Assembly: GCA_905250025.1 (NCBI GenBank)
Contig: CAJNOJ010000030.1
Coordinates: 552,101-616,100 of the forward strand
Length of the DNA: 64,000 bases
Direction: 5' to 3'
From: Adineta ricciae
Taxonomy: Eukaryota; Rotifera; Eurotatoria; Adinetida; Adinetidae
In this document: positions 1-64,000 of the stretch, piece by piece
Position numbering within the stretch: position 1 is the stretch's first letter
Layout of the letters: each line of letters begins with the position of its first letter
Position numbers and translations under genes: made by a program
The notes under the pieces: generated by a model
The model's database searches: none
What the model was told of the DNA's origin: nothing
The model's input: the letters and a program-made list of their open reading frames with translations, nothing else

Positions 1-2
1 AA

Positions 3-416
3 CGATATTTTTCCTACATGCAACAATATGTTTTCGGTTTCGGTACATGTCAGTCAGTTAACTATGCAATAGCGAAACTATTTGAATTACCAGCAAATGG
101 TTTAGCACTTGTCACAACGAATGATTTAGTTCCAATTTTGGAACGACTTCATCTCTATCATAATGAGCATTTCTTAACAGTAGACTGTACGTCGCTGCAT
201 GTATTAAAAAATGAAATAGAACGTTTGCAAAATCTATCGAATGTTAATGTTGAAAAGATTAGAAAGCAAGGTCAAAATGTTATCTTCGAACGACATATGA
301 CGGAACATCGAGCGCAATTGTTACATGTTCGTTTATTAGCACAAGCATTAATGCTAATCTCATCGACTGATCAAGAACGACTACGATGGAAACGATGGGG
401 TCGAGATTGTCGTTAG
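3..416 (+). CDS. 3' end of an unidentified gene (partial)
   Basis: The reading frame is open from the left edge of the window to the TAG stop at 414-416, so this is the last exon, or part of it, of a gene that starts outside. The visible part is about 137 residues. It is hydrophilic and helical in look, with a Leu-rich stretch (LLHVRLLAQALMLI) and a basic C-terminus (RWKRWGRDCR). I see no signal peptide, membrane segment or catalytic motif, and I do not recognise the family. An AATAAA at 475-480, about 60 bases past the stop, fits a polyadenylation signal and supports the end of the gene here. The ATG at 18 is probably internal, because the frame stays open upstream of it. Confidence 0.6.
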   Translation, partial: RYFSYMQQYVFGFGTCQSVNYAIAKLFELPANGLALVTTNDLVPILERLHLYHNEHFLTVDCTSLHVLKNEIERLQNLSNVNVEKIRKQGQNVIFERHMTEHRAQLLHVRLLAQALMLISSTDQERLRWKRWGRDCR

Positions 417-999
417 GAATTCAGTTGTTTTTTTTCTCGATTAATCATTCTCTTTTGTCTATTCCTGGAATCAAAATAAATCTTGTTTTGCATCACGTAT
501 TTCCAGGGTAAATGCTTCTCTCACGCACTTGAAAATCATTTTCTTTCAAATGTAAAAAGGCTTTGTCTACAAGCATAAAATGTGCTTTGAAAGCAATAGT
601 ACATGTCAATAGACAGCGTTGAAGTACTTTTAAAGAAAAAAAAAATAGTCCGAAAGTTTAGTTCTTCTGTAAAATTGCGACATCTATGACACCTGAAGGC
701 CCAAGTTACAGCTAACATAAGTAGCTAATCAGTTTGTTTTATACGCGACATACTAGGCAAATCAAATGATCTATCGATAATAAAGTGTATTATTAATAGT
801 TAACCTTATATTTGCCTTTCTTATGTACTCAATAGAGAAAACCTCGAGTGTAGTTTAATGATACCATCATATTCGATTCGCACACCTCGCACACAATCGC
901 CGTAAGGGTGAAAAGATTGGGCGTCCTTAAAGGGCATTTGTACCTACAAAAGCTTTCGATTCGTGACGTGAAACAGTGAATTATATTGTAGACTAAACT
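417..999. other. intergenic, no gene seen
   Basis: Between the first gene and adenylate kinase. It holds the AATAAA at 475-480 and AT-rich sequence. The only open frame of note (complement of 536-718) has no recognisable content and is treated as chance. Confidence 0.6.
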
Positions 1000-2147
<1,148 letters not shown>

Positions 2148-2999
2148 AGTGGCAATGCAAAGCAAATTTTTCATTATTACAATTAGATTAGTTCCTATAT
2201 CTATCATATTCTTGTCCTCGTTTTCACCTGTTTAATTTGTGCAACATTGGAGTGACTTTTTCTTTGGTGATGTTATAACTTTCTTTCAACAAGAAGAAAA
2301 AAAAAACTTCCCGCAGGTTGTGATGTTCTATCTGTTGACATATATCGATGGATAGGATTAAACTTGTTATTATTTTAGTGTTCGTTTTTTTCTAGATTGA
2401 ATAGAAAAATATACAATCTTTTTAGTACAACAACTACGTCAAGAGTACCTTTTGTCTCATCAAGGTGACCTTGTTATCTATTCAATGATAACTTCGACGT
2501 TGCGTTTAGTAAATAGAGATTAAAACTATGATATGTGATGTTGATCTAAAAAGTCGCAATTTCAATGTATCGAAATTCAATTGTTGATGAAAATATTCAT
2601 ATGAAAAGCATTGTCCTTTGTTCTCGATAATTAAGAGCATATGCTGATTCGGAATGAAAATGTAATAATAAATCAATATCGTACAGTAGGAGAAGAAACA
2701 ATGAGTCGGGTCATCTATGATATTTCCACAGTAATGAGTTTATCTACTGGAAATACTATTATCAAGCTGATTTCTTTTCTCTTTATACCGTGAAAAGCAT
2801 AATCGATTCTATCTGCATGAGGGGTATCATCTTCCTTCATGCGAGATTCATCTAGAAACAAATATACTGATCGGAATATTGTCAGTCATTGTATTGACAG
2901 AAGAACGTGATTTTCTGCCAAACGAAGTGTCTAGAGATCTATTCATATTCTTTGCCAGTCAAACTAATTCGATTGTATCCAGTTTCAATAATTACTCTG
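2148..2999. other. intergenic, no gene seen
   Basis: AT-rich spacer between adenylate kinase and the fucosyltransferase-like gene. The reading frame of the downstream gene stays open upstream to 2907, but I favour the ATG at 3000 (see that entry). No RNA gene or repeat recognised. Confidence 0.5.
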
Positions 3000-4001
3000 A
3001 TGTACACCTCACGATTAGTTAAGTTTGTTCTTTTATTATTTATCTTTCTTCTTTCGTTAATTACATACCATCGATACTCAAGATATTCATTAACGTCAAT
3101 CCAACCGACGTCCTCCTGTTCATTTAATGACATCTCTGCTTGTCAAATGAATACTAATCGAAATCGTACATTTTTGTACATTAGTTGGAATCGAGCAGGA
3201 TTCTGCAGTGAATTTAATCAGCTTCTGTTAGCATTCGCATATAGTATCTTCACCAAACGATATTTTCTTATTGACAGTCGTCTTTGGAATTACGGTCGTC
3301 TATCGGACTATTTCGATATACCATTCAATAATAATTACCCTTCTATTAATCGGACATTTCTTTCCGATAATAGTCGTATTAATGATCAAATTGCTCATTT
3401 GAAGACTACACGAATTGGTACGCAAGTGCGTAGATTCTGGATTGCAACACAACCGGTTCATTCAATAATGTTGAAACGTCAAGCGGCACATTATCTATGG
3501 AGAACAATGTCCAATGAAACCAGAAAATTTGTTGAAAGATATCGCATAGGAAATATTTCGAACTCTATTGGAATTCATATTCGAAAGGGAGACAAGATAG
3601 GCAAAGAAGCTCGAGAAATACCATTGAAGAAGTATATCAAATCAATCGAGCGATTATTCAAAAAAGATCATCGACTTCAACAGATCTTTGTTGCATCTGA
3701 CGATCGTACAGTTATCAATAAATTGCGTCGATTAAAGCCGATTTGGCATTTTGTTAGCATTCATGACAATAACAACGATACAAGTAATAGAACTGGTCAT
3801 TTTCAATTCTCTTTCAATCTTTTACCAAGAAAACAAAAACTAGTCGAAACACGTTTGTTATTGACTGAATTACAAATGTTAATTGATTCGAAATTTGTCG
3901 TTTGTGGAATGTCATCGAATGTTTGTCGTCTGATACAAACATTACGATATCAGCATCCATCGACAGTTATCTCATTAGATCACTCATGGCGTGCCACATA
4001 G
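3000..4001 (+). CDS. alpha-1,6-fucosyltransferase-like (GT23/FUT8-like) protein
   Basis: Single-exon gene. From the ATG at 3000 it encodes 333 residues; an earlier in-frame ATG at 2907 would add 31. The later start puts a hydrophobic segment (LVKFVLLLFIFLLSLI) at residues 6-21, the usual layout of a type II Golgi glycosyltransferase, so I prefer it. The donor-binding motif IHIRKGDKIGKEA matches the GT23 HVRRTDKVGTEA pattern of FUT8, and the FVVCGMSSNVCRL stretch near the C-terminus matches the FUT8 SSQVCR region. Between them, FVASDD fits the family's SSDD motif. It is much shorter than FUT8 (about 575) and lacks its N-terminal coiled coil and C-terminal SH3 domain. The acceptor is unknown. 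Family assignment is from motifs, substrate is not. Confidence 0.78.
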   Translation: MYTSRLVKFVLLLFIFLLSLITYHRYSRYSLTSIQPTSSCSFNDISACQMNTNRNRTFLYISWNRAGFCSEFNQLLLAFAYSIFTKRYFLIDSRLWNYGRLSDYFDIPFNNNYPSINRTFLSDNSRINDQIAHLKTTRIGTQVRRFWIATQPVHSIMLKRQAAHYLWRTMSNETRKFVERYRIGNISNSIGIHIRKGDKIGKEAREIPLKKYIKSIERLFKKDHRLQQIFVASDDRTVINKLRRLKPIWHFVSIHDNNNDTSNRTGHFQFSFNLLPRKQKLVETRLLLTELQMLIDSKFVVCGMSSNVCRLIQTLRYQHPSTVISLDHSWRAT

Positions 4002-5713
4002 ATATTTCTCAAATGTTTTGCTTAATTTTTATCGATAAAGCACAAAATCCAAAGTCACTTCTGTTATCTTACACCAACTAACAGCGTGTTTGACTCATCT
4101 CTGTCGTACTTTTATCGTTTGCGTCCTATTCGGTTTGATATGAGTGACATCGAAGGTTTTTCAATCAATTGATGACAATATCGTTTACCTATTATTGAAT
4201 GTCGAATAGCATCGTTGGTTTCATGCTACCTTTACCGAAATCATCAATATCGAATGTAATTACTTGAACAACAAATATGTCGTACGATCAGCGTTTTAGA
4301 AATATTAATTGCTCGATTTAATAATATCCATCTAGTTATTTTGTTAATGAAGGTTTTAAACGAGACGACTACCCATGTTGTTATCAAATGACGGTGAAAA
4401 CAAAACTTGCTGCTGACTCCTAAAAAATACAGATGCCTAACAAGAACCGTGACAAACAATTTTGCAACTGAAACTGATCAGGATAATACAGGGACATGAC
4501 ATAACGGATTCAATCTTTATGATGGTGAACAGCAGAACGTAGTTAGGAGAAGGCAACGGTTCACTTCACAGTAAACTTACGCTATTTTGTTATTTTTATA
4601 CTTATCAATGAATTTTTCAGTAAAAGTCTTTACTCTTCGATGTAAATCAGTTTAGTTTGTTTGTGTATATTTCATTGTTCTAATATGATATTGAAATTTC
4701 ACAACGAAACACAAATAGATCAATGCTACTTGTTGAAATATTTAAATAAAGAAACATCTGAAAATTTTCATAAAAACAATTACGTAGTAATTGTATTCGA
4801 ACATATCAGTATAGTTTTCATTTTGAATACTCAGATATTATCCATATTTACTATTATGCGCAAGAGTATTCGTTGCTTTACACCAGTTCTCCACATTTAT
4901 TTAAACCTTCATTCAATTGGCAGTGATTTGAATGGGATTTCTTCAAATAGTGAAACTTTGGATTTTTGTCGTAAGATGAATTTACGTGCAGATTATTTCT
5001 AATTTAGTTACATTTACAAATACGAATTTCATGTTCGAAACAACTTCAAAAAGACAAATAGAAGAGAATAAATCTCATGAAACTCCGTTGCTGCCAATAC
5101 ATTTCAACCGAAAAGCCACGATCAAACATCCATAAAGCTAGATATTCGTATTTTAATACGTTCGTAAGTTCTTATCATTGAATTATATGTAGTTCATTTA
5201 ATACTGCACTGAATATAGGCAATATGACCAAGAACAAAATCGAAGCGGTCACTACTGAGCTACATATAATTCCTACCCATAGGTGGGTCAGCGAGGGAAC
5301 AATTGTTCTTATCCGTCTGAAGAATTTCTTGGCGGTGATTTTATGAAGTTTGCATTTTCTGCGGAAAAATAATGTTAAATAGTCTTGAATTTGTTACATT
5401 TTTTCCACAATTAAATCTGTGTTCCATTTCTTGGAATAACCGCGTGGAGACAACGACGTTTTCTGTGTCAAGGTCAAACAACAGCGTGAAAGTGTAACTC
5501 TACTAAACAGGATAAAAATCTATGAAATGCTCATTTTTTTCTCTCTCGAGAATATCATTCCATGACATCTATCGCACTGGAATATAACTTGAACATTACT
5601 GTATACCAATATCGGAAACACACTTGTGCCGTTTTCCTTCTTCACATCATTTCCATTAAAATTTGAGAGCATACATCATTAACCATCTGTTCATTTTTCT
5701 TTCTTGTCTCAAC
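4002..5713. other. intergenic, no gene supported
   Basis: 1.7 kb of AT-rich sequence. An open frame at 4661-5002 (113 codons) has no similarity I can name, no splice partners and amino-acid composition like random AT-rich DNA, so it is not called. No tRNA or repeat recognised. Confidence 0.5.
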
Positions 5714-6926
5714 ATGTTCATTCCGACTCTTCTGGTGCTCTTACTGTTTTGTCCTCGCCTTAGTTCTGCTGAGCCTATTGAACTAACAGACAAAACATGG
5801 AAAAAGATGCTCAGTGGACACTGGATGGTTGAATTGTAATTGTCAATTTAATGTCCTTCGCTATGTTCATCGGTCTCGGTTTTTTAGTTATGCACCATGG
5901 TGTTCCGCTTGCCAAAAGTTTCAACCTGTATGGAATGATTTCTCAACTGCAACCTCATCTCAAGATCTTAATGTTGCTTCGGTCAATATCGAGCAATACT
6001 CTGTCCTTTCCAGTCGCTTTCGCATAGCTCAATTACCTACTGTTTTCTAGTAAGTTTATCTACTGTATAGCAAAGTTTCAGAAACGTATCTCTCGAACTA
6101 GAGTTAGGCGTTAGATGTTCGTAATCCTGCTGACTGCCTTTATACAAATATTTGAAAGACAAAGTGTATATAGGGACTTCTTTTCATGTATTAACAATAA
6201 TTCATGTGAAAATAATCAGTAATTAAGAGTCATGAGCACGTTCAGCCTTATTACAACTGGTTTTAATATAATCGTAGTGTTCGCGACGGTGTTTTCCGTA
6301 AATACGAGGGTGAGCGTTCATTAAAATCATTGAAAGCTTATATCGACAATGAAGAATGGCAAAAAACAGAACCAATTCCATCTTATCTTGCACCAAATGG
6401 CTTCTGGTAAATACGAAATTTCTTCTCAATTTTATTCTTCATTGCTTCATTATTTGCAAGGATGTCCTTTGCCGCATCATCCGCCAATGTACCCGAACTT
6501 ATTAAGGTTTGTTCGATAAAATCTCAAACTTTACTCTCAGCAATTTCTTCTAGGAATTTTTTACATCATTACAAGACGAATACGGTTTACCAACGTGGGT
6601 TGTTTATCCAGTCACTTGTCTAGCAGTCGTTTTTGTTGGTGCTGGTTTAGGAACTGTATGATTGTTTCATTTCATTTCTCACGTATTAATGTTCTTTCTT
6701 TGTAGGGTATTATATCTTTCCTCAACACACTTTCACAGATTGTTTCAAAAATTTTCAAAAAGAAATCGACATCACCGGTATGAGAAGATTCTTTTCGAAA
6801 CTGAAATTCTTTTAACGCATTATTTAGAATGAGAAAACAACGGACACATCGTTATCCGAAGCTGATCATACCGATGATATTGAAAACACAGATCAAACGA
6901 TCCGACAGCGTCGATTAGAAACCTAA
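5714..6926 (+). CDS. thioredoxin-related transmembrane protein, TMX1-like, 7 exons
   Basis: Predicted exons are 5714-5835, 5888-6049, 6278-6406, 6461-6506, 6554-6655, 6706-6777 and 6828-6926 (243 residues). An N-terminal signal peptide (FIPTLLVLLLF) is followed by a thioredoxin domain with active site YAPWCSACQKF (Cys46 and Cys49). The cis-proline context reads QLPTVF, then RDGVFRKYEGERS as in TMX1. A transmembrane helix (VTCLAVVFVGAGLGT) follows, then a short tail rich in acidic residues and Ser/Thr. This is the order of TMX1, an ER membrane oxidoreductase with its catalytic domain in the lumen. Human TMX1 has CPAC; here the dipeptide between the cysteines is Ser-Ala. An AATAAA at about 7074 lies 150 bases past the stop. 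Confidence 0.92.
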
Positions 6927-7653
6927 ATTTTGATTTAGAATTTAAAAAAAAAACAGTCACTTTTACACTTTCTCTGTGTATATTGTAAGTGACAAGCAAT
7001 CGCCGAAAAAGACATCGTGTTATGCTTTTTGTTATTTGCTTTAATTGTTTATCATGACTTTCTCTTTCACTGAAATAAAACATTGCTTTCGCGATGAAAT
7101 ATTTACTCTACGAAAGTTTCAAAAAGACAACATGCAATTGTTCCACAGTAATTGTATTGAATTTTAATTAAAGGTCATTGCTAGCATGGGTTTGATTTGA
7201 ATGTCTAAAGTTTGGCGTGTCATACATTTAGTTATTTTCTCCTTACAGTCAAGCCGAAAGGAATATGAATTGCTTCTTATAAATGAAAATATTTTTGTTA
7301 TTGTTCAGAAATGAAAAAGCAAAATTCAAGAATATTTTTGTTGCCTATTCTTCTAATGAAGAAAAAAAGCAATGCGAAAGAAAAACAGTTAAATAGGTAA
7401 GTGTAATTACTGTTAGTTTCTCTTGAGAATTTTCTTATACATTCAATCCAATCAATCAATCAATCACTTAATCGGCTTCAGATGACGACGACACTTTTTC
7501 TTTTCACTAACTGTATGTTTGAGTAACTATGCTTTATATGACGTCTAACAATACAGAAAAAAAAAAACTTTGCTCCTTTCTCCTTCTCGGTAGCATGTTC
7601 GAGCTTTTTCGGTTGTAATTCTGTTCGAACATAGTCACCACTTCTATCCGTGG
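6927..7653. other. intergenic, no gene seen
   Basis: Contains the AATAAA near 7074 for the TMX1-like gene, then AT-rich sequence and a short CAAT-type tandem near 7450-7466. Nothing else recognised. Confidence 0.5.
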
Positions 7654-7695
7654 GTGTGGGTGTCTTACGATAACATTTTACTTCAAATAACATCT

Positions 7696-9072
7696 ATGGC
7701 GAGAATTGGCTCATCGAAAAACAAAACAGGACTCTATGCAGCTCCTGCGTTAGTAGAAAATCAAGCACCAGCACTAGCAAAAACAACACACAATCGTCCT
7801 ACCCGACCGGCGAAACTATTGTTAGCATTGTCCGAACAGAAACATCATCACAGCGAACAATCACGCCTATCTAAACAAGAATTTATTCAACATTATGCCA
7901 CAGACGAAAATCAAGATGCGACAACAAGCGCACAGTCGGCGAGAAGTGTTTTACGCAATGGCTTTCGACCATCACCCATACGCCGTCAGAAACAACGTGG
8001 TGCTACAACAGTTTCACATCGAGATATTTCTCAGGAGCTTTCTCCTCGACAAACATTTACTCGATCGCCTGGCTCTGCTCGTTTGAAATCTGAAATCGAA
8101 CATATTACTAGTAAAATTAAACTACACGAAGATTCCGCTCGCACATCGCGCTTACAACAGAACCGGGTATATAGAATTATGTTTAACTTTCTTTTTTCTT
8201 AAAGAAGAAACCATAGAAAGTATGAAAATGTAATTTAGATCAAGATTGGATAAATAGAAAAGACAATATTGGAATTTTTGTATGAATTAAATCATGCGAT
8301 CATTGCACTTTCCATTTAGGATGCAGCTGCCACACCATTTAGCGCGATATCCAGTTTTGTTTCTCGTGGACCTTCATCTGCATCTACAAGTTCTGTTCAA
8401 CCACATCAACAGTTTTCATCAACAACAAAAAATGGACCAACAAATACGATGATCTCGATTCCAACTGTGAGTATTTCGATCGATAAACCTTTCCAAGCAG
8501 CAACAACGGTTTCCGGTTCCATTCAGACTATTAATGAAGACAACAATCGACCATATGTAAATTATCATGTTGCACATGCTTACCAAATCCCTCAACAATC
8601 GACTATCGGCAGCGAAAGTGCTTTCCCGTCGACATCACTATCAACTGTCATTCGAAAACGTGCAACAAAGACGAACGCACGAAATTCCACAGAAAGATAC
8701 ATTTCATGTCCATTCTATGTGATGCATCTAACCAATTTAACATTGCAACAAGAGATCAACCAAAACGAAAACGAGAAAAAATCCTCGTCACCAACAGCAT
8801 CAGCAACTCCAACACCACGGAAAGGAACGGCTACTACAACGCGAATTGGTACATCTCTCTCACGTCTTACATCAAACCGAAGACAGGTTGCTAGTCCAAT
8901 AACTATATTCAGTCGATCGACCATGGAAGATGATGACGATAATGTAATCAATATTGCTCCGTATTACAATAGCAAACGCTTTTCCGCAAAAATGACTGCT
9001 TTCGAACACGAAAATTCTCATCTATTGAAAGATGTTCTTCGAACTACGGCATGGAATCATGTACAAATGTAA
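7696..9072 (+). CDS. low-complexity protein of unknown function, 2 exons
   Basis: Exons to 8166 and 8320-9072, joined by a 153-base intron with GT..AG ends and a preserved frame. From the ATG at 7696 it has 407 residues; an in-frame ATG at 7654 would add 14. The protein is rich in Ser, Thr, Gln and basic residues and looks largely disordered. Around the exon junction there is a short helical, charged stretch (ARLKSEIEHITSKIKLHEDS) that could form a coiled coil. A run of Asp (MEDDDDNVINIAPYY) lies near the C-terminus, followed by a more ordered-looking end. I see no catalytic motif, signal peptide or membrane segment. The composition would suit a cytoskeletal or scaffold protein, but this is only a guess. 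Confidence 0.65.
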
Positions 9073-9131
9073 GACCGTATGTTCTTTCGTTCTGAAAATT
9101 TTATTTTCATTATATAACAAATAGAATTATT

Positions 9132-10751
9132 TTATATCATATCATTTATTGCCGCTGTCGTCGACTTGGATACACTTCCATGATAGACGTATAAAGGTTT
9201 CATTTGTTGAGATATACAACGCGAACTTTGGGCAGAATTCAACACTCCATACACGCTCGAACGACATGACAGACTGTATTGATTTTTGTCCAGATTTTTA
9301 TAGATATATCGGATTTCAGTGAGTTTTTCTTGACATGTGCATGTCAAGAAAGTTGGTAGAAGATTCAGAAAGATTAAACAAATTCGACTGACAGCTCGAC
9401 GAAATTTATGACTCGTTAATAGATACAAATAAAAGTTCACTGCATGTTGTAAATCGCTTAATTGGAACATGATTATAGTGAGAATAGTCAAACGACGGTA
9501 ACGTAACCATTGATGATAATCGTTAACTACCGGAGCCTTGTTAAAACCGTAGGTGACGTCGAGTACGAAATAGACACTGTTAGGTAGCGTTAGAAGAAGG
9601 AATAGAGCAGCTACAGAGAGTAACATTAATGTAATATGACGATGTCGAGATCGGATCACGTCGCGCTTTTGATTACAACGCATTTCAACATCATTACTAC
9701 TTGAGGTCAGTACACTTGCACGTTTTGATAAATCAACTAAAAAAGAGTATTGATCAGCATACAAAAAAAGGAACTTTTCTTTTGACAGTTTGACCTATAG
9801 CCAACTGCGTCAATACTCTCTCGATATTTATGTCAATAACGGAAATGCATCGAGTCTAAATGAATGTTTCGCTCCACATACATAACTTAATTTATTCGGT
9901 TATAATGACATGGAGGAAATATATTCTCGTAAAAAGAATAAATATACTTCTATTCGGGATTAGCTATATAGATGAATGTATTTGAACATTCGATTGGACA
10001 AGTGCGTACCTTCTTGAAATCGTAGATTCGAACTGATAATGTTTCGAATGTGTTCGGATGAATTTTGTCGCTTTTGACTTAATTTATAAATAATCAGTAT
10101 ACTGAATGATAAGAGCAGAATAAATGGAAAGAAACACCAACAAACGAAGTCGATGTAACGCCATAGACGATGCAAAGAGGCGTAATGCAGCGTGTCATAA
10201 TAACAGAAATGTTTTTTAACATTTTGCGGATGCGTTAAACTAGTAATTGTCCAAAAATGATGGAAGGAAATGATACTTGTCAAGAAAAAAAGAACTATAC
10301 ATGTATATTTTGCACGACTTATTGTACAAAAGTAGGATGCTTTTAGTGGAAACCAAACTGCAAAGAATTTGTCTATTGTCATGATAACAAGAAGCCAAAC
10401 GTTGGTATAACCGAGGACATAAATGAGAAAATATAATATTTTACAAGAGATTATGTTCGCTGGAATAAAAACAGGAAAATAGACGAGATTTTTTGTTAGT
10501 AAAACAAGTGGATCGAGAACGCTAAGAACCAACATGAAAAATGCGGTTGATGTACCACGCATTTGTCGACTTCTTAGAGCAAAATATGATAAACTGTTGT
10601 TTATGAGTGAGATCGGAAGAATAATCAACGGTAAACACAGACGTAACGCATCAGCCATGCGTTTTTCTGGCCAACATTGTGACAAGACCTCATAAGACGT
10701 AACATTCTGTATTAGAGTCACATTTCGACAGAAGTTTGGTGTATTGCCCAT
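9132..10751 (-). CDS. rhodopsin-like G protein-coupled receptor, 2 exons
   Basis: Read on the minus strand, exons 10751-10010 and 9736-9132 give 448 residues. The N-terminus carries two N-glycosylation sites (NVT). Seven hydrophobic segments follow, starting with LPLIILPISLINNSLSYFAL, with the TM1 Asn in place. The end of TM3 reads TIDKFFAVWFP, so the usual E/DRY is replaced by IDKF. TM6 (LMLLSVAALFLLLTLPNSVYFV) lies in the second exon, and TM7 ends NFYLYLLTSHKFRRA in place of NPxxY. The layout resembles orphan peptide-type receptors common in lophotrochozoans. Ligand unknown. The only intron falls in the loop between TM5 and TM6. The ATG at 10751 is chosen because it directly precedes the glycosylated N-terminus; an in-frame ATG at 10781 is also possible. 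Confidence 0.85.
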
Positions 10752-11969
10752 CTGAAATACGATGACTTCTGCTTTTGACAAAAAAGAGAAAGTAAACTAC
10801 GATCAACAAAGAGAGTTTGTAATAGCAAATGAACGCATTGATAATCGGAAAGCTGGTCTAAGCGATTGACACAAGCAACTCGGAGAGAAATTCGTTTTTC
10901 AAAATGATAGATACGAGAAAAATAAAGAAGATTAAAATCTAAATTACCCGGAGACACTGTCCTCCTCTCAGATCCGTCCTAACTGACAGAAAAAATATTC
11001 TTCGATGAACTTACACTACGAGCTAAGTACAAATGCCAATAGATTCTTTTCTCCACACTACAATTAGTTCTTTTTTTTGTATTATCTTAATAACTATCAG
11101 CGCATGTTTATATATCCCAATAAGAATATATTCGACTAACTTCAATCAACATGTTGATTCAATTCGGCTTACAACCTAATCATACTGTTTTGATTAAAGT
11201 GCTATTCTATCGTTGACATGTTTATTATATCGTTACTTTTCTATCGATAACTTATAGCATATTCTCTAGAGGTGAGATAAAATCATGATTAATACATCCT
11301 ATTGAGTTTGAAGAATTTCTCGGCGTCCGGACTACTTTCATATAGATGAGGGTAATGTCATTTGACGAAGTTGCGCTTGTACTTACGACCTGTCGATCAA
11401 AGCAAATAATAATATCATTGATTGGAAAGCGACGAAAAAAAAAGGACAGCATAGAGCTGAGGAGAAAGGAAAAGACGGAAATTCTCATTGGCAATGATGA
11501 ATTTCTGAGAAATCAAATTAGATATTTCCTATGCAGCTAGAAAGATTAATAACATTGACAGCTTCGTTCAACAAATATTATGTGCGAAAAGGCACGAGGC
11601 AATTGAATTATAAATCAGTGCTTAAATTCTGCTCCTTTTTTGTACTGTTTACTTACTGAAAACTGAGCTAACGCTGGGCGTCAAACGGAATACGAGAACA
11701 TTTTGTCGAGTACGACCAATCCTTGTATTTTGCTCATGTTTAATTCATGAGACTGAATCGTCTGTTACACGAATTTATTATTCTGTTCAAGACAAAAGCA
11801 TGTATCAAAAAAAAGATTCTATATATATATGATTATTTTCGTAGACAAACATCAGTTATCTTCGAATATATGTACGCAATGCATATGAGATGATAATTAC
11901 AATAGTACACAATGATTAAGACCTTAGAAAGAATCTGACGAAAACATTTTTCATCTAAAGATAATAACA
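10752..11969. other. intergenic, no gene supported
   Basis: About 1.2 kb upstream of the GPCR. Short open frames on both strands (for example around 11252-11540) overlap each other and look like chance. A short AT run lies at 11820-11829. Confidence 0.5.
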
Positions 11970-13206
11970 TTATGAATTGCCGCATATTTTCTCATAGGGT
12001 GGTGGTCGTTCCGTGTGGAAATCATCTGTTGGTTGAGGCGGAGCACTTGGTTGAGGTAACATGGGATGATTCTCTAGAGCCCATGTGGGTTGGAGAGGTG
12101 GAGCTTGTTGTTGATAGACTTGTGGATGATAATTGGCAGGACTTGTTTGAATAACGATCGGTTGAGGTACGCTGTGAAAACCTGAAATAAATTGAAATTT
12201 TCAATTCAGTTTTGTCTTTGTTCTGAAGTTGATCTACCTTGATTTCTTTTTCTATCACTACCACCACCACAGCAGCATTTAATACAAATATAGATTGTCG
12301 TTACAACACAGCATACGATGCAGACAGCGATAAGGACAAACACAGAAATAGCAACCTAAACATATAAGATTCTCTTCGAGGTTTCTCATCGTTACTGATT
12401 TAATAAGTGACGATTACTCATGGTTGTATCGTTTTATTAGTGATTTCCCTAGAAATTGTCTACGACATAACGCTTTTTATTAGATAAGACAATATTCCCA
12501 TATGATTTCTCACACACTTCAAATACAGATTTTTCAGTGTACTCTAGATCTTACCACTCTTTCACAAATATATCAAAATCAGTAGACAGAAGTATCCCAA
12601 ACGTTTTACGACTTGAATAACAACTTATTCGTGTACTACTCGCTCTTTGCTATCTACTCGAGAACTCGTGCAGACCAATGTCATCATCTGAGTAATTGAA
12701 TTGTTTTATTTGAAACATGTTATAGGTCACGAACATTGCCCTATATCGCTGTCATAAACAGTTTCAATCATTTACCGTTTTAGCCATTCCCCAAATTTCG
12801 TCAGGGCTAAAATTCAATTAATCACATGTTATTTGTCATATGATATCATATCACTTACTCATACGATCCACGACGAAGACGAGTTTTTGCTGCTGGTTCC
12901 GGGACATGTGGATCCAAGCGAGTTATTCTATAAGAAGCATATCAATTCGATATCTTTCGCTCATCTATCTCCTTCTCCTACCGAATTAAAGTTTGTTCAG
13001 TTGTTGTGTGCCATGATTGATTATTAGATTCATTTACAGCAAGATCATTTGGCATGTGTTCAACGACATTAATGGCTAATGATACAGAAAATGGAAAATA
13101 GTTTCTGATAGAATGCATTTGAGTTCTTACATTTTGCGTGATTAATATCAATATTAATAATAACGAGTAGAAGAGAATAAAACACAGTTAAAAAATGTAT
13201 AACCAT
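11970..13206 (-). CDS. Shisa-like single-pass membrane protein with PPxY tail, 6 exons
   Basis: Minus-strand exons predicted by frame and GT..AG ends: 13206-13131, 13075-12982, 12927-12859, 12806-12776, 12355-12238 and 12181-11970; 199 residues. An N-terminal signal peptide (HFLTVFYSLLLVIINI) is followed by about 65 hydrophilic residues. A transmembrane helix (AISVFVLIAVCIVCCVV) runs on into a cysteine cluster (IKCCCGGG). The cytosolic tail is rich in Pro and Gln and ends RPPPYEKICGNS, with a PPxY motif at residues 189-192. This order matches Shisa/WBP1-type adaptors, whose PPxY binds WW domains of Nedd4-type ubiquitin ligases. The Shisa cysteine-rich ectodomain is absent: no Cys is seen before the membrane segment, so family membership is uncertain. 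The exons are too short to appear as one long open frame. Confidence 0.72.
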
Positions 13207-13552
13207 GTTGAGTTGTCGAATGTGTTTGCTTTTCCAGATAGAAGAAAACGAAGGTTATTTACATCTTTATATCATATGTGCCATTATGGAAAATTTGTTC
13301 ATAAACAACCAATAGATCGAAGAAATCGGACAGATGTCAGTAGTTCTTAATCGATCATGCGCATAGATACAATAAGGAAATATCAATTACAGGAAAAGGT
13401 ATTTTATTAATAAATCTATTTGTTAGTTTTTTTTTCTAAATGGATAAACTAATGTTGCTCTCTACCATCATTTTGATCCTTTATGGTCTAAATCACTATA
13501 CTACTGTGTCTAGAAGTAGGAACAGCTGAAATTGTATTTCTGTTGAAAAGGC
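13207..13552. other. intergenic, no gene seen
   Basis: Spacer between the starts of the Shisa-like gene and the 3' end of the next minus-strand gene. AT-rich; nothing recognised. Confidence 0.5.
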
Positions 13553-14385
13553 TTATAAATTACAATGAAAAGAAGATGAATCATTAGTTTTATGTAATTG
13601 GAAAAGCCATTTGAGTACCCGAGCATTGCGTTCAATGACGGTCACTGTTGATGGCATCGGTGCACAGATAAATTGTGTCGGACAATCGATGCTATCCAAT
13701 GTTGTCTGGTCAGAAAGCGAGAGAATACTAACACTATCAAATGTATGATCGATATTCGATTTCGATAAAGTTTGAATGGAACTTTCTAATCGATATTTAT
13801 CTCGATTGTATGAACGTTCTTCACATGGAGTTCGTTGTGATTGTCTAAGAAAAGAAAAGGTTTCAGTCTGTTGGAAGATATATACAACTTACAGGATTTG
13901 ACATGTTGGAGTTAGCCGTTGACTATTGGATAAAGTTTGCCGATTGTAAAGAACTTGCTGACTCTTCACAAAGAATCTTTTCGATTCATCTAATAATTCT
14001 CGTGCTGTTCGTCGTGGATACTGTTCTAAGAAGAGAAGACGAAATCTATTTTGAACTTTCTCTTCGTAAGATTAATTAGAGCAGCGACAATCCATCAGTA
14101 TTATGTTACATCATTCCTTTAAGTCAACTACACACTAATCCGATTTTGTTGGTATATAACAATCAATTGATTATGAGCTGATAACTAAGACAGCTTTTAC
14201 AATGAATAAAGGTAGTGACATTTTCTACGAGCTAACTCTTTGTTAAGATACTTACTTGAAGAAGAAGCGGCTGCTGACAATCGAATACGTTCTAATTTCG
14301 TATAAAAATCATCGCATTTACTCTTGTTTGTAATATTGATCAATCTCGCTTGTCGTCGATCGACATACGGCGGATGTTGCTGCAT
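13553..14385 (-). CDS. unidentified protein, 3 exons
   Basis: Minus-strand exons 14385-14256, 14025-13893 and 13844-13553 join in frame to 184 residues. The protein is basic at the N-terminus (QQHPPYVDRRQARL) with a helical stretch (TARELLDESKRFFVKSQQVL) in the middle. It ends in an ordered-looking segment (VTVIERNARVLKWLFQLHK) before a short Ser-rich tail. No signal peptide, membrane segment or known motif is visible and I do not recognise the family. The introns (49 and 230 bases) have GT..AG ends and frame is kept across both, which argues for a real gene. The start is uncertain: the frame remains open upstream to an ATG at 14463, but an AG acceptor just before the ATG at 14385 suggests that a 5' untranslated exon joins there. 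Confidence 0.6.
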
Positions 14386-15735
14386 CCTATGTCTCCTGAA
14401 TCGATATGTTCGATAATGTTTGAGTATAAATGAGAACAAATGACGAGAGGGAGAGTATGACAAGAGAAGAGAAGAACAAAGAACAACTTTCAGTTATACG
14501 TCTACCTTGAATTCTAAAAAAATGTAGAAGAAAGAGAAGATAGCCTTGACAATTGCATTGGAATATGTGAGTTGTCTCTTTCTTCTTTTTTTTTATGGTT
14601 ACATCATTGTTCATTATGAATTTTGACCTGTTCGAAGACACGTCACGGCTCGGCGCCTAATATTTATCGAACCATCTGTTTCAAATGTTCATATCTGATT
14701 GACTATTCATCAAATAGAATATTGTACATTAATTTAGTATACAACATATGTCTGATGTTCAGTACTATTGAAATGTAAAGATCGAACTAAATGGAATCAT
14801 CAATGTTTACTATCTATCATCGATAAAACAAAGACTAATCTTTGTTTAAAGCATTCGCCTTTCTTTGTTCAAAAGTAATATGGATAAATGTGTGATGTGT
14901 CCGCAGTAGTAAATGCCATAGTGCATCTACGTATTAGCTGTCGGCATACATTATTTGATGTAAATGAAGACGAACAGCTTTCGTTTCGAGAACGATTGAG
15001 GCTGATTATTTGAACAGAACCGAGTGTTTATAGAATATAAATGAAAATAGAAGTGAATTGATATCCGATGTATATAGAGATCACATTACCTCTTGACATT
15101 TTTGATCATCATTCATCAAGATAAACTGACTGCAATAAGTGTCTAACAAATAGATTCAATCATCTCATAAAACTTAAAGAAGATAAACTTCATTTATGTT
15201 CACAGTCGATTTGTCAGAAGAAAAGAAATGAAATTAGTGAGCATGTCTCGCATAGGAAAGAAATCCTATTCGAACTGTAATTAAATAATGGAATTGTTTA
15301 TTTTGAATATTAAATATAACTGTGCGTAATAAGAGCTTGATATTTCTGTTTTGTTCGATCTTACTCGTATTGCGTCAAAGACATATGATAGTAGCATAGG
15401 TAATTTGAAATAAGAGTATAGTAAAACAAGAGAACATCTTTGTATCATTGTGTCTTTTTTTCAAGAATGTCGTTTATTGAATTTCGTGACAAACTGGAAC
15501 CTTTTTGTTAGATAATCTGTCTCTTATTGGAAAAAATGCATTCTATGGAATAGAACATAGGACGAACCATTGACATGTGATGCATATGTATCAGAAAAAA
15601 TCATTGATAGTTGATTAGTTAAAGTTTGTATGTTGACAGTAACAACGTGAAACGTGAAAATAAATAGCAATGTGAAGAAACGAAGCTCTCTTTTCCTTTC
15701 CCTTCTGTAATATACTATTTCCGACAAAAGAGAAA
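14386..15735. other. intergenic, no gene supported
   Basis: 1.35 kb between two divergently read genes (the unidentified minus-strand gene and the Kv channel). It may hold both promoters. Overlapping open frames near 15524-15803 on the minus strand are antisense to the start of the channel gene and are not called. Confidence 0.5.
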
Positions 15736-17513
15736 ATGCTGTCAACACAACTTATAAAATTTACAGAATCATATCCAGTTAATATGAATGATTCACGTGT
15801 CATTTTAAACGTGGGCGGAACACGGTTTGAAACGCAACGCGCAACATTAAAGAAATTACCAGCGACAAGATTGTCAAAATTAACTCCTCAATTATCATTT
15901 TATGATCCCGTTTTAAACGAATACTTTTTCGATCGGCATCCGGGCGCTTTTTCGCAAATACTCAACTATTATCGTACAGGAAGATTACATTATCCGACAA
16001 ATGTCTGTGGACCTTTGTTCGAAGATGAACTCTCCTTTTGGGGAATACAACGCGAAGAAGTTGAACCATGTTGCTGGTAAATTTATACTCTACCAACAAA
16101 AAATCGCATTTACAGATATTGTTCATGTCATTTTGGTATTCTTAGGATGACCTATACGAAGCATCGATCCACTCAAGAAACCTTGCAAGTATTGGATTCT
16201 TTAGAATTAGATACCGTTCGTTCCACGACGGATGACATTGTAAAAAAGTTCGGATGGGAAGATGATTTTGATTTGATTACTAGCGGTCATCTATCAAATC
16301 GAAAACGTCTGAAAGGTATTATCTGGCAACTATTCGAAGAACCAAGATCATCATTAGTATCTAAGGTAAGGGAAAACAACCATTTGAAGTTCTTTTTTGT
16401 TCGTACTCGATAATCACAGTGTCTATTATACCTGAATCACGGAAATAATCATTACTTGAGCGTTCAATGAGTAAAAAAGAAGCATCTAAAGTGGAATAAA
16501 CACTTCTATTACTTTTGTTCCGTAAATGCTCATTTATTTTATAATTTAAAGATCATTGCCGTTATATCGATGTTTTTCATTATACTTTCCATCGTTTCGT
16601 TTGTCCTTCGCACTTTGCCCGCATTTGAAATTGCTGAGTTTACCTTGGTGAATGTGACGATTGGATATAATCGAACTGAACAAGCGATTATGTCGAATAC
16701 ACAACAGCGAAAAATTATCTCGTCATTTGATACAATCGAATGGATTTGTAAGTCAAACGAGAAAAGAGAAAGAATATGCTTTTCTTCTTTGTGTGTTAGG
16801 TAATTCTTGGTTTATATTCGAAATCACGCTAAGATTTTTAGTTACACCATCGAAAAGAAGTTTTTGTTCATCTATTTTGAATTGGATTGGTAAGACAAGC
16901 GACGAAGGAAAGAACAGGCAACGAGACTTGGTTTTCTTTAGATTTTCTCGGTACATTCTGGTTTATTTTTACCTACATTCTCTACGAAACATTTTATTTT
17001 CACGGTTACAATGCAGCGCTCGATCTTGTCTCAACTATTCGCGTTGCCCGTATGTTCAAATTATGTAACCTTCATCCACGTCTAAAAGTGATCATCACAT
17101 CCATGTCGTATTCGTCGGGTGTTTTAAGTTTATTGATCTTTTTCTTCTTTCTCGCGGTCATGGTTGCCGGTGCATCATTGTACTACATCGAACGTTTAAG
17201 TAATACCAAAGATAATCAGCTAATATCCATCGTTGAAGGTGTATCATTGGCTATAAGCACGATCAGCACACTAGGTGCAGGCGAAGTTGTACCAAAATCG
17301 CTAAGCGGAATGATTTTCGGTGCAATAACTACGGTCGTTGGTGTCTTGATCATTGATTTGCCAATGCCAATCATCGTTGAAACATTTGCTAATTTCAATT
17401 CACATTTACAAACACGTCAGCAATTGCCCAAACAACGACGACGAGTTACGCCGGCGGTCATACCAAGGAAAATCAAACCATTAATACCACCTAATAGATA
17501 TGCTCGTTACTGA
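15736..17513 (+). CDS. voltage-gated potassium channel-like subunit with altered filter, 5 exons
   Basis: Exons 15736-16076, 16146-16365, 16552-16747, 16800-16889 and 16942-17513 give 472 residues. The N-terminus is a T1/BTB domain ([12 protein letters not shown]) with a perfect zinc motif HX5CX20CC (His85, Cys91, Cys112, Cys113), as in Kv2/Kv3/Kv4 but not Shaker channels. Six membrane segments follow. S1 is [20 protein letters not shown]2 carries the F-E-x-x-L-R pattern ([10 protein letters not shown]). S3 has Asp (NWIDFLGTF). S4 is poor in charge ([19 protein letters not shown]). The pore is strongly changed: the canonical TVGYGD reads TLGAGE at residues 392-397, and the Trp pair of the pore helix is missing. 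S6 has PMP instead of PVP. It could be a modifier subunit or a channel of altered selectivity. A start at the second ATG (15784) is also possible. Confidence 0.9.
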
Positions 17514-17756
17514 ATCTATTCTAAATGTGTTTGTTTGTTTAAATCGAAATAAATATCGCCTAGTCCTAGAAGCTCTCTCGTATAAAGACGTAGTGAAAGA
17601 ATTTTAAAAAATGTGTTTTATTTTTGTTGATATCTTATTGTTGTTATTTTGTTTATTGGTTTTCTAACAACTCTCTGATGTAAAAGAGTATCACATAGAA
17701 AACGAAAACAAAACTGTCGAAGTTCAGTGGATGATAACATGAACACTGCTCGACGA

Positions 17757-18028
17757 TTACCGAAGGCGACGTGCTTCACGTTCCGATTCGAGAAGAACTA
17801 GAACATCGTCGACACGTCTAAAAATTCAAATCAAAATCTAACTCAAGTGATTATAAAGAACAAAAGATATTCCTACACTGGTCCCTTGACGTTACGAATA
17901 ATCGATCGTTTGGATGTTGATGTGTCGATAATTTCGACACGAACTTGTGTACATTGGCCCTGACTGCCAGTGCGACCAAGAATTTTGACAACGCGTGCCA
18001 TAACACCGCCAGTTGTGTTTTTTTCCAT
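17757..18028 (-). CDS. RPS28: 40S ribosomal protein eS28 (RPS28), 2 exons
   Basis: Minus-strand exons 18028-17877 and 17817-17757 encode 70 residues, the usual length for eS28 (69 in human). The sequence shows the hallmark [20 protein letters not shown], then [11 protein letters not shown] and the C-terminal [12 protein letters not shown], nearly identical to animal eS28. It is a small OB-fold protein of the small ribosomal subunit near the mRNA exit region. The single intron is 59 bases. The N-terminal residues before ARVVK differ from vertebrates. About 120 bases upstream a CAAGATGGC element lies on the coding strand. The NudC gene starts 510 bases away in the opposite direction, so the two probably share a promoter region. 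Confidence 0.97.
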
Positions 18029-18537
18029 GATGGTGAGGTAAAATGAAATCTAAAAGATAAACAACCGATGAATTATCATTCAAAAATGTAAAATAGCGAA
18101 TGGTATCGGAAAAAAGAACAAGCAAACAGCGATCTTTAGTGTCGCCATCTTGAACAGAGTGTACTTTGTCCTTCAGTGTTTTTCTAAAAGTAAGTGGAAA
18201 CTTTGTGAAATTATTTTTTGGGAATTATTCAAGAAATTTTCGTTGAGAATATTTAAATTCTACTAATAATTATTCCAACCAATCCAATTCATTTGCGATT
18301 CTTAATTATATTCCATGGATTTGATTTGACATGAAAATCATCAGGATTTATCAAGATATTCTCCATTATCATCTTTCATTCTTTCGAGTACAGATAGTTG
18401 TTACCCATCAGTACATAGATGATTCATTTTCTACATCAATTACGAGTTAATTACATCTTTTTTTCAGTGCATGAAGGCCCTTAGCAACGTAAAATTATTA
18501 GCAACAGGCTAGTCTCTATTTTAGATTCTGTTCAATC
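18029..18537. other. divergent intergenic region RPS28/NudC
   Basis: 510 bases between two divergent start codons. Holds the YY1-like motif and probably the promoters of both genes. No other feature recognised. Confidence 0.5.
18144..18152 (-). promoter_or_regulatory. YY1-like motif upstream of RPS28
   Basis: The plus strand reads GCCATCTTG, the complement of CAAGATGGC, the core of the YY1 site often found at animal ribosomal-protein and other housekeeping promoters. It lies between the divergent RPS28 and NudC genes. That it is functional here is inference. Confidence 0.35.
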
Positions 18538-20120
18538 ATGTCTGACGAAGAGAAATACGACGCACTTTTAATGAACATTGCTTCCCAACATACGGGTGGC
18601 ATTCATGAAGTATTTGAATGATTTGAAAAGGGAATTACGAATTTTTTTTTATGTCTTCTCTAGTTACTCGATACATTGTTCGGCTTTTTCGCACGTAAAA
18701 CTGACTTATACACAAGTCCAAACGTTAATCAAAAGCCGGAAGAGTTGATTTTACAATCGTTTCGTAAATGGGAGAAAGTTGCGCTCGAAAAGCATAGAAA
18801 AGATAAAGCTGAACGAGATGAAGTACGTCAATTATCATTTATCATGTGAATGTTTCTGATTTGTTCCATAGGCTGATCGTGTTCGACGCGAGAAGATACG
18901 TCGCAAACGTGAAGAAGAAGAAAGTATCAAGAACGATCCGTCATCACGAATTGTCGAAGTTACTGATGAAGAAGCTGAACGAATTACACGAGAAAGTGCG
19001 AAAGCAAAAGTAAGTGATCGTGAATTAAATTTAATCGTTCTGCAACATTTTTACACTTTCTAGGCTCAAAAATTGGATTCTGATGAACAAGCTAAGGCAG
19101 AGAAGGACAATGTTGTCGAGCCATCAGATGACAATGAACAAAATAAAGAGGAGAAGGTAAAATAAGTTAAGAATCTAATTGTTTATGGATTATCAAAAGA
19201 CGAATTCTTACTCATTAGAAAGAAGATGAAGATGAAAATGAAGAAGATAAAGGTAAAGAAAAACCCAACTCTGGTAATGGATGGACAGGTCCAAACTATT
19301 CCTGGACACAAACACTCGAAGAGATTGATGTAAGTCGTGTTTTGTTTTTCAGTTATCATTTGTTCTAACTATGTGGCTTTATTCGAATTAGTTGCGCGTT
19401 CCAATTAACCTCAATGTTCGTGTTAAATCGAAAGATGTCATCGTCAAATTCGAACGCAAGGTATGCAGGTTCATTTTTTGTTGACAATAGTTATAGGAAC
19501 GATCTATTTAGCATTTAACCGTCGGTCTTCGTGGTCACCCACCAATTATTGATGGTGAAACATTTGCCGAATTGAAAAAAGAAGACTCTGTTTGGACATT
19601 GGATGATGGAAAACTACTACATATTGTTATCGAAAAAGTATTGTCCTTTACTCTGACGGTTCGGTTTACATTCTATATATATATATATATATATATAGGT
19701 TAATAAAATGGAATGGTGGAGTCGAATTGTCAAATCGGACCCGGAAATTAACACGCGTAAAGTTCAACCTGAAAACTCGAAGGTAAGACAATTTCACAAA
19801 TGGTTCGTTAATAATGCGCGTTTTAATTTAGTTATCTGATTTGGATGGTGAAACACGTGGTATGGTAGAGAAAATGATGTACGATCAACATCGACGTGAA
19901 GCTGGTTTACCTACTTCTGATGAACAAAAGAAACAAGATATGCTTCAAAAGTAAACCATTCTTTTTCAGTTTATAAATCATAGGTTTGTATTTTGCGATC
20001 GAATTAGATTTATGAGCGCCCATCCGGAAATGGATTTTAGTAAATGCAAGTAAGTCTAGTGAATAGAGATTCTGATAACATGTTTATCTACTGATTTATT
20101 TTACAATTAGATTCAATTGA
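18538..20120 (+). CDS. NUDC: nuclear distribution protein NudC, 11 exons
   Basis: Exons: 18538-18609, 18664-18822, 18872-19009, 19064-19156, 19219-19329, 19392-19460, 19512-19637, 19699-19782, 19832-19950, 20008-20049, 20111-20120; 340 residues (human NudC 331). The N-terminal part has the family's [17 protein letters not shown] segment. A long charged helix follows (roughly residues 65-125, ending in acidic repeats), then the CS/p23 domain starting at [18 protein letters not shown], with [16 protein letters not shown]. The C-terminal tail ends [18 protein letters not shown], almost as in vertebrates. NudC is a cochaperone that works with Hsp90 and the LIS1/dynein machinery. The last exon encodes only the final three residues. 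Introns are mostly about 50-60 bases; the seventh carries an AT dinucleotide tract. Confidence 0.97.
19673..19697. repeat. AT dinucleotide microsatellite in NudC intron 7
   Basis: About a dozen tandem TA units directly before the 3' splice site of the seventh NudC intron; the repeat runs into the AG. Confidence 0.9.
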
Positions 20121-20623
20121 TTGATCAATAAGTCGTCATCTGTTTTTATCGTCTAAACCAAGAATGATTTGATAAACTGTGATTAAACATGTTCATCGTT
20201 GCATTCGTTCTTTGTACTGTTGTGTTCTTTTTGAATTAAAACAAAAGCAAAAACAGAACTAATCATCATGAATTCCAACTCGCGTACGATTGAATGAATA
20301 GTATTGTTTCTGACTGAAGACTTTTTACCTGTAAAGATAGCAACCATGTTGTGTGTTTCAACAGTCCATACGAATCTAGTCAAAATAATTCCGTCGTTCT
20401 GCAGATTTTAATAAGTGTGTATTTACGTGCATACTTATTTTTCTGCAGAGTAAATCAAGTATTCAGAAAGAGTGCCTTTCATCAATAACATGACGAACAA
20501 ATGTCAACAGGAGAAATACATTTGAAGCTGGATGTATTGTTAGTAGTTTCTTTCATTTTTTAACCTGTTCAATACCGCTGCTGATTCGTTTGCTTTAGTG
20601 AAGCATATCTATACACAGAAACA
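20121..20623. other. intergenic, no gene seen
   Basis: Spacer between NudC and the ART/TPR gene. A short antisense open frame (20183-20383) is not supported by any motif. Confidence 0.5.
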
Positions 20624-22984
20624 ATGATAAAACAGGAATCGAATATTACGGAGAGAAATGAGCACGGACCAATGTTCCAGTTACCGGCAGGTGGGCGCCG
20701 ATGCATAAGTAACGAAAGTTCGCGCAATATGGTCGTAGTTTGGTTGAATAATGATATAGTTGATCATAATGAAAATTATCAGAACACAATCACACAGCTT
20801 CAATCTGTTCTCGACGATGTCTATACATTTACGGATAATGACGAGTGCGTCGATTCTATATCGAACATGACAGACAGCAAAGTCTGTTTGATCATCTCCG
20901 AATCTCTTGGACAATGCATTATACCCTGTGTTCACGATATTTGTCAGATTCACTCAATTTTCATCTTTGGCGACACCAAGAAACGTCAAGAACAACCAGT
21001 CGAAAAATGGCACAAAATAAAAGGAATATTCACAGATAAAGAATCAATTTGTAATGAACTGAAGCAGATAGTGCGCCGATATAATCAACATACTGTGCCT
21101 ATGAGTTTGATTTTACCTGATAAAAAATTAGATCAATTGGATCCATCGTTTATGTATACACAGATTCTCAAGGAAATTTTATTTACTATTGACTTTGACG
21201 AAGAACACATCAAAGAATTCATTAACTACTGCTGTGATACATTTGATGTCAATGAAAATCAATTGACCAAGTTTAAACAATTCGAACGAGAGTATCGTCA
21301 TAAAACGCCGATTTGGTGGTATAGTAAGGAGAATTTTATATATTACACATTGAACTTTGCTTTACGTGTGATGGATGCAAATGTTATCGTAAGAATGGGT
21401 TTTTTTATTAACGATCTTCATCGACACATCGAGCGGTTACATAAGGAACAGCATGCTCGTGAGCCATCTCGTAGATCTTTCACAGTTTATCGTGGCCAAG
21501 GTTTATCATCGGCTGATTTCAGCGAAATGGTAAAATCACAGGGTGGACTATTGTCGTTTAATACGTTTCTATCTACCAGTAAAGATCGCGCTGTGGCCGA
21601 TCGTCTTGCAGAAAGCAACGCTGATAATCCTGATCTAGTTGGGATTGTTTTCGTCATAATGGTAGATCCTTCTAAATCAACAACACCCTATGCCTATATT
21701 CGTGAGATAAGCTATTTCTTCGACGAAGATGAAGTTCTATTTTCTATGCATGCCATATGTCGCATTCGCAGCATCACGCCGACTCACTCTAACAATCGCC
21801 TTTTTGAGATCAGTTTATCAGTTACTGACGATAGCGACAAAGATCTCTGTATACTTACCGAACGGATCAAGCATGATAGTTTTTCTTTTAATAATGGATG
21901 GCTCAGATTAGGCCCAATTTTACACGAGATAGGCTACTCAGACTATGCTATCAAAATCTATGAAATTTCTCTTTCTCACACAATCGATGAGGTTACAAAA
22001 GCAGCGATCTACAAACAAATTGGTCTGATACAAGTTGACATGGGAGAGTACTCGAAGGCGATGCTATTCTATGAGAAGTCTCTCGCTATTTTTCAAAATA
22101 CATTTCCTCTTGATATTAATTGTTTGGCTTCGTGCTACAATAAAATCGGTGACCTATATTTCCGAATAGGTGACTTTTCCAAAGCAATTTCATCATGTAA
22201 GAAAGCCCTCGCACTTCAACAACAGTCAAGTACTCCTGATCGCTTCGAAGAGAACACATCTTACTACACTATGGGTTATGCATACTACCGCCTCCGCGAC
22301 TATACGAAGGCTCTGTTTTTCTTCGAACAAGTTCTTTCGATCTGGCAACAATTACTTCCTAACAATCATCCTGACTTGGCTCTATCTTATAACAGCGTCG
22401 GTAATGCATATTATTCAATACACGATTATCCCAAATCTCTTTCTTTCTACGAGAAAGCACTTACAATTCAACGTCAATCACTTCCTTCTAATAATCCTGA
22501 CATTGCCACCTCATACAATAATATGGGCAATGTATATTGCCGAATGGGCGACTATTCAAAAGCACATGTATTTCAACAAAAAGCTCTCTCGATTCAACTG
22601 CAGTGCCGTCCTTCGGATCATCCTGATTTGATGTCCTCTTACAGAAATATCGGTTCCATTTATATTGAAACGGGCGACTACTTAAAGGCTCTTGCTTTCT
22701 TTGAGAAAGCCCACGCGATTTGTCTACACTTGCTTCCCGCAAATCATCCTGATCTGATTTCAGAGTACGAACTAATTGGTTGTATATATTACCAAATAAA
22801 CGATTATTCAAAAGCTCTTTCTCTCTACGAGAAAGCACTTACAATTCAACGTCAATCGCTTCCCGAGAATCACCCTGACATTGCTGCGTCCTACAAAAAG
22901 ATCGGTTGCGCATACTACATGATGGGTGACTATGTAAAAGGATTTTCATCATTCGAAAAAGGTTGTAAAACTGAATCACAATAG
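20624..22984 (+). CDS. ADP-ribosyltransferase/TPR repeat protein, single exon
   Basis: Intronless, 786 residues. Residues about 35-155 form an alpha/beta region of unknown role. Residues about 225-385 look like an arginine-type mono-ADP-ribosyltransferase with an R-S-ExE signature: Arg290 in FTVYRGQGLS, the FLSTS motif at residues 315-319, and Glu368-Asp-Glu370 in FFDEDEVLFS. Such enzymes move ADP-ribose from NAD to a protein side chain. From about residue 430 to the end there are eight or nine tetratricopeptide repeats of 42 residues, kinesin-light-chain style (for example SYNNMGNVYCRMGDYSKAHV), which probably bind a protein partner. No signal peptide or membrane segment is seen, so it should act inside the cell. 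ART/TPR fusions of this type are expanded in bdelloid rotifers. The substrate is unknown. Catalytic residues appear intact. Confidence 0.88.
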   Translation: MIKQESNITERNEHGPMFQLPAGGRRCISNESSRNMVVVWLNNDIVDHNENYQNTITQLQSVLDDVYTFTDNDECVDSISNMTDSKVCLIISESLGQCIIPCVHDICQIHSIFIFGDTKKRQEQPVEKWHKIKGIFTDKESICNELKQIVRRYNQHTVPMSLILPDKKLDQLDPSFMYTQILKEILFTIDFDEEHIKEFINYCCDTFDVNENQLTKFKQFEREYRHKTPIWWYSKENFIYYTLNFALRVMDANVIVRMGFFINDLHRHIERLHKEQHAREPSRRSFTVYRGQGLSSADFSEMVKSQGGLLSFNTFLSTSKDRAVADRLAESNADNPDLVGIVFVIMVDPSKSTTPYAYIREISYFFDEDEVLFSMHAICRIRSITPTHSNNRLFEISLSVTDDSDKDLCILTERIKHDSFSFNNGWLRLGPILHEIGYSDYAIKIYEISLSHTIDEVTKAAIYKQIGLIQVDMGEYSKAMLFYEKSLAIFQNTFPLDINCLASCYNKIGDLYFRIGDFSKAISSCKKALALQQQSSTPDRFEENTSYYTMGYAYYRLRDYTKALFFFEQVLSIWQQLLPNNHPDLALSYNSVGNAYYSIHDYPKSLSFYEKALTIQRQSLPSNNPDIATSYNNMGNVYCRMGDYSKAHVFQQKALSIQLQCRPSDHPDLMSSYRNIGSIYIETGDYLKALAFFEKAHAICLHLLPANHPDLISEYELIGCIYYQINDYSKALSLYEKALTIQRQSLPENHPDIAASYKKIGCAYYMMGDYVKGFSSFEKGCKTESQ
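22442..22980 (+). repeat. tandem 126-base TPR-coding repeat
   Basis: The TPR units share strong nucleotide similarity, including near-identical blocks encoding SFYEKALTIQRQSLP (around 22443) and SLYEKALTIQRQSLP (around 22821). This suggests recent duplication or conversion between units. Confidence 0.7.
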
Positions 22985-23277
22985 TTTATTTTTGCTCATC
23001 CTTGTTTAACTTTGTTTTGTATGATATATAATCACTCGGAAGTATGAGGCACAAGCCATTTCGCAGTCATTGTGTAACGCTTGATGACTGGTAGCGTCAT
23101 CTTACCACAACAGATGCGGAACGAAGAAACATACATACATACATAGAAAGGTTTGATTTCATTGATGTAAAGAATCATCCAATAGCTGTGATCTGATGTT
23201 TCGTGGTACGTACGTACACGCGTAGTACTTTGGATTCGACAGTGTCGGATCTTACATATTGATAAACATTAAATAGA

Positions 23278-24641
<1,364 letters not shown>

Positions 24642-24655
24642 TGAAAACATTTGTT

Positions 24656-25651
24656 CTAATTCATTAACCATTTTGTTTCTCGTATCCATTCTTCTAATGT
24701 TTTCATTTTATCATAAACTTCTTTTGTTTTCTCCGGATGCCGTTCTTCGAAATCTCCATAGTCATTGTACCATCTTAAATTATCCAGTGATTCCTTTGCT
24801 TGTCCAGCACATTGTTCATCTGTCAATTGCGTATATCGAACCTTATCATTACCAGTGACACGTCGAATAATTTCACAGATTTCTTCCATTGTTAAACGTT
24901 GTGCAACGATTGGAACAACATTTCCTTGTCCCCATCGATCTGGATGTTCGAAGCATTGAGCAACTACGGCGCCAGTATCACGAACATCATAGAGAGGAAG
25001 ACGGGCGTGCGGTTTGAGTAAAACCCGAAACTCTAAATCTGCCGTTGGTTGAAAGAACGTATGAAAATTTTGATAATAGAAACCAACATGAACAAATGTG
25101 ACATAACGAAACAGCGGCGGGTTTTGCTGAGAACGTACATAAGCTTCGATACGCGCTTTCGTCCTAAACGAACAATACTACTCCAAATTCAAAGGCAGGT
25201 TCACGTGATCGACTTACATATAATGTGGCAAATCTAATTTTCCATTTGAGATAGCTACTGTATCTGCTAAGCTACTCCAGATAAAATGCTGGACATTTTG
25301 TTGTTTTGCAGCATTGACCATATTCATGCCTTGTTCGTATTCTTTAATCGGACCACATTCCCAAAAGTTAGTCATTGCAAAAACACCATACGCTCCTTTG
25401 AATGCCTGTGAACATTCATTTAAAGAATCGATGTTACATGACATCACCTCTACGCCTTTTTTAACCAATTCCTAAAACGAAAGCCTAAATCTAATTCCAT
25501 ATCTTTGGTCGATATTCATTACTTGACTTTCTTTCGACGAAACATTCCGTGTCAATCCTCGGATTGTCCATTGATTCGAATTAACCAGGGCATTGATCAC
25601 ACTCCCTCCTTGTCTACCCGTGGCGCCCACAACAACAATCAACGGTTTCAT
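24656..25651 (-). CDS. NmrA-like NAD(P)-binding protein, 3 exons
   Basis: Minus-strand exons 25651-25523, 25471-25218 and 25163-24656 encode 296 residues, close to human NMRAL1 (299). The N-terminus is a Rossmann start, IVVVGATGRQGGSVI (glycine motif at residues 9-16), followed by the atypical short-chain dehydrogenase pattern of the NmrA family (GVEVMSCNIDS, GVFAMTNFWE, HFIWSSLAD). The C-terminal part has PLYDVRDTGAVV and a helical end. NmrA/NMRAL1 proteins bind NADP(H) and act as redox sensors rather than enzymes; the active-site Tyr-x-x-x-Lys is not evident here. An in-frame ATG at 25702 would add 17 residues; I chose the later ATG because it sits directly before the first beta strand. It is convergent with ZNF330. 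Confidence 0.9.
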
Positions 25652-25802
25652 TCTTTCGCTTTTTTTCACTGTAATGTCACTTGAGATAAAAACACAACAC
25701 ATTTACATACTGATAAAACTTCTGTGAGTAATCGGCAAATAGAGATCGACGCATTCTTTTTTCGCCGCATTCACTAACTCCGATATCTTCAAAGACACTG
25801 TC

Positions 25803-26407
25803 ATGTAAATATTTATTCGCACTTTAGTCAATCGATTTCTTTCTTTTTATAACCACAGGACGACTAATCCAGGTTATCAATCAAGTTCGAGTAGTGTTCG
25901 TTACACACCTTCATCGAAAATACAACAATTACAAGGACAAGTCGATGATGTATGGAAATATTTGCTAATGATGTAAACTATGAACGAGAATTTTGTAGGT
26001 TACAGAAGTAATGAAAAACAATCTTCGATTGGAATTGGAACGCGGTGGCAAGCTCGATGATCTAGAAGCGAAATCTGGTAGACAGAAAAATTAGAGATTG
26101 AATTGATGTTGTTTTCATTTGTATGAATTTAGATATTTTGAACGAAGGATCTCGACAATTTGCAATTCGTGCGCAAAAGTTAAAAAGGACATATTGGTGG
26201 AAAAATGTCAAGGTAAATGCTTCGAAGAGACTTTTTTCTCAAAACCAGATATTCTTTGCTTCCCTTCAGATGTGGATTCTTATTGGCGTAATCGTCACCG
26301 TAATCATTGTTATTATCATTGGTAAGTGTCCATATATAAGAAAAGATCAAGTGTAATTTACTCGTTTTTTAGTTGCTGTTGTTCTAAGCACGAAAAAGAA
26401 AAGTTAG
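25803..26407 (+). CDS. synaptobrevin/VAMP-type R-SNARE, 6 exons
   Basis: Coding pieces 25803-25804, 25859-25949, 25999-26077, 26133-26212, 26270-26321 and 26373-26407 give 112 residues. The start codon is predicted to be split: AT at the end of the first exon and G at 25859 after a 54-base intron. The SNARE motif runs from KIQQLQGQVDDVTEVMKNNL to FAIRAQKLKR, with the central Arg of an R-SNARE in LRLELERGGKLDDLEA. The juxtamembrane TYWWKNVKM and the transmembrane helix (ILIGVIVTVIIVIII) match VAMP1-3. It would sit on secretory or synaptic vesicles and pair with syntaxin and SNAP-25 in fusion. A short lysine-rich end (STKKKS) follows the anchor. If the split start is wrong, no other in-frame ATG is available before the SNARE motif in the second exon. 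Confidence 0.93.
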
Positions 26408-26612
26408 ATAGGAAACTTTTCTTATTGATTTTCTTTATAATCTTTCAATATTATCATAAAAATGCATTTCTTTTTGATTGAGTAATTAAATTGAACAATA
26501 CAAATAAATCATTACTTATCTACGTGAACGTATACTGGAATCACTATTCATATGAGATGTACAAGTCTTTTTATTTCTTTCAAAGAAAATCTATAACTGT
26601 TCTTTTTTCGGA

Positions 26613-27677
26613 TCAGTCAAGTTCAACGCTTGGTTGAGGTGATTCAATTGCTTGAGCTTGATTAGCATTGGCTACAATTCGATTTCTTTTGATTTTGTTT
26701 GCCCAAGTCTTACGCCAATTTTTCTTGAAGAGTATATATCTAACTTGCCGACGATACCGAGGTGACGAGATCAAAAAGATATAGAATACGGCCTAAATGG
26801 AATCGGAAGAAGGTTGATTTTGAATGAACTCCTTTGTAAAACGTCCTACCGAAGTGTCAATTGTATAAACGATATTGAAACATGTTCGAATCACTTGATC
26901 GACAGCAACAGCAAATGGATCATTTTGGTCAGGTGAATGATTGATTTGATAGATTCGTAGGCTTACATAGGGTACCGTCGTGCAGACAAATAAAGCAACA
27001 CGAACGAGAATCATCGCGGTTAGCTGGTGATCGAGACGACGCCGACCGCCAGCTGCAGGTCGACGAACAATACGACGAACATTTTGATAAGCTAGACAAC
27101 TAAATAGTAATGATATAACGATTGGGAAAAGACCAATGAATAAACAAAAATGAACGAATGAATAGAAGTAATTGAATCCAGGATTGAAAGTTCCACATAT
27201 GATTTGAATTTCAAAGTAGAACAAAAATATGACAGCGTATAGAAGAGCGAAGATGATAAGTACAGCGACAGCTCGTTGTGCCAGCTTATAGGTACTCAAT
27301 TGTCGTAGACGATGATAATAATTCGTCGATAAATATTGATCAATAGCCGCAAAGCAGATGTTAATCGTCAAAATCACGGCGCCCATGTTCACGAGATAAG
27401 CCCGAAGTTTACACCAAAACAATGAGATTCGAGTTGCATCATAGCCCGACGCAACCGAAGCAAAGCGAGGTGTTGTTAAGAAAAGCAACTGCCAAGAATC
27501 GAATATAGATCCGATTATCAGATAAAATGCCGATGGATTGCCACGAAATAGTCTTAGTTTAGTAAATACCATAATGTTGATCATATGCCCAATCAAACCA
27601 GGAATGACAGTTGCATATCCCGAATAAACTGTGAGATAGTAGTTAATTGCTTCGAGTGTATACTCTGAAGAGTTCAT
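26613..27677 (-). CDS. rhodopsin-like G protein-coupled receptor, 2 exons
   Basis: Minus-strand exons 27677-26850 and 26792-26613 give 335 residues. The first exon holds a short N-terminus with one glycosylation site and seven hydrophobic segments (for example ATVIPGLIGHMINIMVF for TM1). The TM3 end reads CFAAIDQYLSTNY, so the DRY motif is replaced by IDQ. TM5 is FVHFCLFIGLFPIVISLLF. A basic loop (RRIVRRPAAGGRRRLDHQ) comes before TM6. The second exon completes TM7 (FNIVYTIDTSAVFYIFLIS) and a basic cytosolic tail. The pattern fits the large class of lophotrochozoan orphan receptors with IDQ/IDR in TM3. Ligand unknown. The intron (57 bases) lies inside TM7. The VAMP gene ends about 200 bases away, in convergent orientation. 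Confidence 0.86.
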
Positions 27678-28500
27678 GATGAAATGATTTCAATGCGACT
27701 GTCGAGTTTCTCTTTTATAAGTGAAAAAACAGAAGATATTGATATTGCGAATGAAATTATTAGCTAAATGATATTCATCTGTCGAAAGTATTGTATTACG
27801 AGTCAAATGACGTATGATTTTATTGCGATGAGATATGAGCGATATTATCCAAAGATTTCACTGGAAATCATTAGTCTAAATGCAAGCAATTATTCGCCGT
27901 GGGTGAAATTTCAATCGTCTTAGACTGTTACTTAGATAAATTCAATATCTCTGATGATCAGCAGAAGAAATACTCGTTTGCTTTCCGAAAAAAAAAGAAA
28001 AAGTTCATCAGGTCTGGCTGAATATCTGTGTGTTCTACTTCTAAAATAAAACTTCATAGACAAGCCTTCGCTTTTGCACTTTCAAGACGACTTTTTTCAT
28101 TGAATGGATCGATGAATAACATCTTCTAGCAATAACTGATTTTCTTTCACTCAAAAACACCAGCATTCGTTCAACACCTTCGGAAAACACACTTGCGCGA
28201 CGGTCGACAAAAAAGATGGCACTATATATCGTCATCATCTTTACCTTTCCCATTTGTTCTTTTATTCAAGTAGAATAGTTCTTCCTCTTTCTTGTTTCCG
28301 ACCATAATTTGATGGCATCGCCATAGTGACAAAAGAAAAATCAACTTGTTTTTAACTAACGTTAGCATTTTGTCATCTATTTACGAAGATCTGCTGGCAT
28401 GTTTGCATATTAAAATATTCATATTTTCTACTCATCAATAATTTTGGTGCTATAGTTGGTCGACCGTCTGTTCTGAGACATTTTCAGTCAATTTGAACAA
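27678..28500. other. intergenic, no gene seen
   Basis: Between the start of the GPCR and the start of the doublecortin-like kinase (divergent), so it probably holds both promoters. A minus-strand open frame at 28041-28253 has no support. Confidence 0.5.
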
Positions 28501-31500
28501 ATGTCGGATGTCATTTCTTCATATTATCAATGGCCACGCCAATCAATAACAAAATCTACTCGACCCACCGATCGCATATCTCGATCGACTCGTCGTACTG
28601 TTCCACAGTTTTCCAAAGAACGATCCTCTCGTTCAACAACACGAAAGATCACACTGTATCGCAATGGAGATCCTTACTTTTCCGGCAAACAGATCAGCAT
28701 CAATCCGCAAAATTATAGTAGCATGCAACTCTTCTTTCAACAATTATCAACTATCATCGATTTGCCTTATGGTGTACGACGTTTATTTACAATACAAAAT
28801 GGGTCCGAAATAACTAATGTGAATTATTTGAAAGATGGTGCATCGTATGTGTGCGCATCATTTGAACCATTTCAGAAATTATCATATACAGCGATAACAA
28901 CGCCCCGAATCCCTCTAAAAAGTGAACACTGTAAGTAACCCTTAGTTTCAGTTCTCTAGCTACTTCGTTTTCTCTATTTTCATCTGTTTATATTTAAACA
29001 AATATTTCTCGTCTTCTATTACTTCTTTTTCGTCATAGTAATTGCTTATTCTAATTAAAATATTCTTTAAATATACATAAGAAGGATTTCTTTTCCCTCC
29101 CGATGCATGTCGACATTCGTTTGCTTACATCTCTTTTAATTACTATTATGCTTATGCATTACAAAATCAACATCGATGAAAGAAGAAGAAGAAAAATTCT
29201 AATTTTGCTTTCTTTTTTATCGAGTCTTATGATTACTGATTCCTTTCTTTCTTTCTTTCTTTCTTTCTACTGAGAAACAATTCGAATATGTAGCTCATAT
29301 ACCAATCAAACGATCTTCTGTTTCTCGACAAGGAACAATTATTACTAACTAATAAACAACAGAACGACGAAGCACTTGCTCAAAACTTCATTTTTTTTGT
29401 GCAACGAACGAGATTATAATAACAAAAAAAGAAAAAAAATGACGACGGTAGCAGAGAAAGAGAAGAATACTATGTCAAATAAAAATAAGAGAACAGCGAT
29501 AAAGTAAAAAGAAAAACAAATGAAGTACAACTCTTGAATCGTATTAACATTCTCGCTCATTTGCACCAAAACTATGTTCTTAACTCCTAAAGTATTCAAT
29601 TTTAATGTGTATCAATCACTTGGTTGGCCTGGTGAGTTGAAGTGAATGAGAAATTTAAAAAAATGTTTTTCACATCTTAATCGACAAGTTGAAATTAGTT
29701 AGAAAACGAAAGTTTCTCTCATGGCAAGAAATCGAATAAGTACTGTGACGAAGTCTTCCGTTTTTCTCATAAAAAATCTCTGCAAAAGTTTTCAAATCTT
29801 TTCCTTCTTTAGTTCGTCAACCATTAAATGATATTCATTCACCTAATCGCGTCCACGTACGTCCTTTACCGACGAATCAGTTCACAAAAGTAGGTGCTAT
29901 CCATGGATCCATATCCACAACTCATGCAAACAATCGTTTACTTGCAAACAATCTCTTTCTACAATCATTCACTTCGACAGCAGCGAATCCTGTTCAACAG
30001 CAAAAGAAATTTCATTTCAAACAGAATAAATACACTCCTGAATCTTCATTTAACAAACCTCGTTCGATAACTATCATCAAGCAAGGAAACGAGAAAGTGA
30101 ATAAAACGATAACTATCTTACTCAATCGAAGAACTGTGCAAACATTCGATCAGCTACTCTGTGATATTTCTGAAGCATTCGGATATCAGAAGAATCGAGC
30201 AGATAAGGTACGATAGTTTTCTTTTTGTTTCGAGTTTCAATCGAATTCGAAGGATATTTTACACTGAATAGATCAAACGGTTATTTAACCTACGAGGACG
30301 ACAAGTAAATGGTATCAATGATTTCTTTCGTGATGGTAAAATTTCATCCTCTCAATTTTCATATTAAACATGCTGTCATCTAGATGATGTGTTCGTTGCT
30401 GTCACGCATAATAATGATATATCTTCAATGGATTTGCATGAGATAAGCTTGAAGTTATTCACTGATTCTCAAAGTTCTCCTATGCACCGAAGGCGTGCGA
30501 AGAAAACTGTTCAAACATCAACCGACGCTGACACATCCATCGTAGAGCAAAGTAAGAGACTGAAATTTTCTCTGGAGGAAAAACAGACGTGCGAAATATT
30601 ATGTTTAGAAGATGAAGAAAGTCTTTCGCCTAAGGATAGCGCATTCATGTCAACCCGAGCGACGAACAATAAACAAAACGAAATCGTTCCTGAACACCCC
30701 TTCACATCCAACGATTCATCTCCTCTGAAAACGAAGAGTAAAATACTTAAGATTGATCTTCACAGAAGAATCGATGTTTATGTCTTGTTAAAGGAACGAA
30801 CAAATTACCGACGATCAGTATTATTGAACAGCAACGTGAGCGTGAACGGCAACGTTTGCGTGAAGAAGAAGAACTACGTCGCAAACGAATTCTATCCAGA
30901 AAGGAACCGCAGCAAGACATTCAAATATATTCTGTTCCAAAGTTTGAACAACTAGCAATCGATACAAATGCCGATGCTTCTCATCCGAACAAAACCAAAA
31001 CACCAATCTCAGGTACATAACAAATCGTATGATTCTACTATTTGAGAAATTTGCTTAACTGTTGTTTTTGTTAGTACGAACGAAATTGTCATCGATAAAT
31101 TCCTTACCGACAAGTTATTCGAATGAAAACGATCTTTCACCTGTATCAAAAACTTTCGTAATCAAAACACGTTCATCAGTTATCGTAAGTTTTCTATTTA
31201 CTCACCAAGTGACTTTGTTTAATAACTGAAATCATTGCAGCATTCAACACCGTCCGTTGTAACTGATAAATACGAACTTGGCAAAAAGATGGGCGATGGA
31301 AATTTCGCCGTAGTTCGTCGTTCAAAAGCGCGTGATAGTGACCGAGAAGTTGCAATCAAAATTATTGATAAATCGAAGATGCAAGTAAGATCATTTACTT
31401 GTTTATCACCCATTCTAAGTTTGTTCAATAGGGCAAACAATATATGCTTGAGCATGAAATCAATATCATGTATATGTGTCGTCATCCGAACATTATCCGT

Positions 31501-32380
31501 CTGTTCGAAGATTATGAAACACCTGAAGAGATCTATTTGGTCATGGAGTTGATTAAAGGTGGAGATTTGTTTGAGTATATCACTCGACATCGTTGTTTCG
31601 ATGAACCAACATCATCACTTATGATTCGAGATGTTGCTGAAGCTTTGATTTACATACATGCAAAAAAAATCGTCCATCGGGATGTTAAACCAGAAAATTT
31701 GCTAGTAATGCATCGAAAAGATGGAAGAATAACAATCAAATTAACAGATTTCGGTTTAGCATTACAAATTACAGATACAATTAAAACAGTCTGTGGTACA
31801 CCAACGTAAGTTTGGAGTTTAAATAGCATTCGATCCGAGAAGAACAAATCTATTGGTTTTAGTTACGTCGCGCCTGAAATTCTTGCTGAGACAGGTGAGA
31901 TATTTTAATTGTAAGACGACTCTTTGTATGAAATTCGATTGCCATAGGTTACGGCACCGAAGTTGACTGTTGGGCTATAGGTGTGATACTCTACATTCTG
32001 TTGTGTGGCTATCCACCATTCAAAACCGTGGAACGCAATCAAGATGAACTATTTCAAATGATTCAACGCGGCAAATTTTCTTATGATACTGAATATTGGA
32101 ATTCAATTTCTCCAGGTAGAAAACGATTTTCAAATGAAAACTGTAATTTTCTACGATTGACTGTTTTTATTCTCTAGCTGTGAAGAATTTGATCGATCAT
32201 TTACTGATTGTCGATCGTCAGAAACGTATGCGTGCTGATCAAATTCTTCTTCATCCATGGATAATCACAACCGGCCATTCGAAATCGATTCTTAACATGG
32301 AAGAGTTGAAAAAAACTCTTCGTCTAGAATACGATATGAAAATGGCCGAGTACGCCATGGAAAGTACAACGGCAAGTTGA
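28501..32380 (+). CDS. doublecortin-like kinase (DCLK), 11 exons
   Basis: Exons: 28501-28930, 29813-30207, 30272-30335, 30384-30737, 30794-31012, 31075-31184, 31241-31384, 31432-31805, 31863-31894, 31948-32115, 32178-32380; 830 residues. Two doublecortin domains, which bind microtubules, lie at about residues 48-130 (RKITLYRNGDPYFSGKQIS) and 225-306 (KPRSITIIKQGNEKVNKTI). A Ser/Thr- and charge-rich linker follows, with a helix of Arg/Glu (EQQRERERQRLREEEELRRK). The CaMK-type kinase domain spans about 534-795: glycine loop GDGNFAVV, Lys564 in VAIK, catalytic HRDVKPEN with Asp656, DFG at 678-680, and APE at 700-702. All catalytic residues are present, so it should be active. The order DCX-DCX-kinase is that of DCLK1/2. 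The first intron (882 bases) is far longer than the rest and could hide a small or alternative exon. Confidence 0.95.
29248..29268. repeat. CTTT tetranucleotide microsatellite
   Basis: Five to six tandem CTTT units within the long first intron of the DCLK gene. Confidence 0.85.
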
Positions 32381-32692
32381 TGAGATTGAATGACAAGTTC
32401 ATGTCAGATGCTCCTTTCTTTTTCGTTGGTTGGATTTTTCTCCATGTGCATTATCCTTGATTGATCCGTTTCTATTTGATAGATAAGCTATATATTTATT
32501 TTTCTATAGCAACATACGACGAAGACAAAGAATGATTTTCGTTTTTTCGTTCTTGAAAGCAACAGTGAACTTTTTATCAAGAATAAATTTATTTTAATCG
32601 AAAAACCAATTGGATAAAACGCTCCTTGCATACCTGAAAGAAAAAATCTCCACAACGACACTCGACTTCTCTTCATAGTAGAAAATAAATAT

Positions 32693-33661
32693 TCAGAAAG
32701 ACGTGATTGTTGCATTAATCCAATCGAGATAAAAGCTAATGCGTGTATAAACACCTGATGAAATCGATGCATCGCATTGTCGATTCCCATAACTAACAAT
32801 TCCAGCGGCGACGAAATACCCCTTGTCTCCATCACGTTCCACCACAACCAATGGTGCACCACTATCACCCGAGCAAGCATCAATTGGAAGGTTTTCATAA
32901 CCAGCACAAAGTTGTCGATCAGAATCGGCAATGTATTGACGACACTTCATGTTCTTTTGGTCAACTATTGGAAGGACAACATGCTGGAGGATAGGAGACT
33001 TGCGACTCGTCGGTTTGACCAAGATTTTACCCCAACCACTGATCACGGCTTGAGATTTCGCTTGCGGATATGCATTTGATTGTCGTTCTGGTAGACAACA
33101 GGGTTGAAGATCTTTCGCGAAGGGTCTCTTTGTCTTAATCAACGCGATATCGTTTACATGCATGCTATCATTTATGCGATAATCGGGATGGACGATCCAT
33201 CGGTCAATAGCATGACGATCGCCTTGGAAATTGCGAATATCATGTATTTTAGCTAGAATTTCTATTTGATCTGAAAAACGCTCATTCAAACAATGAGCGG
33301 CGGTTAGAATAACATTTGAAGAGATGATAAATCCAGCACAGAACGGATCTGTTCGATGACGATCGGTTAGAGTAACAAGCCAAGGATAAATGTACGGCGA
33401 AGCATCTTGTCCACCGACGATTTTTGGTACAGAAAACTTCATCTGATTTACATTAGGACAACCGCATGGCCGTTGATTGCAAACAAAATTTGGATATGCT
33501 AGAGGTGACGATACAGCCGTTCGATAACGTATAAAGTAAATAATAAACAATGTGACAAATGTGCCGATCAGTAGTAAAGCTAAAAGTATGCTCAATGTGA
33601 TGATCATACATCGTCGAACAGATCGATCGCGAAGTCTTTGTGACGATTGTATGTATTGCAT
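32693..33661 (-). CDS. type II transmembrane trypsin-like serine protease, single exon
   Basis: Minus-strand open frame of 322 residues. A basic cytosolic N-terminus is followed by a membrane anchor at about 20-44 (ITLSILLALLLIGTFVTLFI), then a short stem with Cys residues (CNQRPCGCPN). The trypsin-fold domain begins at IVGG (81-84), the normal activation site. The catalytic triad is complete: His123 in LTAAHC, Asp171 in NDIAL and Ser267 in GDSGAP. Asp261, six residues before the Ser, predicts trypsin-like cleavage after Arg or Lys. The usual GDSGGP reads GDSGAP. The domain is about 240 residues, full length for the S1A family, and ends SGVYTRISFYLDWI. It would act at the cell surface or after release. 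It is convergent with the DCLK gene, whose stop is 312 bases away. Most neighbours have introns; this gene has none. Confidence 0.93.
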   Translation of the reverse strand: MQYIQSSQRLRDRSVRRCMIITLSILLALLLIGTFVTLFIIYFIRYRTAVSSPLAYPNFVCNQRPCGCPNVNQMKFSVPKIVGGQDASPYIYPWLVTLTDRHRTDPFCAGFIISSNVILTAAHCLNERFSDQIEILAKIHDIRNFQGDRHAIDRWIVHPDYRINDSMHVNDIALIKTKRPFAKDLQPCCLPERQSNAYPQAKSQAVISGWGKILVKPTSRKSPILQHVVLPIVDQKNMKCRQYIADSDRQLCAGYENLPIDACSGDSGAPLVVVERDGDKGYFVAAGIVSYGNRQCDASISSGVYTRISFYLDWINATITSF

Positions 33662-33973
33662 GTGTTTTGTTTTGTTGTTATTATTATTGCGTTCGAGTGT
33701 TAGAAAAAAATATCAATGCATCACTATAGCTAAGCTTTGCCCTTCTAGGAGATTAACCACCAACGTAGACGTTTTTCGTTGTTTCGCTTTCGAAATGATC
33801 TTTACATGACAGATATTTTCGTTTTATTTCGTATATTTTCGAAAAAAGATGCAAAGATCAATTAAAATCTACTGGAAATCGTTACCCATCATAACATCAT
33901 CGTCGTCGTCATTATCAATATCCTTCTTGAATGAAATAGTTTTCTTTTTCTTCATCAATGGTGCTGGTTTTGA
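33662..33973. other. intergenic, no gene seen
   Basis: Short spacer between two minus-strand genes; contains a CATCATCGTCGTCGTC tract near 33893-33912. The frame just left of 33974 encodes no visible continuation. Confidence 0.5.
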
Positions 33974-35280
33974 TTATTCTTCGAATGTATTTGTTGAATC
34001 AATGAAATAATGTTCAATACCAGGAAATTTGTCGTGTGGAGCGTGTTTACAGTTAGCACAGCATTTTGGAGTAGAGATGTTTGTAGGTTGAACTTTCTCT
34101 TCCGGAATAGAAGTGATTTCAGGTGTAGATGGTTTTTCTTCTTCTTCTTCTTCAGGCGGAAGAATAACTAAAATAATCAGTTGGATTCTATTGTGCACTA
34201 ATGAAAAGAAACTTGAAGACATACTTTGTAGATTACGCGGTGCAGGCTTATTGACAACAGTAATGAATTCTGCATCTTCTTGAGTTTCATGACTGGGTAC
34301 AGTGAATTGCATTAAATCAGATCGATATGTTTCTTTTCCATCTAAACAAAATCAATAGGAACTTGTAGCATAAATGAGTGACGTACTATTCAATTGTGCT
34401 ACTAGTTCGAGTGTATGTCTTTCTCCTGGTTTGAATTCGCCAATCTTCACATGAAATGCGTCTCTAATTTGTTTTTGTCGTATCTAAATAAATCCTTTTC
34501 CATTCACTAACTACAAAGAAAATCTGGTGTTAATATACGTGTTGAATATCGAGATTGTCTAAGTAGAGAACATATTTCTGAGCATGATTGTCACCAAGAT
34601 GATACCATTCTATAATCAGATATGCATGCGGTTTTTCGAGATCTTTATGCCATTCGAAAGTTATATTGGGACTCAAAGTAAACACTCGACCAGTGAAAAA
34701 GAAATACTAAATAACAACTATCGATCATCAATTTCATTTCATTTTCTTACAACTTACACGAGTTTTCGATCGTTTTGGTACTCCCGACCATTCTCTGTTC
34801 ATCGGAATGGCTTCAACATATGCCTGTGGAAACTTTCGTTTGGTGTTCAAACCCGATGCTGCAATCGTTTCGTATTGACGATTAAATTCTACGCGATTGG
34901 TTTTATTTACAACTAACTACGAATCACAATCGTTGAAAAGTTGGTAAATATCATATTTTAAAAGAAAGGTTTAACTTACGATAAATTTCTCAATTAGCTT
35001 CCGAGATGATTCAGGAGTGATTGTTACCGTTCCATAGATTTTATTATCAGGAAATCTGTAAGATTGAAGATGAAAATCGAGTTGAAGTTCTTGCCATAAT
35101 TTCTCTTGTTTCTAGAATCGTATTTTATCAATAGAAGTCCGTTGCTTCTTAACTTACCGTATTATGCCTTTCTTTATCGTTTATGATACTATTGAAACAA
35201 GACAATGATCATAGAAAACTACTTTTTTAACACACCTCTGTTGAAATCATCACTTACGATGCTTGTTCGATATCAGACAT
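33974..35280 (-). CDS. unidentified protein, 8 exons
   Basis: Minus-strand exons 35280-35258, 35188-35158, 35111-34980, 34916-34758, 34706-34539, 34483-34387, 34341-34225 and 34167-33974 join in one frame to 306 residues. After a short acidic start (MSDIEQAS) the middle of the protein, about residues 25-230, looks like a compact beta-rich domain (for example FPDNKIYGTVTITPESSRK and HAYLIIEWYHLGDNHAQKYV). The C-terminal third is acidic (a run of Glu after LPP) and ends with a cysteine cluster (CCANCKHAPHDKF) that could bind metal. No signal peptide or membrane segment is seen. I do not recognise the family. Seven consecutive short GT..AG introns with kept frame make chance very unlikely. It starts 345 bases from the TRPM gene, in the opposite direction. 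Confidence 0.7.
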
Positions 35281-35624
35281 AACTAATCATAAGAAGGACG
35301 ATCACTTGATATGTTTTATCGTTGAATTTGTTGACAAAGGAATGATTGTTCGTTTGACAGAATATTAAAAAAAAAGAACTTTTCTTTCTCTTTGTCACTG
35401 CATTTTTTATTGACGCATATTTTTTCTTTCTCTCTCTGCCTTTCGTTTACACGGTAACGCTAATTTATGGTATGGTGTTACTAAACAACCTACAATGTGT
35501 GCATAGATATATATACATCTAAACAAAGAAAAACGACAAGGAGAAACCTTAATTTCTACTTGTGTGATCGTAAGTGGTTGTGTTTTTATTTTTTTACAGA
35601 ACGTCGACCAAGCGCTTGAGAGTG
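35281..35624. other. divergent intergenic region
   Basis: 344 bases between the starts of the unidentified minus-strand gene and the TRPM gene. Probably carries both promoters. Nothing specific recognised. Confidence 0.5.
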
Positions 35625-38600
35625 ATGAGTAAAAATCAAGCGCCGAAGCTTTCTTCGGTAGAGTAAAATCTTTATTTGCTCTCAACTTCCATCGGTGATC
35701 ATATTTTTAGGTTAATGCAGAATCGTCCCCGGAAGATGTTTTCAAGAAACTGAACATTCGGTATCGTGTCTGTACAAAATTCGCTAAAAAGAGGTACGAA
35801 ATGTTTTCATCATTGTTGAGTACTTATGGAATGATTAGTGACGACGAGCCGGATATTTGTATATGTAACCGACCGATGAGTGCTCACGATGAAAAAGAAC
35901 CGAGTGAAACACATTGGGATATGCATCACAATACTGTCGAAAAACTCGATCCTGCTCATGGCGTTGTGCTTCTCAATGGGGCACTGGTATGTGAAAAGAT
36001 CCGATGGATTTTGAATGAATTTTTCTCTGAAATAGTTTACTCGACTTGCCCTGGACACGCCCAAAGTGAAAGTTGAAAGACTGTTTTCTCATTATTGGCG
36101 TATGTCAGAACCACGTTTGATTATGTCGATAATCGGTGGTGCGAAATATTTTACGCTGAGTGAACGTTTAGAGTCGAATTTTATCAACGGGATCATTGAT
36201 GTTGCATTGAAATCAGGTAGGAACAATTCATCGTTATCGGTCTAGAAGAGAATTTCTTGGTAACATACTGCTAGACACATGGTTAATCACGAATGGATAT
36301 AATGTTGGTATAGTTCAACTCGTTGGACAGGCGATCAATAAAGTAAAATTAACCAAATTAAATCGACATATTACAGCGATTGGACTTTGCAAATGGGGAA
36401 GTATTAAAGACGTGGAAGCGCTCACTAGTTCTCAAACAACAAGTAAACAAGTAATTAGACAACAGCCGTCTGAATAGCAAAACTGTCGATTGCTTCATTT
36501 TTTAGAGTAAAAGTCGAACGACTATAAGTGATACTAGCAACGATGATGATAAGAAACGTGAAAGAGGTCAACGAGATTTGGAACTGAATCATAGCCATTA
36601 TTTAATGTTAGACGATGGACGACATCGATTTTATGATATTGGTGATTACCGAACGAAACTATGTGCACATTTAGCAAAATTACAACATGAATACGAACCG
36701 CCAAGTTCGATTTGAAACATCTTTCTATTCCAATTTTTCTTTGTCTTCCACTAATAGTTCCGGTCGTGACAATTGTTGTCGAAGGCGGACAGGATACAAT
36801 CGCGAATATATATTACGATTTACGAGAGAATATTCCTGTTGTCATCATCGATGTAAGTTAATCATGTGAATATAAAAGTACTTTATATGAGAGACTTATG
36901 AATAGGGCAGCGGACGCGTTGCGGACTTCTTCAAACGTTGTTTACTATATACGAAAGAGTTTGACGAAGCGGATAAACACTCTGACATTGCATATGAAAT
37001 TGAAGAGATCAGTGACGTCTCTACCGATACAACAAGAGCAACTAAGAAACAGCATTATGATGAACGTACTGGAAAAACAAAGTAAGTTGCTTATAGATAG
37101 AATATATATATATATATCTGTTTTTTTCGTTGTTATTTAGTGAATATACACACGTGACAGTTGAACTGGACAAGTCTCGGAATACGTAAGTGAATGAGTG
37201 CATAGTTTCTTTGTATATGTGCAGTTCTATTATACTTGTAGACTTGAGGGAAACTTTGAAAAGTTTGCTGATCGCTTAAAAAAGGATTTGGCTGCTCTTT
37301 TATCACATGAAAATGATTCAGCGAAACGAAGTTCAAAATCAAATAAAGATGATAAAGGATTCATCACAACACTTCGGCAAGTCATGTATTGCCTCCAGCC
37401 TGCTGTTCGCTCCGGTTTATCTGTATTTAATTTAAACTCAGATAATGACCTTTCTGAAACTATTTTTCGAAGCATCTGCAAAGGTAAAGCTCATTCTTTT
37501 CAAACAACTTCATAGTCTCATTATGATGTTTTCAGCACAGCAGAAGTATTTCGAACGACGAGAACTGGACCAAGCGGACGTGATAGACATGCGTCACCGC
37601 AGGTTTCAGCCACCGCCCACTGCCGAAACGATTCAACGACATGCAACCGCAACTAACAATGTTCACAGACGGGATCGAAGTGCGCAACGTTCTGATTTAT
37701 TACTATTAGCAATGGATTGGGATTGTATCGACGTTGCAAAAGAGCTGATTTTACAAAATTCCATCGATAACATTTTAGTACGTAGAAGATGTCGATGAAC
37801 TCTACTAATCTATTTGCTTTTAGAATAAAGAAGAAGCTTTTCGCTATGCTTTATCACAAAATTTACCGACATTCGTCTATGAATTTCTGAAATTAGGTGT
37901 TAATCCAGCTGAAATCTTCTTTCCAAGGGAAACATTCTTTACCGGAAGAAATCGTTATAGGAAACTGATTGAATGCATATATCGAATCGATAAAGAAGTA
38001 TCCTACTACAATTTTTTTTTCTTTGATAATTCTAACAGAAACATTTCCTTCTAGACAAATGATCAGACTCATTTAAGTTCATTCATAGAAGCAAGTGACG
38101 AAACCGAAAAATGTATTCGTACAACTGATGATCTGAACACACTTCTCGCTACACTTGTCGGTGATTATATGCATAAATTATATTTTGACACCCGTGAAGA
38201 AGAGATTCAACATAGACGATCTTGGGGTTTAGTTGATGATGCCACGGAGACAAACTCAACGTCTGTTTACATTGTTGAAAATGAAGAGAATTATGCAAGA
38301 GCTGCTTGTAAAGAACTTGTTAGTGATTATGTCATGCGCGATCTATTCATCTGGGCGATACTAGTGAATCATACAGACATAGCAAAAGTGTTTCTAAGTC
38401 ATATGAAGTACCGAATATGTGCTGCATTGGTTGCTACGAAGATTTTGAAACAATATCATAAAAGAGCAGCACATGGAGATTTGAAAGATGGATATGCGAA
38501 TAGTATTGACTATTTTCAAAGTTATGCCATTGCTTGTATCAATCAATGTGAGAAAAATGATCCGGAATTAGCTTGTGAAATTGTTCTACAACGAATTGAG

Positions 38601-40870
38601 TTGTATGGAAATGCGTCCTGTTTACAAGTATGTAGAAAAACGTTTTTTGTTGGATATTTATTTGAATGCGTATGTTGAAGGTTGCTGCCGATGCTGAAGA
38701 TAAACTATTTATTGCCTCATCATGTTGCGTTCAAGCCATGCAAAATATTTGGTATAATAAAATGCATCCTGATCAATCAAGAAAACGAAATGAAGTCGCA
38801 ATGACAATCGGTTTCTTCTCATTTGGATTGTTAGCTCCATTTCTAGTCAATTTTCGTAAAGTATCCAAGGTGAGATTGCATTTCTTATCACGAAAGTAAT
38901 TGTCTCGATCGTTGATGTTTAGTTACAGAAAGATCAACATTTAACTCGAACGTATGTCACTCGTTCTAGATAATATTCAACGTATACAAAGAAATATTCA
39001 TATTCTTTTAGTTTACAACCGTATGGTATAAACTATCCTGATCCGTATCCACTTGAACATCCTCGATATTGCAAAATACCGCCAGTGAACACCTATCTGC
39101 ATAATGTGAAGAACTTTTACCAATCCTTGCGCGTAAAATACTGTTGTCATTGCGTATGTAGTCATTTAACTCAATGGTAATAATCATGATATTGATTTTA
39201 GATGGTTTACTGCTTCTTCCTTCTACTGTTCTCGTACGTACTTCTGTTTGACTTTCAACCGCCGACAGATAGCATACCATCGATTCATTGGACGGAAATT
39301 TTAACAATTATCTTTGTTTCGATCATGTTAATTGAAGAAATTCACTATGTAAGTATTGATGCATGATCAAATAGAGTGAAGAAAGGCATCTTTTTGTTCT
39401 AGTTTATCGGGCAAGATAGTCTGACGATGCTTGGCAAGTGTATGAGTTACTTTCAGAGTTTATTCAAGATTATGACGCTGCTAGGATTCGTACTCTTCTA
39501 TATTGGATTAATTCTTCGATTTACATATGCGAGTGATCAAGTTTCTTTCGTGGCGGCAAGGTATTTATTGAAATAGATTGTCTGTGTCTGAACCATAAGT
39601 TCGGAAAAATCGATTTTGTTCTACTTCAACTATTTTTCTCATACAAGTCAATATTCTTTTCTTTTTTAGAGTAGTAATGGCATTTGATCTGGAAATCTGG
39701 TGGCTTCGTTCGTTGTCGTTCATCATTGTTGTACCCTTTCTTGGACCTCATCTTGTTGCTATTGGAAAAATGGTAACTTGTTCTCACATTCCTTCGAACA
39801 ATCTGATTTTGATATTCTTTCTCTTCTACTAGCTGAAAGATCTCTTATTTTTCATGTGTATTATCGCCATTGTTATGACTGGATACGGAGTTGCTTCTCG
39901 ATCAATGGTCTACTATTCCAATGCGGATCTATTTCCAAGTGAACAGATTGATACCTCTTTCAATGGACGAAGTATATTTCGTCAGATTGCTTATCCAGTA
40001 TATTATCTCATGTATGGAGAGTTTGGCAATGAGCTATCCGATCTTGATGGTAAGTCAAATTTGCATTTCACCAATTGATGACGGATTCTATTTTCATAGC
40101 AAATCGTGATGCCGGATGGTCAATCTCGACGCATGTCCTGCTCGCGGCTCATATGATTTTCGTCAATATTCTTCTAACTAATTTGTTGATTGCCATGTTC
40201 AGGTAGATAATTGCATAAGAAGATGACTATTCAATAATTAGCAGTTTTCTTCCAGTAAACGATTCGATCAAGTTTATGAAGATACACAAAATATTTGGCA
40301 TTCTCAGCAATACATTTTTACTAGAGAATATTACACGCGGTCTCCATTTTTTCCTCCGATTAGCCTTTTCTACGATATTTACTATTTGTGTCGTATCGCA
40401 TTTTTCTCTATTCGTCGAAAGTGCTTCAAAAGTAAAGTCGGAGATCGCCGAGCGAAAGTCTTCAGTAAGTTTCGATTTCAATAACACAAACGATCGCAAC
40501 GTTTCCTTTAAGAAATGATTCCGGTCAATAAAGACGTGGAACGACGATGGTATGAATTCGAAGGTGCATCAACGTATGAATACGCTCATGCTGAAGTGAA
40601 ATTGGCAAAAATTTCATCGACTATGTTAGTAAAAATACGTAGAAAAAGAATTTCTTACAATTGTATACTCGCTTTAGATCAACCAGCGGATCAGATTCGA
40701 CGAAAAGCGAAAAGAAAGACGATGCAACTGATAATAATGCCGCGAATGGGGATGCAAATAATCCAGCGAATAACATTCGTCAAATACAAGATTATTTAGC
40801 AACTGTGAATGACACTTTGGAATTAATGAAGACACAATTGAAAATTTTAGTTGAAGAAAAATATCATTAG
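35625..40870 (+). CDS. TRPM-family cation channel, 23 exons
   Basis: Exons: 35625-35657, 35711-35986, 36036-36216, 36275-36450, 36506-36704, 36758-36852, 36906-37081, 37141-37185, 37242-37483, 37536-37777, 37824-37997, 38055-38627, 38681-38869, 38923-38951, 39012-39153, 39202-39348, 39403-39560, 39670-39772, 39833-40049, 40100-40202, 40256-40464, 40513-40624, 40678-40870; 1337 residues. The N-terminal melastatin homology region is clear: LIMSIIGGAKYFTLSERL, WLITNGYNVGIVQLVGQAI, PVVTIVVEGGQDTIANI, IDGSGRVADFF. Six membrane segments follow, with FLGPHLVAIGKMLKDLLFF for S4-S5. The pore reads YYLMYGEFGNELSD, S6 ends NLLIAMFSKRFDQV, and the TRP box is around NIWHSQQYIF. The C-terminus is a short coiled coil (ATVNDTLELMKTQLKILVEE). 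There is no kinase or NUDT9 domain, so it is neither TRPM6/7- nor TRPM2-like. The first, 11-codon exon is the least certain. Confidence 0.95.
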
Positions 40871-41147
40871 TGAAAGAAATTCATATGACGTATTGACAAA
40901 GATGAAAATGTTGTTTATCTACTGAGTTTTATTTATTCTCGTGATTTTCTCAATAAATATCTATTTTACAAGAAATCGACACGGGTGAGAGAGTGCGTAG
41001 ACTTATCAAGCTACTGTTCGACTCATTGCTAATGGTTTGCATAAAAACGACAGATTGACACGTTGTGTATAGTGCTTTTAGATACAATAAACCAATCTCT
41101 ATCATCGCGAAAAAGAAAGAATACTTGTCATTTATCGTTTTTGTAAA

Positions 41148-42293
41148 GTGTTGTGTATGATGTTACGACCAGCTATTATCTTAGTTTTAACTTTATCATA
41201 TGTTGGTGCATCTGACAATGAGGGGTGCACACGAAATGTACATCCCATTGATCGAAAGTATTTCTATATTGGAGGTGAATATGTATTCGATATGGCAACC
41301 AATAGATCTCTTATGAGTGGACAGATGTATGTGGAACATCTAAGTCCGTCTTATGGCATTCAGCAACCGTATCCATTAGTTTTAATTCATGGAAAAGGTA
41401 TGACTGGAACCAATTGGCTTAATACTCCGGACGACCGACCAGGCTGGGCAATGTATTTTCTCGAACAAGGATATGAAATTTACATTGTTGATCAACCAGC
41501 ACGCGGTCGATCTACATGGCTATTGAATGATATGATTGAAGTGAACATGTTTTCCGCTGAGATGATCGAAGAACGCTTTACAGCATGTAGTTTTTATAAA
41601 CAATGGCCACAAGCAAGTGTGCATACACAATGGCCTGGCGATAATAACCTTACTAAAGGTCGAATGGGTGATCCAATATTCGATGCTTTCTATGCGTCAA
41701 CTGTTCAATTTATTGTTAATGAAACCATCACTCAAACACTGATCCAAAAAGCTGGTGCAGCTCTATTAGATAAAATTGGTTCAGCTATTCTACTGACTCA
41801 TTCGCAGAGTGGCAGTTTCGGATGGGTGATTGCCGATGCACGACCGCATCTTGTCAAAGCTATCGTTGCTATTGAACCAAAAGGGCCACCTTTCCAAGAA
41901 GCTGTTTTCTCAAATAAATCCGCTCGTTCTTGGGGAATAGCTGATATTCCTCTAACGTACGAGCCTGCTATTAGTTCATCAATTGATCTACTTACCAAAG
42001 AAGTTCTATCCACACATGACAATTTAACATCATGCATTCTTCAAAACGAGCCTATTCACACTCTTATTGATCTGATCGATATTCCTGTTTTGATCGAAAC
42101 TTCTCAAGCATCGTATCATGCCACTTATGATCATTGTACAGTGGAGTTCCTACGGCAGGCAGGTGTTCATGTTGACTTCATTCGTCTTGAAGAGTTAGGA
42201 ATCTATGGAAATGGTCATATGCAAATGATGGAAAAGAATAATCTTCAAATAGCTGAAGTTCTTCATCAATGGATTCGCAAAACTGTACATTGA
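41148..42293 (+). CDS. secreted alpha/beta hydrolase (esterase-like), single exon
   Basis: Intronless, 381 residues. A signal peptide (LRPAIILVLTLSYVGAS) lies at residues about 6-22. The alpha/beta-hydrolase fold is shown by PLVLIHGKGMTGTNW (oxyanion region, residues 77-90), IYIVDQPARGRS (111-122), the nucleophile Ser219 in LLTHSQSGSFGW and His357 in YGNGHMQM. Glu243 in AIEPKG is the likely acid. The GxSxG elbow is degenerate (T-H-S-Q-S). The combination GTNW..TPD..GW, VDQPARGRS and a late GNGHM is one I associate with bacterial and fungal secreted esterases, not with animal families. Lack of introns in an intron-rich neighbourhood fits horizontal origin (inference). The substrate is unknown. 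Its stop is 109 bases from the stop of the ATP synthase gene on the other strand. Confidence 0.86.
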   Translation: MLCMMLRPAIILVLTLSYVGASDNEGCTRNVHPIDRKYFYIGGEYVFDMATNRSLMSGQMYVEHLSPSYGIQQPYPLVLIHGKGMTGTNWLNTPDDRPGWAMYFLEQGYEIYIVDQPARGRSTWLLNDMIEVNMFSAEMIEERFTACSFYKQWPQASVHTQWPGDNNLTKGRMGDPIFDAFYASTVQFIVNETITQTLIQKAGAALLDKIGSAILLTHSQSGSFGWVIADARPHLVKAIVAIEPKGPPFQEAVFSNKSARSWGIADIPLTYEPAISSSIDLLTKEVLSTHDNLTSCILQNEPIHTLIDLIDIPVLIETSQASYHATYDHCTVEFLRQAGVHVDFIRLEELGIYGNGHMQMMEKNNLQIAEVLHQWIRKTVH

Positions 42294-42402
42294 ATAGGAA
42301 TAAAGTTCAGTTTTTCATATCGACATTTTTCTTTATTTAGGCTGAAAAACTATAAGAGCAAAATGAAGAGAAAATATAAATAAGACAAATCAATGGGGGA
42401 CA

Positions 42403-43283
42403 TTAATGTTTGTTTCCAGCACTGATCTTTTGTGTATCGCCGTGACCATGTCCGTGAGCATCCGAGATTGCCTTTTGTGGCCGTGGTGGAGCGCCAATGG
42501 GATCAAGTGCTTCATCTGGCATGACCCATTCGTGTTTGTGTGGAAGTAATTCACCACCTTGTTCGACCCACCAACGTAACGAATCTCGTTTCTCATATGG
42601 TAAAAATTGAATATCTTTCAATTTATCATGTTCATCTTTGTCCCATACACGTGGATAGACAGCTTCAGGCATGTAGAAAGAAGCTGAAATGAATAGAAAC
42701 GAATATATTTCAAGTTCAAGTAGAAATTTCATCCTACCTAATTCATAAGTAACTTCATCAGCTGGAGGTACATTGTCCCATCGATCGAATTCTTTTCGCA
42801 GTTTTTCTACTTCACCTTCGGCTAGTTTGACGAACTCCTGTGCACGTTTTTCTTCACTTTTAGCGTATTCTTCAAGTTCCTTAAGACGATTCGCACTGTC
42901 TTTTGGATAAGCAATCTGGGCATTTTCATACTACCGAAAACAGACACTCGACATCATGCGAGCAGAAAACTCAGATGTTTAACTTACTTCTTTTTGAAGT
43001 TTATCAACTAGTGTTGGATCAGAGACCATTTTTCGATAATAACTAAAATCAATTTTGGGTAATGTGTCTGATAGGGCATTCATTCTAAGGAAACAAAGTT
43101 TAATTCAAACATGTTCGTTTTGCTTGACCATTCTTACTTTACTGCTGCTTGACTCCATTTCGATTGCAGATTGGAAACTGTTGTTGTATTGGAGCCGCTT
43201 AATTTCAGTATACGATTCCAATCCATTTTACTTGCTGTAAAACGAGATGCAGCAACTGCTGAACGACCTGCTTGTTGTGCCAT
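42403..43283 (-). CDS. ATP5PD: mitochondrial ATP synthase subunit d, 4 exons
   Basis: Minus-strand exons 43283-43138, 43084-42988, 42930-42738 and 42683-42403 give 238 residues. The N-terminus (AQQAGRSAVAASRFTASKMDW) resembles the ASRR..ASKMDW region of subunit d. It continues with ALSDTLPKIDFSYYRKMV, then a long helical region (ANRLKELEEYAKSEEKRA) typical of the peripheral stalk. Subunit d links the F1 and Fo parts of complex V in the inner membrane. Human ATP5PD is 161 residues. Here the C-terminus is longer, with EWVMPDEALDPIGAPPRP and a His/Gly-rich end (DAHGHGHG), as seen in several invertebrates. Introns are 50-60 bases. Confidence 0.9.
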
Positions 43284-43703
43284 GACAATTCTTTACTATC
43301 TGAAAAAGTAATCGCATCATAACATTTGTAGTGATCAGAGAAATTAACGAAATCATGTGTTTTTCAAATCTATATTTGCTTTGTTTGACTTAAAAAAAGA
43401 GAAAAAAAAAACTAAAATCGCTTGATTATAGATATGGACAAGATTCAAGTTGTGCTAGTTGATTTTAGAAACGACAACTACAATAGTACAGAAAATAACC
43501 ATTCATTCTTCAGCCGAATATGTTATTATTTCATTCCACTACAAGACGAAAGTTAGTCACATTAGATGATAGTTTTACTTTTTACTATGAACTAGGTTCG
43601 AATTTTCGTACATCGATAAATGATCAAATTCCATACTAATCGTTGTCGTTTTACAGGATAAGTAATACATAGCACGCTTGATTAATTATATATTTAAATG
43701 GAT
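43284..43703. other. intergenic, no gene seen
   Basis: 420 bases between two minus-strand genes; upstream region of the ATP synthase subunit d gene. Nothing specific recognised. Confidence 0.5.
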
Positions 43704-44812
43704 TTATTTCCTGGAATGAATAAATGTAGAGAGAATGATAGATTGCTTTCGAATTTTGCTGGGGAACTTACCATTTGCGTGGTGGTGGAGTAGCAACTTC
43801 ACCGGCGTCTTCTAGGAAGACTGGATCATTTCCGCGTCGTGATTGATCACCAGATACACCTTTTGTTTGTGGAAGAGCGTCTTTAACGGTATCACGAACA
43901 GATTTAGCCGCATCTTCGACTTGCTCTTTAGCATGAGTGAGTGATTTTTTCACTTGTTTTGGATCGGGCAATGCATCGCGAACGGTGTGAACAGCATCTT
44001 TAACCTAAGACGCAACGTTATGTATTTTTCCTCTACGAATAAACAAGAAATACCTGATCAGCGGCGTGAGTGACAGCACCTTTAACTTTTTTATATTCGG
44101 GCAGTTTATCATAAGCATCATTGATAGCATCTTTAGCTTGTTCAGAAGCCTTTTGAATTTGTTTTTGATCTGGTAATTTGTTATAGGCAGCATTGGCAGC
44201 ATCTTTAACTTGTTCACCTGCTTTGCGGATTTGTTCCTTATCAGGTAAACGATCAGTGACACCTGACAAGTCCGGCATTTTTTCGGATATGATAGTTGTC
44301 AATTTCTTGTGACGACCGAACACAGGGTCGATGATTTTATCGAGTCCAGCTAAAATTGTTGAACTCAATGGAATCGTAGATTCAACTTTGCGACGGAATG
44401 GACCATTGTCATATTCAGCATAGACAAGCGTAACACCGAGACCGAGTGCGAGGCCATAGACAACTGCCTTGACTGTACCACCGCTGCCTCCAGCACTAGC
44501 GCCAGCCGACGAGGATGAAGACGAGGATGTGACGGGTCTCGATGTTGGTGGTGGTGTTGTGGTCGTTTTCTGCGGATTATTTGTTCGGTCGATAGGTCCA
44601 TTCGATGATGGATTTGTGGATGCTGTTTGTGATTTGCTAGCCGATGGTGGATTGGTAGTTTTAGCTTGAGTTGAGGTTGAACCTGGCGTCGATTTCGCCG
44701 AAGCAGTGGTAGCTGAACCTGACGAACTAGAGGATTGCTGAAATCTCTTGGCGACAAGAGTTAAATTTCGTGCTGCTGGTTGAGCGCGAGAGGGATTTAT
44801 TATGCGGAGCAT
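43704..44812 (-). CDS. MIC60-like mitochondrial membrane protein with LEA-like repeats, 3 exons
   Basis: Minus-strand exons 44812-44054, 44004-43772 and a 7-base last exon 43710-43704 give 332 residues. The first 24 residues (LRIINPSRAQPAARNLTLVA) form a basic mitochondrial presequence. A disordered Ser/Thr/Pro/Gly region (25-112) leads to a membrane helix at 114-132, followed by YAEYDNGPFRRKVESTIPLS. That matches the N-terminal part of MIC60/mitofilin just after its membrane helix. The long coiled coil and C-terminal mitofilin domain of MIC60 are missing. Instead, residues 189-297 hold tandem amphipathic repeats, each starting LPD/LPE/LPQ and rich in Lys, Gln, Asp and Ala (EQVKDAANAAYNK, EQAKDAINDAYDK). 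In composition they resemble group 3 LEA proteins. It probably sits in the inner membrane facing the intermembrane space. An in-frame ATG at 44857 would lengthen the presequence by 15. Confidence 0.75.
43864..44248 (-). repeat. LPD-headed amphipathic repeats in the MIC60-like protein
   Basis: Repeat heads LPD/LPE/LPQ start at residues 189, 213, 237, 265 and 297, a spacing of 24, 24, 28 and 32. Each unit carries a Q/K-I/V-x-K-A-x-E-Q-x-K-D-A core. The longer spacings come from added Lys/Ala-rich turns. The intron at 44005-44053 falls inside the third unit. Confidence 0.8.
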
Positions 44813-45297
44813 TTGATTAAATTTCGATAGTTTTCCTTTGCGAAAAGATAAAAACAAAATCTATAAGTAAATCAGAACAATCAGTTAGATGAAGAAAAGT
44901 TCGATAAGTGTATTTGATTTGTCTTTTCTCTCAGCATAACCATAATGGTTTTCTATCAGCCATCTTGTGGTGTAGAAGCCATTAAGACTTCTTGATAATA
45001 GACTTTCACCCCAAAAATTCCGGCTCATATTCTAAAACTCATTTTTTTCAAAGATTATTGAATATACATTAGAAATTAAAAGAACTTTTCAACGAAATGT
45101 TCAACCTTTTGTAAATATTTGTTATTGTAGATGCCGCACATAGTCACTCATTGGTTTTCTTTGTATATGGAAATCTTGGTTCTACTAATTTTATTGACGC
45201 TTTTCTCGATTTAGACTAAAGTTAGTATATGCTATAGATATTAAAAGCTATGGAGACTACAGAAAAACATCTAGTTAATAAGGATCTATTGCTATTT
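44813..45297. other. intergenic, no gene seen
   Basis: 485 bases upstream of the MIC60-like gene and downstream of the KCNQ-like gene. AT-rich, nothing recognised. Confidence 0.5.
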
Positions 45298-46538
45298 CTA
45301 TTGTTCTATATGAAGATTTTCACTGGTATTATTCAGTTTGTTTCCAATAATTTGTAATTGATGTAAAATTTGGTTGATATCTCTTCTCAATTGGATATCA
45401 TAGTCCTGGGGAGTACCATATCGATGATGTTGAAATTCCCGACAAAGTCGGGCACAGTGAAGATACGCAATAACTTGCTTGCACCTCTCTTTTTGATTAT
45501 CTTTACTACGTATTGACCGAATTCGTTTGTTGACATGCTGTAAACGCCACCATGCTAGGATAAATCGCGCTGCTGGTCCATATAATTGTTTACGCGCGTG
45601 ACGTTTTTCATCGACGGATGTTAAACCTGCAGAAATAATTCCAGCTGGAAGTGTCCAAAGAACGACACCTATACAGCACAATGTTGCTGTTAGGAGTCGA
45701 CCTACAAGTAAATAAGGCAAAGTATTAAACTAATCGAAGGAAAATGGACATCACCAATCAATGTCTGAGGCCAAGTATCACCATAACCAATCTACATATA
45801 GGAAAAGAAACAAGTAATGATTAGATTTGCATTCATGTTTACCGTCGCCATTGAATTGATGGTAAACCATAATGAATCGGTGTATGTTTGAAAAAAATAT
45901 AGATCATTGGTTTTAATGGATCTCTCAACAATCCAAAGAAGATAAGCTGTTGGTAACATAAGGAGAAAGCACATGTAAACCGTGGCTAGAAGAACTCGAC
46001 GGTATTGCCGGACGATCTTCCAAATCAACGGAATCGATCCAATGTATCGATCCAACGGAATAAACCGAAACAATTGAAGGAAACGTAGTGCATGTAGAAA
46101 AAGAGCATGCGAGTGGTAAAACTTCGCAAAATTCCACAGAAAAACGATCCCGTAACACACTAACAGAAGAAAATCGAAGATCAAATAATGTTCCAAGAAG
46201 AATCGACGTTTGCCTTGCATCCCACAATAACGTTCTTTGGCATTGGATGCATAAATTCGAAGAATAAATTCAATTAAACAATAGACAAAAATGCTCAATT
46301 CAATGTAGAACAATACCGGTACACTTGCCGTACGATGTTCATCGTAAGTTGTTAATGTACCGACATATGTAGCAAATGTAAAGACGAAAAAGAGAACATA
46401 AGCATAAATGGGTGTTTGTTCAAATAATCGATATAGAAATAGTGAGAATTTCGGTGCATGATGATGACGATGTTGATATGGTTTTTGACGATTATGGTCC
46501 AGTTTTGATGGTAAGAAGATTTCTGACTCGACCTGCAT
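45298..46538 (-). CDS. KCNQ-like voltage-gated potassium channel, 3 exons
   Basis: Minus-strand exons 46538-45843, 45791-45755 and 45701-45298 give 378 residues. There is no T1 domain. Six membrane segments are seen, with S1 YAYVLFFVFTFATYVGTL, S2 IELSIFVYCLIEFILRIYAS and S4 LHALRFLQLFRFIPLDRYIG. The last follows the KCNQ S4 pattern (SLRFLQILRMVRMDRRGG) but with fewer arginines. The selectivity filter is canonical, ATIGYGD (residues 231-237), followed by TWPQTLIGR as in KCNQ (TYPQTWIGK), and S6 contains LPAGIISAGL. A cytosolic helix rich in Arg, probably the calmodulin-binding helix A (FILAWWRLQHVNKRI), follows, then a short tail. It is much shorter than KCNQ proteins (600-900), with the helix C/D assembly region reduced. 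The filter is interrupted by an intron right after its first Thr. Confidence 0.88.
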
Positions 46539-46802
46539 CTGTCTTCGGTACAAACGGATACGAAAATGACAACTGACCTTTTCGAGATTTTTAACTTTGA
46601 TTACTAAAGTTCTTCTCTTATCAAATGTCTGATCATATTAATTACCAACACAATCTTGAAATTCCGATGAAAATCTATCTGACTTTCTTTGAAAAAAGGT
46701 TATTACTGACGTCTATCTTCGAAATTAAAATCGATAGATCAAAACAGATTGTTGTGTTATTTCCATTGCCAATTCATATGTGGATAGAAGACGTCTGTCA
46801 AT

Positions 46803-48688
46803 ATGAGCAAACCAACATCTTCAAATTTCCTAGCCAAATCAGTATCACAACAACAAACAGATGAAGTGGAAATCTCGACAAATAATCTACCACATTTCGA
46901 CTTTGTCGTTCCAGCGTACAGCAAGAATCGACGGTTATCATCAATCACTTCGACTGTTTTGCCTGAGACACTCATGAATACGATTTCAGCAAACGTTAGT
47001 TTCTCCAGCGCTGAACAAAATCCGTCATCACCAGAAACTGAAAACAGTAGAAAGAAAGGTAGAAAAGTGATTTGTTCATTTGTCAAACGCTCGTTTTTCT
47101 ATTATCAATTAGAGGATGAAAATCGATACTCATTGGAACAAATGATCTCCTATCGTCATGGGCAACATGTTGAGGATAAGGCGTTATCTCGTCCAGTTCG
47201 GTAAGAAACTCTCGTAAGAGATTATTCGATAAGATGATGAACATTTAGGCGATTCTACGCGAGGCAGGATGAAATGATTGATCAGTTATCAACAATTCAT
47301 GAACGACACACATCTGGTTCGTCGCACGATGAACGCGCGGAAAAACACAAACGATGGACGATCATATTGATCAAAACTACACTGATTTCTAACATCGTAA
47401 GATAAATTAATTCAATGATTAAGGGTGTGAATTCGTACTGTTGTGTTTTGCTAGATTCTGGTTTTAGGAAAGATCTTTTCTGCGATTATATCCAAATCTC
47501 TTTCAATTGCTTCGTCTGCTATTGATAGTGCTATTGACTTAATGTTAAACTTTGCTATTTGGTGGGCAAATAGAGCTATCAGACAACGAAATCCATATCT
47601 CTATCCACAAGGTTTATTTGTATAACTATCGATTGTATGCATTTCATAGAGAATTTGTCTTTTCGCATAGGACGAACACGACTTGAACCGATTATTATCA
47701 TTATACTAAGTGTGGTTATGTGTGCAGCTAGTTTTCAAGTGATTTTTGAAGGTGTTCGTTCCGTTATTGAAGATGTCAACTATTTTCGGAATGTTAGCGG
47801 TTATGCTTATGAAAAACCACCCGTCGATATCAATCCTGCTGCTATTTCAATTATGTGTATCACTATTGGTAAGATCTACGGATCTTGTTCATACGAACAT
47901 TGCTTTTCTTTTATACCCTGTTCTGTTAAGTTATCAAAATTGTATTGGCGGTTTTATGTTATCGGATTTCTACGCCGACGATGTCCGCTCTGGCTGCTGA
48001 CCATCGAAATGATGTAGTTGCAACAGTTGTCGCCTTGGTTTTTGGTATTATTGGTAAGATAGAATTCAGATATGCATAGTTGTTTTGAGAAATAAATGAT
48101 ATTCTTAGGATCCAAAGCAATCGATGGAGAAATTAAACCGAGAGAACTATCAGTTATTGATCCAGTTGGTAAGTGTATGAGTCAGACATTCAGTCATACC
48201 AATTCGATAACTTTTTTAGGTGCAATTGTGATCAGTTTATACATTATCATCTGTTGGATTCCTCAAGTTCGCCGTAAGTTTTCGGCATTTTGTCGAGTTC
48301 TTATTCAATCCTATATGAATATTTAGTTCATATTCGGAATTTGACTGGTTACACGGCACCTAGTCACTTTCTTCAGCAATTAACTTGGCTTGCTTTTCAT
48401 CATTCGCCTTTAGTACGTAAAATTGATGCTGTCCGCGCCTATCATTTCGGTACGCATTTTTTGGTCGAAGTTGATGTTCTTCTTCCCAATGATTTGCAAT
48501 TGAGTGATGCAGTTCATGTTGGCATTGATCTCGAACAAAAGATCGAAGCATTACCCGAAGTAGAACGTGCTTTTGTTCATCTAAATTGTGAACAACCAGA
48601 TACGAATACGAACACGAGTACCATTCCACTCGAGCAAGAACAATCTGCAGCTGCGGCTATTAATCGACGACAACATAAGGTTGTCTGA
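46803..48688 (+). CDS. cation diffusion facilitator (DxxxD type, manganese-like), 8 exons
   Basis: Exons 46803-47200, 47249-47396, 47455-47611, 47671-47868, 47931-48053, 48109-48168, 48220-48273 and 48327-48688 give 499 residues. A long hydrophilic N-terminus (about 170 residues) precedes the membrane domain, TM1 being around IILVLGKIFSAIISKSLS. The two metal-site motifs are DxxxD in TM2 (Asp206 and Asp210, in SSAIDSAIDL) and DxxxD in TM5 (Asp324 and Asp328, in AADHRNDVV). In the CDF family the zinc carriers have HxxxD in both places, while the DxxxD/DxxxD pair marks the manganese group known from plants (MTP8-11) and fungi, so Mn2+ efflux is the best guess. The C-terminal cytosolic domain (VRKIDAVRAYHFGTHFLVEV) has the usual ferredoxin-like fold pattern. 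It should export metal from the cytosol to an organelle or outside. Confidence 0.9.
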
Positions 48689-48825
48689 TGAATAAAACCT
48701 TCTAGTTTTGCCTAAACACCATCGATAATTTTCGATTAATTCTCTAATATTTTCAAGAACGTTTCCTCGATTTTTGCGTAGATATTTTATTTATAAATAA
48801 ACAACAACAAGAAAAGATCACACAT

Positions 48826-51134
48826 TCAATTCCGAAAATTACCTCTCTCATCTTGCTGATCAACACTGCCATGACCATAATAATTATCATAATCGTTCTG
48901 ACTACTACTACCAGCTGCTATAGCATAATCATATTCAGATAGCAAATGTAATTCCGAATAAGGTGTTGGATAACCATGCCGTGTCGGTGAAGTCAGCATC
49001 GGAGGATAAACATTAGGCGGTATATCATCCGTATATAAACCCCAATGTGGACGAACCGCACGCGAGGACGATTGACGATTACTTGTTATAGTTGAACGTA
49101 TGGCTTGTTGACCATCTTGTAAAGCAAGCGATGTAGCCATGTCTTTTGTTGATACTGATGATGGTACATTCGACGGAATGATTTGTTGAGCGGATGTCGC
49201 GTTTGAATTGGAGTTTGCCGCAGCGGCAGCTGTTCCAGGTGCCGCTTTCAAACCTTTGGGTGGCGGTGATTTAGGTCGAAGTTGTTCAATGCGTTCAGTG
49301 ATGTTTTCAAGTGCTGGCAGCGAGGTTTCGAAGTATGACTTATAAATGCGATGGTCGAAATTTGATGTGCAGATATCTGAACCAACTGAGAACCAACCAC
49401 GTCGAATAGTGGACTCTCGAGCAAACAAATGTAGACGACGACGGCCCAAACAAAAATGTTCTATAATATGATATAGTTCAATTGGTTTGTTTGGATCGCC
49501 CCATTCGGGTTCTTCAGTTATGATTAAATCGATATCCACATTGGCATGGATAAAGTCAGAGTCCACAGAACGACGAACGGTACCACGAATACCCATCAAA
49601 CAATGTTCCTTTAAACAACGATAAAATCATATGTTTAAGAACGGCAAGATGAATTACTTTAGTCCGTTGAAAAATGGAATCTGATTGCAACGTCAGTGCT
49701 GTTCGAGAATTCGTTCGATTCGTTTTCACCCAACAGATATCTTCACATCGTCGAAATCCCCATTTTTTCAAACACTACAACATTGAATGCATTGAATTCA
49801 TTTTCCAACACTGTTTCTCTACATACTGCTCGTCCTTGATCCAAACCTTCGGCAGATCCACACCATAGAAAAACAAACGATCGCTGAGCTGCCACCGATT
49901 CCACATCAAGTTTTATCACCTAGTTATTTTCTTCGAATTAAATCAATTTCTCTATCATTAAACTTTCACTTACCTCTTCCCAGGTGACATAACGATCAAA
50001 ATGAATTCCACTTGTTCGTTTATATTCTTCCAATGGTGGCTCAATAAGAATAACATCAAATTCACAATCAAGTGATGCCAACGTAAAATTATTTGCTAAC
50101 AAATCGCAACGTAGATACATCGGCGGAGGACTGGTTTTCTCAATGTAATCATCTTTTAGACGAATTAATTCACGTAATTTAGGATACTCTTCAAATCGAC
50201 CACGAAGACCTGTTTGCAGTTTCCGAAGTTTACTCATACAATCAAGAGAATATGGAAATGTACAAACCTGCATCGCGAATATAATTCTGCGGTCGTTGAC
50301 CCGTATTTACAAATTGTTGACAGTAATCATTATTCGGTGCCTGTAATTAAAAAAGAAATTAGACACAATGTAAAATGAAGTTCATATATATACTTCATCA
50401 AATTCATCGTCATCTAGCCGAGATATTTGATCATATAGATGAACCTTAAAGAAAGAAATCTGATTAGTTTCAATTCGGAGAAGCAAATGGAAGTCATACT
50501 TCATCAGTAACAACACGAGATGTTTGAATTGGTTTGGAATCGTCCGTTTGTTTGCGTTCCGCTTGCGTCCTGCATCATCACATTCAAATGTACAACTCGA
50601 AAAATTTCTTTAACTTTACTTGATTTTTGATAGAATTGAGTCTTTAATAGTTTCATCACACTTGTCTACTACTAGTCTCGATAGAGCTGTCGAGCTCAAG
50701 CCAAACTAAATGAAAATAATGTTAAATGTTTCGACAGTTGAAGAAAAAAGTAGAACGGCTTACAGATTTAGCTAAGGTTCGTTTGATTATTGCATTACGT
50801 TTTTTTAAAGTCAATTGAAATTTCTTCTCCGGATCTGTTTCTGCTTTCAACAAATCATCGTACTCATTGTCGCTGACAGTTTTTCGTCGTTTGGACTTTC
50901 CAGATGATTTCGTTGATGATATACGAGTGTCACTTCGTCGACGTTCTGTCGATCGGGACCGACTGTGACGAGTGCGTTTGTTCTGGCAAATATAAAAAAT
51001 ATTTTTTCAGAAGAATATCGAATGGTTCTTACATCGTAACGATTGTCTCGTCGAGATCGTTCATCGGAACGAGTGTGTAGTCGATGATGTCGACTACTTG
51101 ATTGAGAAAAATGGCGACTACTTACAGGTGCCAT
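48826..51134 (-). CDS. METTL14: METTL14, non-catalytic m6A methyltransferase subunit, 10 exons
   Basis: Minus-strand exons: 51134-51033, 50982-50764, 50705-50620, 50569-50500, 50444-50394, 50340-50268, 50209-49974, 49919-49827, 49774-49658, 49608-48826; 609 residues (human 456). The N-terminus is Arg/Ser-rich ([14 protein letters not shown]). The MT-A70 domain begins at [20 protein letters not shown] and continues [17 protein letters not shown]. It has [13 protein letters not shown] with EPPL at 257-260, the METTL14-specific form of the METTL3 DPPW motif, then [17 protein letters not shown] and [30 protein letters not shown], all as in animal METTL14. The C-terminal tail is long and rich in Ala, Ser, Asn and Tyr; the RGG repeats of vertebrate METTL14 are not present. 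METTL14 pairs with METTL3 and binds the RNA substrate. METTL3 is not in this window. Confidence 0.97.
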
Positions 51135-51884
51135 GTCAACATAGTCTCACAGTTTTCTTTTACTTGGAATTATTGTAAAAAATTAGGATATGTGATGAGG
51201 AATGAAACATTCTATTTAGTTGTCTTGTTCCTATGAGAAGTATGAACAATTTCTTCTTTCAAAAATGCACCAATAGAAAAGGAAATGAGTCACAATGTAG
51301 AATTGTCGAGTAGAAAATAGAAATATTTGAAGAAAGCGAAAATTAATAAATGGCCATTTTATCGTATAAGTTTAACTTCCAGATTTTCAAATAGATGTAC
51401 TAGAAGAGATTGGCTACGTTGTCGCTAGTGCTAATGTTTATTTCATTGAGTTTCTTAAAATAATTCACGTCGACCTCGTATATTCGAGTAGGTTTATTGT
51501 ACACACTGTTTTAATATTGATGCGCCAAATATAGAATATTGAAGACTTGTTTCTCTTAGACGTTAGAAATAGCAGTACGTACAAGTCGAGCACGCCATCT
51601 GTCGATCAACTTTTCATTTGGTCAATCAATTCGAAAAAAATACCTACAAGCAAGATATGAAGTAAAATAGATCAATCGTTCGAAAAAACAGGTCGTATTA
51701 TCCAATGACGTTAATATAAATCCAGTATTCGAATAATAAAAATCAATGACTCGACTATTGAATCATTATTTTTAGGAAAACGAGTCCTTTATTGTTGTAT
51801 TACTTTCCAGATAATATTCTCACCATTCCACACGTGTCCAAGGATAAATTTCAATCATTAGTCACGTGTGATTAGAAAGACAGG
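51135..51884. other. divergent intergenic region METTL14/SLC7
   Basis: 750 bases between two divergent starts. AT-rich; nothing specific recognised. Confidence 0.5.
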
Positions 51885-54800
51885 ATGACTAGTGCTATTC
51901 ATACACTCTACAACAGTCTGACACGACGAAAAACGTTCGAAGCAGAAACCTTGCATGCTTCTCAATTGAAGCGATGCTTAACTTTATTTGACTTAACTAT
52001 TTTGGGTAAGTAATCGATTGCGATGATATTATTAATCTTTGTCTTTTCTTTTTCTAGGTATTAGTTCAACATTGGGAACAGGCACATATATTCTTACTGG
52101 TCAAGTTGCTCATGAAACGGCAGGACCATCTGTGATTCTTAGTTTTCTCATCGCAGCTGTTGCATCTGTACTTGCCGGACTTTGCTATGCAGAATTTGGT
52201 GCACGGACACCACGTGCTGGAAGTGCCTATACATATACATACGTCAGCGTTGGAGAACTTATGGCTTTCATTATCGGTAAGATCGTGTTTTATTTAAACG
52301 AAACTCAAATTGTATATTTGAATTTAGGTTGGAATATGATTTTAGAATATGTGATAGGTAAGTCGATTAGACAGCAATTTTTGTGACATGCTTTAGTAGT
52401 ATTCAATTACGTAAACTTTGATATTGTTATCTGTATACTATTCAAGTATGGAGAGATAATAAGTATACAGATTTTAAGATAAATACCATAGTGTTCTTTA
52501 AACTTACTGATGAGTGAGGAAGAAGCGTTAATTCGTCATAAATTCATACCGACTATAGACCACATTCGTTCGATATTCTCGTCATGTGATTGCCCTAGTT
52601 TTTTGACGGAGTGATCGTATTCACGTAGTTATCTTTAGAACTTTATTGCATTTCTTCTAACAGATATTGAAATTGTGAGGTAAATCGATATCATCAGTAA
52701 GAATACAATCGATCTGTTTTACAAAGCGAATACTCGTGACTGGTAAGAATAGAAAGCACTCAAAACAAGCATCAACACCCCCACAGCACTTGTTTTGATT
52801 ATTACTAATATATACAAATACTGCTTTCTCTTTAATGAAAGTACTGCGAAGCAATCATTCAATGTTGAATGTCATTTATACGATGTCAAGAAATGATTGC
52901 TTTTATTTTCAATGAAGCGTAACTTAAAAATATCAAAATGAAGTATAACCGACGAGTGTCGTTGTCACGGATATAAACTAAATGGAAATTATTTTGAATA
53001 ATAGAATAAAACCTCTTCCACATTGTCCTTTGAAAGTTCGATTATTATAAACGTATGAAATCGTAAAACGAAGAATAAAATCGTCTATGATCTTAGTTTT
53101 TTGATTCTGTAGATGTGTGCAATGTTGAACAATTGATAGAAGTTTGTTCTTGCTATGACTTTGATCGAGCGCTTGCTAATCTTCATGATTGTTGAAGAAA
53201 AACAAACGATAGATATTGTTTCTCTGTCTTTTAGGTGCTGCGAGCACAGCTCGTGCATTAAGTTCATATTTCGATTCCTTGATTGATTTTACTCTAAGAG
53301 AATACTTTACTCAACATTTTCCATTACATGCGGGAATGTTCTCAGCATATGCCGATCTATTAGCAATGAGCTTTTGTCTTCTTATCACAGGTAAATCAAT
53401 CGTCAAATGAGGAATTTTCGAAAATTTCAAGATCATTGTTTAGTTCTTCTGGTCATTGGAATCAAAGAATCCGCTGTCTTGAATAATCTTCTTACAGCTG
53501 TGAACCTCACTGTGATTTGTCTTGTCATTGTTGTCGGTTTAACGAAAATTCATGGACATTATTGGAATATATCGCCTGATGAAGTATGCTGTAGTGCCAT
53601 GTAATATCGATGCTTATGTTTGTAATTTCATTCGATGTAGGTTCATAATATAACAAATAGCACTGGAAAAATTGGTGACGGTGGATTCTTTCCTTTTGGA
53701 TTTGAAGGAACATTAGCTGGTGCAGCGACATGTTTCTATGCGTTTGTTGGTTTTGATCTTGTGGCTGCGACAGGTATATGAAAGTTTTTCGTTTGAAACA
53801 ATATAAATCCTTTTCTTTTCCATATAGGTGAAGAGGCTAAAAATCCACAACGAGCAATTCCAATATCAATTTGTTTGACTCTGCTTGTCTGCTCGATTCT
53901 CTACTGCGGAGTGTCCATAGTCGTCACATTAATGGTAAAATATTATGAGAGAAGCGGCTTCTTCGAGTGAATTTATGACAGAGATCAGTACATCTGCATT
54001 TACTTAGGTTCCGTACTATCTCATCGATCCTGATGCTGTTTTACCCGAAGCATTTCGTTATGTAAATCTACCTGCTTTTAAATATATCATTGGCGCTGGT
54101 GCATTGAGCGGTATAGATATACATACGATCAAAAATTCAATTCAATTGTATCTTTTCTATTAGGCATTTTCTGTTCTCTTCTTGGTGCTCTTTTACCACT
54201 TCCGCGTGTGCTATATGCCATAGCGTCAGATGGACTAATCTTTCGCTTTATAGCTTGGATACATCCACGCTTGCAGACGCCAATAGTCGCAACTATTTTC
54301 GGTGGAGTTGCAGCAGGTACACTAACACAATCTGAATTTTTGCCTGTTCAATTTTCTTTCGATTACTTTAGCAATCATGGCATTAGTATTCGATTTGCAA
54401 AAACTAGTTGAAATGATGTCCATTGGAACATTACTTGCCTATTCTCTTGTATCAATATCGGTGCTGTATCTTCGGTAGGAGACTTCTAACGGAATATTTC
54501 GAATAAAACTCCAAAGTCTCTTAGTTACCAGCCCTCAGAAGAGTCAATATTGCAAACGGAAGATCGAATCGCCGAATCGTTCTACGTTAGATTATTCAAA
54601 CCATCGGCAATACGTCCAACAAAGGACACAGCAACTGTGACGAGATATCTCATTGTTTCCTTGGGTAACTTTCTTTTTCCAACTTTCGTTTCATTCACCT
54701 TCTTGTGATTCATACTAGCCATCAATGGTTTCCTTCTTTGTGCAATACAAATTTTCGCTAGTGATTATATAATGCGAAAAAATCCCCTGGTTCTCACTCT

Positions 54801-55214
54801 TTTCTTAATTTGTATTATTTTGGAAATATTCTTCGTTATTCTAATAGCAAACCAACCTAAAAACTCGGCTTCACTTTACTTTCAAGTAAAATTTGTTCAT
54901 TCGAAATCAAGTTCTTATCTGATTTTGCTTCTATTCAATAGACTCCATTAGTTCCTTATGTACCTATATTAAGTGTACTGATCAACACCTATCTCATTCT
55001 TAAATTGTCGCCCGCAACATGGATACGATTTGGTATATGGATGTTTACTGGTAAATATGTTTTTCACATCATGATTCTTGTTTATTTCCAATTGAATCTA
55101 TATTCAGGTTTTCTAATTTACGGTTTCTACGGTTTCTGGCATAGTTCTCAACGATTCGATGACGATCGACGACCACTCATATCCGACCGGCAATCGTCAT
55201 CAGATAGCTCTTAA
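51885..55214 (+). CDS. cationic amino-acid transporter (SLC7A1-4-like), 14 exons
   Basis: Exons: 51885-52005, 52058-52276, 52328-52357, 53235-53390, 53444-53583, 53641-53773, 53828-53934, 54008-54110, 54164-54316, 54372-54474, 54525-54664, 54719-54885, 54942-55050, 55108-55214; 595 residues, the usual size of the CAT family. TM1 carries the substrate-binding glycines ([16 protein letters not shown]). The conserved [19 protein letters not shown] follows. TM6 reads [23 protein letters not shown], the CAT signature, and then [12 protein letters not shown]. About fourteen membrane segments are visible. It should move arginine, lysine or ornithine across the plasma membrane, or the lysosomal membrane if SLC7A14-like. 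The tail ends in a Ser/Asp-rich stretch. Intron 3 is 877 bases and separates a 30-base exon from the next; all others are 50-75. Confidence 0.94.
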
Positions 55215-55541
55215 CATTTTGTATATTTCTTTTTGGATGTCTATTCATATTTTAATTAATAGATCATTTGAAAGAAGAAATTTGTGATTTGAAAAGGTTT
55301 TTTTCTCGCTAACGATATGCTTCTTCACTGATTTAGATAAAGAATTGAAAAATATCAGCAAATGACTTACCGTCACACATCATTGCTTTTCATCGTATCG
55401 TCTTTCGATCTATTTTCAATAACCTTCCATTCAATATGATTTGACAAAACATGCAAATTAATTATTACACAATCAAGGATTGTTTTAGCATAAATGCGTC
55501 GAATGATTCATTGTCAATCTAAAATATGTACTCTTTTTTAG
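55215..55541. other. intergenic, no gene seen
   Basis: 327 bases between SLC7 and RRP8 on the same strand. Nothing recognised. Confidence 0.5.
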
Positions 55542-56709
55542 ATGCCACATAAGAAGCGTGCGAATAAGAACCACATTCAAGTGAAAAAGATACTCGCCAA
55601 CAGCGAATCATCTTTGCTTGATAGAAAAAAAGGAAAGAAAAGTTTCGAACGTATTCCACGTCATGATAATAACCCAGCTGATCGCAAACGCGAAGAACGT
55701 ATATTGAATGATGATTCATCCGATGATGAGAATCGCAAGGTCAAAATCAAACGATTGCAATTAAAAAAGCACATTAATAAAGAACTGGAAAGTCAACAGC
55801 AAAGCTCACTTATACCGAAGAAAAGCCGAAAGAATAAATATTATCTATTGAATCATCCGGAATTGAAGGATGTGATTAAGTCCGTAACGAAAACAAACAA
55901 ACGTCAACGTCAATCCGACGATGAACCCGAAGAGCAACCAGCCGCGAAAAAACCTTCGCAAGAATCAAAACCGTCAATTTGTGATAAACTTGTTTCTAAT
56001 ATGATTACATCTCGTTTTCGTTATCTTAATGAGAAATTATATACCACATCAAGTACGGAAGCTCAAAATATGTTTAAAAAAGATCCTCAATCATTTTATG
56101 CATATCACCAAGGTTACGCGGTAAAGTTTAGCAATTATTTTCTCAAAAAATCTTCATATCTTGTCTCTTTAGACAAGCATGACTCGTTGGCCAGATCCAC
56201 CGTTAGATGAAATTATCGCGTACATTCGAAAACGCTCGGGAAATCTCATTATTGCCGATATGGGATGTGGCGATGCTCGTCTAGCTCGGACGTTGAAGTT
56301 GACTCATCCAAATATTTCCAGTTTTGATTTCGTTGCTTTGAATGAACATGTGCAAGTGTGTGACATTGCACATACACCAATGAAATCAAATTCGGTTGAT
56401 ATTGTTATCTTTTGCTTGTCATTGATGGGAACAAATTTAACTGATTTCATTCATGAAGCGCATCGTATTCTTCGTTTACGTGGAACGATGAAAATCGTCG
56501 AAATTGCTTCACGATTCGAAAATCAACCGCAGAAGTTTGTACGAAAAATCGAAGCCATGGGTTTTCAATGTTCGAAAACGAACTCAATGGACGAGAAAAG
56601 CAACGCTCCATCGAAGTATTTCTATACGTTCGATTTCGTGAAAATCTCCGAAGATATCAAATCGAAAGCTACTGTCACACTTGCACCATGTTTACATAAA
56701 AAACGTTGA
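55542..56709 (+). CDS. RRP8: RRP8 ribosomal RNA methyltransferase, 2 exons
   Basis: Exons 55542-56120 and 56173-56709 give 371 residues. The N-terminal half is very basic with nuclear-localisation-type runs (KKGKKSFERIPR, KKSRKNKYY). The C-terminal half is the Rrp8 domain: SRFRYLNEKLYTTSS, YHQGY, WPDPPLDEIIAYI, then the SAM-binding loop IADMGCGDARLA (Gly224 onward). Next come VCDIAHTPMKSNSVDIVIFC and LSLMGTNLTDFIHEAHRIL, and the end has SKYFYTFDF. RRP8 (nucleomethylin) puts m1A on the large-subunit rRNA in the nucleolus; the animal protein also takes part in rDNA silencing. All family motifs seem present. The only intron is 52 bases and lies just before the catalytic domain. Confidence 0.96.
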
Positions 56710-57030
56710 TTATGTCAGCATATTATTATTATTGTTGTTGTTGTTGTTTTGTTAAAATAAATGACAAAAATAAGGAGGAAAAAAAACAAAAAAAGAACGG
56801 AAAAGAAATGTGTTAAGGTAATGTTAACTCAGGTGATAGAGAAAATAATCAATAGACACCTAAATGAAAGAAGAAGAAGAAAGGAAATCTAACATCAGTA
56901 TTCACACATATATGTACGAACAATAAAGGGAATGTCGAGATCATATTTGTGCTATGTGTCCCTTAGAAGATCAGAAAAAGGAAACTTGCATTTGAATCTG
57001 GGAGAAGATGGAGGAAACCTTCTCTTTTCC
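56710..57030. other. intergenic, no gene seen
   Basis: 321 bases between the convergent RRP8 and Gly/Met-rich genes, with a short ATTGTTGTTGTTGTTGT tract near 56731-56748 and an AATAAA at 56757-56762 that probably ends RRP8. Confidence 0.55.
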
Positions 57031-57449
57031 TTAGCGAAGCATTGGAAAGCCACCGCCCATGCCACCCATGCCACTCATGCCTCCCATGCCACCAAAACCT
57101 CCCATTCCTCCCATTCCTCCCATTCCTCCCATTCCTCCCATAGCACATTGATTCAATGGGGCAGCGACATAGATAACTGGACGTTTGTTACCAGCAACAG
57201 TTGGAATGTAGTATTCAGTCCATTCGGTCACTGCCCATGGTTCGACACCTCCTGTGGTGAAACCTGAGGCTGCACCAGGAAGGGCACCAACACGATTAGG
57301 AACACCAGCACCTATTCGGCGGTCAGGAAGTTTTCCGGGTGCTTGTCTAGAAAAAACGAGATTAATGGTCACATACGAAGAAAGTGTTCGACTTACTGAT
57401 TGGCTACTGGAGCTCGTTGTGGAAGTCTTTGGGCGGGACGTACGTTCAT
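57031..57449 (-). CDS. small Gly/Met-rich repeat protein, 2 exons
   Basis: Minus-strand exons 57449-57397 and 57346-57031 give 122 residues. The N-terminal half is Pro/Arg-rich (NVRPAQRLPQRAPVANQQ), then APGKLPDRRIGAGVPNRV, followed by an ordered-looking middle (EWTEYYIPTVAGNKRPVIYV) and a single Cys. The end is a run of GGM units (GMGGMGGMGGMGGFGG) before GGGFPMLR. No signal peptide or membrane segment is visible, and I do not recognise a family. The layout (basic Pro-rich start, a short hydrophobic strand such as PVIYVAAP, a Cys, then Met-rich low complexity, with an end in PMLR) is shared in outline with the larger gene at 59.7-61.0 kb, whose end also contains LPMLR. They may be distant paralogues (inference). 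Confidence 0.7.
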
Positions 57450-59691
57450 TCTGTCTAAAAACAAAAGAATACAATTATTACGAAAAGAATCGTATGTTTA
57501 TATGATTTTCTCATTGAATTAATGATGATCGTTGGTCTATTGAGGAAAATGATTATGCTAACTACCTTAAAAGTGAATGAGAAGAAGAAAACAACTATTA
57601 AAATAACGTGGCAAGATATATATGTTTAAGAAGAAAAGCAAAAACATAACACAGATACAAATAAAAAATACATGTATCGCAATCGATCATCAAATGATTG
57701 AATAAGTTGTAGAATATGAAATAAAAGTAAAGAAGAGTAATGACAGAGAAGAAAAATATGAGAGGGGGAGAGAGAAAAAAACGAAAACTAGTCAAATGAA
57801 AGAAAAAAACATTTCAATTAATAAGAAAAAAATGACGTTGATGAGGTGTGGTTAAGTGATATGCATATACATAAGTATTGTGGCGTGAATCAATCAACCA
57901 TGACGTCAGTCTTGTATGTCTTATAATTTTGTTACGATTAATATGTGCAATAACAAAAAAAGGATACTTTCTTGTTTCTGTGTTGCTAGCATTATTGAAT
58001 AGAAGGTTGTTGTTTGTTGTCGATGATGATGATCTAGTTTCGAAACGACGAGAGAAAACAAGCAGGACAAGAACGAAAGAGAAAAGGCGTTTGAAAAGAA
58101 CAATATATGAAAAAAAAGAGATATCGAGAGCTAAATTCAAATTAATCGCCTAGAAGAGTAATATCTATATTTGATAGATGTATATAAGTAATAGAAATCC
58201 GTCTAATGTTTCATTCATTAATGTGTAGTACAAACGAACGATTAGTTTTTATTGATTAGCACATTATCGTGAAGATTCACTTCGGAATATGACTCGGACA
58301 TCTGATGTGAAACGTATCGATTGTTTAGTATTTTCTTGTTATTTGTTATACATCCGAATAGCATTGAATCAATTTATTTTAATATTGAATAGAGAAGACT
58401 GTTGATCGAAAAGCAAATTTCATTTCGACACAAATTGAAACTAATTAATATTAATCAAGTCACTATCAATTTGCAAATAAAAAAGTGTTTATTATTCATT
58501 ATGAGCACTCGCCTTGAGGCATCTAACAGGCGCATATTATCACAGTTGTTTACACTGATATTATCGGTAAAAAAGCAATTTTTCTTCTCACACTCATTAC
58601 ACAATTTTCCCTCTCTCTTTGAAATATACGTTGCTGTATCTTCGCTTGGGCATTGCAGTATCACCGATGTTTTCTTGATCACTTTATTTTGTTGTCTTAA
58701 CCTTGAAACCGTAATAAATAGTGATTCTAGTTAGACATCAAGCGAAACCACAAAAAAAATTGATGATCAATCAAATTGATTACAAAAATTGTCTCTTATT
58801 TACTTTCTTTCTCCCTCTCTCTCTCTTCCTTTCTCATGCTATCTTTGGTGTAAAGGCAAGCACCCTTTTCAACTCATCAACGACAAGGTTATCAGAAAAA
58901 TACATACACATGCTACAATGATAACTTGCCAGTTTTTCTTTCTGATCAATTTCTATTTTCGCATGCGTTCTCATATCACATTCGATTTTTCTAACCATTC
59001 ATTTTCAGAAGAAACAACTACGTTCAGGTAAATTATACGCGGTTTTCTGGCCGTGAATATAGGTGTGGCAAATAAAATCATTTTCGTATCTCTCTCTCGT
59101 CTTCTCTCTACCACAGACAAAACGGCCGTGGACGGCAAAAAACAAATTTCTCTTTTTTTTTCTATGCCACAACTAGAATTAATAACCTTCGTTTCCTTTA
59201 TGCGTCGTCGAATGATGCATGGACGATTCGAAGAAAGATATGATAAACCAATTGTATCGTGCAGTTTTCGTCCTCAAAATTAGGGACAAATGTCTGGCCA
59301 AGCAATTTTTTCGGCCGGAAAAAACTTCTTCTCTTCTATTTTTCTTCTTTTTTTTCTCTCTCTCTATTTTCCTCTCGTTTGTTAACTAAGAAGCAAAGGT
59401 GAAACCGCTTACCTATAAAATAAGAAGCATTCATATTAGATCGATTACTCTAGATCGACAGCCGTGGTCGTCACTTGAAGAAGAGTAGGTAGCGTGTGTG
59501 TTTATATACGTATATACATCTGTGTATTAGATATATGTGTGTATGCATGTCAGCAGTAGTAGAAGGAAAAGTTGTACCGTTACTTTTTCAATAGATATAC
59601 TACATAGTTCATGAGTATGGAGTTTGTTTCTAATCTATTTCTTTCTTAGTTCTAGGCACTAGATTAGTTACATAGCAATATATACGACAAA
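57450..59691. other. 2.2 kb non-coding region
   Basis: The largest gene-free stretch of the window. It holds several pyrimidine-rich tracts (near 58801-58835, 59085-59115 and 59325-59375), which look like polypyrimidine-tract or promoter sequence. Open frames here (for example 58402-58734 and 59053-59283) are full of Phe/Ser/Leu from such tracts and are not called. It could carry 5' untranslated exons or regulatory sequence for the repeat-protein gene that starts at 59692. Confidence 0.5.
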
Positions 59692-60996
59692 ATGGGAAAC
59701 CGAGTAAATCGTCGTCAACAACCAGGTCTTTCAGGATATGGTCAAGCCTATGATCCTAATTACGGAATGGACTATTATGGTGGAGCTTACGATCCAGTAT
59801 CTTGTAAGTATTGATATGATTTCGTATTCATTCGTAGACATCGAGTACGAACGTGAATGCATTGCTCTTTCAGATGGTGGTGCTTACCCAACTGGTGGTG
59901 CCTATCCAACTGGAGGCGGCTTTCCAACTGGAGGGTACGGAACAGGATACGTTACCACAGCCGTCGTTCCTCGACAGCCTATCGGTCCTCCACTCGGTAT
60001 GAGTGGTTCAAGTGCTCTCGGCGGCTATGGTTTAGGTGGTCTCGGAGGTGGCTTGGGAGGCGGCCTTCCACCTAAAATTCGTGTCATCTTCATCCCACAA
60101 GGTGGTGCCGGTGCTGCTGGAGGGTAATTTCATTGAATTTACGATGATTCAAGTCATGTACTTTTCTTACCTCGATGTATAGATGTGCTCCATCGTGTCC
60201 AATGCCAATGCCACAAATGCCAATGCCACAAATGCCAATGCCTATGCCAATGCCTCAACCAATGTGTCCACCCCCCATGCCAATGCCTCAACCAATGTGT
60301 CCACCTCCAATGCCAATGCCAATGCCTATGCCAATGCCAATGCCCCAACCAGCGTGTCCACCTCCAATGCCAATGCCTATGCCAATGCCAATGCCAATGC
60401 CCCAACCAGCGTGTCCGCCTCCAATGCCAATGCCTATGCCAATGCCAATGCCAATGCCCCAACCAATGTGTCCACCTCCAATGCCAATGCCAATGCCAAT
60501 GCCTCAAATGCCCATGCCTCAACCAATGTGCCCACCCCCTATGCCAATGCCAATGCCACAAATGCCCATGCCTCAACCAATGTGCCCACCTCCAATGCCA
60601 ATGCCAATGCCACAAATGCCAATGCCAATGCCAATGCCAATGCCAATGCAACAACCTATGTGTCCACCAATGGGCGGTGGTATGTTCACAGCTGAATTAT
60701 AATTATGTTTTGCTATTGTGAAATTTGCTTCTTTCTATGAAAACTATAGGTCTCGCCAGCTATGGTGGTGGTATGCCAATGGGTGGTATGCCAATGGGCG
60801 GTATGCCAATGGGCGGTATGCCGATGGGCGGTATGCCAATGGGTGGCGGTATGCCATTCGGTGGCGCTGTCGGTGGATTTAGTGGCGGTAAGTTTTTCTG
60901 TTTTCTCTTTTTGACAAATAAATGTTTCGTCATTCTCAATTTTTTGTAGGTTATGGTAGTGCTTTACCAATGTTGCGTTGTTCACAATTTTCATAG
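59692..60996 (+). CDS. Met/Pro/Gly-rich low-complexity protein, 5 exons
   Basis: Exons 59692-59803, 59874-60123, 60183-60679, 60750-60887 and 60950-60996 give 347 residues. It starts MGNRVNRRQQPGLSGYGQAY; a Gly after Met suggests possible N-myristoylation. A Tyr/Gly/Pro region (GGAYPTGGAYPTGG) comes next, then a short hydrophobic strand (PPKIRVIFIPQG). Exon 3 is almost only Met-Pro dipeptides broken by CPPP blocks (MPQPMCPPPMPMPMP), about 165 residues. Exon 4 is a GGMPM repeat, and the last exon ends YGSALPMLRCSQFS. No classical signal peptide is visible. I do not recognise the family. Frame is kept across all introns, so despite the repeats it behaves as a gene. A structural or condensate-forming role is possible but unproven. 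Confidence 0.75.
60196..60657 (+). repeat. hexanucleotide ATGCCA/CCAATG array encoding Met-Pro
   Basis: Near-perfect tandem units of six bases, in blocks separated by a CAACCAATGTGTCCACC-type spacer that recurs about nine times. Block copies of roughly 60 bases are themselves repeated, giving a two-level repeat. Confidence 0.92.
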
Positions 60997-61084
60997 ACGC
61001 ACTATTGAAGTAAAATAAATTTGACAACGATACGGTGACGGCGACAAGTACAACATTGAGACGAGTCGTATTACATTGAAATCA

Positions 61085-62274
61085 ATGGTACGTGACTGAC
61101 TATTTGATTTGTGAATGATTTGAGGGTGGCGGTATCGGTGGTTTGGCTTCCTACGGAGGTGCTGCTGGTGCTGGTGAGTTTTGTCATTGACTCAATGAAT
61201 TGATTATTCAGCCGTGTTAATTCTTTTCGAACCATAGGTTATGGTACCGGATTCACTGGCATTCCATCAATGAGCGGTTTCGGCGCTCCACAAATGCCCG
61301 GTTTTGGTGCTCCACAAATGCCCGGCTTCGGTGCTCCACAAATGCCAGGCTTTGGTGCTCCACAAATGCCAGCTTTCGGCGCTCCACAAATGCCAGGCTT
61401 CGGTGCTCCACAAATGCCAGGCTTCGGTGCTCCACAAATGCCAGGTTATGGTGCTCCACAAGCCGGTGGATTCCCACCAGGATGTGACTTCGGTATGTAT
61501 TGATATTCTAAGATGTTTTTTTTATTTCTGATGAAATCTTGCAAAAAAGCGTATTCTTGTTTTTCTACAACAATTTCCTCTATTATAGGCGGCCAAGCTC
61601 CACCAATGGGTATGATGCGCTCATTACAAGCTGTCGGTGCACCATTGATGCAGCCATACCAACAAATGCAAGCTGCACCACCACCACCACAATTTCCAGC
61701 ACCTATTGCCCCAGGTCCACAATCATGTAAGGATTTATGCTCTCGTTGAAGCATGATGTACGATAATGTGTGTCAATTCGTCGTTCTAGATCCAGTTCCT
61801 CAACCATATCCTCACCCATACCCAGTGCCTGTACCAGTTCCTCAACCAATCGGTCAACAACCATCATTCCAAGCACCACCACCAAGCTTCCCACCTCCAC
61901 CTAGCTTCGGACCAGCACCAAGCTTTTCACCACCACCTCCACCACCACCACCACCAAGTTTCGTTCCACCACCAAACTTTGCTCCTCCTCCACCAAGCTT
62001 TGCTCCACCATCTAACTACGCTCCACCTCCACCAGCTCCACTACCGCCTCCACCCCCGCAACAACCCTATTCACCTCCTCCGCCACCACCACCAAGTTTC
62101 CAACAATCCGGTCCTAGCTTCGGTCAATCTGATCACTTCCACGCACCACCACCTCCACCACCATCATTCCCACCTCCACCTCAACATCAATACGGTGGAT
62201 TTCAACCACCTCCAAGTGGTGCCCCAGGTGGCAGTGGCCGCATGATTTGCTGTTGCTTTCCAGCACCTAACTAA
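61085..62274 (+). CDS. Gly/Pro-rich repeat protein with FGAPQMPG units, 5 exons
   Basis: Exons 61085-61087 (only the ATG), 61125-61173, 61238-61492, 61589-61726 and 61790-62274 give 309 residues. After GGGIGGLASYGGAAGAGYG come eight copies of an 8-residue unit FGAPQMPG. A segment with GGQAPPMGMMRSLQAVGAPL follows, then a Pro-Val run (PVPQPYPHPYPVPVPVPQP). The last 150 residues are dominated by PPPPPSF-like motifs, ending GRMICCCFPAPN. The C-terminal CCC could be palmitoylated. No catalytic domain is seen. The predicted first intron is just 37 bases, so the start is the weakest part. Alternatively these exons may be the 3' half of the upstream gene, but the phase at 60887 does not fit 61125. 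The GLASYGG sequence also occurs in exon 4 of that gene, which supports duplication. Confidence 0.62.
61279..61461 (+). repeat. 24-base tandem repeat encoding FGAPQMPG
   Basis: Eight in-frame copies, seven with Phe and the last with Tyr; Pro-Gly at the unit end is Pro-Ala in the fourth. Third-codon-position changes between copies show it is not a brand-new expansion. Confidence 0.92.
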
Positions 62275-64000
62275 AACTTCAACTTAGATTATCAGTTAGA
62301 CACTTGTTTTCTTTTTTGATCTTTTTTTCTTTTGCTGTGTAATCGCATCTTGCTTACTTTTTACTCTTGTGCTTCTGGGCTCGTAAAAAAACCATCACAA
62401 ATACTTTGTCGTTTAATAATAGTCCAACTCAATAGAACATACTTTTAAAACAAACAAACAAATAACAATCGACGCATGCACGCCTATACATACATACATA
62501 CATACGCACATACTTAGCTACAATTTACCACGAACAAGTAAACTTGTTCGCTTTTATTTCAAGACCTTATCAGTCTTATTTAGTTCAATTGGAATCTTTA
62601 TCGATGTTTCCTTAAACCATTTTATGCTCGTAATTTATTTCAGATTAGTATTTTAGTAGTGAAGTATATCCTTCTTTCTCGCTCATCATCATTGTTTATA
62701 ATTCTTTTGCTCTTCCTTGTTGCGTGTCTGTTTGTTATACTGCTTCATTTGATTAACATTTGTTTAAACAAGAAAAATAAAGGAAATCTCTACACATATG
62801 CATTTGACCTGTCTTCATTTGTGCACAAATTTTCTTGCAACTATCTACATCTGTATCATATATGCATATAACTAAATATTAATCATTTTACAACGAAAAT
62901 TTCTTTCAATTTTCCTTCTTTCATGGGGGTGTACATATGCGTGCAAAGCTATGCTACAAAAAAAGCTCGGTAATTATGATTGTAATGATAGATTTTTTCT
63001 TCTTGATTTTCGTCTGATATACGCTGACAGATGGTAACGAAATATAAAATATTTGTGTGGTTTTGATAGCTGTCATTCTGATTTGTATATTTCACTAGAC
63101 ATAGTCATTTGATAGACAGGTATTGATAGATAAATAGATGTTTGTCACTAAAGATACACGACACGCACTACTAAGTTTTCCTTGTCAATGATAGATGTGA
63201 AATGAATAATGATGATCCGGATAGTTATTCAATCTACTATTACACTTTTGACAAAATGATTTAATCAAGACACAAAAACTAGTCTGCATGTTCATGAGAC
63301 GATATATTAATCTTTGAAAACGAACTGATTCTTAACTATGCGCAATAATTACACGTCGACGAAGACAGCCGATTTCAATGGGCCTTGTATGAAGGTGAAA
63401 AATATTTTCACTAATGTTCAGTACTTTGAGGTAATACGAAAAACATCGGCGCGACAAAGATGCATACATTGAAAGGACACCTTTTCTGCCATGGATGCGC
63501 AGATTGCTATATGAAATCAATATCTTCTCTCTTTTAACTGGTTCAATTAGAATGATCAGGGCCATTAAAATAAAATTTGATTGATGATTTCGATCTGACG
63601 TATAATATGGAGAGTTCAACAAAAAAATTGTCGATATGCTATTGAGAAAATATTCTCTTTTCTTTTCCGCTCGAATTGCTTTACAATCTCTTCCTTTTCT
63701 CTATTCTTGCTCTATTTAACGAAAGTGTTAAGATATGATGGAAATCTTTGTATGTTATCGATTGTGTTCCGTCTATCAGTTGCCGGTGATGAAGCAATCA
63801 CATTCATTTTAACACATATATTACCAAAACCTTCTACTCAAGTATATAAGCAAAAGAGAAAGAAATCAATTCCACACTTATGACAAGCGTGTGACAAGTT
63901 AGTCTGTGCGTTGGCCGACGATATAATTGTCACACTGATATATTCATCAGTGTTGTACAATAAGCATAGTATGCGTAGTTTCGTTCTATCTATTCATTCG
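62275..64000. other. 1.7 kb non-coding region to the window end
   Basis: AT-rich sequence after the last repeat gene, with a short CATA/TACA microsatellite at about 62486-62512. Open frames at 62659-62871 and the complement of 63332-63622 show no family features. Nothing else recognised; the right edge may approach the next gene. Confidence 0.5.
62486..62512. repeat. CATA tetranucleotide microsatellite
   Basis: Several tandem TACA/CATA units followed by degenerate copies. Confidence 0.8.

Follow-up and report, generated by a model that had tools for sequence, protein, structure and literature searches.

A Shaw-type Kv gene of the rotifer Adineta ricciae with TLGAGE at the selectivity filter, a probable regulatory subunit

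Few features of Kv channels are as conserved as the GYG selectivity filter and the aromatic cuff, which is made of two pore-helix tryptophans and the filter tyrosine. Passages of a survey of Kv-like and CNBD channels describe strong departures from GYG as rare and as found in single channels rather than clades, with the exception of metazoan CNG channels (PMC7576140). According to passages on the structures of Shaker and of the Kv1.2/2.1 chimera, W434 bonds D447 within the same subunit, and Y445 is bonded by W435 and T439 from the adjacent subunit (PMC9271579). The K+ ion is coordinated by the backbone carbonyl of the filter Tyr (PMC3852034, Figure 1 legend). Silent (regulatory) Shaw subunits exist in Nematostella (PMC9989356, section 7), and non-conservative changes of the S6 gate are reported for 43 of 44 regulatory subunits from Nematostella and mouse (Pisupati 2018, as cited in PMC9989356).

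The effect of changing the residues that support the filter is described for Shaker in several passages of one study (PMC3852034). Only gating current is seen with Y445A homotetramers; W435A yields no current of either kind, ionic or gating, and the current of D447E decays rapidly and completely. At position 434, natural residues other than Trp hasten slow inactivation. Replacement of W435 by Tyr or Phe leaves inactivation wild-type-like and the authors exclude a W435 hydrogen bond in slow inactivation, so that this position seems to require an aromatic residue and not a bond. K+ selectivity is lost in T441V, and T441S has recordable currents. When Y445A is carried by the first of four linked subunits, a component of ~50 ms is found together with a slow wild-type-like one, and after correction for gating charge the current has inactivated almost entirely by about 200 ms (PMC3852034). 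In the corresponding passages of a Kv7.3 study, T439V or Y445F in a single subunit causes a dramatic loss of function, ascribed to the inter-subunit bond, and W434F in a single subunit is better tolerated (PMC7733659). A single D447E or W434F subunit is milder than Y445A (PMC7733659, PMC3852034).

The window, which is the whole stretch of 64,000 nucleotides of Adineta ricciae DNA that was analysed, carries a Kv gene with a changed filter. Its model, built from sequence alone, comprises:

15736-17513, plus strand: TLGAGE-bearing Kv gene, five exons, 1419-base frame, 472 residues
15736-16076, plus strand: exon 1, N-terminus and most of T1 (BTB_2), with the zinc site H85-X5-C91-X20-C112-C113
16146-16365, plus strand: exon 2, end of T1 (WMTY), linker and approach to S1
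16552-16747, plus strand: exon 3, S1, the S1-S2 loop with the N-glycosylation sequons N221 and N227, and start of S2
16800-16889, plus strand: exon 4, S2 with the charge-transfer Phe and Glu, and start of S3
16942-17513, plus strand: exon 5, S3 to S6, the C-terminus QQLPKQRRR and the stop codon
17548-17553, plus strand: AATAAA, a possible polyadenylation signal that starts 35 bases past the stop codon

The four introns are all of GT-AG type and the frame is open for 472 codons, bearing out the intact frame over five exons of the preliminary description. No mark of a pseudogene (stop, frameshift or broken splice site) was found across these codons and introns. The domains identified by profile search are BTB_2, Ion_trans and Ion_trans_2, with a Pfam match of T1 to PF02214 at E 7.1e-29. 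Convergent with the Kv gene and immediately beyond its 3' end, a stretch coding for ribosomal protein S28e lies on the minus strand (~17873-18028; Pfam E 3.8e-18). Several short open stretches are found at 18540-20050 of the plus strand, which appear to resemble a NudC-type protein.

By its T1 domain, the predicted protein is a Shaw (Kv3) subunit. T1 is identical at 82 of 111 positions (74%) to the Shaw T1 of 3kvt, from Aplysia, at 65 of 111 (59%) to Kv3.1 and at 39 of 92 to the Kv1.2/2.1 chimera. Taken alone it scores 199.1 bits against 3kvt and 152.9 bits against Kv3.1, and the whole protein scores 90, 87 and 70 bits against the isolated T1 chains of Kv4.3, Kv2.1 and Kv1.1, respectively. The zinc motif HX5CX20CC, already described as perfect, is complete (H85, C91, C112 and C113) with WMTY in place after it. 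Among the best 60 of 78 matches of the whole protein, the closest solved relatives are Kv3.1 structures (E 1.2e-83) and no invertebrate Shaw pore is found. For the transmembrane part taken alone, the Kv1.2/2.1 chimera gives a better score (129.8 bits) than Kv3.1 (106.7 bits), with no invertebrate Shaw pore among the 51 matches of that part, and the Shaw assignment is therefore based on T1 and on the C-terminal QQLPKQRRR tail. We read the higher transmembrane score as an eroded subfamily signal.

The changes of pore helix, filter and gate lie in exon 5:

17244-17249, plus strand: Ser384-Leu385 in the pore helix, replacing the Trp pair (Shaker W434, W435)
17268-17285, plus strand: selectivity filter TLGAGE, residues 392-397 (Y445A and D447E in Shaker numbering)
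17355-17369, plus strand: S6 gate DLPMP, with Asp421 just before PMP and PxP kept

Positions 17268-17285 read ACACTAGGTGCAGGCGAA, which codes in frame for Thr-Leu-Gly-Ala-Gly-Glu. The TxG(Y/F)GD filter of K+-conducting Kv alpha subunits is absent, as is the aromatic cuff, whose positions are occupied by Ser384, Leu385 and Ala395. In the HMMER alignment the changes correspond to W434S, W435L, Y445A and D447E, with T439, T442, G444 and G446 retained and Ser at the position of T441. Asp421 corresponds to A471 of Shaker. The S6 Gly and PxP (PMP) are retained. The preliminary description had TLGAGE in place of TVGYGD, Ala for the filter Tyr, Glu for the Asp, a lost Trp pair and a PxP-like S6 hinge (PMP), all of which are found in the codons of exon 5. 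A sequencing error behind TLGAGE is rejected, and so are a few read errors or chance, because the four positions, which bond mutually in Kv structures, are at least 3 + 1 + 2 + 1 = 7 in-frame nucleotide changes away from Tyr, Asp, Trp and Trp codons. The Tyr side chain is said, with reference to Heginbotham in 1994, not to be essential for selectivity.

The passages on Shaker mutants indicate that each of the four changed positions matters in Shaker; Y445A and D447E are exactly the substitutions described there, and W434S and W435L are not among the mutants of these passages. The loss of the Tyr carbonyl, which the preliminary description had given as the reason for altered function, does not apply since the coordinating carbonyl belongs to the backbone and Ala has one too. 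By analogy with these channels, the TLGAGE subunit has lost the network of side-chain hydrogen bonds (W434-D447, T439-Y445 and W435-Y445) by which the filter is held. The kept backbone carbonyl, together with both filter glycines, T439, T442 and the charge conserved by Glu at Asp447, would suit a homomeric channel whose permeation is altered and less selective for K+. Such a channel is nevertheless very improbable, given that in the Shaker passages Y445A removes the ionic current and puts no non-selective current in its place, and W435A carries no current (PMC3852034). The non-selective channel proposed at first is thus the weakest option of that description, the loss of selectivity having come from T441V, a position held here by Ser.

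Conservation along the protein differs from that of a control pair. Identity of the TLGAGE protein to Kv3.1 is 36% in S5-S6 (35/98), 29% in the pore loop (9/31) and 31% in the S4 region, in an alignment of four rows of which one covers T1 only. Between Kv3.1 and the Kv1.2/2.1 chimera the same regions reach 56% (53/95), 61% (19/31) and 59%, and T1 37% (34/92); the pore identity of this control is if anything too low, because its chain 7siz is a chimera of two channels and has one of the two pore-helix Trp replaced by Phe. The T1 of the TLGAGE protein is 74% identical to 3kvt, above the 62% of Kv3.1. T1 is kept and the pore has diverged, the reverse of the control pair, which suggests that assembly was kept and permeation released; neutral mutation would not spare T1.

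The low identities of S5-S6 and of the S4 region would also be expected of a copy that became non-functional recently, with a stop codon or frameshift yet to come, and animals with several gene copies can drop one. This reading is unlikely in view of the high T1 identity and of the intact zinc site, sequons and splice sites. When neutral decay of the coding sequence as it stands is simulated by substitutions alone, with no insertions or deletions, 285 of 1000 copies are stop-free at 0.02 substitutions per site, 51 of 1000 at 0.05, 4 of 1000 at 0.1 and none of 1000 at any of 0.15, 0.2, 0.3 and 0.5. The simulation argues against long neutral decay, not against recent loss, for which the stop-free copies at 0.02 and 0.05 leave room. 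The earlier claim that an intact frame contradicts a decaying pseudogene stands for long decay and fails for recent loss.

Searches of the window by tblastn with the TLGAGE protein, Kv3.1, the Kv1.2/2.1 chimera and the Shaw T1 identified no second Kv copy; they match the TLGAGE gene, a KCNQ-like gene (E 0.002) and otherwise sequences at chance level (E of at least 0.58). An alternative exon with a normal filter was not found in the window by pattern scans and tblastn. Relatives were looked for in viral contigs, with no pattern match, and in prokaryote contigs, with 13 pattern matches of which none is related by tblastn; an animal gene is hardly expected in either. A six-frame scan of the window with the hexamer pattern [ST][VILMAT]G[YFLA]G[DENS] has a single match, the TLGAGE site. 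The KCNQ-like filter is missed because an intron splits it, and it is recovered among chance matches by a looser filter-pattern scan. This second channel gene is organized as follows:

46538 to about 45298, minus strand: KCNQ-like gene, 378 residues, TIGYGD filter
46538-45843, minus strand: exon 1
45791-45755, minus strand: exon 2
45701 to about 45298, minus strand: exon 3

The intron separates Thr from IGYGD, exon 1 ending at 45843 and exon 2 starting at 45791. The best PDB match of the gene is KCNQ2 (E 9.2e-37). Its pore helix reads LWF versus LWW in KCNQ2, and MAT versus LTT precedes IGYGD, which indicates that the KCNQ-like channel has diverged too. It lies about 28.5 kb from the TLGAGE gene, in agreement with the KCNQ-like channel with TIGYGD reported 28 kb away, and its filter indicates that the change is not general to every K+ channel in the window. 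Note that the minus strand carries an imperfect 72-base repeat (1.9 copies) at 44111-44248, within apparently coding sequence of that strand. Dense tandem repeats with units of 15, 24, 33 and 57 bases, among others, occupy 60200-62030; they feature a GFGAPQMP peptide and apparently encode a low-complexity protein.

The voltage sensor of the TLGAGE subunit is modified in S4:

17022-17069, plus strand: S4 charges, Asp310 (R1), Ser313 (R2), Arg316 (R3), Arg319 (R4), Lys322 (K5) and Asn325 (R6), by alignment to Kv3.1

The sequence Asp, Ser, Arg, Arg, Lys, Asn at R1-R6 lacks the four to five regularly spaced positive charges of an S4: R3, R4 and K5 are kept and R1, R2 and R6 replaced, as anticipated when S4 was described as poor in basic residues. 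The alignment shows S2 Glu, Phe and Glu and S3 Asp retained. These residues pair with S4 charges. The sequons N221 and N227 of the S1-S2 loop have counterparts in the loop of Kv3.1, and their conservation, with that of the charge-transfer residues, suggests a membrane-inserted, folded voltage sensor. The AlphaFold2 model from the single sequence (mean pLDDT 38.5, pTM 0.22) is too poor for structural claims. A non-conducting role of another kind, such as a T1-bearing scaffold or a trafficking partner that never reaches the surface within a channel, would account for T1 being the best-conserved part; the sequons and charge-transfer residues that are kept speak against it and make it extremely improbable.

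The changes in S4 and in the gate point to altered gating, which would be in line with a modifier whose heteromers conduct steadily with a shift of voltage dependence, as in vertebrate KvS or Kv3.1 T399M. Passages on the latter describe a subunit that is dead alone and whose mixed channels are shifted by -23.4 mV without marked current loss (PMC13296753). This is a counter-example to pure suppression and a gating-shift role stays a rival for that reason. It is a distinctly unlikely one, because loss of Tyr445 in one Shaker subunit leads to near-complete inactivation (PMC3852034) and three further filter-supporting residues are lost here.

The reading favoured here, with a rough probability of 0.55, is that the gene codes for a regulatory (electrically silent) Shaw subunit, which would be non-conducting alone and would suppress or rapidly inactivate normal Shaw partners. 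A non-conservative change of the S6 gate, by which regulatory subunits are recognized in passages of PMC9989356, is present as Asp421 before PMP. We infer that this position counts within the published gate window, and the predicted gate Asp fits the regulatory-subunit pattern. The conserved T1 and its zinc site would allow assembly with a normal Shaw alpha subunit. A filter quadrant devoid of the aromatic cuff and of the Asp anchor would, from Shaker mutagenesis, render the homotetramer non-conducting, while a heteromer with one copy would remain closed or inactivate in tens of milliseconds. We propose that, with the Tyr hydroxyl gone, the hydrogen bond to the adjacent subunit is broken too, and that one copy could thereby inactivate the whole heterotetramer. 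The subunit would be a built-in brake by which Shaw current is suppressed or made transient, and the thinned S4 and the gate Asp would contribute a gating shift. The functional basis of this analogy is single Shaker mutations and not the four-change combination in a Shaw channel. The initial suggestion of a subunit that is non-conducting alone or modifies other Kv subunits thus appears probable. A broader proposal, put forward tentatively and at less than even odds, is that a natural class of Shaw subunits arose through dismantling of the filter scaffold, that the number of copies per tetramer sets the inactivation rate or off-state of Shaw channels, which would make it a genetically encoded dominant-negative or inactivation-timer subunit, and that selection acts chiefly on T1 assembly.

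If the regulatory reading is true, evolution exploits the instability of the filter in heteromers for control, at the positions of the Shaker inactivation timer. With such a gene one could readily test what number of damaged quadrants a K+ filter can bear. Should the gene be only a decaying copy, it would show that T1 can outlast the pore. Among the matches listed from the open-access PMC literature, none describes a silent Shaw subunit with a broken filter, and no open-access PMC paper combines regulatory subunits and Shaw, Nematostella and the selectivity filter. Among the papers listed there for rotifers or bdelloids and potassium channels, none is on rotifer Kv channels as judged from its title or the opening of its abstract; the nearest rotifer item is on a glutamate receptor with a K+ filter (PMC12332018).

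The TLGAGE subunit shares with Shaw/Kv3 alpha subunits (3kvt; Kv3.1, 7phh) the HX5CX20CC T1, WMTY, six transmembrane segments, PxP and the basic QxLPK C-terminus. Those subunits have TLGYGD and the Trp pair, whereas the TLGAGE subunit is without the Trp pair and without the two outer S4 Arg, and has an Asp in the S6 gate. CNG channels conduct non-selectively and are not known to carry a T1. The metazoan ones belong to the same superfamily and have a TIGE-type filter, a deviation from GYG that occurs in nature; they are the only such clade in the passages of the survey of Kv-like and CNBD channels (PMC7576140). Unlike them, the TLGAGE subunit has no predicted sign of non-selective conduction. 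The laboratory mutants of Shaker Y445A, W434F, D447E and W435A are at the same positions, and Y445A and D447E are the same substitutions; in the passages that describe them they were made singly, while here a natural gene from a different subfamily combines four changes. Nematostella regulatory Shaw subunits and vertebrate KvS (Kv5, 6, 8, 9) have in common with the TLGAGE subunit an altered S6 gate and the expectation of an alpha partner (PMC9989356, PMC3519636). The passages on these subunits describe changes of the gate and none of the filter, whereas in the TLGAGE subunit the filter itself is dismantled.
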